This document shows, piece after piece, positions 1 through 48,652 of a DNA stretch of 48,652 nucleotides (positions are counted from its first letter, which is position 1; every line of letters starts with the position of its first letter). The translations under genes and the position numbers were made by a program. This DNA comes from a virus. The stretch spans positions 1 through 48,652 of the IMG/VR virus record IMGVR_UViG_3300036760_000333; one strand, written 5' to 3'. Under the pieces are notes generated by a model. It ran no database searches and had not been told where the DNA came from. It saw only the letters and a list, made by a program, of their open reading frames with translations.

Positions 1-2
1 CT

Positions 3-284
3 GGGGCGGCTGGGGCGGCTGAGGCGGCGGCTCGGGTGGCTGGGGCGGCTGATTCGGCGGCTGGGGCGGCTGAGGCGGCTGAGGCGGCGGCTGGGGCGGC
101 TCGGGCGGCTTGGGCGGCTGGGGCGGCTCGGGCGGCTTGGGCGGCTGGTTCGGCTTGGGCGGCTGGGGCGGCTCGGGTGGCTCGGGCAACGGCGAGAACA
201 AAGAGCCTCGAGCGCTGCGCCGCGTTGGTTCGCGGGCGCATAACGGCCAGCATGGTGTCTGCCGCGCTCAAAAAGGCCAAATGA
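3..284 (+). CDS. Alanine-rich repeat protein, copy A (5' end outside window)
   Basis: Only the C-terminal part is present because the window opens inside the repeat tract. From base 5 the DNA is identical to 769-1305, so this is the same end as copy B: runs of Ala broken by Trp, Glu, Asp, Arg and Gly, then a unique basic tail beginning ARTKSLERCAALVRG. The stop codon overlaps the start of the next small gene (ATGA). Function is unknown. The N-terminal part of intact copies resembles phage proteins labelled putative immunity protein (Imm-5-like), a comparison from memory. Because it duplicates copy B exactly, it may be a real tandem copy or an assembly extension. Confidence 0.7.
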   Translation, partial: GAAGAAEAAARVAGAADSAAGAAEAAEAAAGAARAAWAAGAARAAWAAGSAWAAGAARVARATARTKSLERCAALVRGRITASMVSAALKKAK

Positions 285-406
285 ACCGCGTCCCCGCCCT
301 TGACGATCCCGACGGCGAGTTGGTTAAGCTCACCAAGCACCTGCGCAACCTTGAGCGCAAACGGGAGGCGGATCATGGCCGCGCCGATTGTAATCCCAAA
401 ACATAA
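281..406 (+). CDS. Small unknown protein of the Ala-rich cassette, 41 aa (copy 1)
   Basis: It begins MNRVPALDDPDGELVKLTKH and is basic at the end. The start ATG overlaps the stop of the Ala-rich gene, so translation is probably coupled. An identical copy lies at 1045-1170 and a diverged, longer one at 1785-2015. The last ~12 codons lie in the 90-bp repeat shared with the window end, which suggests the C-terminus was fused on by recombination. No function recognised. Confidence 0.5.
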   Translation: MNRVPALDDPDGELVKLTKHLRNLERKREADHGRADCNPKT

Positions 407-419
407 GAAGGCAAAATGA
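375..419 (+). CDS. 14-aa micro-ORF preceding the Ala-rich gene (copy 1)
   Basis: It encodes MAAPIVIPKHKKAK and ends in ATGA, overlapping the start of the Ala-rich gene at 416. The same micro-ORF occurs at 1139 and 48570, always in this position. It may be a leader peptide or the leftover end of a longer gene. At 48570 it is the in-frame end of the broken P63C gene. Confidence 0.35.
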   Translation: MAAPIVIPKHKKAK

Positions 420-1048
420 CATTCTCATCACAACTCATCAAGCTCCATGCTTGCGCCGAGGCTTTCCTTTGGGCTAAGGGCAAGACGCTCAAGCGGGCGT
501 GGGTTACCTGCCCGCGCGGCGATTGGATGCTCTGGCTGGCGGGCAACGCCGGGATTGACCGCAAGCTCCTCGTGCTGGCCGCTTGTGATTGCGCCAGAAC
601 CGCCCTAAAGTATGTGAAACAGGGCGAAACGCGACCGCTCGCGGCGATTGAAACCGCCGAGCGCTGGGCTTCAGGTGATCCGACCGTCACGCTTGCAATG
701 GTTGAAGATGCGGCTGGGGCGGCGGCTTGGGCGGCTTGGGCGGCTTGGGCGGCTTGGGCGGCTGATACGGCGGCTGGGGCGGCTGAGGCGGCGGCTCGGG
801 TGGCTGGGGCGGCTGATTCGGCGGCTGGGGCGGCTGAGGCGGCTGAGGCGGCGGCTGGGGCGGCTCGGGCGGCTTGGGCGGCTGGGGCGGCTCGGGCGGC
901 TTGGGCGGCTGGTTCGGCTTGGGCGGCTGGGGCGGCTCGGGTGGCTCGGGCAACGGCGAGAACAAAGAGCCTCGAGCGCTGCGCCGCGTTGGTTCGCGGG
1001 CGCATAACGGCCAGCATGGTGTCTGCCGCGCTCAAAAAGGCCAAATGA
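416..1048 (+). CDS. Alanine-rich repeat protein, copy B (putative Imm-5-like)
   Basis: This is a 210-aa protein in three parts. Residues 1-95 form a conserved unique region with CPRGDWMLWLA, then CDCARTALKYV and AIETAERWASGDP. Residues ~98-175 are almost pure Ala with regularly spaced Trp, Glu, Arg, Asp and Gly from gcggct-type hexamers. The tail is basic. The head resembles phage proteins annotated as putative immunity protein (Imm-5-like), from memory; no activity is known to me. AAGAAGG lies 5 bases before the ATG. The stop overlaps the next start. Pro-rich frames on the other strand are shadows of the repeat. Confidence 0.8.
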   Translation: MTFSSQLIKLHACAEAFLWAKGKTLKRAWVTCPRGDWMLWLAGNAGIDRKLLVLAACDCARTALKYVKQGETRPLAAIETAERWASGDPTVTLAMVEDAAGAAAWAAWAAWAAWAADTAAGAAEAAARVAGAADSAAGAAEAAEAAAGAARAAWAAGAARAAWAAGSAWAAGAARVARATARTKSLERCAALVRGRITASMVSAALKKAK

Positions 1049-1170
1049 ACCGCGTCCCCGCCCTTGACGATCCCGACGGCGAGTTGGTTAAGCTCACCAA
1101 GCACCTGCGCAACCTTGAGCGCAAACGGGAGGCGGATCATGGCCGCGCCGATTGTAATCCCAAAACATAA
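1045..1170 (+). CDS. Small unknown protein of the Ala-rich cassette, 41 aa (copy 2)
   Basis: It is identical to 281-406. It starts in the ATGA overlap with copy B and ends just before copy C. Role unknown; its constant place behind each Ala-rich gene suggests the two are inherited together. Confidence 0.5.
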   Translation: MNRVPALDDPDGELVKLTKHLRNLERKREADHGRADCNPKT

Positions 1171-1183
1171 GAAGGCAAAATGA
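1139..1183 (+). CDS. 14-aa micro-ORF preceding the Ala-rich gene (copy 2)
   Basis: This is the same peptide as at 375-419 (MAAPIVIPKHKKAK). It ends in ATGA over the start of copy C. Confidence 0.35.
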   Translation: MAAPIVIPKHKKAK

Positions 1184-1788
1184 CATTCTCATCACAACTC
1201 ATCAAGCTCCATGCTTGCGCCGAGGCTTTCCTTTGGGCTAAGGGCAAGACGCTCAAGCGGGCGTGGGTTACCTGCCCGCGCGGCGATTGGATGCTCTGGC
1301 TGGCGGTCAAAACCGGGATTGACCCCAAGCTCCGCGTGCTGGCCGCTTGTGATTGCGCCAGAACCGCCCTAAAGTATGTGAAACAGGGCGAGCTCCGACC
1401 ACTCGCGGCCATTGAAACCGCCGAGCGCTGGGCTTCAGGCGATCCCGCCGTCACGCTTGCAATGGTTGAAGATGCGGCTTGGGCGGCTTGGGCGGTGGCT
1501 GATGCGGCGGCTCGGGCGGCTCGGGCGGCTTGGGCGGCGGCTGATGCGGGTGGGGCGGCTGAGGCGGCTTTTGCGGCTGGGGCGGCGGCTGATGCGGCGG
1601 CTGGGGCGGCGGCTGATGCGGCTTGGGCGGATTGGGCGGTGGCTGATGCGGCGGCTCGGGCGGCTCGGGCGGCGGCTGATGCGGCTGGGGCAACGGCGAG
1701 AACAAAGAGCCTCAAGAGCTGCGCCGAGTTGGTTCGCGGGCGCATAACGGCCAGCATGGTGTCTGCCGCGCTCAAAAAGGCCAAATGA
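1180..1788 (+). CDS. Alanine-rich repeat protein, copy C (putative Imm-5-like)
   Basis: A 202-aa paralogue of copy B. The first ~42 codons are identical, then scattered substitutions appear (VKTGIDPKLRVLAAC against GNAGIDRKLLVLAAC). The repeat tract differs in order and length and carries more Asp (AADAAA) and fewer Trp blocks. The tail is ARTKSLKSCAELVRGRITA. The constant head and tail around a variable repeat suggest the repeat contracts and expands while the ends are kept. The stop overlaps the next start. Confidence 0.8.
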   Translation: MTFSSQLIKLHACAEAFLWAKGKTLKRAWVTCPRGDWMLWLAVKTGIDPKLRVLAACDCARTALKYVKQGELRPLAAIETAERWASGDPAVTLAMVEDAAWAAWAVADAAARAARAAWAAADAGGAAEAAFAAGAAADAAAGAAADAAWADWAVADAAARAARAAADAAGATARTKSLKSCAELVRGRITASMVSAALKKAK

Positions 1789-2015
1789 ACCGCGTCCCCG
1801 CCCTTGACGATCCCGACGGCGAGTTGGTTAATCTCACCAAGCACCTGCGCAACCTTGAGCACATTCGTGGGAACAGTATTCAGCGGATTGGCCTACTCTG
1901 CGAGCCAACATACAAGAGCGTCTATCCGCCAAAGGGCATTGCCCTCATGGTGGAACAGCGGAACACATTCCCCGTCAAGACCCCCGGCTATGACCGGGGC
2001 GAAATCTTAAACTGA
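1785..2015 (+). CDS. Unknown 76-aa protein, diverged third member of the 41-aa family
   Basis: The first ~25 residues match the 41-aa cassette proteins (MNRVPALDDPDGELVNLTKH). After LRNLE the sequence switches to an unrelated 50-residue end. The switch at about base 1857 marks the right border of the cassette. A CCCCGG/CCGGGG hairpin lies in its last codons (1983-1999). Function unknown. Confidence 0.5.
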   Translation: MNRVPALDDPDGELVNLTKHLRNLEHIRGNSIQRIGLLCEPTYKSVYPPKGIALMVEQRNTFPVKTPGYDRGEILN

Positions 2016-2023
2016 GGAACACA

Positions 2024-2251
2024 GTGAACTACCACGTCAAATATACAACCGTTGGCAGGAGGGGCGGCGGCAGAACTCAGCACATCATCTTTTGCACGGG
2101 CAAAGATGAGGCCAATCGCGCACTATACAGGCTCTACCATCGGAAACTTGAGGGGGAGGCGTTGGGTGACAACGAGAGACTCTGCGGGCAAGTGTATCGT
2201 GTGCTTGTCAATCGCATTCACAAATGGCACATTGAAACGGTGGGCGCATAA
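2024..2251 (+). CDS. Unknown 75-aa basic protein
   Basis: It starts at GTG with GAGGA upstream and begins MNYHVKYTTVGRRGGG. It has conserved-looking aromatic and charged residues but no motif I recognise. It lies in the rightward operon eight bases after the previous gene. Confidence 0.55.
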   Translation: MNYHVKYTTVGRRGGGRTQHIIFCTGKDEANRALYRLYHRKLEGEALGDNERLCGQVYRVLVNRIHKWHIETVGA

Positions 2252-2337
2252 CCCGCCCTGCTGGACGGACTCCTCAAGGAGTGCGAGGCAGGAAAGTAGG
2301 AAATCTTTCGCACCGGTGAAAATAATCGGCGGGGAGC

Positions 2338-2421
2338 TTGACTTTGGACGAAGGCCGATATGAATTGACATTCAAGCACACAGAGGACGGCATTTTTGAT
2401 TTTGGCCTTCGGGCCAACTAA
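2338..2421 (+). CDS. Possible 27-aa protein, TTG start
   Basis: A short frame (MTLDEGRYELTFKHTEDG...) with GGGGAG directly before TTG. It ends in a 6-bp hairpin with a stable TTCG loop (TTGGCC-TTCG-GGCCAA, 2402-2417). Without a homologue it remains a guess. It is the only open frame of note in the 2252-2492 gap. Confidence 0.3.
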   Translation: MTLDEGRYELTFKHTEDGIFDFGLRAN

Positions 2422-2492
2422 CCGCCCTCGCCGCCGTCCCTGTGTGCAAATAGGAACTCGTCTGAGGGCGGTTTGATTTTAAGGATGGACAA

Positions 2493-2783
2493 GTGAAAAA
2501 CAAAACTCAACCGGGTCGCAACAACGACTTTGCCGTGCGCCTCGCCCGTGCGAATCAGGGGCGGCGCTTCGCCTTGAATCGCGGCAATTTTAAATTGGCA
2601 AGCGATTATCTGGCTGAACTTTATCGCCTCAGCTGTGAGGTTGAGGTGGGACTCGATAACCGCTTCGTCACAGATTCAAAAGAATCTTCCAGGGGCGGGG
2701 AGCTCACCAAGATTGCAGGAGAAGAGGTGGAGAAGTCCCACGAGCCGCTGACTGCTGAAGAGGCAAGGAGGACGGTAGGATGA
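2493..2783 (+). CDS. Unknown 96-aa protein
   Basis: GTG start with AAGGA seven bases upstream. The N-half is basic (MKNKTQPGRNNDFAVRLARA) and the C-half acidic. The stop sits inside ATGATG, overlapping the start of Ala-rich copy D, so the two are probably co-translated. No known family recognised. Confidence 0.6.
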   Translation: MKNKTQPGRNNDFAVRLARANQGRRFALNRGNFKLASDYLAELYRLSCEVEVGLDNRFVTDSKESSRGGELTKIAGEEVEKSHEPLTAEEARRTVG

Positions 2784-3193
2784 TGACTGAAATCCGTGAC
2801 AAGCTCCTCGTGCTGGCCGCCTGTGATTGCGCCAGAACCGCCCTAAAGTATGTGAAACAGGGCGAAACGCGACCGCTCGCGGCCATTGAAACCGCCGAGC
2901 GCTGGGCTTCAGGTGATCCGACCGTCACGCTTGCAATGGTTGAAAGTGCGGCTGATGCGGCGGCTGATGCGGCGGCTGGGGCGGCTTGGGCGGCTGAGGC
3001 GGCGGCTGATGCGGCTGGGGCGGCTTGGGCGGCGGCTGATGCGGCGGCTCTGGCGGCTCGGGCGGCTCGGGCGGCTGATGCGGCGGCTCGGGCGGCTGAT
3101 GCGGCGGCTCAGGCGGCTCGGGCGGCTTGGGCGGCGGCTGATGCGGCGGCTGATGCGGCTGGGGCAACGGCGAGAACAAAGAGCCTCAACTAA
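2780..3193 (+). CDS. Alanine-rich repeat protein, copy D (short head)
   Basis: 137 aa. It lacks the first ~48 residues of copies B and C; MMTEIRDK joins directly to LLVLAACDCARTALKYV. The Asp-rich Ala repeat follows, but the protein stops right after ATARTKSLN, so the basic tail is also missing. It is a doubly trimmed paralogue with a new, apparently functional start behind the 96-aa gene. A leftward promoter (3275-3303) points into its antisense strand. Confidence 0.7.
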   Translation: MMTEIRDKLLVLAACDCARTALKYVKQGETRPLAAIETAERWASGDPTVTLAMVESAADAAADAAAGAAWAAEAAADAAGAAWAAADAAALAARAARAADAAARAADAAAQAARAAWAAADAAADAAGATARTKSLN

Positions 3194-3269
3194 ACGCCCC
3201 GCTCGGTCTCCGCGAAGATAACGAACAGGGCGTAGTTGCCCGAAGGCAAAGGGGTCTGTTCGCGGAGAC
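3188..3269 (-). ncRNA. Leader/antisense RNA C with crossing helices
   Basis: The 11-bp perfect inverted repeat 3206-3216/3259-3269 (GTCTCCGCGAA) starts at the predicted start of the leftward promoter P4. Its loop strand 3228-3237 can pair with 3188-3199 beyond the hairpin: 10 bp with a 2-base bulge, including the stop codon of copy D. Stem 1 and this second helix cross, as in leaders A and B. The RNA would be antisense to the Ala-rich gene. The same repeats exist in rightward transcripts, so a 3'-end structure for that operon is an alternative. Confidence 0.45.
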
Positions 3270-3274
3270 AGTAG

Positions 3275-3303
3275 AATATAGGATATTTTCAAGGGAATGT
3301 CAA
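3275..3303 (-). promoter_or_regulatory. Promoter P4, leftward
   Basis: On the minus strand CTTGACA, 17 bases, TATATT. An ACAAAATC block sits 12 bases upstream of the -35, the same place as CCAAAATG in P1 and P2. The start falls at ~3268, the first base of the hairpin. It lies just behind the 3' end of the leftward operon and points at the Ala-rich array. Confidence 0.6.
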
Positions 3304-3312
3304 GGTTTTTAT

Positions 3313-3522
3313 TTAGATTTTGTCCCACCAATAGCCCTTTCGCGCCGGTTCAGTTCGCCAGCACTTCGGAATCCAGAGCCATTCGAGCTTCATAGCTTTC
3401 AGGTTTTCATTGAGCCGCTCCGCCGTCGTTGGCAGTATGCGCTCAGCTTTGCGCTCGCGCCCTTCATCGTCAATCAGGACGAATGAAACGCGGTAGCGGT
3501 CAATATCAGAACGGTAGGTCAT
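3313..3522 (-). CDS. Unknown 69-aa protein at the end of the replication operon
   Basis: It begins MTYRSDIDRYRVSFVLIDDE, and AAGGAACAAGG precedes the ATG. It overlaps the 3' end of dnaB by 17 bases. Trp-rich, basic C-terminus (WLWIPKCWRTEP). Conserved placement behind a helicase gene would fit an accessory role, but nothing proves it. Confidence 0.6.
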   Translation of the reverse strand: MTYRSDIDRYRVSFVLIDDEGRERKAERILPTTAERLNENLKAMKLEWLWIPKCWRTEPARKGYWWDKI

Positions 3523-4903
3523 CACCTTGTTCCTTAATTTGTGGTGACGATGTAAGCTCAACGTTCCCGCCCGCCCACTTTGCGAACGGTGTTCCGAATC
3601 GTCCTGTGCCACGATTGTATGGCACTTGCTCAACCCGTCCAATTGAGCCGTCGCGGTTCTTTCGCACCAGTATATCTGTTCCCTGCTTACTACCTTCAGG
3701 GTCGTATATCCAAGGGGCGTAGAGCATCAGAACGACACTGGCGTCCTGTTCAAGTGAGCCAGTATCACGGAGATCAGCAAGTAGCGGTTCGCGGCTATGT
3801 TCCCGCTTTTCGACTTCGCGGTTCAGTTGGGCGGCGGCAACGAGAGGCACATCCATGCTTCGCGCAATCTGCTTCAACCCCCATGATATTGCCGACACCT
3901 CGCGCTCACGGTTCCCGTCAACATGGGGGGTAATCAACTGCACATAGTCCACCAGCACCAGCGACAACGGGGAGCGGCGGTGTTCGGCAATGGCAATAGA
4001 TCGCATTTGAGGAACCGTAATCCCACTTTCGTCGTGAATCACAATCGGCAGATTGCGTAGCCGGTCAACAGTTTTCACAACGGCCTCAAACTCAATTTCC
4101 GACAGCCCCTTTGCCGTTCTAAGGCGGTCTCTGAATATCCCTGTCAACAGCGATACGAGACGGCGGATGATGGCGCGGCGGGGCATTTCGACGCTGAATA
4201 ACAGAACCCGCTCGGCTCGCATTGCCGCCGAGAGCAGGATATTGACAAGTAAATCCGACTTCCCTACGCTTGGCCGGGCAGCCACCAGTATCAAATCGCC
4301 CCGCTCCAACCCCCCAATCGTTCCATCCAGATCGCCTACATCGGTCAAGAGTCCGGGCTTGGCCCTGCCGTCCCGCCGTTCGGCGATAGTCAAGAGCGTC
4401 TCGTCCAAAGCGTCACCAAAGCGCACCACCTTACCCGCAGTCAACTTGACGCGAATATCATCAAGATCATTGATCGCCCGCTGCACCAAATCCTCACTCT
4501 CGTGCGCGTCATAGGCTTCGCCCGCAATGTTCGACGCGCTGGTAATCAGCCGCCGCAACACAGATTGTTGCAGAACCCGCCCTGCATAGTGTTCTACATT
4601 CGCTGACGTTGCCACTTCGTTGGATAGCCCCATGAGGTAGCCGTCTCCGCCTGCGGCCTCAAGTTCGCTCGCGGCGCGTAACTCGTCGCTAACCGTCAAA
4701 ATATCTACCGGCTGGCCGCGCCCTTCAAGCCGTTCCATTGCCGCGAACACCAGCCGGTGGCGGTTGTCGTAGAAACTCTCCGACTTGACAACGTTGACGA
4801 TCCGCCCGGCCCCTGCCGAATCCACCAAGCAGGCACACAGTAACCCCCGCTCCATTTCCAGATTGTGCGGCGGGGTTCGACCGCCACGACCCTTCACCTT
4901 CAT
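3506..4903 (-). CDS. dnaB: Replicative DNA helicase, DnaB family
   Basis: 465 aa, the usual length of DnaB. The N-terminal domain (about 10-120) starts with the typical NLEMERGLLCACLVD and contains FYDNRHRLVFAAM. The RecA-like ATPase carries Walker A ARPSVGKSD at ~209-217, a Walker B-like strand ending VDYVQLI, and SLEQDASVVLML near the C-end. As a hexameric helicase it would unwind DNA at the phage fork. The start ATG overlaps the stop of the upstream replication gene (ATGA), consistent with a loader-helicase pair. No inteins or missing motifs seen. Confidence 0.95.
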   Translation of the reverse strand: MKVKGRGGRTPPHNLEMERGLLCACLVDSAGAGRIVNVVKSESFYDNRHRLVFAAMERLEGRGQPVDILTVSDELRAASELEAAGGDGYLMGLSNEVATSANVEHYAGRVLQQSVLRRLITSASNIAGEAYDAHESEDLVQRAINDLDDIRVKLTAGKVVRFGDALDETLLTIAERRDGRAKPGLLTDVGDLDGTIGGLERGDLILVAARPSVGKSDLLVNILLSAAMRAERVLLFSVEMPRRAIIRRLVSLLTGIFRDRLRTAKGLSEIEFEAVVKTVDRLRNLPIVIHDESGITVPQMRSIAIAEHRRSPLSLVLVDYVQLITPHVDGNREREVSAISWGLKQIARSMDVPLVAAAQLNREVEKREHSREPLLADLRDTGSLEQDASVVLMLYAPWIYDPEGSKQGTDILVRKNRDGSIGRVEQVPYNRGTGRFGTPFAKWAGGNVELTSSPQIKEQGDDLPF

Positions 4904-5607
4904 ATCAACTTTGGCATGAGGGGAGTCTTACTGACGAAGCCCGGATTGCGCTCCTTCCACCCATTCTCAAAGGTCACGCAAGCCTGCTTCCAATTCCTCA
5001 GCGGCGACTTCCCCACGACCCAGCCCTTTGATGCGTAGTGAGCCACGAACCCAACAGGATCAAAATGATACCCCCTCTCCCTGACATATTCCTTGACCTC
5101 TTGCGTGAAGGCAACTATCTCCTCGTCGGTATTTGGATGTTTCCACTCACTCCCCCGCTTGCGGGGGGTAGGGGGGGTGGAGTCAGGGGTAGAAGGTAAC
5201 GGGTCAGGATGTATCGTGTCAAGGGTCTCTGTTGGTTTGTGTTGGAGTGAGTTGGGTTGTGTTGCTCTGTGTTGCTCTGTGTTGCAATCAACCTTAGTCC
5301 TTGATTTTTCAGCACGATTTGTTGACGGCTCTTGGTATCTGTGCCAGTTATTTACCGTTAAATCCTCGCCTTCGATGGAAATCGCTCCGTCTTTTTGGGC
5401 TGCGGCCAGCATTTTTTGGAGTGGTTCGGGCGAGTCATATCCCCACGCTTTCGCCCAAACCGCGACCGACCGGAGCTTCACCTTCCCCTGCCGCGAGGAG
5501 AGTTTTTTGACATGGCGGAGCAGGTCAACCCATGCGAACTGGGAGAGCTTTGGAAGGAACGCGATCCACTCTGACTCGTCGAAGTCCACGTCAAGCCGGA
5601 GCCACAT
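4900..5607 (-). CDS. Replication initiation / helicase-loader-like protein
   Basis: 235 aa. The chosen ATG has GGAG eight bases upstream, and the preceding micro-gene ends in TAATG on it. The N-half (WIAFLPKLSQFAWVDLLRHV, then KLRSVAVWAKAWGYDSPEPL) looks like the winged-helix part of phage replisome organisers. A Ser/Thr/Pro-rich linker follows, then a C-terminal domain with KSPLRNWKQACVTFENGW, typical of DnaT/DnaD-like and lambda O-like loaders. Together with dnaB it likely forms the replication module. Assignment rests on pattern and neighbourhood. Confidence 0.65.
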   Translation of the reverse strand: MWLRLDVDFDESEWIAFLPKLSQFAWVDLLRHVKKLSSRQGKVKLRSVAVWAKAWGYDSPEPLQKMLAAAQKDGAISIEGEDLTVNNWHRYQEPSTNRAEKSRTKVDCNTEQHRATQPNSLQHKPTETLDTIHPDPLPSTPDSTPPTPRKRGSEWKHPNTDEEIVAFTQEVKEYVRERGYHFDPVGFVAHYASKGWVVGKSPLRNWKQACVTFENGWKERNPGFVSKTPLMPKLI

Positions 5608-5684
5608 TATCGCGTCTCCGCACCTTGGCACTCCAAAACAGCAAACCCCTCCCAGACGAGCGACAAGTTCTTTGCGAGGCTCAT
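5607..5684 (-). CDS. 25-aa micro-protein
   Basis: It fills the exact space between two genes. The start overlaps the nuclease stop (ATGA) and the stop overlaps the replication-gene start (TAATG). It encodes MSLAKNLSLVWEGFAVLECQ... The perfect double overlap argues that it is translated, perhaps mainly to couple its neighbours. Confidence 0.5.
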   Translation of the reverse strand: MSLAKNLSLVWEGFAVLECQGAETR

Positions 5685-6070
5685 TTCCACCACTCCTTGA
5701 TAGTCTTCATCCGGCCTTTGACTGGTGTTGAGTAATGCCACCCCCCGCGTTTCCGGACGGCGAGAATCCAGAGGTATTCAGGATACTCGAATGCCGCCTG
5801 CTTCAGCCGGGGCAGGGAGTCGCGGGAGCCGGACAGCCCCAAACTGCCCCGGTCAGCTTTCGTCTCGATGTAGGCCGTCCTGCCGCCGTTCAGTCTCGCC
5901 GCGAAGTCGGGCGAGTATTTGATCCCCGCCGCGAGGGTAAAGGTCTTGGGCTGGTAGAAACATCTATCCAGCCGCCCCGCCGCCGCGAAGAGGGTGAGCA
6001 ACTCGTGGAATCGCGCCTCCACGCCGGTCATTTTTGGGAGTCCCCTGAACTCCGCCGCCGTCATTCTCAC
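5681..6070 (-). CDS. DUF1064/VRR-like nuclease
   Basis: 129 aa from the GTG at 6070 (AGGAG five bases upstream; ATG at 6064 is an alternative). The core KYSPDFAARLNGG then AYIETKAD, with rows of Lys/Arg and YPEYLWIL, matches the PD-(D/E)xK layout of phage DUF1064 proteins: Asp in YSPDF, Glu-x-Lys in IETK. Such proteins are thought to be Holliday-junction or branched-DNA nucleases. It sits directly upstream of the replication genes. Family assignment from motif only. Confidence 0.6.
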   Translation of the reverse strand: MRMTAAEFRGLPKMTGVEARFHELLTLFAAAGRLDRCFYQPKTFTLAAGIKYSPDFAARLNGGRTAYIETKADRGSLGLSGSRDSLPRLKQAAFEYPEYLWILAVRKRGGWHYSTPVKGRMKTIKEWWK

Positions 6071-6147
6071 GCCTTCTCCTCCGGTTCGCCCTTCTTCCAC
6101 ACGCCGTTTTCCCGGCCAGCGTCGCGCCAGTCGCAGCGCCGGGTCAC
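6067..6147 (-). CDS. 26-aa micro-protein
   Basis: GTG start overlapping the stop of the lipoprotein gene (GTGA) and TGA overlapping the nuclease GTG. It is Arg/Glu-rich (MTRRCDWRDAGRENG...). Its last codons supply the Shine-Dalgarno sequence of the nuclease. Confidence 0.45.
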   Translation of the reverse strand: MTRRCDWRDAGRENGVWKKGEPEEKA

Positions 6148-6371
6148 TTTGCGCCGCGCAGATATGCCGTCACCCGTGCCTGCCGCTTCGCCCCAGCGTT
6201 CATGCGCGTCAGCAGGGAGTCGGATATATTCAGCCGTCGCGCCAGCGCGTCGTTCGTCGCCCATGCGTCGCGCAGTGCGACGGCGAGGGAATCGCGCTCG
6301 GTCGTCAGGCGCGCAACGTCAGACTGACTGCAGCAGCCGGCGAGCAGAAGGGCGAGGAGTAGGGGCTTCAT
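6144..6371 (-). CDS. Small outer-membrane lipoprotein (spanin-like?)
   Basis: 75 aa. The N-terminus MKPLLLALLLAGC is a clear lipobox with the lipidated Cys at residue 13. The mature part is a short coiled coil (RLTTERDSLAVALRDAW...). It overlaps a 39-aa membrane protein upstream by 4 bases. A small lipoprotein next to an inner-membrane peptide resembles spanin pairs (Rz/Rz1), but it lies ~10 kb from the endolysin and lacks a Pro-rich segment. Lysis role is therefore inferred. Confidence 0.6.
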   Translation of the reverse strand: MKPLLLALLLAGCCSQSDVARLTTERDSLAVALRDAWATNDALARRLNISDSLLTRMNAGAKRQARVTAYLRGAK

Positions 6372-6487
6372 TCGTCCATCAACAAGTAGATGGCCAACCA
6401 AACGGCACCCAATATCGCCACCACCAACACGAAGACTGCGAGCGTGAGCCAAGGCCCAATTAGCCAACATCCAACCGCAACCTTCAC
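6368..6487 (-). CDS. 39-aa single-span membrane protein
   Basis: GTG start overlapping the stop of the preceding gene (GTGA); its stop overlaps the lipoprotein ATG. One or two hydrophobic stretches (LIGPWLTLAVFVLVVAILGA) and an acidic end. It could be the inner-membrane partner of the lipoprotein or a holin-like peptide; evidence is size, hydrophobicity and coupling only. Confidence 0.55.
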   Translation of the reverse strand: MKVAVGCWLIGPWLTLAVFVLVVAILGAVWLAIYLLMDE

Positions 6488-6816
6488 GCTTTCCACTCAA
6501 TTTCAGGATTATTCAGGTGGAACTCTTCAACCGCCCACTCGCGGAACGTCTCCAGCTTGTCGGTTGTATCGGTGGGGAATTGAAGGCCGGGTTCGTTTAG
6601 GACGATTAACTCCAGCAATGCCCCTCGGCCAAGCGCGAGAGCGGTAAAGACCGCGCTATGTAGAATCTTGAGTGCGTTGCGAACATCTTCGGATTCATTC
6701 GCCCGTCGGAGTGTGTGAAAATAGTGCGAGAGATAACCGACGGCCAACGCCGCTTGCTCCGCATCGGCCAGATATTTCAGGCGATCAGCGGCGAGCAACT
6801 TGATAGTCTTGTTCAC
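6484..6816 (-). CDS. Unknown 110-aa helical protein
   Basis: GTG start with GGAGG four bases upstream. It is Ala/Leu-rich and apparently all-helical (LKYLADAEQAALAVGYLSHY). No enzyme motif. Overlaps both neighbours by four bases. Confidence 0.6.
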   Translation of the reverse strand: MNKTIKLLAADRLKYLADAEQAALAVGYLSHYFHTLRRANESEDVRNALKILHSAVFTALALGRGALLELIVLNEPGLQFPTDTTDKLETFREWAVEEFHLNNPEIEWKA

Positions 6817-6878
6817 GCATCCTCCTTCACTATGGCTCCGGAGTGCGACCATTCCACCTCGATATAGGTGCGCTTCAT
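6813..6878 (-). CDS. 21-aa micro-protein
   Basis: It encodes MKRTYIEVEWSHSGAIVKED... and ends over the GTG of the 110-aa gene. It carries that gene's Shine-Dalgarno. GGCGGCGAAATGAAG around its start is repeated at 7140-7154, so start regions have been copied within this operon. Confidence 0.4.
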   Translation of the reverse strand: MKRTYIEVEWSHSGAIVKEDA

Positions 6879-6909
6879 TTCGCCGCCCTGATGAACAGTA
6901 GTAGGCGTT

Positions 6910-7143
6910 TCACTCTGCGCCTCCAAGTGCTTCAAGCGTCACTGATAGTTGACGGCGGAGTTTGGTCATCTGCACCGGCGTTAGGGTGCGGCCAAAGTAG
7001 GGTTTGAGTGCGTGGCAGATGTGCCACTGTGTGTTGCAGGGAATATGGTCGTCGTCCTCTCCCGCCAGCATAACCCCCAACTCCGCGCCCGCCTCAATCG
7101 CATGTAACTGCGCCAGCAGGATTTTGTAGATGGATGACTTCAT
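6910..7143 (-). CDS. Unknown 77-aa protein
   Basis: It begins MKSSIYKILLAQLHAIEAGA. Mostly helical with a small Cys pair (PCNTQWHIC). It starts in the ATGA overlap with the 33-aa gene. No family recognised. Confidence 0.55.
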   Translation of the reverse strand: MKSSIYKILLAQLHAIEAGAELGVMLAGEDDDHIPCNTQWHICHALKPYFGRTLTPVQMTKLRRQLSVTLEALGGAE

Positions 7144-7241
7144 TTCGCCGCCCTTTCAACTGCCCGACCGAGCGCGATAATGTGCTTGAACGAGTCCAAC
7201 GCCCAATGAATGACCTTCGCCGTGATTTTCGGTTTAGTCAT
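7140..7241 (-). CDS. 33-aa micro-protein
   Basis: It encodes MTKPKITAKVIHWALDSFKH..., overlaps the 3' end of the DUF5131 gene by 8 bases and the next start by 4. Basic amphipathic helix. Supported by gap-filling and coupling. Confidence 0.45.
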   Translation of the reverse strand: MTKPKITAKVIHWALDSFKHIIALGRAVERAAK

Positions 7242-8139
7242 GCTTCTCTCCTTTTGGCCACTCTTGCACTTGTAATTTCGGCGGGAATTCTGCTATGTCC
7301 TCGCAAATCAGCCCACCGATTTGGATTTGTTTTACAAAACAGGGCACTCCCGCCGCCCGGCACTGTTCGACCACCGACTCGATCCACTGCTGCCTGCATT
7401 CCCGTCCAGCCACTTGACCGCGACTCTCCGCCCCGACAACGACCCAGCTCAGCCCCTCCATCTGCAAATTCACCTCCCCCAGCATCGGCTCCAGCGACAC
7501 CCACCTCACCGCCGCCGGCACGTCCAGCAAATGCGGTATCCGCTCGTCCGCCGTCGCCTGATCCTCGACCGAGGTTCCCGCCCATACGTTCAGCAGCGGC
7601 CACGCCGCCCCCATCACCCCATCGGTGAAGCGATACCCATAGTGCCGCCTACCGACCTCTTCCATCGTGATGCGAAAGTCTGGATGTCCCAACACCTCCC
7701 CCATCCGTTCTGGCCGCTTCGTCAAGACCTGGAAGCGGTGACTTCGCAACCAGCCCGGCCCCTCCTCGTCTCCCTTGCCAACATGAACCGTCGTCCAGTC
7801 CTGGCAGGCCGCCATCGTAATCCACACCCTGACGATATATTCAAGCGGCACGTCTGGGTGGAACAGATCGGACATCGAGCAGACGAACACCATCCTCGGT
7901 TTGCGCCAGTGGAGCGGTTCGTCGAGATATTCTGGCAGCAACCGAACCGTTCCGTTAAACGCGTAGTTGCCCCGCTTCGTTTTGTCCGATAGTCCGGCGT
8001 ATTGGGGCAGATGCTTGAGCCGTGTGGCCGACAGCCGAGCAGCGTAACAGTTGTCACAGCCGGCAGAAACCCTCGTACAGCCGACGATTGGATTCCATGT
8101 AGCATCAGTCCAGCCAATACGGGTGTTGGTGTTACTCAT
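7234..8139 (-). CDS. DUF5131 (phage Gp37/Gp68-type) radical-SAM-like protein
   Basis: 301 aa. The start at 8139 overlaps the previous gene (ATGA). The N-terminus has IGWTDATWNPIVGC and then CDNCYA, the Cys cluster of the DUF5131 (Gp37/Gp68) family, followed by MVFVCSMSDLFHPDVP, FQVLTKRPERM and WVSLEPMLGE, all family hallmarks. These proteins resemble the radical-SAM fold and are frequent in phages of many hosts; the reaction is not established to my knowledge. It sits among DNA-metabolism genes, so a DNA- or nucleotide-related role is plausible. Confidence 0.85.
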   Translation of the reverse strand: MSNTNTRIGWTDATWNPIVGCTRVSAGCDNCYAARLSATRLKHLPQYAGLSDKTKRGNYAFNGTVRLLPEYLDEPLHWRKPRMVFVCSMSDLFHPDVPLEYIVRVWITMAACQDWTTVHVGKGDEEGPGWLRSHRFQVLTKRPERMGEVLGHPDFRITMEEVGRRHYGYRFTDGVMGAAWPLLNVWAGTSVEDQATADERIPHLLDVPAAVRWVSLEPMLGEVNLQMEGLSWVVVGAESRGQVAGRECRQQWIESVVEQCRAAGVPCFVKQIQIGGLICEDIAEFPPKLQVQEWPKGEKHD

Positions 8140-8375
8140 ACATGCTCCTGTGAGATCCAGTAGCGATGCGGCAGGTTTTTCGGCCCATCGTTCCTGTGAG
8201 GCGCGACGCGAACGATTCTGCCGTCTGCCAGCAATTTCGCAAGGTGGTGGCGGACGTTGCGCGCGAAGTAGATGCAATACTGGTCTGCTGTCATCCCTGG
8301 AAGCGACCGGATTGCCGCGAGTAACTGGTCTGTGGTCACTTGGCCTTCTTCGGGAATATCGTCCTGCCGTCCCAT
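8136..8375 (-). CDS. Small winged-helix-like protein, 79 aa
   Basis: The ATG at 8375 gives MGRQDDIPEEGQVTTDQLLA. The region up to NVRHHLAKLLADGRIVRV has a helix-turn-helix-plus-wing feel (RHHLAKLLADGRI), as in small phage DNA-binding proteins. It overlaps the upstream gene by 40 bases. Upstream in-frame extension reads only through the tandem repeat of that gene and was left out. Confidence 0.55.
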   Translation of the reverse strand: MGRQDDIPEEGQVTTDQLLAAIRSLPGMTADQYCIYFARNVRHHLAKLLADGRIVRVAPHRNDGPKNLPHRYWISQEHV

Positions 8376-8830
8376 GTGCAGCCCTTGCAGAGGTAGGGAT
8401 GGACTCGGAGCGCGAGGTCGGCCATCCGCTTGGCTCTCTCGGCCCTCAGCTTGACTCTCTCGGCCCACAGCTTGACTCTCTCGGCCCACAGCTTGTGGGG
8501 CGCGGCCCACAGCTTGGCTATCTTAGCCCCCAGCTTGACTATCTTATTGTATGTGGCGAGTTCCTCTTTACCCCGCAAGTTTTTCTTGCGAATAGGTCGG
8601 AAGAGCCTCAGTCTGAGGGCAATCTGCTCAGGCGATTCATCCTTGGCCTTCTGGATCAAGATGTAGGTGATACGATTTTTAGCGGGTTCGTCAAGCATCT
8701 CGATTAAGATCTGATGGTGGCAGTGGAGTGTCAATCCACCCACACTGAAACCCTTGAACGCCTTGCGACAGGCGGCGGCTTCGGCTTCGATGGAGTTCAG
8801 TTTCATTTTGTCTCCAAATTTGGTGGTCAT
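8336..8830 (-). CDS. Phage protein with tandem KLWAERV repeats
   Basis: 164 aa from the ATG at 8830 (AAGGAG upstream); an ATG at 8806 also has GGAG. A helical N-part is followed at ~100-130 by 7-residue repeats, KLWAERV-KLWAERV-KLRAERA, coded by a 21-bp DNA repeat. The end is basic with a Cys pair (YLCKGC). Heptad-repeat proteins of this look are common in phages and probably form coiled coils; function unknown. Confidence 0.65.
   Translation of the reverse strand: MTTKFGDKMKLNSIEAEAAACRKAFKGFSVGGLTLHCHHQILIEMLDEPAKNRITYILIQKAKDESPEQIALRLRLFRPIRKKNLRGKEELATYNKIVKLGAKIAKLWAAPHKLWAERVKLWAERVKLRAERAKRMADLALRVHPYLCKGCTWDGRTIFPKKAK
8434..8512. repeat. 21-bp tandem repeat inside the KLWAERV gene
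   Basis: About three copies of a 21-base unit containing CTCTCGGCCCACAGCTTGA, with drift at the edges. The length is a multiple of three, so copy number can change without frameshift. Confidence 0.7.
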
Positions 8831-8864
8831 GCCTGCTCCTTCAGGGCGACGCGGAGTTCGGCGG
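8808..8864. repeat. 57-bp direct repeat, copy 1 (copy 2 at 9102-9158)
   Basis: The two copies are identical, 294 bases apart. Each holds the end of one gene (…AELRVALKEQA) and the start of another (MTTKFGDK) with two Shine-Dalgarno sequences. Copy 1 lies between functional genes; copy 2 leads nowhere. Confidence 0.9.
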
Positions 8865-9090
8865 CAACCGCTTCTTGGAGGTGGGCAGGGGGGTTCAGCC
8901 TGTTGGGTTTGACCTCAACCCATATCAACACAAGCTCCGCCGTCTCCCTGCTAATCACGACCCCCTCAACGGCGGTCGAAAGGAGGTCGGAGAGTTCCTC
9001 TGCAAATGCGGCGCAGTCTTCCGATGTGATGTTCACTTGAACGCGCTCCACGAGTGCCTCAAGCGAGGCGACGTTGATGTATTTTGTCAT
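8827..9090 (-). CDS. Unknown 87-aa protein
   Basis: It begins MTKYINVASLEALVERVQVN, with GAGGA upstream. Acidic and helical. The last codons (AAELRVALKEQA) are part of the 57-bp direct repeat, a fragment of which lies at 9121-9162. Stop overlaps the next ATG. Confidence 0.6.
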   Translation of the reverse strand: MTKYINVASLEALVERVQVNITSEDCAAFAEELSDLLSTAVEGVVISRETAELVLIWVEVKPNRLNPPAHLQEAVAAELRVALKEQA

Positions 9091-9120
9091 GATAGTTCCT
9101 CTTGTCTCCAAATTTGGTGG

Positions 9121-9242
9121 TCATGCCTGCTCCTTCAGGGCGACGCGGAGTTCGGCGGTCATCCTCTCTGGCGCGGTCAAATCAGCCTCTCCTGTGCCAA
9201 TCGTTTCTCGGCCATCTTGACGTAATCCGGGTTATTTATATC
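9121..9242 (-). pseudogene. Remnants: methyltransferase C-terminus and duplicated gene end
   Basis: The minus strand at 9242-9177 reads DINNPDYVKMAEKRLAQERL then stop, typical of the end of a DNA methyltransferase after motif II. No upstream methyltransferase frame precedes it; the HNH gene does. At 9162-9121 a 13-codon ORF (MTAELRVALKEQA) repeats the end of the 87-aa gene. The stretch looks like scar tissue from an HNH insertion and a local duplication. Confidence 0.6.
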
Positions 9243-9693
9243 GCGCCTTGTAGAACGCAATTTGTTCCTCTGTTAATGGCTTAATGCCCCAGCGCCCATG
9301 AAAAACTGGGTGGTCGGTGCGGGGAAGTGCGATCAGGTTTTCGATACGGTCATCGAGTTGATTCCCGTTCAAATGGTGAACAACATCCCCAGCCCTTAGC
9401 GAGCCATAATGTTGCTCCCAAAGGTATTTTGCGAACATTGTCCATCCGCCTTGCTCGGAGATTTTTATGAACCGGCGGGGCTTTTTATCTCTGCGGCGGT
9501 ATCGAACCGTTGTTGTGCCAACGGACAATTTCCTTTCATTGGCGCGTCCCTTTTTGAACTCGCTCTGCGGGGATAGGTGTAGTCCCTTGACCCCTTTGTT
9601 CCACGTCTCGTGTCCGGGCGCGAATGCTGTTTGATTTGGGGCGTTGCCTTTGGCAAATTGGTTGCCAAGTAGATATGAATTGTCTCTTTTCAT
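9232..9693 (-). CDS. HNH homing endonuclease 1
   Basis: 153 aa. The N-part is rich in GN/PG and KG repeats (NQFAKGNAPNQTAF, WNKGVKGLH), a DNA-binding style seen in phage HNH enzymes. The catalytic core is VVHHLNGNQLDDRIENLIAL with the HH...N...N pattern, ending in a zinc-less HNH_3-like layout. It would nick or cut DNA to spread itself. It sits directly before a methyltransferase remnant, its likely insertion site. An AT-rich stretch upstream (9700-9740) may hold its own promoter. Confidence 0.85.
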   Translation of the reverse strand: MKRDNSYLLGNQFAKGNAPNQTAFAPGHETWNKGVKGLHLSPQSEFKKGRANERKLSVGTTTVRYRRRDKKPRRFIKISEQGGWTMFAKYLWEQHYGSLRAGDVVHHLNGNQLDDRIENLIALPRTDHPVFHGRWGIKPLTEEQIAFYKARYK

Positions 9694-9751
9694 TGTTCCG
9701 TCTCCGTTGATGGTTGCTATAATATACGACGGATATGGGACAATGTTAGGG

Positions 9752-10279
9752 CTAAGCGAGCCGATTTGATTCCGGCTCTAATCTTTTCCTGCCAAGTTCG
9801 CAGTATTCTGGGTTCAACTCACAACAAATATATCGCCGCCCAAGCCTCAATGCCACCAACGCAGTTGTCATGCTGCCACCAAACGGGTCAAGCACAACCG
9901 CCGGAACGACAGCGGCGTTGCATTTGCAGGCCGGTTTCCAGCCGGTAGTTTTGAACTCGGCGTCATTAAAACCACCATGCCTTCTTCCCTTGCCATCATT
10001 CCGTCCTGAATCAAGATTGTAGCCCGGCCCCTGCCCATTGGTTGAGGTTTTGTGTTCGACGACTCTCTTCCATTGCGCTCCGCATTCGGCGCATACGCCA
10101 TACTCGCTCGTCCCGGCCTTGATGCAGGGTTCGACGAGGCGGGTGGGAAATGTGGCAAAATGCGCTCCCTTGAAGGCTTCGGTGGGAATAGTCCAAATAT
10201 TCCGCCCTGTATTTGTGTTGACGGGTTCAAAATACTGAACTAAATCCGGTGGAATATCTTTGTTTTTTAGTAGAATCAT
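9752..10279 (-). CDS. DNA methyltransferase, C-terminal part (motifs X and I)
   Basis: 175 aa from the ATG at 10279 with GGAGG eight bases upstream. It contains GRNIWTIPTEAFKGAHFATF (motif X region), EPCIKAGTSE, a CxxC...CxC insert (CAECGAQW, CKC), then DPFGGSMTTALVALRLGRRY (motif I, with SMTT where SGTT is usual) and ELNPEYCELGRKRL (motif II). This is the AdoMet-binding half of a beta-class amino-methyltransferase. The catalytic half is the separate ORF 10883-11821. Having its own ribosome site, it could form a two-subunit enzyme. Confidence 0.8.
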   Translation of the reverse strand: MILLKNKDIPPDLVQYFEPVNTNTGRNIWTIPTEAFKGAHFATFPTRLVEPCIKAGTSEYGVCAECGAQWKRVVEHKTSTNGQGPGYNLDSGRNDGKGRRHGGFNDAEFKTTGWKPACKCNAAVVPAVVLDPFGGSMTTALVALRLGRRYICCELNPEYCELGRKRLEPESNRLA

Positions 10280-10280
10280 T

Positions 10281-10308
10281 TTGAATGCCTCCAGACATTG
10301 CTTATATT
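10281..10308 (+). promoter_or_regulatory. Possible promoter for HNH gene 2
   Basis: TTGAAT, 16 bases, TATATT. The start would fall at or next to the ATG at 10314, so the HNH mRNA could be nearly leaderless; no Shine-Dalgarno is evident. Confidence 0.4.
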
Positions 10309-10313
10309 GTGGT

Positions 10314-10922
10314 ATGAAGCATGAACGCAATGACTATCGCGGCGCAAGTTGGGCCGCTCAAAGGGCGAAAGCTCTTGACCGCGACCAGCGGCTGTGTCAA
10401 CATTGTGGCAGCACCGAGCGGCTTCACGTCCATCACAAAATCCCTTATCGGTTGTTCGACGATCACCGCCTTGCCAATAATCTGCGTAACCTGATAACAC
10501 TTTGCCACCCCTGCCACCATAGGGCCGAGTGGAAGTATTGGAAGTCCCAATCCCAGCTTTCAATGTTTCTACTTGCAAGGGTTCAGCCCTTCAGTCGTTG
10601 CTGCAGGTGTGGGGCAGAGTTCCGTCCCGGCTCGCCGGTTCAACAGACCTGCAATCTGTGTTGTCAAATCACGTGCCTTGAATGTGGTAAAAGGTTCCTG
10701 AATAAGCGCAGCGACCGTATTCCGAAATACTGCTCTAAGGCTTGCCGAAACACCCATATTCATACCGATTGGGCCACGTGCGGGTGTGGGAATCGTAAGC
10801 ACTTTAATGCTCGTCGCTGCCGGGATTGTGATACCAAATGGTATGACGAGAATCCTAATGCGCCCCGTCGCGGCAGAAAGCATCAAAATAGCCCCCGCCG
10901 TAATAATTCATTAACCACATAA
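10314..10922 (+). CDS. HNH homing endonuclease 2, antisense inside the methyltransferase
   Basis: 202 aa. It has CQHCGS then LHVHHKIPYRLF and NNLRNLITLCHPCHH, the Cys-flanked HNH site. A C-terminal set of Cys pairs (CCRCGAEF, CLECGKRF, CGCGNRKH) suggests zinc fingers. It lies on the plus strand between the two halves of the methyltransferase and overlaps the end of the N-half by 40 bases. The opposite direction is typical of a selfish insertion. The next upstream start would begin inside the other gene's leader, so the ATG at 10314 was chosen. Confidence 0.85.
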   Translation: MKHERNDYRGASWAAQRAKALDRDQRLCQHCGSTERLHVHHKIPYRLFDDHRLANNLRNLITLCHPCHHRAEWKYWKSQSQLSMFLLARVQPFSRCCRCGAEFRPGSPVQQTCNLCCQITCLECGKRFLNKRSDRIPKYCSKACRNTHIHTDWATCGCGNRKHFNARRCRDCDTKWYDENPNAPRRGRKHQNSPRRNNSLTT

Positions 10923-11821
10923 GCCCTCTCGTCGTGAGTCAAATCCGCCCGTAATCGGGCTAAAGATTCGGGCGCAGTCCAGACGTTGCGGATGTTGCGG
11001 CCTGAATTCCCGCTCCCAACATGAAGCGTCGTTGCATCTGTGTTTTTGCCAACGGCCTGAAGGTATGGGTGTGACTTGGCTCTACTCGCACCCATTCTGT
11101 CATCTGCATATTGCTCTTGGACTGAAACAGCATCAAAGAAATATCTCGCCTTCTTTGTCAGCAGATACACCAGTTCGTAGCTACTCGTTGGCCGGTCGGT
11201 GACGCTTTCGGGCATGGGATTCGGTTTCGCCCAGATGATTTGACTGCGGATATACCAGCCGGGTTGGGTGATTTTAACCAGCCGGACGGCGAGGCAATCG
11301 GGGCAAATGTAATGCCTCACGTTACGACGGTCGCGCACCACACCCCACTGTGACTGATGAAATTCACACAGACAGGTTAGACAAGAGAAAAATGGCTGCT
11401 GAGCGGCCAAGGCGACGCGGGCCGGGATCATGCAGAGATTCTTATCGGCCAGCCCCGCGTCTTTTTCCGGCGCACCGCCCCGCCAGACATCCTTCATTTT
11501 ATTCATTCGTTGTGGGGAATTATCCGTCCATCTCTGGGCCGAGTATGTATCCCCCAAGTTCCACCAGCAAGTCCCATCGTCTCTCAACACTCTCCAGACC
11601 GCCCGCAGCACCTCAACCGAATGCTGGACATAAGCGGCGAGCGTCGGCTCAGAGCCGAATGAACAGGTTGAACCATCAGGCCAGACACGGCCAGCAATCT
11701 TGTAATTCCTCAAGCCCCAATACGGCGGGGAGCTAACGACGCTGTGAACGGACCGCTCAGGCATGGCCGCCATCAGTTCAAGGCAATCCCCCGTCAGGAT
11801 TTGGTTCAAGGGCAGAGTCAA
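10883..11821 (-). CDS. DNA methyltransferase, N-terminal catalytic part
   Basis: 312 aa from a TTG that overlaps the previous stop. It opens with ILTGDCLELMAAMPERSVHS and the catalytic motif IV SPPYWGLRNY, then IIWAKPNPMPESVTDRPTSS and ELVYLLTKKARYFFDA, standard for beta-class N4/N6 amino-methyltransferases. A CxxC pair (SCLTCLC, YICPDC) lies in the target-recognition part. It ends after GRNIRNVWT with an unrelated 30-residue tail, so motif X and the AdoMet motif are missing and found in 9752-10279. Likely target protection of phage DNA against restriction. Confidence 0.85.
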   Translation of the reverse strand: MTLPLNQILTGDCLELMAAMPERSVHSVVSSPPYWGLRNYKIAGRVWPDGSTCSFGSEPTLAAYVQHSVEVLRAVWRVLRDDGTCWWNLGDTYSAQRWTDNSPQRMNKMKDVWRGGAPEKDAGLADKNLCMIPARVALAAQQPFFSCLTCLCEFHQSQWGVVRDRRNVRHYICPDCLAVRLVKITQPGWYIRSQIIWAKPNPMPESVTDRPTSSYELVYLLTKKARYFFDAVSVQEQYADDRMGASRAKSHPYLQAVGKNTDATTLHVGSGNSGRNIRNVWTAPESLARLRADLTHDERAYVVNELLRRGLF

Positions 11822-12078
11822 TTCAGCCCCGCACCCTTTTCCGCCTGCCGCCTGACCGCCGCCCGGATGGTCGCTTTCGCGGGGAGCACATGACAGCTCG
11901 CGCCCAGCGTCAGCTTCGTCACCAGCACGCTGTCCTTCATTTCGGCCCAAGCCACGGCCAGCGCTTCCCGGCGCAGGGCGGCGTTGCGGAGACGGCTGAT
12001 CACACGCACGTCGTCCCCTTCCGGGTCGTCGCAGGCGACGAGGCGGCTCACTTGCGGCTCCTGCCCGGCAGCGGCCAT
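11818..12078 (-). CDS. Unknown 86-aa protein
   Basis: It begins MAAAGQEPQVSRLVACDDPE inside the 3' end of the Rad52-like gene (31-base overlap) and ends on the TTG of the methyltransferase. Contains VISRLRNAALRREALAVA, helical and basic. No family recognised. Confidence 0.55.
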   Translation of the reverse strand: MAAAGQEPQVSRLVACDDPEGDDVRVISRLRNAALRREALAVAWAEMKDSVLVTKLTLGASCHVLPAKATIRAAVRRQAEKGAGLN

Positions 12079-13202
12079 TGGGCGTTATGGTCGCTGGTGG
12101 CCTTCGCAATGAATGCCTGTTCGGGCGGGAGCAGGCGCCGACTCTTCCGCGCATTCTCCCACGCGGAATCGCTGTCCTTGCGGGTGGTTGTTCTGAGGAT
12201 GTTGCGGAGACAGCCATGCGCAAACTCCGAGAGCTGCGAGCGGTCGGTAATCGGCGGCTCTTCCGCTGGGAAGCCTGTCATCAAATCGTCCTCGTCCCCG
12301 CCGATGGGCGGGTCGGGGGTCACGACAGCGCTGGGGGTGAAACCGGCGGCGGCATCAGCCTTCGCCCGGCTTTCGTCAAGCGCAGCGAACCACTCGCGGC
12401 GGGCGGTGATCGCCGCCTTCACCTCGTCTCGATATTCAGCGGCGATGGACTTGAGGTTGAACATGGCATCGGCTTGATCCCGTGACCAGCCCCCAATTTC
12501 AGACAGCAGGTTGTCAACGGTCTCGCGGGGGCTGACTTGGGCGTCGGTCTGCGGCGGCGGAGCTTTGCCAGTGCTGGACGATTCAACCCGCCCTTTGGGA
12601 TTGCGTTTCCACCATGCTTCACACCAGTCCTTTTTCCACGCCTGAAGGCCAACGCCGAACTTCTTGGCACAGCGACGGAAGGCTTGGGTCTCTGCCGCTT
12701 CAGCCGCGTCGGAGTAGGTCTGTGAGGCGTTGTTGGCGTAGTATGTGCCATCTCCGATTGCGTCCGCCACCATGCAGCCGTCAATCAAAAGGGAGCAATC
12801 CGCATAGACGCGAGTGCTTTTGCCGTTATCAATCTCCTCCGCCCAATGTGGCCGCGTCCTGATTATAGCCCAACGCCCCATGCCGAATACCTGAATGAAA
12901 CGGTCGCGCAGGAAGGCGTGTTCAATGTAGATGTGGCTGTCCTTGCCCGCCGCGCCCTTTTTGAAGGCGTCATCAGGGAAGTCCTCCATGAGGGCCGCGC
13001 CCTGTTCAGGCGTGATTTTCAAGGTTGATGCCCTGCTCATAGCCGCGTCCATTACGCTTGATACGGCGTTCACCCGCGCCTGAGCATGAGTCAGTTGTTG
13101 CGGCTCTTCGTGAAGCGCAGCCCCGACCGCTCTGATGGCCGGGAGATTGGCAATTTCGCCCGTCTGCTCATTCACGGGAACGCCGTCAATTTCGATTGTC
13201 AT
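12048..13202 (-). CDS. Rad52/Mgm101-like single-strand annealing protein
   Basis: 384 aa from the ATG at 13202, whose start overlaps the previous stop. The core RDRFIQVFGMGRWAI, then a basic stretch, RVYADCSLLIDG and QTYSDAAEAAETQAFRRCAK followed by KFGVGLQAW, matches the Rad52/DdrA/Mgm101 superfamily. A variable Pro/Thr-rich C-half follows, as in other family members. It would anneal complementary single strands during phage recombination and repair. Located with the nuclease, methyltransferase and replication genes. Confidence 0.8.
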   Translation of the reverse strand: MTIEIDGVPVNEQTGEIANLPAIRAVGAALHEEPQQLTHAQARVNAVSSVMDAAMSRASTLKITPEQGAALMEDFPDDAFKKGAAGKDSHIYIEHAFLRDRFIQVFGMGRWAIIRTRPHWAEEIDNGKSTRVYADCSLLIDGCMVADAIGDGTYYANNASQTYSDAAEAAETQAFRRCAKKFGVGLQAWKKDWCEAWWKRNPKGRVESSSTGKAPPPQTDAQVSPRETVDNLLSEIGGWSRDQADAMFNLKSIAAEYRDEVKAAITARREWFAALDESRAKADAAAGFTPSAVVTPDPPIGGDEDDLMTGFPAEEPPITDRSQLSEFAHGCLRNILRTTTRKDSDSAWENARKSRRLLPPEQAFIAKATSDHNAQWPLPGRSRK

Positions 13203-13396
13203 TCTGTTGTCCTTATCATTATTCCGTTGATTTTCCTCCCGTGCGCGGTGCAGTTCAGGCACTTGTAGAAGCCGTCATCGTCCCATAGCCAGTCGTGGAC
13301 ATGGGGCGGCTCATTTCCCCGCTCCTCCGTTGGTTGTGGTTCATTCTCTTCGCGCTCACGCGCCTCAATCGCCTCTAAGCATTGCTCGTCTGTCAT
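13199..13396 (-). CDS. Small zinc-ribbon-like protein, 65 aa
   Basis: The N-part (MTDEQCLEAIEAREREENEP) is acidic and duplicated in the 29-aa gene at 13718-13807. The C-part has HVHDWLWDDDGFYKCLNCTA, an HxH/CxxC zinc-binding look common in phages. Four-base overlaps on both sides. Confidence 0.6.
   Translation of the reverse strand: MTDEQCLEAIEAREREENEPQPTEERGNEPPHVHDWLWDDDGFYKCLNCTAHGRKINGIMIRTTE
13323..13380. repeat. 58-bp direct repeat, copy 1 (copy 2 at 13731-13788)
   Basis: Identical over 58 bases with a 408-base offset. It codes for the shared acidic segment of the 65-aa and 29-aa genes. A second case of recent local duplication in this operon. Confidence 0.9.
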
Positions 13397-13461
13397 TCCA
13401 CGTCCTCCACTTTCGCCTCGTCACAACGGGAACAGACAGTAATCCAGAGGTGGGTGTTCAT
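13393..13461 (-). CDS. 22-aa micro-protein with Cys pair
   Basis: It encodes MNTHLWITVCSRCDEAKVED..., starts and ends in ATGA overlaps. Its WITVCSRCDE resembles the end of the 71-aa protein at 14100-14315 (WITVCCHCDE), so it looks like a duplicated zinc-binding end. Confidence 0.45.
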   Translation of the reverse strand: MNTHLWITVCSRCDEAKVEDVE

Positions 13462-13592
13462 ATGCTACACCCTCCGCAGTAGCCCCTTGTCGAATACCAT
13501 AGGGAACCACAGTTGGGGCATTTGCCGACGGGTTGTGGCTCAGGTTCATGCTCCTCTATCGGCTCGGCTTCTGAGGGCGGCGTGAAGCGCAT
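13458..13592 (-). CDS. Small zinc-ribbon protein, 44 aa
   Basis: MRFTPPSEAEPIEEHEPEPQ then CPNCGS...YCGGC, a plausible four-Cys zinc ribbon. It overlaps the end of the 59-aa gene by 47 bases. The start is the first ATG giving the acidic N-terminus; no strong ribosome site. Confidence 0.5.
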   Translation of the reverse strand: MRFTPPSEAEPIEEHEPEPQPVGKCPNCGSLWYSTRGYCGGCSI

Positions 13593-13725
13593 CACTGTAA
13601 GCCGTGTCTGAAGTCGACAGGAGGGTGGGTTGTTTGCCCTCTTGAGCCAAGCGCGGAAGGTTATCAATGTATCTCTTGAGCGCCTCTTCCAGCACAGCCC
13701 TCTCGATGGAAACGAGGTCAGTCAC
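13546..13725 (-). CDS. Unknown 59-aa protein, GTG start
   Basis: GTG with GGAGG six bases upstream gives MTDLVSIERAVLEEALKRYI. Helical. The upstream in-frame ATG was rejected because the GTG has the ribosome site and coincides with the end of the 29-aa gene. Confidence 0.55.
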   Translation of the reverse strand: MTDLVSIERAVLEEALKRYIDNLPRLAQEGKQPTLLSTSDTAYSDALHAALRSRADRGA

Positions 13726-13807
13726 CTTTGTCCTCCGTTGGTTGTGGTTCATTCTCTTCGCGCTCACGCGCCTCAATCGCCTCTAAGCGTCGTTCAGGGT
13801 CGGTCAT
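13718..13807 (-). CDS. 29-aa protein, duplicate of the 65-aa gene's N-terminus
   Basis: It reads MTDPERRLEAIEAREREENE... and stops 9 codons later. It is coded largely by the 58-bp repeat also present at 13323-13380. It lacks the zinc-binding half, so it is either a truncated copy or a coupling peptide for the next gene. Confidence 0.45.
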   Translation of the reverse strand: MTDPERRLEAIEAREREENEPQPTEDKGD

Positions 13808-14103
13808 TCTATTCCTTTCTGCGCGTCTGCGCGGGGGGTAAAGGTTAGCCAATCTATCTCGTCATTTAGAACTTCGCGCTCAAATGCAACGAGTTTAGGC
13901 AGTAGCCATATAGGTAGATTGTCCGCCTGTGAATCGCGCTTAAACTGGATATTATCTGACCAACCCTCCCCATAGATGTAAGAACAAAATGCCTGCCCCA
14001 AATCGTGAACATGGGTGCGACTGGAGAATTTGAGCGAACCCTTAGCGGCGTGAATCCTGTCAATCATGGCATTTATCTGAAAAGCCACTGGATCACTAAT
14101 CAT
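13804..14103 (-). CDS. Unknown 99-aa protein
   Basis: Start ATG at 14103 in the ATGA overlap, giving MISDPVAFQINAMIDRIHAA. It contains FCSYIYGEGWSDNIQFKRDS and ends with a short charged tail. No known motif. Confidence 0.55.
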   Translation of the reverse strand: MISDPVAFQINAMIDRIHAAKGSLKFSSRTHVHDLGQAFCSYIYGEGWSDNIQFKRDSQADNLPIWLLPKLVAFEREVLNDEIDWLTFTPRADAQKGIE

Positions 14104-14315
14104 TCCCCGTCCTCCGGTCGAACCTCGTCGCAGTGGCAACAGACAGTAATCCATTTGAGCCATGACCTGCTGGGGATGAGCGGCAGGCGAATCCAGTAGT
14201 GCCTGCACGTCGCGGGATCACCTGCTAACGTGAAGCTCCGTCTATCCTCGAACAGGTCGGGGTAGAGTTCTGAGGCCGTAAGGTGGGGAAAGGTCTCGCG
14301 CAGGGCGGCGGTCAT
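14100..14315 (-). CDS. Unknown 71-aa protein with Cys/His cluster
   Basis: MTAALRETFPHLTASELYPD at the start; CRHYW and CCHCDE near the end could bind zinc. Overlaps both neighbours by four bases. Confidence 0.55.
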   Translation of the reverse strand: MTAALRETFPHLTASELYPDLFEDRRSFTLAGDPATCRHYWIRLPLIPSRSWLKWITVCCHCDEVRPEDGE

Positions 14316-15172
14316 GTTCTGTTCTCCAGCTTGCTGGCCTCAGCGATGATGAGCTTCGCCGCTTCGGGCGTTGGGATGCCCCCACCTTGAATACATGGGA
14401 TGTCTGGGAAGTCGTTTCTAATGTTCAAGTCCAGCCATACACCTTGTATCTTTATCCACACAAAAGGACCGGAGGAAGCGGCTTTGATGTTTCCCATGTA
14501 GTCCATTCGCGGCCTCAGATTGACGAGCCACTCCGGGCGGTCGGGTGCGGCTTCGGTGACGGGCGCGCCCCTTGCTGTTGACGCTGTCTGTGCAAGGAGT
14601 CTGTGAATGAGCGTAATCGGGTTACCCCTCTCAATGTCTTCAATCAGGGGCACTACTTTTACTCCAACACTGATGGTCTGGATTTCAACCCATCTATCAT
14701 CTACGAAACGGGTTATCACACCAGCAAACTCGCCGTCCTTCCCGCGAACGTAGTCACCGACGCGGAATTTGGCCGTCGCTGTAGCGATCTGGCTTAGTTC
14801 GGCAAGGACGGCGAGTTTGCTTTGGTGCGCTGCTGCGTTGTCAGAGAGACACTCTCGCGCCAAAGCGAGTTCCTTTTGTGCGTCTGCGAGTTCGGCTGCG
14901 AGTTCGGCTGCGAGTTTGGCCTCCAGTTCAGCGACGCGAGTCGAAGGCTTGTCGCGCTCGACGATGATGGGGGCGACGTTGGTTGCGAAGTATGCGCGAA
15001 GCGCATCCCTGCACCTGACGTAACGATAGCCATTGTCGGTAGGCCACCCCTCGGACACGATGGACAATAGCCCATCCAGCAACCCCGCGGAGGACTGTTC
15101 GATGGGTGGCTGCACGGGCGGCTTGTCGTGTGGTGACATGACCACACCATCAGGCGGCGTTGCCTCAGCCAT
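14312..15172 (-). CDS. Unknown 286-aa coiled-coil protein
   Basis: A Pro-rich start, then a coiled coil at ~80-125 with an Ala/Glu repeat (LAAELAAELADAQKEL, coded by a short tandem repeat), then a small beta domain (KFRVGDYVRGKDGEFAGVIT) resembling KOW/SH3-like folds. The end is conserved-looking (GGGIPTPEAAKLIIAEASKL). Function not recognised. Confidence 0.6.
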   Translation of the reverse strand: MAEATPPDGVVMSPHDKPPVQPPIEQSSAGLLDGLLSIVSEGWPTDNGYRYVRCRDALRAYFATNVAPIIVERDKPSTRVAELEAKLAAELAAELADAQKELALARECLSDNAAAHQSKLAVLAELSQIATATAKFRVGDYVRGKDGEFAGVITRFVDDRWVEIQTISVGVKVVPLIEDIERGNPITLIHRLLAQTASTARGAPVTEAAPDRPEWLVNLRPRMDYMGNIKAASSGPFVWIKIQGVWLDLNIRNDFPDIPCIQGGGIPTPEAAKLIIAEASKLENRT

Positions 15173-15320
15173 TGTTCTTCTCCTCTGATGCTTGATGAAA
15201 GAAGGTTGTCGCGGCCAGCATACCTCCCAAAAGCCAGTTCAGCCATGCGTAGCTGCTCGGCCATAGGGTTGCAACCTCGATATTGACCAAGGATAAGAGA
15301 AACAAAAGTAGGGTTAGCAT
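15165..15320 (-). CDS. 51-aa membrane protein
   Basis: Two hydrophobic segments (MLTLLLFLLSLVNIEVATLW and YAWLNWLLGGMLAATTF) and a charged end. It overlaps the next start. GGAG lies further upstream than usual. Too short for a confident holin call. Confidence 0.5.
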   Translation of the reverse strand: MLTLLLFLLSLVNIEVATLWPSSYAWLNWLLGGMLAATTFFHQASEEKNNG

Positions 15321-15383
15321 ACTTTCACTTTCTCTCCTCAGAGGAGAGACCCGATGTGGTCGGGCAGGCGGGTGTCGGTTGAG

Positions 15384-15680
15384 TTAGGCACTTGGGCCCT
15401 CCGCAACCCGCCAAATCCGTACGCTGACCCTGCCGTCATCGAGGCGCGTAATGAGGCGCGTGGCAATCTTGATGCCCATTTTATCGGCCTGCGTTCGATA
15501 CGAAATCGCCGCCGCATACTGATCACTCTTCCCGCTTCCACGATGCAGGGTATGGGTTGCGATGAGAACCGAGTCTCCCGGCTGCATTCGGGAAAGGGCG
15601 TCTCGGATTTCCGTTGTTGCGAGACCCGTCTTGCCACTACGCGTTGGTAGGGGGATGCCGTGTTCGATTTCGATGGTCAT
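15384..15680 (-). CDS. Conserved phage small protein, 98 aa
   Basis: It begins MTIEIEHGIPLPTRSGKTGL and contains AISYRTQADKMGIKIATRLI and VRIWRVAEG. This start/end pattern (short beta lead, MQPGDSVL, then W-R at the end) is common in small phage proteins of unknown function. It is the first gene behind leader B. Confidence 0.6.
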   Translation of the reverse strand: MTIEIEHGIPLPTRSGKTGLATTEIRDALSRMQPGDSVLIATHTLHRGSGKSDQYAAAISYRTQADKMGIKIATRLITRLDDGRVSVRIWRVAEGPSA

Positions 15681-15707
15681 GTTTCCTTCCCTTGGGTTTT
15701 AGCCTTC

Positions 15708-15778
15708 TGACGGGGCGGGCCTTAGCAGTTGATCTTGACATCTTAATGCCATTCCGACTGCACCCACCCGCCCCGTCA
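15708..15778. other. 12-bp perfect inverted repeat in leader B region
   Basis: TGACGGGGCGGG (15708-15719) and CCCGCCCCGTCA (15767-15778) with a 47-base loop, 30-100 bases before the first gene of the leftward operon. On the leftward RNA it directly follows a U-run. It could be a second regulatory hairpin. Confidence 0.6.
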
Positions 15779-15783
15779 AAAAG

Positions 15784-15892
15784 AGGCCCCGCGATCTGGT
15801 CGTCTAAACACTCGGCGGAGGGCTTCGGCGGTCAGGGCGGGGCCTTCAAAAACGAAAATGCCGCCGATTATGTTGCCCTTGCGCCGAGTGCA
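15784..15892 (-). ncRNA. Leader RNA B with crossing helices and U-run
   Basis: The leftward transcript from P5 starts ~15892. Stem 1 pairs 15890-15882 with 15817-15809 and continues with 5- and 7-bp segments, 21 bp in all, around a 29-base loop. The loop strand 15845-15837 (AGGCCCCGC) is a perfect complement of 15792-15784 (GCGGGGCCT), which is followed by CTTTTTG. The second helix plus U-run looks like an intrinsic terminator that stem 1 would prevent or compete with. Confidence 0.55.
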
Positions 15893-15898
15893 AGAGAC

Positions 15899-15927
15899 AA
15901 TCTAATACATGGCGGGCGGGTTGTCAA
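15899..15927 (-). promoter_or_regulatory. Promoter P5 of the leftward DNA-metabolism operon
   Basis: Minus strand CTTGACA, 17 bases, TAGATT. The first base of the RNA falls next to stem 1 of leader B. The upstream block resembles the CAAAAT element only weakly. A GCCTAA/TTAGGC palindrome (15935-15948) lies upstream of the -35 and could bind a regulator. 15949-16061 shows nothing else. Confidence 0.6.
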
Positions 15928-16061
15928 GGGGTGCGCCTAAGATTAGGCCAAAAAGTCGCGCAACTTATTCTCGTCGCTCCTGCAAACGCCCTGTTTATCG
16001 GCGTTGCGAGGATGGGCAATTATTTTCAACTATTTTTGCTGAGGGGGATTTTGGGGAGGAA

Positions 16062-16556
16062 TTAGGTCTTGACGGCGTGGAGATACTTTCCGTCCCTGAA
16101 GAGCAGGGCCTCACGGCGGTTGTTGGTGGCGTGACTGCCGTGAATCCACGTGGCGTCGCCGCGCAGTTCGTCTATGACCTGATCGAAGTTGATGGGAGAA
16201 GCGACGAGCCACTGGAAGACCTCTCTGACCGTCAGCCCCTGCACGTTGAAGTCCACCGCCTCTCCGGTCAAATGTTGACTGCTCGGAACGCCGCCGACCA
16301 GCGCGTTCAGTTCAGGAGACCGATACCAGCATGAGACCAGCAGGGGCGCGCCGAAGTGCATCCTCACCGGATCGCCAAAATTGACCGCCCAGCCCCGCGC
16401 CGCTTCGACCACCTTATCGTAGCCGATGTGATCCGCCGGATAGTTGACGATCCCCTTCAACGTAGCTGTGCTGGAGCGAAAAGCCTCTGCGACGGTAAAG
16501 AACACGGAGAGCCGCTCGCGTCCATCAATGACGGCGTAGGGCGGGAGCAGGCTCAT
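16062..16556 (-). CDS. Endolysin, peptidase M15A (DacA/VanY-like)
   Basis: 164 aa. WYRSPELNALVGGVPSSQH then LTGEAVDF gives the zinc ligands H95 and D102, with H139 in WIHGSH as third ligand, the M15_3 layout. Such enzymes cut peptide cross-links in peptidoglycan. No signal peptide, so it would depend on a holin. Its start overlaps the membrane protein gene (ATGA), which is the likely holin. Confidence 0.85.
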   Translation of the reverse strand: MSLLPPYAVIDGRERLSVFFTVAEAFRSSTATLKGIVNYPADHIGYDKVVEAARGWAVNFGDPVRMHFGAPLLVSCWYRSPELNALVGGVPSSQHLTGEAVDFNVQGLTVREVFQWLVASPINFDQVIDELRGDATWIHGSHATNNRREALLFRDGKYLHAVKT

Positions 16557-16903
16557 GGCACACTCGGCGGAGTGGCGTCGTTGGCCCCCTCGACCTTCTT
16601 CTGCGCGTGGCTCGTGATCTCATGGAAGACGACCTCGCTCAGGTAGCCGATGATGATGTAGCCGCCGCCGATACTCGCGCCCCCGGCCCAACCCATAGCC
16701 GACAACCCGCCGCCCCACGCCAGATAGAAAACGGCGCAGCAGATGAGGAACGAGAATATCAGGTTGACCGCCCGCTCGCTGAAGTAAGCCCCCAGCACCG
16801 GCCAGCCGACAGCCGCGCCGTTCACGCCGAGTAGCTTTTGCCCGTGCATCAGTAGAAGACCGAGCAGGGAAAGGCCGAAGTAGGACACCCAATCGAACTG
16901 CAT
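16553..16903 (-). CDS. Small membrane protein, probable holin
   Basis: 116 aa with three to four hydrophobic segments (YFGLSLLGLLLMHGQKLLG, VNLIFSFLICCAVFYLAWG, GGYIIIGYLSEVV) and a charged C-tail. It lies directly upstream of and overlaps the endolysin. The size and Gly-rich segments resemble LydA/holin superfamily III proteins. Assignment by position and topology. Confidence 0.6.
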   Translation of the reverse strand: MQFDWVSYFGLSLLGLLLMHGQKLLGVNGAAVGWPVLGAYFSERAVNLIFSFLICCAVFYLAWGGGLSAMGWAGGASIGGGYIIIGYLSEVVFHEITSHAQKKVEGANDATPPSVP

Positions 16904-16936
16904 TTCATTCTCCTTTCAAAATAGTTTGCGAACCGC

Positions 16937-16965
16937 TTGACTTTTGCCCGAAAGGTTCGTATCAT
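16937..16965 (+). promoter_or_regulatory. Promoter P6, rightward
   Basis: CTTGACT, 17 bases, TATCAT. TCAAAATA lies 13 bases upstream of the -35, close to the place of CCAAAATG in P1-P3. It points against the surrounding genes and serves no ORF. Confidence 0.65.
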
Positions 16966-16970
16966 CTACC

Positions 16971-17071
16971 GTTCAGTGCGAATGAGGCACTACCAAAAGG
17001 ATTCTCCCGCCCCAATTCGTTGGGGCAATCAGAAGCCCCCGGCGCTCATTCCGCTGCGGGGCTTTTGTTTT
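16971..17071 (+). ncRNA. Small RNA, about 100 nt
   Basis: From the start predicted by P6 to a terminator there is no ORF but three hairpins: AGTGC/GCACT (16975-16991), GCCCCAA-TTCG-TTGGGGC (17009-17026), and the terminator stem. It is encoded opposite to the late genes, 70 bases upstream of the holin gene, whose leader it would pair with. Not a family I recognise. Confidence 0.6.
17034..17071 (+). terminator. Intrinsic terminator of the small RNA
   Basis: AGCCCCCGGCG (17034-17044) pairs with CGCTGCGGGGCT (17052-17063) with one bulged C, followed by TTTTGTTTT. Confidence 0.8.
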
Positions 17072-17616
17072 AGGCCCAACCGGACTTCGTCCTCACTTCA
17101 TTCCGGCAAACATGAAGCGACATAGGTGCAGGGGTTAGTGAAAAGAAAACCTTAAGAGACCCCGAAGGATAGAGGCGGCGTAACAGCCGCCGAAGGGATT
17201 TTTGTCTGGCTTAACGCACAAGGGACTTGTCACAGTTCCAAAATGCGCCAATTAAGGATCAGGCTCCGACAGATTCTTCCCGGAGCGAGGCTACCCCGCC
17301 TGTCAGACAAAAGCGATACCCCCAACATAAGCGAGCCCTGCACCGTTTCCCGTGACGACATTTTGGCTGGCCCCGATTTTTGAGACTTGGGGTCAACAGG
17401 GGGGTATTACGCTCCTCCCCCAACTGCCCTCCCCGACAAGCTCAACGGGAAGAATGGGAAGGGGATTCTCTCCTAAATTATCGCGTCGTTGTCGTTTCTG
17501 TCTCGCCGTAGTAACGAGTTACGGAAAGTTGTTGTCGCGTCATTAGCCAGCCAGACTCAGGGTCACGAGCGGGTAAGGGGGGCGAGACGAATCCCGCCCC
17601 CGATTACCAGTGGCGC
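17072..17616. other. Gene-free, hairpin-rich segment (545 bp)
   Basis: No convincing ORF on either strand. Inverted repeats include GGCGGC/GCCGCC (17173-17190), TTTTGTCTG near 17202 with CAGACAAAA near 17304, and a strong hairpin GGTAA..GGGGGCG/CGCCCCC..TTACC at about 17574-17609 directly behind the 82-aa gene. CCAAAATG blocks occur on both strands (near 17237 and 17362) without matching -35/-10 boxes. It could encode a larger structured RNA or act as a spacer/terminator region. Confidence 0.5.
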
Positions 17617-17865
17617 TTAGTAGAGATGCTCTACTGTTGCCCCCTTGTCGTTCATCAGCCACGCAGAGCCGGGCGAAAACTCCACCTCTCTGTGCTGGCC
17701 TGAGCGCGTCAGGTGAATCCGGCGCGGGCTGGCCGGCACATCGGGATCAATAAGGCGATAGGTTTTGACCTCGCGCGCATATACCCCATCCTCGCCGTCG
17801 GTTACTCCGACGTGATCACAGTCGAAGTAGCTCATGCAGCCTCCGCTCGATACCTTTAGTATCAT
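17617..17865 (-). CDS. Unknown 82-aa protein
   Basis: Start at 17865 with AGGAAG five bases upstream. It reads MILKVSSGGCMSYFDCDHVG, then a beta-rich part (RRIHLTRSGQHREVEFSPGS). No family recognised. It ends next to a strong hairpin. Confidence 0.55.
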   Translation of the reverse strand: MILKVSSGGCMSYFDCDHVGVTDGEDGVYAREVKTYRLIDPDVPASPRRIHLTRSGQHREVEFSPGSAWLMNDKGATVEHLY

Positions 17866-17918
17866 TCTATCTTCCTTTCTGTCTGTCTGTTGTCGCTGAT
17901 TGCCCGCGACGCGGCATA

Positions 17919-18641
17919 CTATCCACCCACAGCCAAGGCCACAAGTGGCTGGCGATGGTTGTCAATTCCTGCTCCCGCCAGCAGGTGAAAGTTCCCAAGT
18001 CTTATCAAATCAACCGCGACGCCAGCAAACGCCCCAAATCGCGTCACAGGGACACGCGAACCCTCGAAGTCCATTGTCACCCCCGCCTCTCCGCAGATTC
18101 GCCACACAGGGTTAGCCCACAGTCCCGCCACGCCACGAACGCCGCCAAAGGGCACCCCAGCACCCCCGCCGACAAAAACGCCGCTACGGGCACGCGCCGG
18201 GTCAAAAACGGCAGGTGTTCCACGTGGAATAATTGTCGAGCTGGTGTCAACAGCATGGACAACCTCGGCCCTGATGGGTGCTGTGGCTTCGGATGTGGTT
18301 GTTATTTCGACACTGCCAGCGTCTTCCGTTTCGCTGTCATTCGCGCCCTCGTCAGGGTGAGCCGTTGCATCAATCGTTCTCGGTCGGTCAGAGGCTCGTC
18401 TTTTGGGGAGCCGGAGCACCACCCGCGTCTCGGTCTTAACCGACGGGGCGGCGGAGACGGTCAAGGCGGTTGAGTCGCTTGCGCGACCCCAGCCGACCCC
18501 CAGCTCCGCTTTATCGAAACCCTGCCCTGAGCCAGAAACAGGAATGGTCTCCTTCGGCGCGAGTAGCACAATGGCTATCACACCTACAGCGATCAGGCCG
18601 AAGAGTGCCGCGATGGGATTGCGCTTAAGCCACGTGAGCAA
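17919..18641 (-). CDS. Membrane-anchored protein with beta-barrel-like C-terminus
   Basis: 240 aa from a TTG with GGAGG four bases upstream; no ATG of similar quality. One transmembrane helix (PIAALFGLIAVGVIAIVLL), a variable Thr/Ala/Asp-rich linker, then ~80 residues of Gly-rich alternating strands (GVFVGGGAGVPFGGVRGVAG, FGAFAGVAVDLIRL) resembling a membrane beta-barrel edge. It lies between two small membrane proteins and the endolysin. A role in spanning or disrupting the envelope at lysis is possible but unproven. Confidence 0.55.
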   Translation of the reverse strand: MLTWLKRNPIAALFGLIAVGVIAIVLLAPKETIPVSGSGQGFDKAELGVGWGRASDSTALTVSAAPSVKTETRVVLRLPKRRASDRPRTIDATAHPDEGANDSETEDAGSVEITTTSEATAPIRAEVVHAVDTSSTIIPRGTPAVFDPARARSGVFVGGGAGVPFGGVRGVAGLWANPVWRICGEAGVTMDFEGSRVPVTRFGAFAGVAVDLIRLGNFHLLAGAGIDNHRQPLVALAVGG

Positions 18642-18698
18642 GTTTCCTCCGCAGTAATACGTATTGCCGGAACAACCAGCACTCAATGTGCAGAAGCA

Positions 18699-18941
18699 TC
18701 AGGGAAAGCATCTTGCCGTCCCGACGATTGCGAGCACGAGATAGATAGCGAATAGGGCGGCGGCGGGGAGCGAATTGCGTCGCTCAATCCAGCCGAAATA
18801 GACAGCGGTCAATACCATCAGGTTGCCCGCATTCGAGACCGTCCACAGAATGAAGCGCCACCTTGACGGCGGGTTCTGCATGTCAAGCACGACCCCGGCG
18901 ACGGCGATGATGGGGAAGAGCCACGTCAGGGCGCGGGTCAT
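18699..18941 (-). CDS. 80-aa protein with three membrane segments (holin candidate)
   Basis: Segments LTWLFPIIAVAGVVLD, GNLMVLTAVYFGW and ALFAIYLVLAIVGTA separated by basic loops. Its start overlaps a 9-codon ORF with a strong ribosome site. Second holin candidate beside the one at 16553. Confidence 0.6.
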   Translation of the reverse strand: MTRALTWLFPIIAVAGVVLDMQNPPSRWRFILWTVSNAGNLMVLTAVYFGWIERRNSLPAAALFAIYLVLAIVGTARCFP

Positions 18942-18967
18942 GACTCCACCGTTACTAAACCATACAT
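18938..18967 (-). CDS. 9-codon upstream ORF (MYGLVTVES)
   Basis: GGAGG five bases before its ATG is the only good ribosome site here. Its TGA overlaps the ATG of the 80-aa membrane gene. It probably serves translational coupling of a potentially toxic membrane protein. Confidence 0.5.
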   Translation of the reverse strand: MYGLVTVES

Positions 18968-19186
18968 GGGTTCCTCCGTTAGAAAGGCTGGGGACGCTCC
19001 CTAAGTGCTGTTAGCAGTGCTCAGTAAGCAGTTCAGTTGCGGAAGTTTGAAGCGCCCCCGCCCTAATCTGCGCGGGTGACTCCGACAGCGTTTGCGGAGT
19101 CCCGCCGCCCTCACGCATCCCAGCGCTGGGCGACGCTCCGCGCATGGCCGATCAGAATATACGACGAAAAAGAGGCAAATGCAAGA
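18968..19186 (-). other. Non-coding leader upstream of the 80-aa membrane gene
   Basis: The minus strand has TTGCAT, 17 bases, TATATT (about 19155-19184), a moderate promoter inside the late block. It is followed by a perfect 12-base palindrome CCCAGCGCTGGG (19127-19138) and a GACTCCG/CGGAGTC hairpin (19079-19102). No ORF of note. Confidence 0.4.
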
Positions 19187-19417
19187 TTACTTGAATAACA
19201 GCGTCAATGCGATGCCAAGTCCGGTCGTTCCGACCACAGCGACAACCTTCATTGCTGTCTCCAGCTTGGCAACCTGCACCTTGAGACCGGGCTTGCCATT
19301 ACCAGCAATCTCCTCAATAACGGGTTGCAGCTTTATGTCCAGCTTGTCTTCCACCACCTGCCCAATGATCAGCTTGAGGTGGGTGTAATCGCGGCGATCT
19401 TCGGGCGGCATATTCAC
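19187..19417 (-). CDS. XhlA-like membrane-associated protein, 76 aa
   Basis: A charged N-half with a likely coiled coil (DKLDIKLQPVIEEIAGNG... KLETA) and a C-terminal hydrophobic segment (MKVVAVVGTTGLGIALTLLF) is the layout of haemolysin XhlA-type phage proteins linked to lysis. Start overlaps the previous stop (ATGA). Similarity by layout only. Confidence 0.5.
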   Translation of the reverse strand: MNMPPEDRRDYTHLKLIIGQVVEDKLDIKLQPVIEEIAGNGKPGLKVQVAKLETAMKVVAVVGTTGLGIALTLLFK

Positions 19418-19779
19418 TTTCCACCTCCGGCCACGTCGTCCAGCGGCGCATCTGCGACCGCAGCCGCAGCCGAATCCGCCTCAGCCACAAGCGCGCTCTT
19501 GATGGCCGTCGGCTCAACGTTGCTGATGTCCTTCTGCGGCATCCCGTCTGCCACATTGCCGTCGGGAATGCCATACCGTCCATCTTCCAAAAGGACAGGG
19601 TTCGCATAACCAGTGGTGACATTCCCCGCGAGCACTCCCTTGCCATATCCGGCAGCCGCGTTGATTTTGTCCAGTGCCGCCTGACACTCTTCTTTGGTGT
19701 CAAACACCGAATATCCGGCACCAAAAACAGGAGCACAGCAGGCCAGCAGGGACGCGAAGACGAAGATAATGATTTTCAT
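19414..19779 (-). CDS. Secreted or periplasmic 121-aa protein
   Basis: Start at 19779 (GGAG upstream), two bases after the lectin gene. Signal peptide MKIIIFVFASLLACCAPVFG with cleavage likely after FGA. The mature part is Asp/Ala-rich without a known motif. One of four signal-peptide proteins in the late block. Confidence 0.6.
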   Translation of the reverse strand: MKIIIFVFASLLACCAPVFGAGYSVFDTKEECQAALDKINAAAGYGKGVLAGNVTTGYANPVLLEDGRYGIPDGNVADGMPQKDISNVEPTAIKSALVAEADSAAAAVADAPLDDVAGGGK

Positions 19780-19781
19780 GG

Positions 19782-20990
19782 TTACTCCAAAGCAAGGAAG
19801 AATCGGTAAACAACGCCGCGTGTCACAGAGGTCGGCCGTGTTCCTGTCCACACGCCGTAAGCGAATGTATTCCCGGTCATTGGCAACGAGCCGTCTGCGA
19901 ACGACCCGACCGTGAGCGGAGCGGCATTCGTGAGAGTGGTGACAGCGGAATTGGCCGTGGTATCATCAAACGCCCCGGCGTTGATGTAGGTCGTAACAAG
20001 GAAAGGAGGGTTCTCCCACGTCATAGTTACGGTTCGCCACACGTTATTATGAATATCCGAACCATCAGCCTGCGCTACGTTTGACCCCTGACGGGCACTG
20101 GCGGCAAGTTGCTCCGTAGCATTAACCATTATCGCATATCCGTTTACGTTTGCGCTGGATGCCCGCTTCCCAATAATTATGTGACTAAAGGCATCGAGCT
20201 TGGCTGTCTTCATTACCGCTAACAGCGCCGCACTGTCAGTAGAGACATTCGCGAAGCTGGTGGATGCAACTGCCAATTCCTGACTATTCGCCCGCAGAAA
20301 TGTCAAAGAAGGTGATGCCCCGTGATCCGTGAGGGTTATGTCGGGCTGATTTGCGGCAGTGGCAAAGGTGAGGTCGTTCGCGCCGACTTGATCGTAGAGT
20401 GTGACGAACGCCCCTGTTCCTGGTGCAGGGGCGATAAAGCTGGCCATGGTCGCCGCGTCAACCAGATTGGTGGCGCGAACCCAGCCGACATTCAGCTCCG
20501 CATTATCAGAATCCCGTCTGATGCGGCATATTGAGTCCAGAGATGCGTTGGAGCAGTGGGCGAGTGCCCACCAACCATCGGGGGCGGTCTCCCCAAGTGC
20601 GGCGAGGCTATCCAGCACCGGCATCGCCGGCGTGGTCGCGTTGGACGTGTTCGACGCCGCCGAGTTGCCGCTTGCGTTGTAGGCCTTAACGGTGAAGGCA
20701 TAGACCGTGCCGGGCGAAAGCCCCGTCACCAGTTTGGTTATCCCGGCTTGGTCGTAGACCTCCGCCCCGTCCTTATAGACCTTATAACCCGTCGCGCCGG
20801 TGACCGCCGTCCACGAGAGATAGACTGTCGCGTAGCTCTGGATGTCAGCAGCAGAAAGGCTGGGAGCGGCGAGAACTGCCGCTGCCGCCGTCGCCCCGCC
20901 GCCGTAAGGGTAGCCGCCATAAGGTAGATCCCCGTAAGGTTGCGCGAGGGCGGATGAGGCCAGTAGGAACGCAAGGAAGATGCGCTTCAT
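19782..20990 (-). CDS. Secreted FN3 plus arabinofuranosidase-B/concanavalin-like protein
   Basis: 402 aa from the ATG in TAATG. Signal peptide MKRIFLAFLLASSALA, a YGG repeat (PYGDLPYGGYPYGG), then an FN3 domain (~35-120; VYLSWTAVTGATGYKVY, YAFTVKAYN). The rest has ICRIRRDSDNAELNVGW and AFVTLYDQVGANDLTFA, the pattern of alpha-arabinofuranosidase B-like and LamG-like modules often found on phage fibres. It likely binds or modifies surface sugars. The signal peptide is unexpected for a virion fibre. Confidence 0.65.
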   Translation of the reverse strand: MKRIFLAFLLASSALAQPYGDLPYGGYPYGGGATAAAAVLAAPSLSAADIQSYATVYLSWTAVTGATGYKVYKDGAEVYDQAGITKLVTGLSPGTVYAFTVKAYNASGNSAASNTSNATTPAMPVLDSLAALGETAPDGWWALAHCSNASLDSICRIRRDSDNAELNVGWVRATNLVDAATMASFIAPAPGTGAFVTLYDQVGANDLTFATAANQPDITLTDHGASPSLTFLRANSQELAVASTSFANVSTDSAALLAVMKTAKLDAFSHIIIGKRASSANVNGYAIMVNATEQLAASARQGSNVAQADGSDIHNNVWRTVTMTWENPPFLVTTYINAGAFDDTTANSAVTTLTNAAPLTVGSFADGSLPMTGNTFAYGVWTGTRPTSVTRGVVYRFFLALE

Positions 20991-21601
20991 TACGGCTTCT
21001 CTCCCCAAAGGTCGCAGTCGCTTGCGTTTAGGGTGTCAATTGCGGTCGTGATAATCCAGAACCGCGTCCAGAGATTCGTGCGGATGTCAAGATTATAGAT
21101 GCGGCTTACAGAATCCGCCGAAGTCTGAATATCCTCCGCCGTCCAATGCTGGTTGTAATTGTTCGTGCCGTAACTGCCGTCCAGCGCAAAGCGGTTGCTG
21201 GAGTCGGCGTTCCAGAACGATGACAGGGTTGTGTCCCGCGCCTGCTCAAAGCGCATTTCCGCGAAACGAACGCTATCCCCTGCACCGGCCACCTTGAGCC
21301 GCGCAAACAGCCGGAACACTTCGGGGTTGTGGTCTCCGAGCCGCTTGATGGTCGGTCGAGGGGCGGCAAGATTCGGGAACGCGCCCAAAGCCATCCACGC
21401 ACTTTTGAGTGTGTCTGAGCCGTTCAGAATGCCAGTCGAATCCCCGTTCCAAGTGAAGATGTTGTTCCAGATGAGCGGGGAGTTGCCCTGCTTAGAGCTT
21501 ACGTCGCCCTCAGCGTAATCCCCCCATTCAATCGGCACGGGCGTTGCCGCGTAACTGTTGAGCGCCAGCATGACGGCGATGAGTGTGAGTCTGATGTTCA
21601 T
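20990..21601 (-). CDS. Secreted 203-aa protein of unknown function
   Basis: The chosen ATG gives a clean signal peptide, MNIRLTLIAVMLALNSYA, cut before ATPVP. The longer frame upstream is only the shadow of the next gene. Aromatic-rich beta protein. Its stop overlaps the lectin gene start (TAATG), so the two are coupled and may work together at the cell surface or tail. Confidence 0.6.
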   Translation of the reverse strand: MNIRLTLIAVMLALNSYAATPVPIEWGDYAEGDVSSKQGNSPLIWNNIFTWNGDSTGILNGSDTLKSAWMALGAFPNLAAPRPTIKRLGDHNPEVFRLFARLKVAGAGDSVRFAEMRFEQARDTTLSSFWNADSSNRFALDGSYGTNNYNQHWTAEDIQTSADSVSRIYNLDIRTNLWTRFWIITTAIDTLNASDCDLWGEKP

Positions 21602-21615
21602 TGTGTTCCCTTTGG

Positions 21616-22161
21616 TTAGTATTCGTAGCCCCATAGGAGCATATCGTTTCCGGCGGTTGTGCCCTGACTGATTTGGCAGACGGCGAGTTGGACTGTGCCG
21701 GTGAACTCCATCAGGCAGGGGAATCCCGATGACAGGAGGATAAACCCTTGACCGGAGGAGTTGGACGCGACGGCGGAGTTTGATCCCGCCGAACATTCGG
21801 CAATGCAGGGCGATGAGGCGATGGCCGCGCCCGACGGATTGATGCGAATGCGGCATGATAGCCATTGCACCGCCGCCCCCGCGTTCTTCATAAACACCGA
21901 CATTCCCACCAGCACCAGCCGCTTGCCCGCCGTTATCGGAATGGTCGTGTAGGTGCTGCCTGCCACGCCGTCCCTTACCGGAGTCAGCGTCAACACCGCT
22001 TCCGACGAGGCCGATGTGAAGGCAAGTGCATTCCACGCACACTGCACCTTCGCTGCGCCATAGGGCTTGCCGGTAGCGTCCAGTATTTCGCCATACGCAG
22101 CCCTTGATGTCGCCCCAACGTCTTGCGAAACGCCGGATACCGAACCTGTAATGAGTGCCAT
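21616..22161 (-). CDS. Virion-associated beta-rich protein, 181 aa
   Basis: MALITGSVSGVSQDVGATSR then alternating small residues, strands such as AGKRLVLVGMSVFMKNAGAA and an end YEY. The composition fits a fibre-associated or head-fibre protein. Adjacent to the collagen-like fibre, stop-to-start. Confidence 0.55.
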   Translation of the reverse strand: MALITGSVSGVSQDVGATSRAAYGEILDATGKPYGAAKVQCAWNALAFTSASSEAVLTLTPVRDGVAGSTYTTIPITAGKRLVLVGMSVFMKNAGAAVQWLSCRIRINPSGAAIASSPCIAECSAGSNSAVASNSSGQGFILLSSGFPCLMEFTGTVQLAVCQISQGTTAGNDMLLWGYEY

Positions 22162-22977
22162 CTATGCGCCTATCAAGTAGTTAATTTTGTATTTTCCGAT
22201 GACCATTCCGGCGAGGGCGGTCATAAAAACGGTAAACTGCCCTGAGCCAGGTGCAAACTGCAAGTGAAAGGGCGCTAATTCGCACTCGTCTAAATCGCGT
22301 CCAGTCGGGGCAACATAAGCAAGTTGGCCGGTTATCTTGGACGATACTCCGACATTCGAGTCTGAGATGGTGAAGGACTTTTCAATAACCGGAGTAGAAC
22401 CAAAGTCCACCTCTACTTGCGGCGTTGAGATTGCCGCCGCCACCACAAGATCGCCTGATCCCAGCGCACTCGCACCATTGATGGTCTTGATGTTCGTGCC
22501 GCTGACGAGCGTCGCCTGTTTCGTGTCCAAAGCCGTCTGCGTTGCCGTCGACACCGGCTTCCCCGCGTCGCTCGTGTTGTCAACGTTTCCAAGCCCAATG
22601 TCGCTCTTGGTCGCGCCACCCGCCACATTCGCCCCGTTGCCCTTCAACACGCCCGACAAGTCGGTGGTCGTTGCGGCGGTTACACTGTTCGGGCCGGGAG
22701 CGCCATCATTGCCGTCTGCACCGGGATTCCCCTGAATCCCCTGTATTCCTTGAATGCCCTGAATCCCTTGTGCACCGTCAGCGCCGGGTGCACCATCAAC
22801 ACCGGGCGCACCATCGTTGCCGGGAATCCCCTGTGCCCCGTTTTGACCGGCAGGCCCCGGATCACCCTGCGGGCCGGGCGTCAGTTGGACATTGTAGAGT
22901 GCCTCGTCAAGTTGCTCAAGTACTGCCCTTACCCTTGCGGTAATAATCGTGCCGGTAATGAAATGATATGTCGGCAT
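22162..22977 (-). CDS. Collagen-like tail fibre protein
   Basis: 271 aa. An N-terminal attachment part, then Gly-X-Y repeats (about 36-95, with GIQGIQGIQGIQG and GADGNDGAPG), then the phage-fibre motif IGLGNVDNTSDAGKPVS with TATQTALDTKQATL, and a C-terminal beta domain. It should form a trimeric fibre for host recognition. Overlaps the ejection-protein stop by one base. Confidence 0.85.
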   Translation of the reverse strand: MPTYHFITGTIITARVRAVLEQLDEALYNVQLTPGPQGDPGPAGQNGAQGIPGNDGAPGVDGAPGADGAQGIQGIQGIQGIQGNPGADGNDGAPGPNSVTAATTTDLSGVLKGNGANVAGGATKSDIGLGNVDNTSDAGKPVSTATQTALDTKQATLVSGTNIKTINGASALGSGDLVVAAAISTPQVEVDFGSTPVIEKSFTISDSNVGVSSKITGQLAYVAPTGRDLDECELAPFHLQFAPGSGQFTVFMTALAGMVIGKYKINYLIGA

Positions 22978-25900
22978 TACTGCGACGGCACTGCTTTGGG
23001 CGGATAGACCTGAATGTTGGCCGCTCCTATGCCACTGACCACTCCCGCCGCCGTTCCCACGAACATTCCCTCTGCAACGGCAGCGTCATACGCATCTTGC
23101 AAGAACAGCATGGTTGTCGCGTCGAGCGTTGATTGGGCGAGTTTCTGAATCTTCAAATTGTCAATGCCAATGGCCGCTAATGGCGCAGTCACAAGCGGCG
23201 AGGGCTTCACCTGACCGCCATAGAGCTTATTGCCCGTCCACCACTCATACAACATGACCGGCGTGGGATGTAATTTGTTTTCAAGGAATTGCCCTATTTC
23301 CTCTTTGGCAGATAAGTGTCCATAGTCAAGCCGATGATACGCCATTGCATCATCCTGCTCAACTATGCCATGCCAGTCAATTCCGGTCTGGTCTTTGTGC
23401 GATTGTTTCCAAACCTGAGCTTTGAAAAACAGCCGTAGCATGAGCCGCATGATGGACAATCCACCGGTGAACCAATCTACGACTATCCCCCCCTTGCGGG
23501 TTTTCAGCCAGTCGGGATCGTCGGGATTGTTCCAAATCAGTCCTCCAGCCACCACCGAACCCAAGCCCAACATTGCCATAGTCGCGGCAAGCGACACGCC
23601 GACATCTTTCGCAACCTCATTCCTGACCCCCTTGAACTCCCGATACTTGATGAGTGTTAGCGGGGCTTCAACCTTGCTGAGTGTTCGGCGCGGAGCAAAG
23701 AATGTATTGCTGGCAATTTTGGACATCTCCTTCCCCCATTCCCCACGCCCAGTAAAGGCGTTGACCATGTGGGCGAGTGCCTTCAAATCGGCATCGCCCG
23801 CGTTCGGGAACTTATCGGCAATGCTGTCAAACCATACGGCGCGGGCAAGGTTCATGCTGGTCACATAATTGCGCTCTCCGGCTCTGACCGCCGCCCCAAG
23901 CAATGGCAGATTTTCAGCCGTATGCGAGCGGAACATTTCCTCTTTGCGGTTGAATTCCTCCGTCCCGAACAGCGTCAAATCCAATCCAGCCTTCTCTGCG
24001 CGGGCAAAGCCCGACCTTGTGCGCAGTTCGGCCATAGTCTGCGCTGCCGTATGATTGCTGAAATAGGCGTGAAACGCCCGCCCGAATATCTTTGCGGCCT
24101 TGAGCGGATGCGAGCGGGCAAACGCTGGCGCATTGTAGAGCAATCCGCCAAAGTCTCCGGCGGTCTTCACAGAGCGCGTTGTGTTCCAAATCTCTGTTGC
24201 AATTTCCGGCCAACTCCGCTTTCTCATGCTCTCTGTCAGCAGATAAATGGAGTGTCTCGCCGCATCCACCTTGCGGGCGTTGCCCATGACTTCGGGCGTT
24301 GGGCGGGGCGGGGGAATAACCGCAATCTTGTAATCGCCCGTGCGAATCTGTGTTTGATAGTCAGCCAAGTCCTTAGCCGAATCCGCCTTTTTGAGGATCG
24401 TCTCAAGCCCGTCGTTCACCTTTGCCAGAGCCTCAGCATCCCGCACCTTAGCCTTGCGGCCTTCTACGACGCGACCAATCGCTTCATTCGTATCGGCAAT
24501 CGCCTTGAGCAGGGACTTGGCCTTTTCCGGCGTGTATTGCCCGCCCCGCACCTCTTTGCGTAGAGCCTTCAACCGCTTGCTGATGGCGAGTAGATTGGCG
24601 CTGGCGCGGTTGACCTCGCGGAGTTGCTGAAGGATTGCAGATTCCCGCCTGATGGCGTTCCGGCGGCGGATTAACTCCCGCTGCGTCGCGTCCAACACCC
24701 GCTTGGTTTTCAGAGTCAGAGCTTTGGCAATGTCGTATTCGGTGATGCTCTTATGGTCGCTTCTTACCCTGTCCACCAGTTCGGCAAAGTCAATAGCCCC
24801 AAGCTCAATATGCTTGCCGATAATCTTGGCGAGTTCGATATAATCTTCAGGGCTTAGACCGGTGTTGAGTCGCGCCAGCCGCTTGGCAAATGATTGGTTC
24901 AGGTCAACCAGTTCGCGCTTAATCCGCTCCCGATCTCCGAGTCGCTTGACCTTGCGGGATTGACGCGCCGCTTCGCCCTTAACCCGCGCCTCCGCAATCT
25001 TGCGTTCGATCTCGGCCAGTTGATCGCCCTGCTTCTGAACGGAGTCCTTCAAGTCCCTTTCAGACTTCTGCAACACCTTGACATTGGAATTGAATGCATC
25101 CACCTCTTGCGGAGTCGCTTTCCGTCCCGCCCCCTTTTCGGCGCGGATTACGACAGAGGCCAAATCGTATGATACCTCGCGGGATATAGCTTGCAATGAC
25201 CGGCCAGTCTCAGCGCCAACGCGAGTCTTTTTCTCTTCAAGCTCGGCCAGTTCAGACTTGAGTTTCTCTGCCTTTGGGGTCAGACCCTCTTTGTCGAAAA
25301 CCGCCTGAAACTCTTCGGCCTTCTGCTTGATATACGCCGTCGCCGCCGACTCTTCCTCTTTATTCAGCCCCCTGCTTTCGGCCAGAGCCTCGTCCAGAAT
25401 AGCCGGAACGCGGTGAATGAGCCCCTTATCCCCAGCCCCTTGAGCGGCCTCTTTTGCGGATACCGGCGCGGATGGTTCAATCGGTTCGTCACCACGAGCC
25501 TCACGCCGTCCAGCAATCGCAGCCTTTGTCGTCTTAAATCCCCCGCCCGCGTCCTTCTGTTCGGGCGGCTGGAGTGCGGCGTGGAGTGCATTCATGTGTT
25601 CAGCCAGCGCGTCGTAGCTTTCGGCCAGTAGCTCCTTCATTCGGGCGTTCCACTCGTCGAACTTGACCTTGCCCTCGGCATAGACGGCGTGGGCGAGTGC
25701 CTTCATGTCGTCGCGGAGTTCGGTGTCGTTCTCCCATGACAGCGAGCCGGACTCCCCCTTGACAGTATTCTTTACGATACGGGCGGCTATTGAGGCGGCG
25801 GCCTTAACCTTCCCCTCCTGCTTGGCTGCGGGGGAGAGACGCTTTGGCATGACTTCACGCAGTATGTCATTCGCCCATTTCTCCCCGATATTCCCAAAGG

Positions 25901-27989
25901 TTTCAGCGAAAACCTCTTTGTCGTATTGGGCGGGATCGCGCTTTGCGAGGCTTCGATAACCAGCCAGCTCTTCGGGATTGGCTTCGGTTACCAGCTTCTT
26001 GAACAGCGCTCGCTCGCTTGCCGATAGATGCTCATATTCAACATGGCCAATCTCGTGAAGGATGGCGTTTCGCGGGTCGCGTGCGTCAGCATTCAGCTGG
26101 ATAGTCTTAGATGCCAAGTGAATGTTCGCCTCTTCGGAAAGCGACAGGCTGCCGGGCGGAACTATTGCAACTGATTTGATGCCATACTTCTGCAATCCGC
26201 CCTGAACATTTGCATCATTTAGCGCGTTGACAATCCGAGCCGCGCCCGCTTTTGATACCGAGCTTTCGGACTTTACATCAACGCCCTTAATGCCCATGAA
26301 AACCGCCGCGTCAGCCACCTCGCCCGTAATTTCCTTGCCGCCTAACTTGAATATCCCGCCCATGAAATCAGCATCCATGCTCTCTGGCTCATTGGATTTT
26401 TCAAGCCAAAGATTGGCCCGTCGGACTCTGTCGGTGAACCCCTTCTGTTTTGACAATTCGGCGTAATGGGTTAGCGTCATTCTGGCGTGGTTTCCATTTG
26501 CATCCTTCACCCCAACGGTCAGATTGGGAGCGACTTTAGCCAGACCTTGAACGTTGGGGTTGTCGGTCAGCCACCGATCCCCGTAAGACGATGGAGCGAG
26601 CTTCTCAATTTGGGCGAACTGCTCCTCTGTAATGTCGTTTTTAGCCAAGAGTTCGGCTGTGGACGGCTTGGCGCGAGACACTGAAGCAGCCCCCTCTTTC
26701 GCGGTCTCCGCTCGCGGCGGAACAATCGGCGGAGCTACTTCCCCTTGTGCGGATGCTTGTCCGGGTGCATTGGGTGGCCGGGGTGCTGCTTGTTGTAGGT
26801 CGCTGCGGCCTCGGCCTTTGCCGCCTGCGGGGACTTCCCCGACCGGATTAGCGAATCCCTGATTGCCTCGTATTGCTTCGGCATTCTGTGTCTCCTGTGA
26901 TGGTTGTGTTTCTGCTGGCACCTCTACTGGCGCGGGTATCGGTTCACGCTTTGCCAGTCGCGCCCTCACTCTATCCGCGAGTGCCTGTGATTCAGGCGAA
27001 GGGGTTGCGGGCGGCTCGGAGGTCGCGGCAATGGGGGGGGCATTGTCGCTCGCCGCCCGCGAAATCGGTGCTTCAAGCGGCGGATTAAATGTCTGCGCCC
27101 CCCCGCCAGCCGCTTGTTCCGGCGGATTCAGCGAGGCATTCACCGCGTCGTCAAGATACTGCTCCTCCGGCGTGAGGTCTTCCCCAGCGGTCTTCTTTGC
27201 GAATATCTTGGTCGCCGCGGCTTTCACCTGATTGGCAGCTATCCCAACGCCATGAAAGGCGACAACGGTTGCGAGGGCTTCAACATAATCATCAACCGTT
27301 GGCATTCGTCCCTGCTCAACGGCGGTGGTCGTTCCCATCGCCCCGACCGCCCCTGCCCCACCACCGACAACTCTCCCCGCCGCCGTAGCTCCAGCATTGA
27401 AGGCACGAGGCCATACCGCTCCCAAAACCTTCCCGCCGACTGCCATTCCAGCCGCTTCGCCTACAAGTAAGGCTCCGCCCGTTGCCGCACCAACAATGAG
27501 ATCATGTGCAGCCTCCGTCCGCGTCGGAACACGCCCACGTTGTTGCGTCAATGCCCTATTCAGCGCAAATCCGGCAATTATTGGAACCGGCCCGCCCGCT
27601 GCCGTTGCCACGAGTTCGGGGCTTGATGCGAATCCCGCTACCGTTCCAATCGCCCGCTCAAGCATATTCGGGTCATAGCCCTCAAGGTCTGGGAACATGG
27701 CTGTCGCTGGCCGTCCGCCGCGAAATTGTGAACCCAATGAGCCGCTGGCTATTCCTGACTCCACCGCCTTTGGCAGATACGACGCGGCCTGAATTAGTGG
27801 CTTCTGAATGACTCCCGGAGCGAGCGCGGGGCCAACCTGCTCGCCCATCTGCGAGGCCGGAATGGGATTGTGCTCAATGTCGTAGGGGAGTGGCTGAACC
27901 CGCTCGTGAGGCGCAAGCCTTCTGAATCGCCGCGCACTTTGAGCCGGAGAAGCCACATACTCGCTTATGTCAAGCCGACGGAACGCCAT
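22977..27989 (-). CDS. Very large internal virion/ejection protein with zinc-protease motif
   Basis: 1670 aa. Early on Gly/Ala-rich and hydrophobic stretches, then a Pro-rich linker. Near residue 645 lies LHEIGHVEYEH, the HExxH motif (H645, E646, H649), with E696 in FAETFGN a candidate third ligand. Coiled coils follow (about 880-1210) and a hydrophobic segment near the end (SLAATMAMLGLGSVVAGGLI). Position after the hub and two smaller internal proteins matches podovirus ejection proteins that enter the cell with DNA. A protease inside would be able to cut host envelope proteins or process virion proteins. Confidence 0.75.
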   Translation of the reverse strand: MAFRRLDISEYVASPAQSARRFRRLAPHERVQPLPYDIEHNPIPASQMGEQVGPALAPGVIQKPLIQAASYLPKAVESGIASGSLGSQFRGGRPATAMFPDLEGYDPNMLERAIGTVAGFASSPELVATAAGGPVPIIAGFALNRALTQQRGRVPTRTEAAHDLIVGAATGGALLVGEAAGMAVGGKVLGAVWPRAFNAGATAAGRVVGGGAGAVGAMGTTTAVEQGRMPTVDDYVEALATVVAFHGVGIAANQVKAAATKIFAKKTAGEDLTPEEQYLDDAVNASLNPPEQAAGGGAQTFNPPLEAPISRAASDNAPPIAATSEPPATPSPESQALADRVRARLAKREPIPAPVEVPAETQPSQETQNAEAIRGNQGFANPVGEVPAGGKGRGRSDLQQAAPRPPNAPGQASAQGEVAPPIVPPRAETAKEGAASVSRAKPSTAELLAKNDITEEQFAQIEKLAPSSYGDRWLTDNPNVQGLAKVAPNLTVGVKDANGNHARMTLTHYAELSKQKGFTDRVRRANLWLEKSNEPESMDADFMGGIFKLGGKEITGEVADAAVFMGIKGVDVKSESSVSKAGAARIVNALNDANVQGGLQKYGIKSVAIVPPGSLSLSEEANIHLASKTIQLNADARDPRNAILHEIGHVEYEHLSASERALFKKLVTEANPEELAGYRSLAKRDPAQYDKEVFAETFGNIGEKWANDILREVMPKRLSPAAKQEGKVKAAASIAARIVKNTVKGESGSLSWENDTELRDDMKALAHAVYAEGKVKFDEWNARMKELLAESYDALAEHMNALHAALQPPEQKDAGGGFKTTKAAIAGRREARGDEPIEPSAPVSAKEAAQGAGDKGLIHRVPAILDEALAESRGLNKEEESAATAYIKQKAEEFQAVFDKEGLTPKAEKLKSELAELEEKKTRVGAETGRSLQAISREVSYDLASVVIRAEKGAGRKATPQEVDAFNSNVKVLQKSERDLKDSVQKQGDQLAEIERKIAEARVKGEAARQSRKVKRLGDRERIKRELVDLNQSFAKRLARLNTGLSPEDYIELAKIIGKHIELGAIDFAELVDRVRSDHKSITEYDIAKALTLKTKRVLDATQRELIRRRNAIRRESAILQQLREVNRASANLLAISKRLKALRKEVRGGQYTPEKAKSLLKAIADTNEAIGRVVEGRKAKVRDAEALAKVNDGLETILKKADSAKDLADYQTQIRTGDYKIAVIPPPRPTPEVMGNARKVDAARHSIYLLTESMRKRSWPEIATEIWNTTRSVKTAGDFGGLLYNAPAFARSHPLKAAKIFGRAFHAYFSNHTAAQTMAELRTRSGFARAEKAGLDLTLFGTEEFNRKEEMFRSHTAENLPLLGAAVRAGERNYVTSMNLARAVWFDSIADKFPNAGDADLKALAHMVNAFTGRGEWGKEMSKIASNTFFAPRRTLSKVEAPLTLIKYREFKGVRNEVAKDVGVSLAATMAMLGLGSVVAGGLIWNNPDDPDWLKTRKGGIVVDWFTGGLSIMRLMLRLFFKAQVWKQSHKDQTGIDWHGIVEQDDAMAYHRLDYGHLSAKEEIGQFLENKLHPTPVMLYEWWTGNKLYGGQVKPSPLVTAPLAAIGIDNLKIQKLAQSTLDATTMLFLQDAYDAAVAEGMFVGTAAGVVSGIGAANIQVYPPKAVPSQ

Positions 27990-28906
27990 TATTCGCCGTA
28001 TTGATTACCTTCTGCATCTTCATAAATGGGCGGATTTTCCTGAATTAGCCGCGAACCGGCGGGAACTCCATCAGGCAACTCCCCGCCTTGCGCTGAGGGC
28101 TGAGTGCCAAGCTGCTGGTCGAGTAGCTGGATTTGCTGGGTAATCTCCCGCACCTGCCGCTCTGCGTCTGGGCGAGTTGTGACAGCATCCTCGCCCTTGT
28201 CGTTCTTGAACTTGACCTTGCTGACGGGATCACCGCCGCCCATTCCCAAAAATCCCGTTGTTTGTTCACCCAATCCCGCTTGAATGCGCGCAAGTCGCTG
28301 TGACAACTCCAGCCGCTTCTGCTCACGATTCACGCGCTGGTTTGGCGTGAGCGTCGGGGCAGACTTCGATGCGGGTGGCCGATTGCGCTGGTTGGCAAGC
28401 GCATTTGTAGCCGCAATGTCCGCCTTAGTTTTCTCTGTGGAAAGCCCAAGCGCCGCCTCAGCCGCATCAAGATCGTAAATGTCTTTTCGGTCTTTCAGCG
28501 CGTTCTCTGCGCCGGTTACGCCCTCTGGCGAAAGCTCCGAACGCCCCCCCGCGTTCACAAAGCCCTGCAACCCCTCTGGATACGACGGAGTGCGCGTTCC
28601 AAGTTCCGGCATCGGCTGCTGTGTGTCGAATGAATAGGCATTAGACTGCGGCGCGAATCCCTGCTTTACGCGGTCTGCGCCCACCTTTTGCTCAATCAGC
28701 TTGCGGTCAATCGCCTGTTGACCCCACTTCAGCCGAATATTATGTTCATCGAGTAGGTCGCTGCGCTTTTCGCCGCGCTCTTTCAGGCGTTGAGTTTCCG
28801 CCCTCGCCTCATCCGCCATCTTGACCTGCAAGGCGTTTCGGGCGGTAAGGTGGGCAGAGAGCGCATCCCCTGCGCCGCTGAGTAGCCCTTCTGTGAACCA
28901 GTCCAT
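27989..28906 (-). CDS. Internal virion protein, 305 aa
   Basis: It begins MDWFTEGLLSGAGDALSAHL, with long Gln/Arg/Lys-rich helices (RLKERGEKRSDLLDEHNIRL, REITQQIQLLDQQLGTQP). Stop and start overlap both neighbours by one base. Composition and place fit an ejection protein of the gp20/gp16 kind. Confidence 0.6.
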   Translation of the reverse strand: MDWFTEGLLSGAGDALSAHLTARNALQVKMADEARAETQRLKERGEKRSDLLDEHNIRLKWGQQAIDRKLIEQKVGADRVKQGFAPQSNAYSFDTQQPMPELGTRTPSYPEGLQGFVNAGGRSELSPEGVTGAENALKDRKDIYDLDAAEAALGLSTEKTKADIAATNALANQRNRPPASKSAPTLTPNQRVNREQKRLELSQRLARIQAGLGEQTTGFLGMGGGDPVSKVKFKNDKGEDAVTTRPDAERQVREITQQIQLLDQQLGTQPSAQGGELPDGVPAGSRLIQENPPIYEDAEGNQYGE

Positions 28907-29478
28907 TATGCGAACCCATTACCTAAATCAGACGTTCCCCCGATGGGATTTGCGGGCGCAAGCGCATCCGCGCCCAACACAAACGGTGCGGCGGGGGGGA
29001 ATGCTATCGAAACGGCCACTCCGGCCAGTTTGCTGATAATCGCCCCCCAACGCGCCTTCTTTGCCGCGTCCTTTTCGTCGTGATACTGCTTCATGGCGAC
29101 ATCCAGCCGATGCTTGCGTTCAAGTGCCGACATCCGGCTAAGGTCGAGTTGCGTGGAGACATTGGAAAGTTGCTCGCTCGCCTGATACTGGCCGGGCAAT
29201 GATGCTGCGGTCTGAATGCCGGGAACACCCGACAGCCCTTGACTGCCAAGCCGCGCCTGAATACCGCGACCAGCCAAAGCCTGTCTGCCGGTGATGAGAT
29301 TGGTCGCGCTCTCTTTGGCGCGGTCAAACTCGTTGTAGATAGGCTGATTGGAGTCGGGCTGGAAGGGCTTGGATTCTTCAAACGGCCCCTTCTTGGTGGC
29401 TTGCAGATAGGGAATTGCCCCGAAAATGCCCGCTCTTGCGCCCCATTTAAGGGGCTGCGCCTTGCTTAACCAATTCAT
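28906..29478 (-). CDS. Internal virion protein, 190 aa
   Basis: A soluble helical first part (NEFDRAKESATNLITGRQAL) and a C-terminal hydrophobic stretch (ISKLAGVAVSIAFPPAAPFV) that could enter membrane, as in the smallest ejection proteins (gp7/gp14-like). One-base overlap with the next gene. Confidence 0.6.
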   Translation of the reverse strand: MNWLSKAQPLKWGARAGIFGAIPYLQATKKGPFEESKPFQPDSNQPIYNEFDRAKESATNLITGRQALAGRGIQARLGSQGLSGVPGIQTAASLPGQYQASEQLSNVSTQLDLSRMSALERKHRLDVAMKQYHDEKDAAKKARWGAIISKLAGVAVSIAFPPAAPFVLGADALAPANPIGGTSDLGNGFA

Positions 29479-29485
29479 GTTATCC

Positions 29486-29713
29486 TCAAACGTGTCTTAG
29501 TCTGCGACCCGTTACTGGCGGCAGCACCGTGTTTTCAACCTCGCTTGGACTGAGCCGCTTGTTCAGCCCGTCTATTCTGGCGTGAGCCTTTTTCGTATTG
29601 CCCTCAACCGACAGCAATGCATCTTCGACGGCATTGAGCAAGAGCGCAACATCTTGGCCGGTAATGGTCTGTTTTGCCCCAAGCGACCGGCGAATGTCGT
29701 TAAATGTCCCCAT
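29486..29713 (-). CDS. Unknown 75-aa late protein
   Basis: MGTFNDIRRSLGAKQTITGQ then a helix and a basic end. It overlaps the hub gene by 14 bases. Possibly a small structural or chaperone protein. Confidence 0.55.
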   Translation of the reverse strand: MGTFNDIRRSLGAKQTITGQDVALLLNAVEDALLSVEGNTKKAHARIDGLNKRLSPSEVENTVLPPVTGRRLRHV

Positions 29714-32700
29714 AGTTGTCCACCTCCAGCCGCAGCCCGTAAATCTTGACCGCCCCTACATTGGCGGGCGTTGTTAGACTCCATGCGAGCGAGAGATTCT
29801 GCTTGGCCGCGCCAGGAGTCAGCCCGAATCCTCGCGTGGCACGAGTGCGCTTGGGGATGAGTCCCGTAACCACCTCGTTTTCTGCCGTCGAAACGTCGTC
29901 TATTGATGTTCGCGTAATCGCAAAACTGCTGGACAAATTGATCTTCTGCCCGTCATCCTTAATCACGTCAATCACGAGCGTCGGCGCGGTTCCGGCCACC
30001 GATTGTAGCAAGTCATAATCCACCACCAGCTTAACAGGAACGGCAATGGCGCGGCTTGGAACGGGGAAGTTCGCGGTTCGTCCCGCAAATGCAATCGCCA
30101 CTCCCGCATCGGTCTGTTGCGAGGCCGTATCGTCCCATTTGTAAAGTTGCTCCCCGTCGGTGAAAAGCAGATACCCTTCCGGCGCAACGCACCAGTGCAG
30201 CGGATTCTTCCCCAAAGCCCACTCCGTCCAATGTTCCCCGCCGCCCCGAATGTATGCCTCTGCGCGAAAATCCCTTACCCACGTCACGCCGGCTGTCGGA
30301 AAATGCACCAGCAAGAGCCGGTGATCTGGCAAGTGGATTGCCATGCAATCGGCGGCGGATAGGGCGCGAATCCCTTTGCGGGTTGACAGCGTTCGCGTTC
30401 CGCTCGGATTCCGCAGATCGTCAAAGCTTTCGTTAATATCGTCGGTTAGGACGCGACTTGAATACAGGTCGAAGAACCGCAATCCGCTTTCGGGCGACAG
30501 AAACGATATGCCATTGAACCGCCCCGATTCGGCCATTTCGGAGATATTGGCGATTGACGGCGGAGCCTCGCAACCGACATCCTGAAGCGTCCCCCTGAAC
30601 TCCCAATCGCGCTCCTCACGCAGTACCCGCCCCCATGCAATGTCCCTGTCACCGACCGCCACAGCCGTCTCTTCGCCCACCGCCGGAAGCCCGTTAATCG
30701 TGAACGGCATCCTCTTCAGGTTCTCAATGGACACCACATCCGGCGCGACAAAAGCCTCACCACCAAGCGACTGAAATGGACACCACTTGACATCTGTTTC
30801 GTTCACCTGATCGTTCTGCTTCACATGGCCGTAGAATATCCGGTCTGCCACTACACAGGCGTAACGGTATCCATCCAGATAGGCGTTCTTGCCGTCTTGT
30901 GACAGTATCTCGCCATGCCCCAGCATGATACTGGCATTCTCAGCCGCCATGAACACTTTCTCGTAGTTCTTGAAATCGAGATACGTGACCATCTTGACGA
31001 AGGCCTCACCCGCTCCGTCAGGGTTTGTGGGGCTTGCAATATCAGGAACCCACGGGCTATCCCCCTCCCATTCCTTGTCATCGAACGGCTCGCGTTTAGC
31101 CACCAATACCTCTTTACAGAGCCTCCATACGCAGGTTTCGTGCGTAATCGCCGCCGTTGTCTTCAGCCCCCAGAAGAACATCAGACTTGAGATACGGGGA
31201 TTCATGGGCTTAACCGTATCCACCCAATTCCAACGCATGATCCTCGTCACCACCTTCAGCATATTGCCGACGTTGGTGTGCTGGTAGCCGTTATTGTCGT
31301 CAAGACTCGTCACTTCCCACCCCAGCTTGAACGGCTGGATTATCCCCGCGTTGTCATAATTCCCCAGCGTCACCAGTTGCGAAATCGCCCCGTCATCATA
31401 GCGCACCGCATAGGCGAGAAACACTTCAATATACGGCTGCTTCAGCAATATGTCGCTGTTGGCCTGTCCATAAACAGTCTGGCTCTCAATGATAGTCTTG
31501 TAAGGATGGGTCACTCGCGGCGGCGGATCGTGACGCCAGTCGGCATACGGATTCTGCTCTGCCGCGAAATATCCGACGGCATCAATCCCGTTATTGCGCG
31601 TGTTGAAAGTGCCATCTTTCGCCGTTGGGCCAAATCGGGCGTAATGCTCATTGTCATCGTCGGTGTCTGTTCCGACCGGCTCTGTCGTATCGTCCCCATC
31701 CACGTGAGCAAGAATAATCGCCGTTGCCTGACAATCAATCACAAATTCCTCAGCCTTGGGCGCGGCGGTCATCATGCGTCTTCCTCTGAGCCGATAAGGA
31801 TTCAGAACACCGCCACCATTGAACGGATCGCTGTTGAAGTAGATATGACGGTCAATCAGGTCATACCACAGCGGAGGCGTCTCTGCGCCATCAACCCCGA
31901 CCCCACAACCAATCCGCAAGGCCGAATGATTCACAAGGAAATTCGCCCGCCCGTCAACCAACGCGGGGGGGGTATAGACGTGCATATAATTCCCTTCCCC
32001 GAACTGCCCCAGACACAGCCGCCACATCCCATGTTGCCGCTCATAGAAGCGATCATCCTCGCCTTGCACAATGGTAATCCGCTCCAGTGAATCCCTGATA
32101 CGGTCTTCGGCGACCGGATTATCGTCTCCGGCCTCCGTTGCCTGCTTCGCATCAAATCTAATGACCGCCATCTGTTCAAGCGTTGAGATTAGTTTTGCGT
32201 CGGCGTGATTGTCTTCGACGAGCGTAATCCCGTCATCCTCGTCCACGACAATCGAACCCTTGTCCAGTTTGCGATAAAGGAACTCCGAGGTTAAGCCTTC
32301 ATTCACCGCGTTTGAACGGTCGAAAGTGTCAAAACGGATATACTGAATCCGCTTGCTGGCATCCATTTCATAGCGGCAATGGGCGTTCAGGAATGATTGC
32401 CGGACACGCACATCCTCAATCATTTCAGCAGGGAAAACCTCCAGCGCATTATACTCTTGGTCGGTCGCGTCAAAGATCAGCCGCTTGCGTTGAATCTGGT
32501 TATACTTTATCAATCCGAAGGCGGCGTCGGTCCGGAATGTTCGGTAAGTCCCGCTGCCGCGATTTTCTGTGCCATAGAACACATCCAGAACCCCGTCCTT
32601 CACGACGATATTCCAGTTGGTAAGTTCACGGAATAGATCACCATAGTCGGGCTGCGTCATTCTTGGGGTGTATACTTCCGCCCCCCCGCCCTCCGATACT

Positions 32701-33944
32701 CGCACCATCACGTCGGTCGCTATTCCCTGCTCAGACAACCCCCCCACCCTCACATACAGATTGCCAAGCCCATTCTTGATATAGGCCAAGACTAAAGTGT
32801 AAGCTGAAGCCCCGTCACAGGCGATTGCGGGGCCGAGCAAACTCCGCTGATAATCCTCAAATCCCCCTATCTCCGCCGCCGCAAAAGCGGAAGAGACTGT
32901 CGTTTTGGTGCTATCGCCAATAAGCAGCGCGGCAGATGAATCGTCAGCCCAATTAACGCGCTCAATTATTGCCGCGCCAGCCTTGACCACCCGCAAATAG
33001 GCCATGTAAATCGTTGCGTTGGCACGGCACAAAACCCCGCCATATACATCTTCGGTTCCACTCGGAGGCCACGTGCCACTACTAACCCATGCCGCCCCCG
33101 TCCACGTTTTGCGCTTGAATGTATATTGCCCAACACCCCCACCATTGTAATATCCGTAAATCAGGTGGACATAGCCGCTCGGGCCCGCAGAGAGTTCAAT
33201 ATCAACATCATGGGTAAGTCTATCGTCGGTCGCTCCATCCAGATTTTCAAGCGTTATGCCGCCAAGCCACATCCAAGTGCCTAATGCGTTCCCGCCGAAG
33301 TCTGCGCTGAATATGTTGTCCAGTGCGAACACAGCGAGCGTCCCCATATTGTTCGCCACATCCTCCCGCTGCACCAGCGCCACCAATAGGCGGGAGTTGA
33401 CGGCATCATACACCATTGACCACGCCATAAATGCGGGATCATTCCCCCCACTCGCCACATACTTCGGGTTATAGGGATAATTCACTTGAGCGTTGGTCGA
33501 GTCGTAAATAAACTCTTCGCCGCCGCCAGACCGATTGTTCTTCAATTCCGTCAGGTTATCGTCCTGCAAGCGCGAGCGATAGATTTGAAGGCGCTGACCC
33601 TTGAATCCCGCAAAGTCATTCAGGACGACTATCATGCCATTAAAGACATAGCGAACGCCCTCATGCGTGGCAATCGCCATCGTCTTTCGCTTCCACGAGT
33701 TGTAGTAGATAAGGGGGTCGGTGTCCAGTCCGCTGCCGTCAGCCGGAGTATGCTCATACATATACGGCCTGTCGGCATAGACCGCCGATAAGCCATTGCG
33801 ACGCTCCAGGAGACCGTCTTGGGCTGCGCGACCATTCAGGTCATACGACGCGGCAAACGGCGGCTTATCGTTCGGCTCAGACCGCCGCTTAACCCCCAAC
33901 AGACGCGGCAAATCTATGGCCTGTGAGCGTTGCTTGGGCATCAT
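29700..33944 (-). CDS. Tail hub / tail stabilisation protein, 1414 aa
   Basis: It begins with RSQAIDLPRLLGVKRRSEPN and DLNGRAAQDGLLERRNGLSA, the style of gp10-like podovirus hub proteins, then continues in repeated beta-strand stretches (propeller-like) for over 1300 residues. P22 gp10 is under 500 residues, so this is about three times larger and may include extra surface or receptor-binding domains. It follows the adaptor gene, as gp10 does, with a four-base overlap. Confidence 0.65.
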   Translation of the reverse strand: MMPKQRSQAIDLPRLLGVKRRSEPNDKPPFAASYDLNGRAAQDGLLERRNGLSAVYADRPYMYEHTPADGSGLDTDPLIYYNSWKRKTMAIATHEGVRYVFNGMIVVLNDFAGFKGQRLQIYRSRLQDDNLTELKNNRSGGGEEFIYDSTNAQVNYPYNPKYVASGGNDPAFMAWSMVYDAVNSRLLVALVQREDVANNMGTLAVFALDNIFSADFGGNALGTWMWLGGITLENLDGATDDRLTHDVDIELSAGPSGYVHLIYGYYNGGGVGQYTFKRKTWTGAAWVSSGTWPPSGTEDVYGGVLCRANATIYMAYLRVVKAGAAIIERVNWADDSSAALLIGDSTKTTVSSAFAAAEIGGFEDYQRSLLGPAIACDGASAYTLVLAYIKNGLGNLYVRVGGLSEQGIATDVMVRVSEGGGAEVYTPRMTQPDYGDLFRELTNWNIVVKDGVLDVFYGTENRGSGTYRTFRTDAAFGLIKYNQIQRKRLIFDATDQEYNALEVFPAEMIEDVRVRQSFLNAHCRYEMDASKRIQYIRFDTFDRSNAVNEGLTSEFLYRKLDKGSIVVDEDDGITLVEDNHADAKLISTLEQMAVIRFDAKQATEAGDDNPVAEDRIRDSLERITIVQGEDDRFYERQHGMWRLCLGQFGEGNYMHVYTPPALVDGRANFLVNHSALRIGCGVGVDGAETPPLWYDLIDRHIYFNSDPFNGGGVLNPYRLRGRRMMTAAPKAEEFVIDCQATAIILAHVDGDDTTEPVGTDTDDDNEHYARFGPTAKDGTFNTRNNGIDAVGYFAAEQNPYADWRHDPPPRVTHPYKTIIESQTVYGQANSDILLKQPYIEVFLAYAVRYDDGAISQLVTLGNYDNAGIIQPFKLGWEVTSLDDNNGYQHTNVGNMLKVVTRIMRWNWVDTVKPMNPRISSLMFFWGLKTTAAITHETCVWRLCKEVLVAKREPFDDKEWEGDSPWVPDIASPTNPDGAGEAFVKMVTYLDFKNYEKVFMAAENASIMLGHGEILSQDGKNAYLDGYRYACVVADRIFYGHVKQNDQVNETDVKWCPFQSLGGEAFVAPDVVSIENLKRMPFTINGLPAVGEETAVAVGDRDIAWGRVLREERDWEFRGTLQDVGCEAPPSIANISEMAESGRFNGISFLSPESGLRFFDLYSSRVLTDDINESFDDLRNPSGTRTLSTRKGIRALSAADCMAIHLPDHRLLLVHFPTAGVTWVRDFRAEAYIRGGGEHWTEWALGKNPLHWCVAPEGYLLFTDGEQLYKWDDTASQQTDAGVAIAFAGRTANFPVPSRAIAVPVKLVVDYDLLQSVAGTAPTLVIDVIKDDGQKINLSSSFAITRTSIDDVSTAENEVVTGLIPKRTRATRGFGLTPGAAKQNLSLAWSLTTPANVGAVKIYGLRLEVDNYGDI

Positions 33945-34681
33945 CTTATCGGCGGATAGTCAAACCAATCCACCGGCAACCTGCCGCCCCCGCCCGCCCT
34001 GTCATTCAACTCTTGAAGCGGCGCGGAGTCCGTGTCCGCAAATCGTCCCAAATCGTCCACCACAAACCTGCGGAACTTCTCTATCAACCGTTCGAATACC
34101 GGCGTGTTTTCGGCCACCATCAACTTCCCCAAGTCGTTCTGAATGTCCTCGCCAGCCTCAATCGAGGCCGCAGCGAGTATCAGGCGATCCCACCCATCCT
34201 TGAGCAATCCCGCCGGAGTATGTGCGGGGTCAGAGAGCAGTGCAGGCCAAAAGTAGTAGTCCACAGTATAGACTTCACCGCTGGCGGGAATGGCATTGAG
34301 GAATAGCGTCGTCTCTTGAACGCCGTAATGGGTGGGAGTTCCCGCAATTATCTGACTGTTGACAATCAGACGGCGGATGTAATCCATGCCTTGCGAGTGC
34401 CTACGAAGAGGCCGCGCCCCAACCTTGACAGGCGTTATTGCCCGCAGACGATGGAACGGGGTTATGGTGAAGATTGCGGCGAGGTCGAAATAGTAGAGAG
34501 TGCCGTTAATCCCCGTCAACGGCCCCGACGTCTGGCCGTAAGGAACTTCACGCGCAATCGCCGCTATTCCGGCGTTAATCCACGCGTCAATGACGGAGGT
34601 AGCGTGTTGGTAGCTTGCGCTCTCAGTGTCAAGTAACCGATACCGCAGCCTCGTCCTTAATGCAGAGAGGGCGGTAGCCAT
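33941..34681 (-). CDS. Head-tail adaptor (gp4-like)
   Basis: 246 aa. ALSALRTRLRYRLLDTESA and IDAWINAGIAAIAREV at the start and LLKDGWDRLILAAASIEAGE later match the helical adaptor proteins that dock under the portal in podoviruses. Its place between the coat group and the hub supports this. Confidence 0.65.
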   Translation of the reverse strand: MATALSALRTRLRYRLLDTESASYQHATSVIDAWINAGIAAIAREVPYGQTSGPLTGINGTLYYFDLAAIFTITPFHRLRAITPVKVGARPLRRHSQGMDYIRRLIVNSQIIAGTPTHYGVQETTLFLNAIPASGEVYTVDYYFWPALLSDPAHTPAGLLKDGWDRLILAAASIEAGEDIQNDLGKLMVAENTPVFERLIEKFRRFVVDDLGRFADTDSAPLQELNDRAGGGGRLPVDWFDYPPIR

Positions 34682-34684
34682 TGC

Positions 34685-34966
34685 TTACCGCTTTCCGAAC
34701 TTGGACTTGCGTTGTTTTGGCGCCGAGGCGGTTCCAATCGGAGACTCGATCTCTTGTATTTTGACAACCGGCACAACTACGACCGGCACATTGGTCGCCG
34801 CATTCACCAGCCGATAGACCAATGGATTCTGGCGCATGAAACGGGCGTTGTTCGACTCGTAGGGAATATCAATCAGATTCTCCCCCGCCTTGCCCCAGTT
34901 CACTGTGCCCTCAAGTCCCCCCAATGGCTGCAAGCCATAGGGCGGACGAAGTTTCACGACAAGCAT
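34685..34966 (-). CDS. Unknown 93-aa late protein
   Basis: Hydrophobic Val-rich middle (NVPVVVVPVVKI) and a very basic end (PKQRKSKFGKR). Between coat group and adaptor; perhaps a small head protein. Confidence 0.55.
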   Translation of the reverse strand: MLVVKLRPPYGLQPLGGLEGTVNWGKAGENLIDIPYESNNARFMRQNPLVYRLVNAATNVPVVVVPVVKIQEIESPIGTASAPKQRKSKFGKR

Positions 34967-35025
34967 AAGCCTCCTTGGGTGACACGAGGGGCGGCAACTT
35001 ACCGCCCCTCTGATTCGATCCGACG

Positions 35026-35463
35026 TTAGTTCAGGGCGGCGGCGGTATCCGCGCCAATCGCCCCAATCTTCAACGCGGTATCGTCCGCGCCGTTGTAGGC
35101 GATCAGTCCGATGTCCTGATTGGTGTAGAGTGTGGCGAATGCGGTGTCGGGAACGCAGACTGCGCGAGGCGCCCAGATGAGCGTTATCAAGTCCTCTTTC
35201 ACGAGACGCTCGTAACTGCGCCCCGTTGAGAGGTTCTTGTAGGTGGAATTGAGGGGAGCGAGGTCGTAGTCGCTGCCTGGCGCACCCGTCCCCACAATGT
35301 CATACCAAGTGTAGACGACCACTCCGGCGTTGATGAGTTCGAGCTTCTCGGCGTTGCAGAAGCCGGGCGAGGTTGTCCACTTGGCAACCTGATTCATGGC
35401 ATTGGTTCGCCGGATGAGTGAGCCGGGACGATCCTTTGTCGAGACTGCTGGCGCGATACTCAT
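35026..35463 (-). CDS. Capsid accessory/decoration-like protein, 145 aa
   Basis: It starts MSIAPAVSTKDRPGSLIRRT and is beta-rich with Ala/Gly-rich end (KIGAIGADTAAALN). Directly downstream of the coat gene, a usual place for head decoration or completion proteins. Confidence 0.5.
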   Translation of the reverse strand: MSIAPAVSTKDRPGSLIRRTNAMNQVAKWTTSPGFCNAEKLELINAGVVVYTWYDIVGTGAPGSDYDLAPLNSTYKNLSTGRSYERLVKEDLITLIWAPRAVCVPDTAFATLYTNQDIGLIAYNGADDTALKIGAIGADTAAALN

Positions 35464-35476
35464 TGTCAGTTACTCC

Positions 35477-36916
35477 TTATGAGATGATGAAGGGTGAGGT
35501 GGTCACAAACAGCACCGAACGGTCGCAGATGGCGGTCGTTGCGGCGGCGGGGGTCGTCGCATTATAGCGGCGAATCCGGCTGTAACCGAAGGCGCAGTCC
35601 AGAGCCATTTCGACGTGATCCCCGAACGATGTAGGATCCTCTCCCTTCATAAGCTCCGGCGCGTAGAGTTCCAGCCCGTTCAGGAACGTGCCGTTGGCGG
35701 GGAAGCCGATTGCCACGTCGCGGGACAGCCATGGCTTTGAGCCGTCATCCTGCGTGGCGGAGTCATTCACGTCGTTCGCGGTCATGCTGAGAGGAACGAA
35801 GGCGTCGGAGACGAATCCGAACACAACGCGAGTGGCCGCGTTGCCGCCCGTGCCGGTAGCCAGCCCAGGCCCGTTGGTCGTGGCGAGTGTGTCCCCGACG
35901 TAGTAGGAATACACGCGGGTTGGGCCGCGATAGCCACCATTGAACACCAGAACGCCGTCCCAGCGGAAGCCTTCAGTTCCGAAGAAGAACTTCGACTGGT
36001 CTTTGGCGTCAGGGTGAACGATCTCAAGGCGGTCGGCCATCGGATCGCGCTTGATCTGCGAGTATTGACCCTGAGTGACGATCAGGATTACCTCCGGCTG
36101 TTGACCTTTCGGCCCGCGTGACAGCTTGCAGATGCGACGCACCTCATTGCCCGCCTCCGACACCCAGTTCAGTCCGGCGTGGAAGTTGGACTCGGCGGTC
36201 ATCAGCGCCAGATTGTAGGCCGTGTTGGTTTCGTGCGTCAGCGTGGTTGGACTCCATGTGGCATAGCGCTTGCCAGCGCCGCGTCCGGGAGTCAGACCGA
36301 TGATGCAGATGTTCTCGTGCAGGCGAACGGGGTTGCCAAGCCCGCCCTCGGCGGTGGTCATTCCGACGCCGGTCAGCGAGGAATAGACGATGTGCTGCGA
36401 ACCGCCGTAGTAGAGCGAGAAGGGAATGTCCCATGACTGGTCGCGGATGTAGGCGTCCATCAGGTCAGGCCCGCCCTCTTTGGCCAGTTGCAGTGCCCAT
36501 GATCCGCCCATCTCCTCGTTCCAGCGACCGAGCTTGATGGGATTGGATGTGCGCTTTCTGTGCCAGAAAATCTCGTGATACGAGACTGTGGACACGCCGT
36601 TGACCGCCCATACGCTCTGGTCGCCGCCCTTCCATGTGGGGTTGAACTCGCTGCGAATGCCCTGCACATGGCGATTCGTTCCGGCGCGTCCACCCTTGTA
36701 TTTGCCGTCGGAGAGCGGGATTACCATGATGGGCTTCGATCCGCCTGCATCTTCGACCTCTTTCGGCCAAGCGTCATCGCCGATCATTGCATCGTCACGC
36801 GGCGAACTACGCGCGGTGAATCTTTCAAAAGCGAACGATTGCCGCCTTTCATACTGAAGTTCGTCGCGGTAGAACGAAACGTGCGGGTCAGACCCCGCCA
36901 GTGCTATGTATGGCAT
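35477..36916 (-). CDS. Major capsid protein (N4 gp56 / DUF4043-like)
   Basis: 479 aa. QGIRSEFNPTWKGG, then RVYSYYVGDTL, and the typical late segment FFGTEGFRWDGVLVFNGG, followed by ALDCAFGYSRIRRYN, fit the DUF4043/N4 gp56 type of HK97-fold coat protein. It follows scaffold and portal genes. By far the best coat candidate in the window. Confidence 0.8.
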   Translation of the reverse strand: MPYIALAGSDPHVSFYRDELQYERRQSFAFERFTARSSPRDDAMIGDDAWPKEVEDAGGSKPIMVIPLSDGKYKGGRAGTNRHVQGIRSEFNPTWKGGDQSVWAVNGVSTVSYHEIFWHRKRTSNPIKLGRWNEEMGGSWALQLAKEGGPDLMDAYIRDQSWDIPFSLYYGGSQHIVYSSLTGVGMTTAEGGLGNPVRLHENICIIGLTPGRGAGKRYATWSPTTLTHETNTAYNLALMTAESNFHAGLNWVSEAGNEVRRICKLSRGPKGQQPEVILIVTQGQYSQIKRDPMADRLEIVHPDAKDQSKFFFGTEGFRWDGVLVFNGGYRGPTRVYSYYVGDTLATTNGPGLATGTGGNAATRVVFGFVSDAFVPLSMTANDVNDSATQDDGSKPWLSRDVAIGFPANGTFLNGLELYAPELMKGEDPTSFGDHVEMALDCAFGYSRIRRYNATTPAAATTAICDRSVLFVTTSPFIIS

Positions 36917-36939
36917 TGTATCCTCGTGTTAGTGTAGTG

Positions 36940-37782
36940 TCAGTTGGTATGGCCGTCAGCCACGTGCCGCCCGATAGCGACACGTTGCTCTAATGGCATA
37001 CGCGGGTCGTATTTCGGAATCTTCATTGCATCGGGCGGTCTTGCCCCCCCATCGCTATTGTTGAGCGGCAGTGAACCGCCCGGCTGAAGCGATACCATCT
37101 TGAGCGCGTCGGCCCGGACGGTCGCTTCGATTTTCGTGCGCTCGGTTGCCAGACGCGCCTCGTAATACTTTTCGGGGCTTCCTGCCGCCCGAATGTCAAG
37201 CAGGTGCTTGGCCTCAGAGTAGCTCACGCCCTCACGCGCCATTTCCGCCTCGATTGCGCGGGGGTCGCTGTCGGGATTTGACCGGCGGAATTCTTCGCGC
37301 TGACCGTGGACGCGGGCGATACGGGCTTCGTCCGCCTGTTGGTCGTTTGCGAGGCCGCGCATCACGCGGTCGTATTCCATTTGACTCTGAAAGTGGCGAG
37401 AGGCATCCGCAACGCTGGAGTCTTCGGTAATCTGAAGTCCGTCGAACACACCGGCTTCGGGATTCCACTGTTCGCGGTTGAGATACTTGGAGTAGCGGGC
37501 GTCTTTGCTGAAATCACGCGGCACGAGATCGCTGTCATCGCCCTTGCCACTACCGGCCTGAATTGCGGCCAGTTGCTTGCGAAGGTCGGCAATTTCCTGT
37601 GCCACATTCTCGGCGTTGACCGATTCCGGCGAGCCTGCCGCCTGAGCGATTGTAGCCGCGCCGACCGTCTGTTCCACCGCAGCGCCGAATTGCGCCACAT
37701 CGTCGTCCGTCACCTGCTCCGCAGTGACGTTCAGCCCCTTACTGTTGAGGTATTGGGCTATTTTTGCCTTGTCTGCCGCCAT
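36940..37782 (-). CDS. Scaffolding protein
   Basis: 280 aa, acidic, Ala/Gln/Glu-rich and mostly helical (EIADLRKQLAAIQAGSGKGD), with a charged C-half. Placed between portal and coat and overlapping the portal end by 44 bases, as expected for a scaffold. Confidence 0.7.
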   Translation of the reverse strand: MAADKAKIAQYLNSKGLNVTAEQVTDDDVAQFGAAVEQTVGAATIAQAAGSPESVNAENVAQEIADLRKQLAAIQAGSGKGDDSDLVPRDFSKDARYSKYLNREQWNPEAGVFDGLQITEDSSVADASRHFQSQMEYDRVMRGLANDQQADEARIARVHGQREEFRRSNPDSDPRAIEAEMAREGVSYSEAKHLLDIRAAGSPEKYYEARLATERTKIEATVRADALKMVSLQPGGSLPLNNSDGGARPPDAMKIPKYDPRMPLEQRVAIGRHVADGHTN

Positions 37783-39598
37783 TGTTTTCCCCTTGAGTTT
37801 TGGCTTGGTTAGCCATGCTTGCCCGTAATGCCAGGTTTAGTATGTAACGCTTATCAAGCGTCTTGGCCAGTTGCTCCTCGTCCGGCCCCACGCCCGCCCC
37901 GCGAATGAAATCACTGGGCATCAAACAGCCCGGATTATTAGCCGCCACCAGCGACAGTTGCATCATCCGGCGTTCAAAGTCCTGCTTGCTCTGTTCGGTC
38001 GCGTAATGCCCTTCGCCGACGCGAATATCGAACTCTTCCACCTCTTTCAAGCCCTGAATCATCTCCATCGTCAACTGCGTCTCTTCGGGCTTGCCATCTT
38101 TGCCCGCCGCCCGTAACATCTGCGGCGCATTGGTATGCTTCACCCAGCGTTCTAATATCGCGTGTGCCAGCGGCCCACCCTTCTGCGCATCCAACACCTC
38201 CAGCATCGGGAAGACTGTAACTTGGCTTTCCTCGCGGAGTTGCTTGCGATAAACGCCGCTCTCCCCACTGCTTTCCGCCCCACCGTAAGGCTGGGCCTTA
38301 AGAGCCATCGTCACTTCAAGGTCTTCTGCCGCCGCCTGTTGCATTGCCAGCAACCCTTGCGCGGGAGGCGTTGCCGACCGCTTGACGGGTTCGCGGGTTC
38401 CCTTAACGTCATACCAGAGGTGCGCATGAGCGCCATCGCTGTTCAGCCTCTTTGTCAACTCCGGGTCATCAAACACATACCCGCCTCCCCTCAACTCCCG
38501 CTGCACATACTCGTTGTTGTTCGTCGCGTTCAGATTGTAGAGTCTCTGCGGCGAAATCCCGCCGTAAATGAACGAACTCACATCCCCGAACCGCTGGCCC
38601 GCCCAACCGCTCATATATGGCACATACGGATACCACGAGTAGTCTTCAATCTCTTCCGACAGCACCGTATTCCGATAGGGCATGAAACAGGTCTTTTTCA
38701 TGTTCGTCAGCGTCTTGGGCGCAATCACGTAGCCCCAATGCGCCTCCATCCAAGCCCTTCCCTCCGACAGCGGCAATGTCCAATCCCCCACCTCGCGCCC
38801 GTCAGGAGACTTGATGATAAACTTCTGCGTCTCCTCGCGCTCGTAAAGCTCTATCACCGCGTAAAGGTCGTTCTGCCGATCAATGAGCTTGTTTTCGCCG
38901 GTCAGAATGCTCCGGTATTGCTGAGACAGATTGCTCCACCATTCGTCAAACTCGATATTGGTGAACTCCACCTCTGCCTTCGGCCAACGTTTCACAACCT
39001 GCTTCGCCCTCATCCAGCGCCGACGCGCTACCCACCCGCAATTCGTCAAGTCCAGCATCGTCGCGTTCGGGTCGAACACCACGTCGCCCGGCTCTACACG
39101 CTCTATCACCATCCGACCTTTGAATGGATTGAAATATGTGAGCCAGCAACCCATCCCCACCAACCCGTCCCTGAACACCAGCGAGTCTATTTCCGTCTGG
39201 TTGTTCACGTATCCGACGTGCTTCAACCCGCGATACGCTATATCCGCCATTTGCGGGTCACTCATGCCGTCCACGCCCACAACCTCCACCCGCGACCGCG
39301 CCATCCGCTGCAAACCCATCATGTGCCAGCAATAAGTGCGGAGACGGTTGCTGTTCAAGGGAACACGCGCCTGACGCGTAAATAGATCGTTCTCATCCGC
39401 CGACCACGGCTGATCGTCCAAAAAGCGTTGACAAAGAGCATGACGGGCAAACTGCGCCAGATTCTGTGTGTAGCCGAAGTCCCACGTCAGCGTGAGCTTC
39501 TGAACGATCCCCTGTTCGCTCAACCGGGAGTTTGCAATCTCCCCCGCGCTTCGAACAAGCCCGCTATCGTCCTGTAATCTTAGTCCGCCTGCTACCAT
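37739..39598 (-). CDS. Portal protein
   Basis: 619 aa. LNSNRLRTYCWHMMGLQRMA, EIDSLVFRDGLVGMGCWLTY, IERVEPGDVVFDPNA and RLYNLNATNNNEYVQREL are the wing, stem and crown-style segments of P22-like portals. A dodecameric ring for DNA entry. Start overlaps the terminase stop; Lys/Gln-rich C-tail. Confidence 0.8.
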   Translation of the reverse strand: MVAGGLRLQDDSGLVRSAGEIANSRLSEQGIVQKLTLTWDFGYTQNLAQFARHALCQRFLDDQPWSADENDLFTRQARVPLNSNRLRTYCWHMMGLQRMARSRVEVVGVDGMSDPQMADIAYRGLKHVGYVNNQTEIDSLVFRDGLVGMGCWLTYFNPFKGRMVIERVEPGDVVFDPNATMLDLTNCGWVARRRWMRAKQVVKRWPKAEVEFTNIEFDEWWSNLSQQYRSILTGENKLIDRQNDLYAVIELYEREETQKFIIKSPDGREVGDWTLPLSEGRAWMEAHWGYVIAPKTLTNMKKTCFMPYRNTVLSEEIEDYSWYPYVPYMSGWAGQRFGDVSSFIYGGISPQRLYNLNATNNNEYVQRELRGGGYVFDDPELTKRLNSDGAHAHLWYDVKGTREPVKRSATPPAQGLLAMQQAAAEDLEVTMALKAQPYGGAESSGESGVYRKQLREESQVTVFPMLEVLDAQKGGPLAHAILERWVKHTNAPQMLRAAGKDGKPEETQLTMEMIQGLKEVEEFDIRVGEGHYATEQSKQDFERRMMQLSLVAANNPGCLMPSDFIRGAGVGPDEEQLAKTLDKRYILNLALRASMANQAKTQGENNGGRQGKNSPIPQQ

Positions 39599-41229
39599 GC
39601 GTAGTTAATTTCCCTTGTTTCTGTCGCCACAGACGGCCTGACAAACTCGTCCTGTCTCCCCCGCTTGCGAAAGTCCTCGCGCTCTACAAATCGCGGCCTC
39701 GCCATGTCCTTGTAACGGTCGCAATCAGGATAGTCCTTGAACTCCTCCTCCGGTCTCTCTGCTTTGGACTTGCCGTCGGCATTTGAGTCCTTTTCCGTCC
39801 GGTAATTCTCATTTGCATAGATGGAGTTTTCACAATCCTCATGGTAAAGCTCCATCGGCCTGCCCGTCAGCCGGTTCAACGTCTCCATCCGGTCATTTAT
39901 CCGGCGCTCCCCCGATTCAATACTGCCTATATCGTCCTTGTCGGGCGAAACCAACCTGAAACGCCGCCCCGTCCACCCCAATTTCGACAGGCTTTCATTG
40001 AATAGCCCGACAGTATTCTGACTCGCATCTTTGGGGGTTACCGCTCCGGCTCTGGGATCAGCCACCATGTCCTCTACCGGCAAATTTATAAGCCTGAGCG
40101 CCGTTATTAGCGACGAACAAGTCTCCTCTGTGTGCTGACCGCCTCGAATCGTGTGATACCGCTGTCCCTTCCACTTCCCGACATAGAAACTCGGCAAATC
40201 TATCAGGCAGACGTGCGTTCCGTCCGGCAGTATGCACCATATTTGCAGGCAATCCGGCCTCGCCCCATGAGGATCAAGCGCAACATACAGACTTCCCTCT
40301 TTCGGGTACCGCCCTCCCCACATATTCCAGCACTCATCACGCCGGATAACATGCGTTTCGCGCCGAAAGCCCGGAAATATCCGCCTATGCGTAAAGAGCC
40401 ATTCGCCCCACTCACGCGCCAGCCGTTCAGCGCCATGAAATTGCCCCAAATAAGCCAGAATCTCGATGCGGGACTTCCACCCGCCATTGCACATACACCC
40501 ATCCGGATGCGCCTCCAGCGCCAGTAACGGGTTCGCCCCCAACCGAACCAGCGTCTCTCTGTCCACACCCGCCAGACACGCACAGTTCAACCAAATCGGC
40601 ATATTGTAAAGAGCCGTATTCGACTTGTCGGCCCCCTCAAACTCCTCGCGGAGATGCGAACTCGCCCCCAACGGCGTGAAAAAGTAGTATTCCCGGCGCA
40701 CCTTGCCACGAAGTCTCGACCGAACCCCACTCTGTATCTTCAGCGGTGGCGGTTCGTCAAATATCGCCACGTCTATCTCCGGCCCCTCTATCGAATCCGG
40801 GTCTTTGTCCCAGCTTATGAACCGGATCGTCGAGCCGTTACGCCCCTCCCATAACTTGTCGCAGCCCCAACTCGACTCCGCGATTGACCGCTCGATATAC
40901 CCGCGTGGCATATACTTCCGCAGTCTCGGCTGCATCGCCCCCGCGAACACCAACGGCTCGCTGATACACCAGATATTGAGCGGCTCGTCCCTGTAAAGCC
41001 CTTCAATCGGATACTCACCGCTGAATATCCCGCCACCTATCATCCCCCCCAATTCACTCTTGCCACTCCAGTTTCCCCCAACGACCGCGACCGTCCGCCG
41101 CGTCTCGCGCAATACCTGCCCCTGAACCCTGTGCCACGCCGCATAACGCAACGGATGGTCAGCCATGTCATGAGCTATCTCACGGTCAGAAGCATCCGCC
41201 TCATTCAGTCGCCCTTGAGAGCTTGGCAC
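39592..41229 (-). CDS. terL: Terminase large subunit
   Basis: 545 aa from a GTG with GGAGGTGAT upstream, close to a perfect anti-16S match. Walker A GGNWSGKS at ~51-58, Walker B VAIFDEPP at ~154-161, and a nuclease domain with YVALDPHGARPD and a later Asp-rich C-part. It packages DNA into the prohead. Overlaps the small subunit by 29 bases and the portal by 7. Confidence 0.9.
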   Translation of the reverse strand: MPSSQGRLNEADASDREIAHDMADHPLRYAAWHRVQGQVLRETRRTVAVVGGNWSGKSELGGMIGGGIFSGEYPIEGLYRDEPLNIWCISEPLVFAGAMQPRLRKYMPRGYIERSIAESSWGCDKLWEGRNGSTIRFISWDKDPDSIEGPEIDVAIFDEPPPLKIQSGVRSRLRGKVRREYYFFTPLGASSHLREEFEGADKSNTALYNMPIWLNCACLAGVDRETLVRLGANPLLALEAHPDGCMCNGGWKSRIEILAYLGQFHGAERLAREWGEWLFTHRRIFPGFRRETHVIRRDECWNMWGGRYPKEGSLYVALDPHGARPDCLQIWCILPDGTHVCLIDLPSFYVGKWKGQRYHTIRGGQHTEETCSSLITALRLINLPVEDMVADPRAGAVTPKDASQNTVGLFNESLSKLGWTGRRFRLVSPDKDDIGSIESGERRINDRMETLNRLTGRPMELYHEDCENSIYANENYRTEKDSNADGKSKAERPEEEFKDYPDCDRYKDMARPRFVEREDFRKRGRQDEFVRPSVATETREINYAW

Positions 41230-41506
41230 GTTTGATCACCTCCAATTTCGACCTCAACGATGTCTCTACCTCCTCCAACGTTCGAGGCACTCCCCCACCG
41301 TCATCATGCAAGTCAATCTGCTGCTTGTCCGGCGCATTCAAGCCCCTATGCTTGCTTATCCGGTCAGCCGCCTTCAACGTCACCTCCGCAAAGCGTGGGT
41401 CTTTCGTGGACTTGAACTCCTTATGGCAAGTGGTCAAGACATTAATCTCGATCTCGATCACCTGAGCGTCAAGTTTGTTCAGCGCAGTCTTGCGAACGTC
41501 AGCCAT
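41201..41506 (-). CDS. Probable terminase small subunit
   Basis: 101 aa, helical and charged (LNKLDAQVIEIEINVLTTCH, DPRFAEVTLKAADRISKHR). It lies directly before the large subunit, overlapping it. Size and position are those of a small terminase that recognises DNA; no diagnostic motif. Confidence 0.6.
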   Translation of the reverse strand: MADVRKTALNKLDAQVIEIEINVLTTCHKEFKSTKDPRFAEVTLKAADRISKHRGLNAPDKQQIDLHDDGGGVPRTLEEVETSLRSKLEVIKRAKLSRATE

Positions 41507-43146
41507 TACAGAGCGCCACCCGCGCCCAATACGACCGTTGCGGGAGTCGCCTGCCCGCTTATGAGCGGACGCCAGAGAAGATTCCAGCGGCTCAATCCGC
41601 CCGTATTGGCGGTTGTCACAATCTCATAGCCAATGTCGAGCGAGCGGCTGATGCCGTGAAACACAGCCGAACCAGCGTTGCCATTCAGCGAGAGTGACAA
41701 CCCGCCCGATGCCGGAACAGTCGGCGCGGCGGTGGCGACGAGAAACACAACCTGCTCTCCCGCATCCCACTCGTCAGAGTCAAAGCTCATCAAGACGGTC
41801 GTTGCGCCCCCGACAGCGGTTGTTGCAACCTCAACACGGAATGTGTCTGAAGCGCCGCCGGATGTGATGTTAACGGAGTCAGTAATCATCAACCAGAACT
41901 CAACGTCACCCGTCACATTGAACACCTCATGCGTTCCGGTGGTATTCCATGTGGAGTTTGAATGGTCAAGGGTCGTTGCAAGCCCCTGCGGAGCAGTGGC
42001 GTCAAGCAATGCCGCAACCTTCCGCAGCGAGTCGGCAATGAACTGAATATCCTCGTAAAGACTCACACCAGCCGCAGGGAATACCCCCGTCAGCGTAGTC
42101 GGTATGCCGTTCGGCCCCATCAACATCTCCGAAGCCGCCGTCCACTGTATCTCATACTGGTCATTAACCGTCGGGGACAGCGTGTTGGTCGTCGGGGCAG
42201 TGAACGTCACCGTCCCCGTCGCAGCCGTGAAGCTCGCTACTGTGGCTATACGACCTTCCTCTGAACCAGCCTGATCATGGATACATTTGATCGTCGCGCC
42301 CGCCTGAATTATGTCGTCAATCCCGATCAACTCAGGGAATATCGCTGTGGTAGCAGAACCACTCAACACCGTCCCCCGGTAAAACTGCTGCGGATTCGGG
42401 TTGATAACGTCCATCGGGACGATCTGAACAATGTCCCCCGCATCAATCACGTCCGTCGAACCACCCACGTCGAAGCCCGGCTCGTAAATCACAACGCCCG
42501 TTGCCGACAGCGAACGAATCGCCCGGTATTGACCGACAAGTTCAGCGTCAGCCGCATCGTCAGCCGCCGCGAACTTCAGGTAATACCGCGATGCAGTTGT
42601 TCCCGACGCAAGACCGGAGAATAGTGTAGTGTTCAGGTCGGAGAAGGCTGACACCGTTATTGTATCCGCATCAGTCGGATCAACGACGCTGTTCGCGCCG
42701 GAGGCCGTAGTCACCACCCCCGTAGCGACCGCCCCACCCGACTTCCCGAACTCCAGATTAGCAGCCTCAGCCCCGAAGACGATGTAGCCCCAATCGCCTA
42801 TCGCGTAGTTCGCGCCAGCATTTGCCGTTGTGAACGTCCCCGTCGAATTGACGAAATCCGTAATGTCCACCAGCTTCGGAGTCGTCACCGACGCGCACTT
42901 CACCCAGTAGATGCTGAACCCAGCATTGCAGAAGTCGTCGCGGTTCGCGTTCTTGTAACGCTCCGCCGCAAACTGCGTCCCGGCAGAAAGATTGCCGGTG
43001 ATGCGAACCACCTGCAAGCCCGACGTGTTAACCCCGTAGATGTCAGAGCCATACAGCGTCCCCAGCTTGGCAAGATCGCTCGGAGCCTGCGAATAAGCCG
43101 AGCCAAAGCCCAGCAGCGCGGCCAGTAAGAAGGTTGTGAATTTCAT
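41506..43146 (-). CDS. Secreted/virion-surface 546-aa protein at the head of the packaging operon
   Basis: Signal peptide MKFTTFLLAALLGFGSAYS, then a long Thr/Ala/Gly-rich beta protein. The C-third (TWNTTGTHEVFNVTGDVEFW, VMSFDSDEWDAG-like) resembles phage head or fibre proteins with the VTG motif. A Sec-exported protein immediately upstream of the terminase is unusual; its stop joins the small-terminase start (TAATG). It might be a decoration protein whose N-terminus only looks like a signal, or be placed in the envelope. Confidence 0.6.
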   Translation of the reverse strand: MKFTTFLLAALLGFGSAYSQAPSDLAKLGTLYGSDIYGVNTSGLQVVRITGNLSAGTQFAAERYKNANRDDFCNAGFSIYWVKCASVTTPKLVDITDFVNSTGTFTTANAGANYAIGDWGYIVFGAEAANLEFGKSGGAVATGVVTTASGANSVVDPTDADTITVSAFSDLNTTLFSGLASGTTASRYYLKFAAADDAADAELVGQYRAIRSLSATGVVIYEPGFDVGGSTDVIDAGDIVQIVPMDVINPNPQQFYRGTVLSGSATTAIFPELIGIDDIIQAGATIKCIHDQAGSEEGRIATVASFTAATGTVTFTAPTTNTLSPTVNDQYEIQWTAASEMLMGPNGIPTTLTGVFPAAGVSLYEDIQFIADSLRKVAALLDATAPQGLATTLDHSNSTWNTTGTHEVFNVTGDVEFWLMITDSVNITSGGASDTFRVEVATTAVGGATTVLMSFDSDEWDAGEQVVFLVATAAPTVPASGGLSLSLNGNAGSAVFHGISRSLDIGYEIVTTANTGGLSRWNLLWRPLISGQATPATVVLGAGGAL

Positions 43147-43200
43147 TTGAGGAACCCTTGGTTTGAGTTGAAAATCAAGGGCAAGTAAGGAAGGAACTGC

Positions 43201-43221
43201 CTCAATCCCAAAAGGATTGAG
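43201..43221. other. Hairpin between regulator and late operon
   Basis: CTCAATCC-CAAAA-GGATTGAG, 8 bp, in the 102-base gap upstream of the 546-aa gene. On the leftward RNA a mild U/C-rich stretch follows, so a weak attenuator is possible. Confidence 0.45.
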
Positions 43222-43248
43222 ACGGGGAGAGACTAACTGATATGGCTT

Positions 43249-43443
43249 TTATTTCATGGCAAGCTCGCCGTCAATCTGCGTGTAGAACCGCACAATATCC
43301 CGATACCTAAAGCGTTTCGGGGCGTTAAAGTGAGCGAGCGGCGGGGGGAATCCCGGCCTATTTCGATCCCGTTTGACCGTTGCAAGGCTGATCCCATACT
43401 TTCGGGCAATCTGAAGCATGGTCAGGTGCTGGGGCTTGGTCAA
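43249..43443 (-). CDS. Small helix-turn-helix protein (AlpA/excisionase-like)
   Basis: 64 aa. LTMLQIARKYGISLATVKRD is a clear helix-turn-helix, followed by RFRYRDIVRFYTQ, as in AlpA/MerR-type phage regulators. Four-base overlap with the 118-aa gene. Without an integrase a regulatory role is more likely than excision. Confidence 0.65.
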   Translation of the reverse strand: MTKPQHLTMLQIARKYGISLATVKRDRNRPGFPPPLAHFNAPKRFRYRDIVRFYTQIDGELAMK

Positions 43444-43796
43444 TTCAGCCCCTCCCCCTCGCTCGTCACCGTGATAGTCAGTATCCCCTTCCGGTCAGGA
43501 CTCGGAACAGGAAACTCCATCGTCCGCGCCGTCTCCGCCCCGGTCAGCCAGCTAAACAGCCGCTCCTCGCACTCAACTTCCACCAACCGACGGCCCTTTC
43601 TATCTGGCCTCCCATACATCTTCACCGCCGTGTGCCAGACCACCCGGCCCGCCTTGTCGCGCCATCGCCCCAACGCCGTCGTTCGCCCGGAATCGTCAGA
43701 CTTATACTCAACCTTGAGTGTCAAGTCCGACACCTCTGCACTCTCTACCCCGCATTTCCAGTTCACCCAGCCTCCGTTTGGTTTGTCTTGCCCCAC
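43440..43796 (-). CDS. Unknown 118-aa protein
   Basis: GTG start inside the previous gene's end. Beta-rich with conserved Trp and charged pairs (ALGRWRDKAGRVVWHTAV). No family recognised. Confidence 0.55.
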   Translation of the reverse strand: MGQDKPNGGWVNWKCGVESAEVSDLTLKVEYKSDDSGRTTALGRWRDKAGRVVWHTAVKMYGRPDRKGRRLVEVECEERLFSWLTGAETARTMEFPVPSPDRKGILTITVTSEGEGLN

Positions 43797-43918
43797 CGCC
43801 TATTGATCTCTGTCCGGGATAGCCACACGATGGCCACAGGCACCCCCCTCTCCATCCAGAACCGATCATTGAACCGCTGGAACGCCTTATCGGCCTTCTT
43901 CCGCCGCCGCCTATTCAC
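43763..43918 (-). CDS. 51-aa basic protein
   Basis: GTG start in the overlap with the 155-aa stop (GTGA). MNRRRRKKADKAFQRFNDRF, very basic at the start, possibly nucleic-acid binding; ends on the 118-aa gene. Confidence 0.5.
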   Translation of the reverse strand: MNRRRRKKADKAFQRFNDRFWMERGVPVAIVWLSRTEINRRWGKTNQTEAG

Positions 43919-44382
43919 TTCCCCTCCAAATACGCAGTCAGGGCGGCGCGGAGTTCCTCGTCAAACGAGTTTGGATAGACGACGTAGTGGCGGAGACACT
44001 GCCCCTTCACCACCGCCATCAGCCCGTCAACCGTCCCAGCATGCTCGCGCTTCGCCTGCGCGCGCCGCCAGATAACGGGGCCAGCCCCATTCCCCACCCC
44101 TTGGTGACCGGCAGCTCGCTCTGCCAACCCGCTCGGAGTCGCGGCGAACTCATGCTCCCCAGTCCGCTTAAACTCCCAGCCATCTGGCAGCGTTATTGTG
44201 CCGTCGGGCGAAAGACTGCACCGCTCTATCGGTATGCCCCTGAGTATGTCGCCAGCCTTTGGTGCATCCCCTCCCCCAACCGTCGCACGTCCGGCATCTT
44301 CGGGACAGTTCACCCCCCCTCCTGCGCTTGGTCGAGAGGGCGAAGCCTCCATGAGGAGAATCGAGGCATGATGGAAAACCAC
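43915..44382 (-). CDS. Unknown 155-aa protein
   Basis: GTG at 44382 with GAGG upstream; the ATG ten codons later lacks a ribosome site. A Gly/Pro-rich first half, then ITLPDGWEFKRTGEHEFAAT and a basic helical end (IWRRAQAKREHAGTVDGLMA). Function unknown. 44383-44531 shows no gene. Confidence 0.5.
   Translation of the reverse strand: MVFHHASILLMEASPSRPSAGGGVNCPEDAGRATVGGGDAPKAGDILRGIPIERCSLSPDGTITLPDGWEFKRTGEHEFAATPSGLAERAAGHQGVGNGAGPVIWRRAQAKREHAGTVDGLMAVVKGQCLRHYVVYPNSFDEELRAALTAYLEGK
44349..44371. repeat. 23-bp repeat, second copy at 45825-45847
   Basis: CCATGAGGAGAATCGAGGCA plus TGA occurs identically at both places. At 45825 it carries the ribosome site of a possible rightward ORF; here it lies over the first codons of the leftward 155-aa gene. 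Confidence 0.7.
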
Positions 44383-44531
44383 CCCGCCTCGAAAAGCCTG
44401 AAAAGCTCCAAAAACTCCACTTTCCCTCCGTGTTTACCCCCCAAATACCGGATCCGGCTGCAAACCCCCACAAACATTGACTCTCTCATTCCAACCCGTT
44501 GATTGTCAACGCTGTCGAGTTGCAGGCACGT

Positions 44532-44870
44532 TCAACCCCTCACCAGCCGCTCCACCTCCGACCTGCCGGCGGCTGACCGTAGCCACACCTTCAGGGTGGT
44601 CACCTTCCACCAACGCTTACCCATGTAGCCGATAAAGTCCGGCTCCGGCAGGCACTCCGGAACCTGCACCCCAAATATCGGCTGCAAGTGACGCTTCGTC
44701 ACCATCACATCCGCGCCACGTATCCAGCCCACTCTTCGCTGAATCTCATCACCAAGCCTGGCTCGCTTCATCAACCGCCTCAACACTATGCGCTTTATGC
44801 GACAATCGCCCGTGCCGTCTTTGATCGGCCAACAACCTTCAGGAAGATCCGCATCCTTCAGAAAGCTCAT
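44532..44870 (-). CDS. Unknown 112-aa basic protein
   Basis: MSFLKDADLPEGCWPIKDGT, many Arg/Lys (RIVLRRLMKRARLGDEIQRR), and GYMGKRWWKVTTLKVWLRS near the end, which looks DNA-binding. First gene behind promoter P1 and palindromic sites, so it may be the autoregulated first gene of the late region. Confidence 0.55.
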   Translation of the reverse strand: MSFLKDADLPEGCWPIKDGTGDCRIKRIVLRRLMKRARLGDEIQRRVGWIRGADVMVTKRHLQPIFGVQVPECLPEPDFIGYMGKRWWKVTTLKVWLRSAAGRSEVERLVRG

Positions 44871-44884
44871 GCAGACACCACGTA

Positions 44885-44918
44885 TCTACATTGTAGACAC
44901 GTATACACATTGTAGATA
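44885..44918. promoter_or_regulatory. Palindromic operator-like sites upstream of the 112-aa gene
   Basis: CTACATTGTAG is an 11-base palindrome (44886-44896). A second ACATTGTAGATAC follows, so the same half-sites occur twice within ~34 bases. The minus strand contains two TACAAT boxes there. Likely regulator sites just before a gene start. The rest of 44871-45145 has a few G/C hairpins and no gene. Confidence 0.45.
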
Positions 44919-45201
44919 CCCAGTCGCGTGTTCATTAGAAGGCGGATTTGCGATTTAGTGGCTGTAGCATTGTCATGAGGGTCCCTTACGGCGTCGGCTA
45001 AGATCAGCCGCGCAAGGAATTGGGGTAATGGGCCCCCTACCCCCATCGGAGTCTGTTCTGCCCGTCGCGCCTGCCCGTTTCGGCTTGGGGCGGCTTAGTT
45101 GATCCGGCCCCGTGCGTGTGTTGTCATAGTCCACGAGGGCGGGGTTGCTGGGGCTGTTGGCCCCGATCCGGCTCCTCGGCGGCGGGAGTGTTGCACGGGT
45201 A

Positions 45202-45230
45202 AGTATACAACATCTTTCGCGCGTTGTCAA
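45202..45230 (-). promoter_or_regulatory. Promoter P1 of the late/leftward block
   Basis: Minus strand CTTGACA, 17 bases, TATACT; CCAAAATG (45250-45243) lies 12 bases upstream of the -35. It is the best promoter in the region and points to 44870 and the late genes. A CCCGTGC/GCACGGG pair (45193-45199/45109-45115) would form around a 77-base loop at the start of the RNA. Confidence 0.65.
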
Positions 45231-45243
45231 GTTCTTTGACAAC
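45223..45243. promoter_or_regulatory. Palindrome over the P1 -35 box
   Basis: GTTGTCAA-GTTCT-TTGACAAC, a perfect 8-bp inverted repeat with a 5-base spacer. The left half is the -35 of P1 and the right half gives a TTGACA on the other strand, though no good rightward -10 follows. A repressor here would shut P1. Confidence 0.55.
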
Positions 45244-45270
45244 ATTTTGGGTAATGGGCTAATTCGAACT

Positions 45271-45474
45271 TTGACACCACTCTTGGAGAAGGCAAGGGCA
45301 GATGGCAAGCTAAAATCCAAGTCGAGAGACCTTGAGGGTTCTGCGCGATCAGTTGTGAAGCAACTGCTGAAGCGGGAGTGGTTGAGTGGGCGTGGCCCGT
45401 TGAGGGATCGTGAGTATAAGCCGAGCCCGAAGTTCTACGCTGAGAGTATGCCGGGAGCGCAACCGGCTGAGTAA
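45271..45474 (+). CDS. Possible 67-aa protein, start uncertain
   Basis: An open frame continues upstream to 45145, but that part overlaps promoter P1, so the first TTG after it was taken. It reads MTPLLEKARADGKLKSKSRD then basic, charged sequence that looks protein-like. There is no ribosome site and no clear rightward promoter, so it may not be expressed. Confidence 0.35.
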   Translation: MTPLLEKARADGKLKSKSRDLEGSARSVVKQLLKREWLSGRGPLRDREYKPSPKFYAESMPGAQPAE

Positions 45475-45478
45475 GCGC

Positions 45479-45527
45479 AAAAAACCACGAGGGGCTGTCC
45501 CTCCTGCAAGAGTAACGACAGCCCCTC
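45479..45527 (-). terminator. Intrinsic terminator of small RNA 1
   Basis: GAGGGGCTGTC/GACAGCCCCTC, 11 bp (45489-45499/45517-45527), followed on the minus strand by GTGG and six T. Confidence 0.75.
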
Positions 45528-45608
45528 ACTAACCAAAAAGGGAGATCAATGGGTGATCTTCATCAAACCCTGGAGCTTTTTTGGCTCCAGACTCCTTCCT
45601 CGGTTTGC
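45479..45608 (-). ncRNA. Small RNA 1, about 130 nt, leftward
   Basis: Promoter P2 starts it at ~45608 and a terminator ends it at ~45479. It contains a CTGGAGC/GCTCCAG hairpin (45570-45576/45584-45590) before the terminator stem and no ORF. The overlapping plus-strand frame 45549-45761 is therefore not annotated. Confidence 0.6.
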
Positions 45609-45614
45609 TTGTAC

Positions 45615-45643
45615 AAGATACAACTCTTCACCGGAGTTGTCAA
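45615..45643 (-). promoter_or_regulatory. Promoter P2, leftward
   Basis: Minus strand CTTGACA, 17 bases, TATCTT, with CCAAAATGTTG 12 bases upstream of the -35, the same as P1. Confidence 0.65.
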
Positions 45644-45675
45644 GCCTTCAGCCAACATTTTGGAGCGATTGGAGC

Positions 45676-45724
45676 GAAAAGACCCGGATCCGATTATTCT
45701 TGGCAGAACGCGGATCCGGGTCTT
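45676..45724 (-). terminator. Intrinsic terminator of small RNA 2
   Basis: AAGACCCGGATCCG/CGGATCCGGGTCTT, a 14-bp perfect stem (45679-45692/45711-45724) with an 18-base loop; the minus strand ends in TTTT followed by CGC. Confidence 0.75.
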
Positions 45725-45740
45725 GAACCGGGAAACAAGT

Positions 45741-45807
45741 GGGGGTGCTTGGAGGAGCTAAGGCCTCATCAACCGACGGCTCAGGGGTTCAATTCCCCTC
45801 ACCTCCA
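45741..45807 (+). tRNA. tRNA-like sequence, not a normal cloverleaf
   Basis: GGGGGTG pairs with CACCTCC (one G-T), a full 7-bp acceptor, and AGGGG-TTCAATT-CCCCT is a perfect T-arm followed by discriminator A. The 35 bases between do not form a D-arm plus anticodon arm; the best fold is one hairpin (GAGG/CCTC). No CCA is encoded. The 3' end resembles tmRNA/tRNA ends. It may be a degenerate tRNA, a tRNA mimic or a captured attachment site; no integrase is present. Confidence 0.35.
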
Positions 45808-45843
45808 CTGCGTTTTCCATTAACCCATGAGGAGAATCGAGGC

Positions 45844-46110
45844 ATGAATGATCACGCCAAAATTCCAAGAGGGCTTATCCATAAATTTAACCTATGGGCT
45901 CGCCTATGTCAAGCCCAATACGACATTTTGGGGGCTGGGCGAAAACATCTTCAGTTGTCAACGGCTGAGAATCTTGGCATGATAGTTGCTATGGGGGGGG
46001 AGGCGGGCCGAACGTTCCCGGGACACGCCGGGGGGGGATTTGGGGTGTGCAAGGGGTGTTTCAAGTTATTTTGCCTCAAGGCGAAAATACCCGCAACCGC
46101 CGATGGATAG
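45844..46110 (+). CDS. Possible 88-aa protein, low support
   Basis: ATG with AGGAG ten bases and GAGG one base upstream; MNDHAKIPRGLIHKFNLWAR, then two Cys pairs near the end (VCKGCFKLFC). It overlaps promoter P3, which weakens it. Confidence 0.35.
   Translation: MNDHAKIPRGLIHKFNLWARLCQAQYDILGAGRKHLQLSTAENLGMIVAMGGEAGRTFPGHAGGGFGVCKGCFKLFCLKAKIPATADG
45884..45912 (-). promoter_or_regulatory. Promoter P3, leftward
   Basis: Minus strand CTTGACA, 17 bases, TAAATT; CCAAAATGTCG lies 11 bases upstream of the -35. The -10 is the weakest of the three. Confidence 0.55.
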
Positions 46111-46163
46111 GGCGCTCGCGGGCCGTGGTTGGTGATAATTTCTGCCAATAAGCGGGGAGGGGC

Positions 46164-46192
46164 TTGACATTCACTTGACAGGATATTATCTT
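46164..46192 (+). promoter_or_regulatory. Promoter P7 of the rightward operon
   Basis: CTTGACA, 17 bases, TATCTT. A second CTTGACA lies 11 bases further on. The start falls at 46199, the first base of leader A. It serves the genes from 46314 onward. Confidence 0.65.
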
Positions 46193-46198
46193 GATGGG

Positions 46199-46293
46199 TG
46201 AAGTCACAAACAGCCGGGCGTTTTCTATTATCGCCCCGTTCCCTCAGGACACACGCACCGGCTTGTGACTTCAACCTGAAGGGGACGGGGCGA
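46199..46293 (+). ncRNA. Leader RNA A: two long crossing helices
   Basis: Stem 1: 46199-46209/46263-46273 (11 bp perfect), then 46213-46217/46258-46262 and 46218-46221/46253-46256, 20 bp total, around a 31-base loop. Stem 2: 46231-46248 in that loop pairs with 46275-46293, 18 bp with one bulged A and one G-U. The helices cross; the connecting loops look too short for both to form fully, so they are probably alternatives. The first gene's GGAG lies ten bases after stem 2. Confidence 0.7.
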
Positions 46294-46313
46294 ATTTATT
46301 CTGGAGAGAGACA

Positions 46314-46511
46314 ATGACAAGATTCGATATAATCGGCGGCGCAGTTGAGCCGCTTGAGACAATCATCATTGAGGTTGACCTGCGCCTCGTGGATTCGCCC
46401 TCACCGATTGCCTTCACCGCCGGGCAATTCGACCGCAAGCTTGGGAGGGCAATGCCAACCGATTACGAATTATCGGCTGAGTATGTCCGGGGATACAACT
46501 CCGCCTCATAA
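46314..46511 (+). CDS. Unknown 65-aa early protein
   Basis: GGAGAGAGACA before the ATG, the same ribosome site as the next gene. MTRFDIIGGAVEPLETIIIE, beta-rich then acidic. First gene behind leader A. Similarity to the 87-aa neighbour is limited to the end (NSAS/SSSAS). Confidence 0.6.
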   Translation: MTRFDIIGGAVEPLETIIIEVDLRLVDSPSPIAFTAGQFDRKLGRAMPTDYELSAEYVRGYNSAS

Positions 46512-46611
46512 CTTCCCGCCTTGCCGGGCGGCGTTAAAGCCCGGCGCGTCTATCGGTGAAGCCGATACTGAAGAGGCCGCAGAACAGGCCGAAACGCAAA
46601 GGAGAGAGACA
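46512..46611 (+). other. Structured intergenic spacer
   Basis: GCCGGGC/GCCCGGC hairpin (46523-46529/46539-46545), then ATCGG/CCGAT. No ORF. Such hairpins recur between the early genes. Confidence 0.5.
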
Positions 46612-46875
46612 ATGGACAAATTGAGATATTTGGGTGAGGGCGAGGGCGCGGCGGTGCAGGCTGAGCGCGGCGAGGCAGTTGTTGAAGTTTTCACCCCGGC
46701 GGACGGGCTGAAGGTGCGGGTTTATGGTTACACTCCCGCCGGAAAATACGCCGACATACTTCTTGGGGCTCGCGGCGAACTCATCGCGTTCTGGGGTTAC
46801 GATTCCGATCTACTGGACGAGGGGGTTCTATTCGGTCAGACCATCCGCTTCGAGGAGTCAAGCTCCGCCTCGTAA
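46612..46875 (+). CDS. Unknown 87-aa early protein
   Basis: ATG with GGAGAGAGACA. MDKLRYLGEGEGAAVQAERG, an acidic beta protein (LKVRVYGYTPAGKYADILLG) ending FEESSSAS. No known family; acidic small early proteins in phages often inhibit host factors, which is only a general expectation. Confidence 0.6.
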   Translation: MDKLRYLGEGEGAAVQAERGEAVVEVFTPADGLKVRVYGYTPAGKYADILLGARGELIAFWGYDSDLLDEGVLFGQTIRFEESSSAS

Positions 46876-46990
46876 GTCTCTCTACGGGGCAACGGCCTGA
46901 AGGGTGAAGCCGTTCAACTCGGCAACAGGCCGCAAGGGGGGGCGCATACCTGAGCGCAATTTCAGGGAGTTCAGACCGCATTCCCGCAAA
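46876..46990 (+). other. Structured spacer with 28-bp repeat
   Basis: CGGCCTG/CAGGCCG (46893-46899/46926-46932) encloses GCCG/CGGC. The 28-bp repeat follows. A 10-codon ORF (46991-47023, MEYQLATTEA) lies before the next gene. Confidence 0.5.
46948..46975. repeat. 28-bp direct repeat, second copy at 47759-47786
   Basis: ACCTGAGCGCAATTTCAGGG and AGTTCAGA, identical in both places, each at a 5' leader. At 47759 it contains the ribosome site (AGGGAG) of the 98-aa gene. Confidence 0.85.
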
Positions 46991-47023
46991 ATGGAATATC
47001 AACTCGCAACCACAGAGGCGTAA

Positions 47024-47125
47024 GTGAACGACGAGACCTGGCAGGTTGACTTCTATGAGTTCAAGTTCAAGACCTTGCTTGGAAGGCGGCTTGCGGCGGC
47101 GTGGTATCGCGGGAGGTGCAAGTAA
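47024..47125 (+). CDS. 33-aa micro-protein
   Basis: GTG with GAGG upstream. MNDETWQVDFYEFKFKTLLG, basic at the end; its stop overlaps the next start (TAATG) and its end carries that gene's GGGAGG. Confidence 0.45.
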   Translation: MNDETWQVDFYEFKFKTLLGRRLAAAWYRGRCK

Positions 47126-47337
47126 TGGCTTGCTACTATTGCGGCTATCCAACAAAGGGACATTTGGACGTGACAAAATACACCTTCACGACCAACAGCG
47201 GCAAATACAAGACCGTCAAAGCGCATCGGGACTGCCTGGAGCGCCACGTTGCGGCGTCAAAGTATCTGACGGAACTCAAGGATAAGGGCTGGATTTGTAA
47301 TCCATCGTTCCGCGAGTTCGCGGGAGTTGACTTATGA
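47125..47337 (+). CDS. Small zinc-binding-like protein, 70 aa
   Basis: MACYYCGYPTKGHLD has a CxxC pair near the start with a later Cys/His (HRDCLERHV). GGGAGG precedes the ATG. Could bind zinc and nucleic acid. Overlaps the next gene by four bases. Confidence 0.6.
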   Translation: MACYYCGYPTKGHLDVTKYTFTTNSGKYKTVKAHRDCLERHVAASKYLTELKDKGWICNPSFREFAGVDL

Positions 47338-47744
47338 CAACCAAGCAACTCGCCGGGGAAATGGAATCGCGGCTCACCTTCGGCCTTCATTTCACCATCC
47401 AATTCGCGCTCTACATGAGGCGCGTTTCAGAGGAACGACAGGCCAAAGGGCAACATGGTTTCGACCGCTGGCCGGTTGACCTTGAGGAATACCAGCAGAG
47501 GCTTTGCGGAGTCCATGTTGACCTGTCTCAAGGCTTGCATGTTGTCAACTGGACACTCAAGCAGTATGGACTCCCATCCGATATTCAGAAGGCAGTCGAG
47601 CGCATCATTGAAGCCACCAACTTGGCTGGAGTCCATGAGAAACACTTTGAGACGCTCTGGACGCGGCTTGATCCAAAGTATTATATTCGCATGAGAGGCC
47701 GTCACAAACCACGCGCCACAAAGGCAAAGGCCGCTCAACATTAA
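47334..47744 (+). CDS. Unknown 136-aa early protein
   Basis: MTTKQLAGEMESRLTFGLHF, helical with HVVNWTLKQYGLPSDIQKAV, and a very basic tail (RGRHKPRATKAKAAQH). No family recognised. Confidence 0.6.
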   Translation: MTTKQLAGEMESRLTFGLHFTIQFALYMRRVSEERQAKGQHGFDRWPVDLEEYQQRLCGVHVDLSQGLHVVNWTLKQYGLPSDIQKAVERIIEATNLAGVHEKHFETLWTRLDPKYYIRMRGRHKPRATKAKAAQH

Positions 47745-47785
47745 AGGGGGACGCGCACACCTGAGCGCAATTTCAGGGAGTTCAG

Positions 47786-48082
47786 ATGGGAGAGACAGAC
47801 GTGGAACAATGGGAGATCGAATTGAAGGCTAACGTAGCTCAAGCGCTTCAATTTGAGGCGGCAGTTGCTTATGTTGCGGCCAACTATGAGAGCCTCAAGG
47901 TAATTCAACTTACGGCAGAGCGAGAGGGGCGCTTTGGGCGATTCCTCAAAGACCGCGCCCCGCTATTCGTAGATAGCGCCCCCGACATGGACGCGGAAAC
48001 CATCGCCTTTGAGGTGAACCGCCTCATCGTCGCTGAGTTCGGGCGGCCAACGGGGATCATATTCAACGGCGTTCAACTCTAA
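47786..48082 (+). CDS. Unknown 98-aa early protein
   Basis: AGGGAG inside the 28-bp repeat precedes the ATG. MGETDVEQWEIELKANVAQA, mostly helical, acidic. No known motif. Confidence 0.6.
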   Translation: MGETDVEQWEIELKANVAQALQFEAAVAYVAANYESLKVIQLTAEREGRFGRFLKDRAPLFVDSAPDMDAETIAFEVNRLIVAEFGRPTGIIFNGVQL

Positions 48083-48106
48083 CCAAAGGGCATTAGGAGT
48101 CTAACA

Positions 48107-48614
48107 ATGACAACTGGAAAGCGTTACGCTCTGTGCGAGGACGAAATTACCATTGGCGGCGTTCAAATTCCATGCGCTGTACTGGACGACGAGACCCGTG
48201 TACTCACCAGCAAAGGCTATCTACAAGCCTTAAACCGCCCATGGAAAGGAACTTACGCTTACGAAAAGCTCCCATCGTTCGTAAGTGCCCCAAACCTTGA
48301 GCCGTTTATTGACAGCGACTTAAGGCGTGTACTTATCCCCGTCGAATACGAGAACCTGAGGGGGCAAAAGGTCAGCGGCTTTCGTGCCGATTCACTCCCT
48401 CGCGTTGTGGCAGTACCATCCGTTCAATCCGCGCCGCCCTGCCCTCGTTGGCCGCCTCACGAACGACCTCGTCTATATGCGCCTTGCACCGGGCGTATTA
48501 GAGGAGCTAAAGCAGCGCGAGCCAAGAATCCCAGCAACAGGAAGGCGCAAGCACAAGCTATTGCGGATCATGGCCGCGCCGATTGTAATCCCAAAACATA
48601 AGAAGGCAAAATGA
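48107..48614 (+). pseudogene. P63C-domain phage gene, internally deleted and frameshifted
   Basis: Frame 1 (48107 to ~48380) reads ALCEDEITIGGVQIPCAVLD, TRVLTSKGYLQALNR and ADSLPRV, the N-part of P63C-domain phage proteins. Frame 2 (from ~48384) reads RPALVGRLTNDLVYMRLAPG and VLEELKQ...GRRKHK, the family's C-terminal domain. About 120 residues between, and the last ~40, are missing. Frame 2 runs straight into the 14-aa cassette micro-ORF. Either a decayed gene or a junction artefact. Confidence 0.7.
48570..48614 (+). CDS. 14-aa micro-ORF (copy 3)
   Basis: MAAPIVIPKHKKAK in frame with the P63C C-terminal fragment and overlapping the next start. Third occurrence of the same peptide. Confidence 0.35.
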   Translation: MAAPIVIPKHKKAK

Positions 48615-48652
48615 CATTCTCATCACAACTCATCAAGCTCCATGCTTGCGCC
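48611..48652 (+). CDS. Alanine-rich repeat protein, 5' end (cut by window end)
   Basis: MTFSSQLIKLHACA, identical to the start of copies B and C. It probably continues at position 458 or 1222, or into copy A. Confidence 0.7.
   Translation, partial: MTFSSQLIKLHACA

Follow-up and report, generated by a model that had tools for sequence, protein, structure and literature searches.

Crossing helices at the predicted start of transcription in three leaders of one tailed phage suggest an undescribed on/off control

In known leader switches, two helices compete for the same bases, as the structures of an attenuator compete for shared strands, and known phage RNA antiterminators carry conserved sequence. 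Attenuators fold into mutually exclusive structures (PMC7430163). The putL RNA of phage HK022, ~70 nt long and located just downstream of an early promoter, consists of two consecutive stem-loops, with its first pair near +1 (PMC9378689). Stem-loops at the very 5' end stabilise mRNA, according to work cited in PMC3997798.

The window analysed here is a whole IMG/VR virus record of 48,652 bases from an unclassified tailed phage, which encodes a P22-like portal and a DnaB-type helicase. Its genes run mostly leftward, with one short rightward operon starting at 46314. At three promoters, those of leader A (ahead of the rightward operon) and of the leftward leaders B (15891) and C (3269), the same layout is found (Table 1): a helix (A) at the predicted +1, a second helix (B) that crosses A, and a U-rich tail behind B. 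The distance from the -10 box to the start of helix A is 6 nt in leader A, 7 nt in leader B and 5 nt in leader C. A strong hairpin separates leader B from its downstream gene, and no obvious sense gene or long operon lies downstream of leader C. No close relative of the phage was found in any collection searched: the product of the gene at 46314 (gp46314), the portal, the terminase and the product of the leader B gene had no matches among viral contigs, portal and terminase had none among genome contigs, the leader A region had none among phage records at the DNA level, and the portal was absent from 100 of the 100 phage records fetched. The comparative evidence consists of the three leaders of this one genome.

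Table 1. Coordinates of the three leaders and of the genes behind leaders A and B in the window
Feature	Coordinates	Strand	Remarks
Leader A promoter	46164..46192	+	TTGACA-17 nt-TATCTT, 10/12 sigma-70-type consensus
Leader A helix A 5' arm	46199..46217	+	46199-46209 and 46213-46217; optional 46196-46197
Leader A helix B 5' arm	46231..46248	+	within loop of helix A
Leader A helix A 3' arm	46258..46273	+	optional extension to 46276
Leader A helix B 3' arm	46275..46293	+	immediately behind helix A
Leader A U-rich tail AATTTATT	46294..46301	+	after helix B
First gene of rightward operon	46303..46511	+	RBS GGAGAG 46303-46308, ATG 46314, 65 aa, no known family
Leader B promoter	15899..15927	-	TTGACA-17 nt-TAGATT, 10/12
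Leader B helix A 5' arm	15882..15891	-	at predicted +1; helix 10 bp
Leader B helix B 5' arm	15837..15845	-	within loop of helix A; helix 9 bp
Leader B helix A 3' arm	15808..15817	-	
Leader B helix B 3' arm	15784..15792	-	then CTTTTTGA (15783-15776)
Gene after leader B	15384..15680	-	98 aa, no Pfam family
Leader C promoter	3275..3303	-	TTGACA-17 nt-TATATT, 11/12
Leader C helix A 5' arm	3259..3269	-	at predicted +1; helix 11 bp
Leader C helix B 5' arm	3222..3233	-	within loop of helix A; helix 12 bp
Leader C helix A 3' arm	3206..3216	-	
Leader C helix B 3' arm	3194..3205	-	gap 0 after helix A; then TTAGTTGA

Leader A was singled out in a first-pass annotation, in which the transcript of the rightward operon was proposed to start exactly at a 20-bp stem. 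Its promoter places +1 at about 46196-46199, so the start is right within the error of promoter prediction, and the stem comes to 16-18 pairs instead of 20. Helix A is built from an 11-bp block (46199-46209/46263-46273) and, past an ACA bulge, a 5-bp block (46213-46217/46258-46262), with two further pairs possible past a G.A mismatch (46196-97/46275-76). The complementarity noted between 18 bases of the loop and 46275-46293, right behind the stem, was recovered in full as 18 pairs: 14 bp that include one G.U (46231-46244/46280-46293) and 4 bp next to one bulged A (46245-46248/46275-46278). The two helices overlap by at most 2 nt (46275-76). In the interval 46190-46320, the best crossing pair reaches -52.2 kcal/mol, a value matched by 0 of 1000 dinucleotide shuffles (shuffle mean -18.8, best -38.5), and the fold z-score is -3.2. 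The judgement that such helices can hardly coexist is right for those of full length, which are predicted to be mutually exclusive; it does not extend to the cores of 11 and 14 bp, connected by loops of 21, 18 and 6 nt, which are not sterically excluded and could coexist, as judged from loop length and not from pseudoknot energy. The leader ends 20 nt before the ATG of the downstream gene. Translation control of gp46314, also proposed, is unlikely because the RBS lies outside both helices, so that its occlusion is excluded by the coordinates; in leaders B and C, moreover, no gene begins close to helix B. No credible leader peptide ORF with an RBS was found ahead of helix B in leaders A, B or C; an ORF at 46194-46268 was rejected in this role because its start lies before the predicted +1.

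Several other elements lie upstream of leader A and around the ends of the window. A tRNA-like fold at 45739-45810 (+) combines a 7-bp acceptor stem with a perfect T-arm (AGGGGTTCAATTCCCCT); ARAGORN makes no call, and the fold is perhaps a tRNA remnant or an attachment site. On the minus strand (45643-45485), a TTGACA-17-TATCTT promoter is followed ~130 nt on by a compact hairpin (GAGGGGCTGTC/GACAGCCCCTC) and then GTGGTTTTTT, possibly a short non-coding RNA or an attenuated leader. Between two divergent promoters, a perfect 14-bp inverted repeat (AAGACCCGGATCCG/CGGATCCGGGTCTT, 45679-45724) is a possible operator or hairpin. Towards the right end, a gene at 48107-48601 (+) encodes a P63C-domain-like protein (phrog_2384) with relatives in Gordonia phages; the family match ends after residue 102, and the gene perhaps contains a frameshift near 48400. 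The last 90 bases of the window (48563-48652) are identical to 368-457 and 1132-1221; a circular or permuted genome, closing on itself, is therefore probable, and the rightward operon probably runs on into 1-3193. Positions 1-1860 hold two copies of one unit with a spacing of 764 bp and 92.5% identity. Tandem gene copies (MTFSSQLIKLHACAEAFLWAKGK...) occupy 416-3193 (+), with a weak Imm5_like match and long Ala/Trp/Gly-rich low-complexity tails, and the family is also present in at least 79 other IMG/VR contigs.

The first-pass annotation knew no described element of this shape, and the searches agree: none of 4227 Rfam families scored above its gathering threshold anywhere in the window, relaxed scans of leaders A-C gave only chance-level or microRNA-like hairpin matches, and no description of the shape was found among open-licence papers. 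The trp, pyr and T-box attenuators resemble the leaders in being promoter-proximal, with two helices, predicted to compete in the leaders, of which the second is GC-rich and followed by U-rich sequence; they stand upstream of an operon, a likeness that holds for leaders A and B. In contrast to these attenuators, the helices of leaders A-C share almost no bases and would exclude each other by crossing, there is no leader peptide or ligand motif, the putative terminator is weak, and helix A sits at +1. HK022 putL and putR are likewise structured RNAs of 70-100 nt transcribed from a phage operon promoter; the likeness to put drawn earlier is positional only, since put consists of successive stem-loops with conserved bases, whereas the leaders have crossing helices of differing sequence. 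Stabilising stem-loops of the ompA, papA and aprE type also pair the first transcribed bases; in leaders A-C, this pairing is crossed by another long helix, and the structure ends in a U-rich tail. The antisense-controlled attenuators of pT181 and pIP501 have alternative helices ahead of a gene, as has leader A, which a weak promoter-like site on the opposite strand (TTGTCA-16-TAAATT, 46320-46293, 9/12) overlaps; unlike them, leaders A-C have no pre-emptor on a shared strand, and opposite leaders B and C no antisense promoter-like site reached 9/12. Pseudoknot riboswitches such as SAM-II are small crossing-helix RNAs near a 5' end as well; the leaders differ from them in far longer helices, no conserved core and no Rfam match.

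The recurrence of the layout was measured with a strict definition: helix A at -18.5 kcal/mol or lower, helix B at -21 kcal/mol or lower, at most 20 nt between the helices, and a structure start 4-9 nt downstream of a promoter, which occurs by chance at 0.043% of the promoter positions of the window. With ten promoter-like sites that score at least 10/12, this rate predicts 0.0043 coincidences; the layout is present at three of the ten. It is present at none of 34 weaker sites scoring 9/12 and at 1 of 680 scoring 7-8/12, and the strong promoters of the window have no strict structure other than leaders A, B and C within 100 nt. Each of the three beats all 1000 of 1000 dinucleotide shuffles. 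The thresholds were picked after the leaders had been seen, and relaxing them keeps the count at three; earlier genome-wide scans for crossing helices were too lax, and the promoter-anchored test alone is informative. The layout recurs, then, at starts given by predicted promoters. It does so with no clear sequence homology among the transcribed parts (p 0.05-0.5): an alignment of leaders A and C recovers mainly the promoter, in which they have CTTGACATTCMCTTGAMA in common. The same crossing shape at three promoters, made from a different sequence each time, suggests an undescribed on/off control of transcription just after its start.

A survey of other phage DNA yielded a single candidate. 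The first set (2.52 Mb, 328 strong promoters) gave one match, in contig L156, with 0.14 expected; the second (2.62 Mb, 977 promoters) gave the same L156 leader again and nothing else. Combined, ~5.1 Mb and ~1,300 strong promoter-like sites contain one candidate, at L156 position 2355, with 0.32 expected. This leader (TTGACA-17-CACAAT, helix A at an offset of 5, a crossing 11-bp helix B after a gap of 1, no U-tail) fits the layout well and may be a chance coincidence. A 77% match to the L156 leader in another contig (G004) was rejected, as it spans only part of that leader. The motif CTTGACATTCMCTTGAMA is widespread in other phages, there without the leader shape: none of 121 sites with the promoter motif of leaders A and C shows it, and the distant terminase relatives MW202524 and ON337195 have no crossing-shape leader. 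One candidate against 0.32 expected makes the layout, at the sensitivity of this survey, a trait of this phage and not a general one. Some viral contigs (L238, L226, L205 and others) also contain a motif, CTTGACATTCNCTTGANA, in up to 6 copies within ~8 kb, frequently with a second -35/-10 pair a short way downstream; we read it as an extended early-promoter motif common to these phage contigs. In L168 (IMGVR_UViG_3300037518_000374, from 35868), a long near-perfect hairpin (GATGTTAAGATAGGTAAAAAGTGTCCC...GGGGGACATTTCTTACCTATCTTAACAT) directly follows a promoter-like site, and a gene in L156 contains a related repeat (2700-2830).

The order of folding was predicted for the growing RNA, in which helix A persists until the last bases of the 3' arm of B are exposed. 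At full length, leaders A and C are predicted to favour helix B (by ~8 kcal/mol in leader A) and leader B to retain helix A; because helix A of leader B is the more stable throughout, its helix B may form rarely. U-rich tails follow 9 of 106 strong helices of the window, and three of these nine are the helices B of leaders A-C, a coincidence of about 4e-4 if random, which favours a terminator-like B. The tail of leader A begins with A and is not a U run, the loops of the core helices B measure 35, 44 and 16 nt, and these helices score negative as classical terminators (d -20 to -31).

Our preferred reading, held tentatively, is that leaders A-C are promoter-proximal conditional terminators, or attenuators, that act by shape and not by conserved sequence. 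RNA polymerase would take the first base of helix A as its start, and the helix would fold once its 3' arm exits the polymerase; the 5' arm of B would then be held in the loop of A, and its 3' arm would emerge directly behind A, with the U-rich tract next. With helix A standing, B could not wind fully, given the crossing and the short connecting loop, so that no terminator would form and transcription would proceed. With helix A opened or slow to form, B would form and transcription would stop after ~80-115 nt, some signal tipping the balance. To take leader A for a switch, as was done at first pass, is a fair reading, with the shape present at +1 of two more unrelated leaders; the mechanism itself, with B as the terminator, A as its antagonist and a signal deciding between the two, is one we infer. 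With hardly any bases common to A and B, any exclusion would have to be topological, unlike in known attenuators. The genes downstream of leaders A and B fit this attenuator reading; the long loops of B, the negative terminator scores and the fact that leader C precedes no obvious sense gene count against it. More doubtful is the specific claim of a sequence-independent RNA switch, used at several promoters of one phage, in which a stem at the first base blocks the next helix solely by crossing.

The exact placing of helix A is better explained by a 5'-terminal stabiliser than by a conditional terminator. Paired first bases and a pseudoknot cap, with partial helices A and B coexisting, would then counter 5'-end-dependent decay. 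Helix A lies exactly at the predicted +1 in all three leaders, with no or few unpaired bases before it relative to that start, as 5'-end protection needs and an attenuator does not; the helix cores are compatible by loop length, and the sequence would be free to vary. Such a stabiliser is nevertheless unlikely: it leaves unexplained the U-rich tail behind B in all three and the need for a second long helix, and weaker stems at the 5' end, at -11 kcal/mol or lower, arise by chance at ~1/3 of positions. That leader C has no obvious sense gene downstream, in turn, is better explained if the three are small-RNA genes, each with a promoter, a compact pseudoknotted RNA with paired ends and a terminator-like tail, leader A preceding its gene fortuitously. 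The 5' and 3' ends both lie in helices followed by U-rich tails, and the predicted lengths of ~80-115 nt are discrete. However, leader A stops just short of an ATG with an RBS, leader B also precedes a gene, the tails are weak and no seed sequence is common to the three, and we rate small-RNA genes as improbable.

Still less probable is a put-like action, in which the nascent RNA would bind RNA polymerase and let it ignore later terminators. Place and size are those of HK022 putL, but the two consecutive stem-loops of put, with their conserved bases, stand against crossing helices with no bases conserved across leaders A-C, and no long operon follows leader C. We give the least weight of all to inverted repeats that arose by chance near promoters, or to a site there that acts at the level of DNA, such as an operator, an origin or a recombination site. 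Thresholds set after the fact and the many crossing helices of GC-rich DNA, with shuffled genomes sometimes reaching similar totals somewhere, speak for this explanation; three structures against 0.004 expected at +1 of the ten top-scoring promoters, each on the strand that is transcribed, and a count that stays at three under relaxed thresholds, speak against it.

If conditional termination by crossing helices is the correct reading, these leaders would form a family defined by shape alone and by exclusion through crossing, invisible to sequence and covariance searches. Rfam finds nothing here, and such shape-only leaders could go unnoticed elsewhere. Leaders A-C would then lend themselves to simple tests of how nascent RNA topology directs termination.
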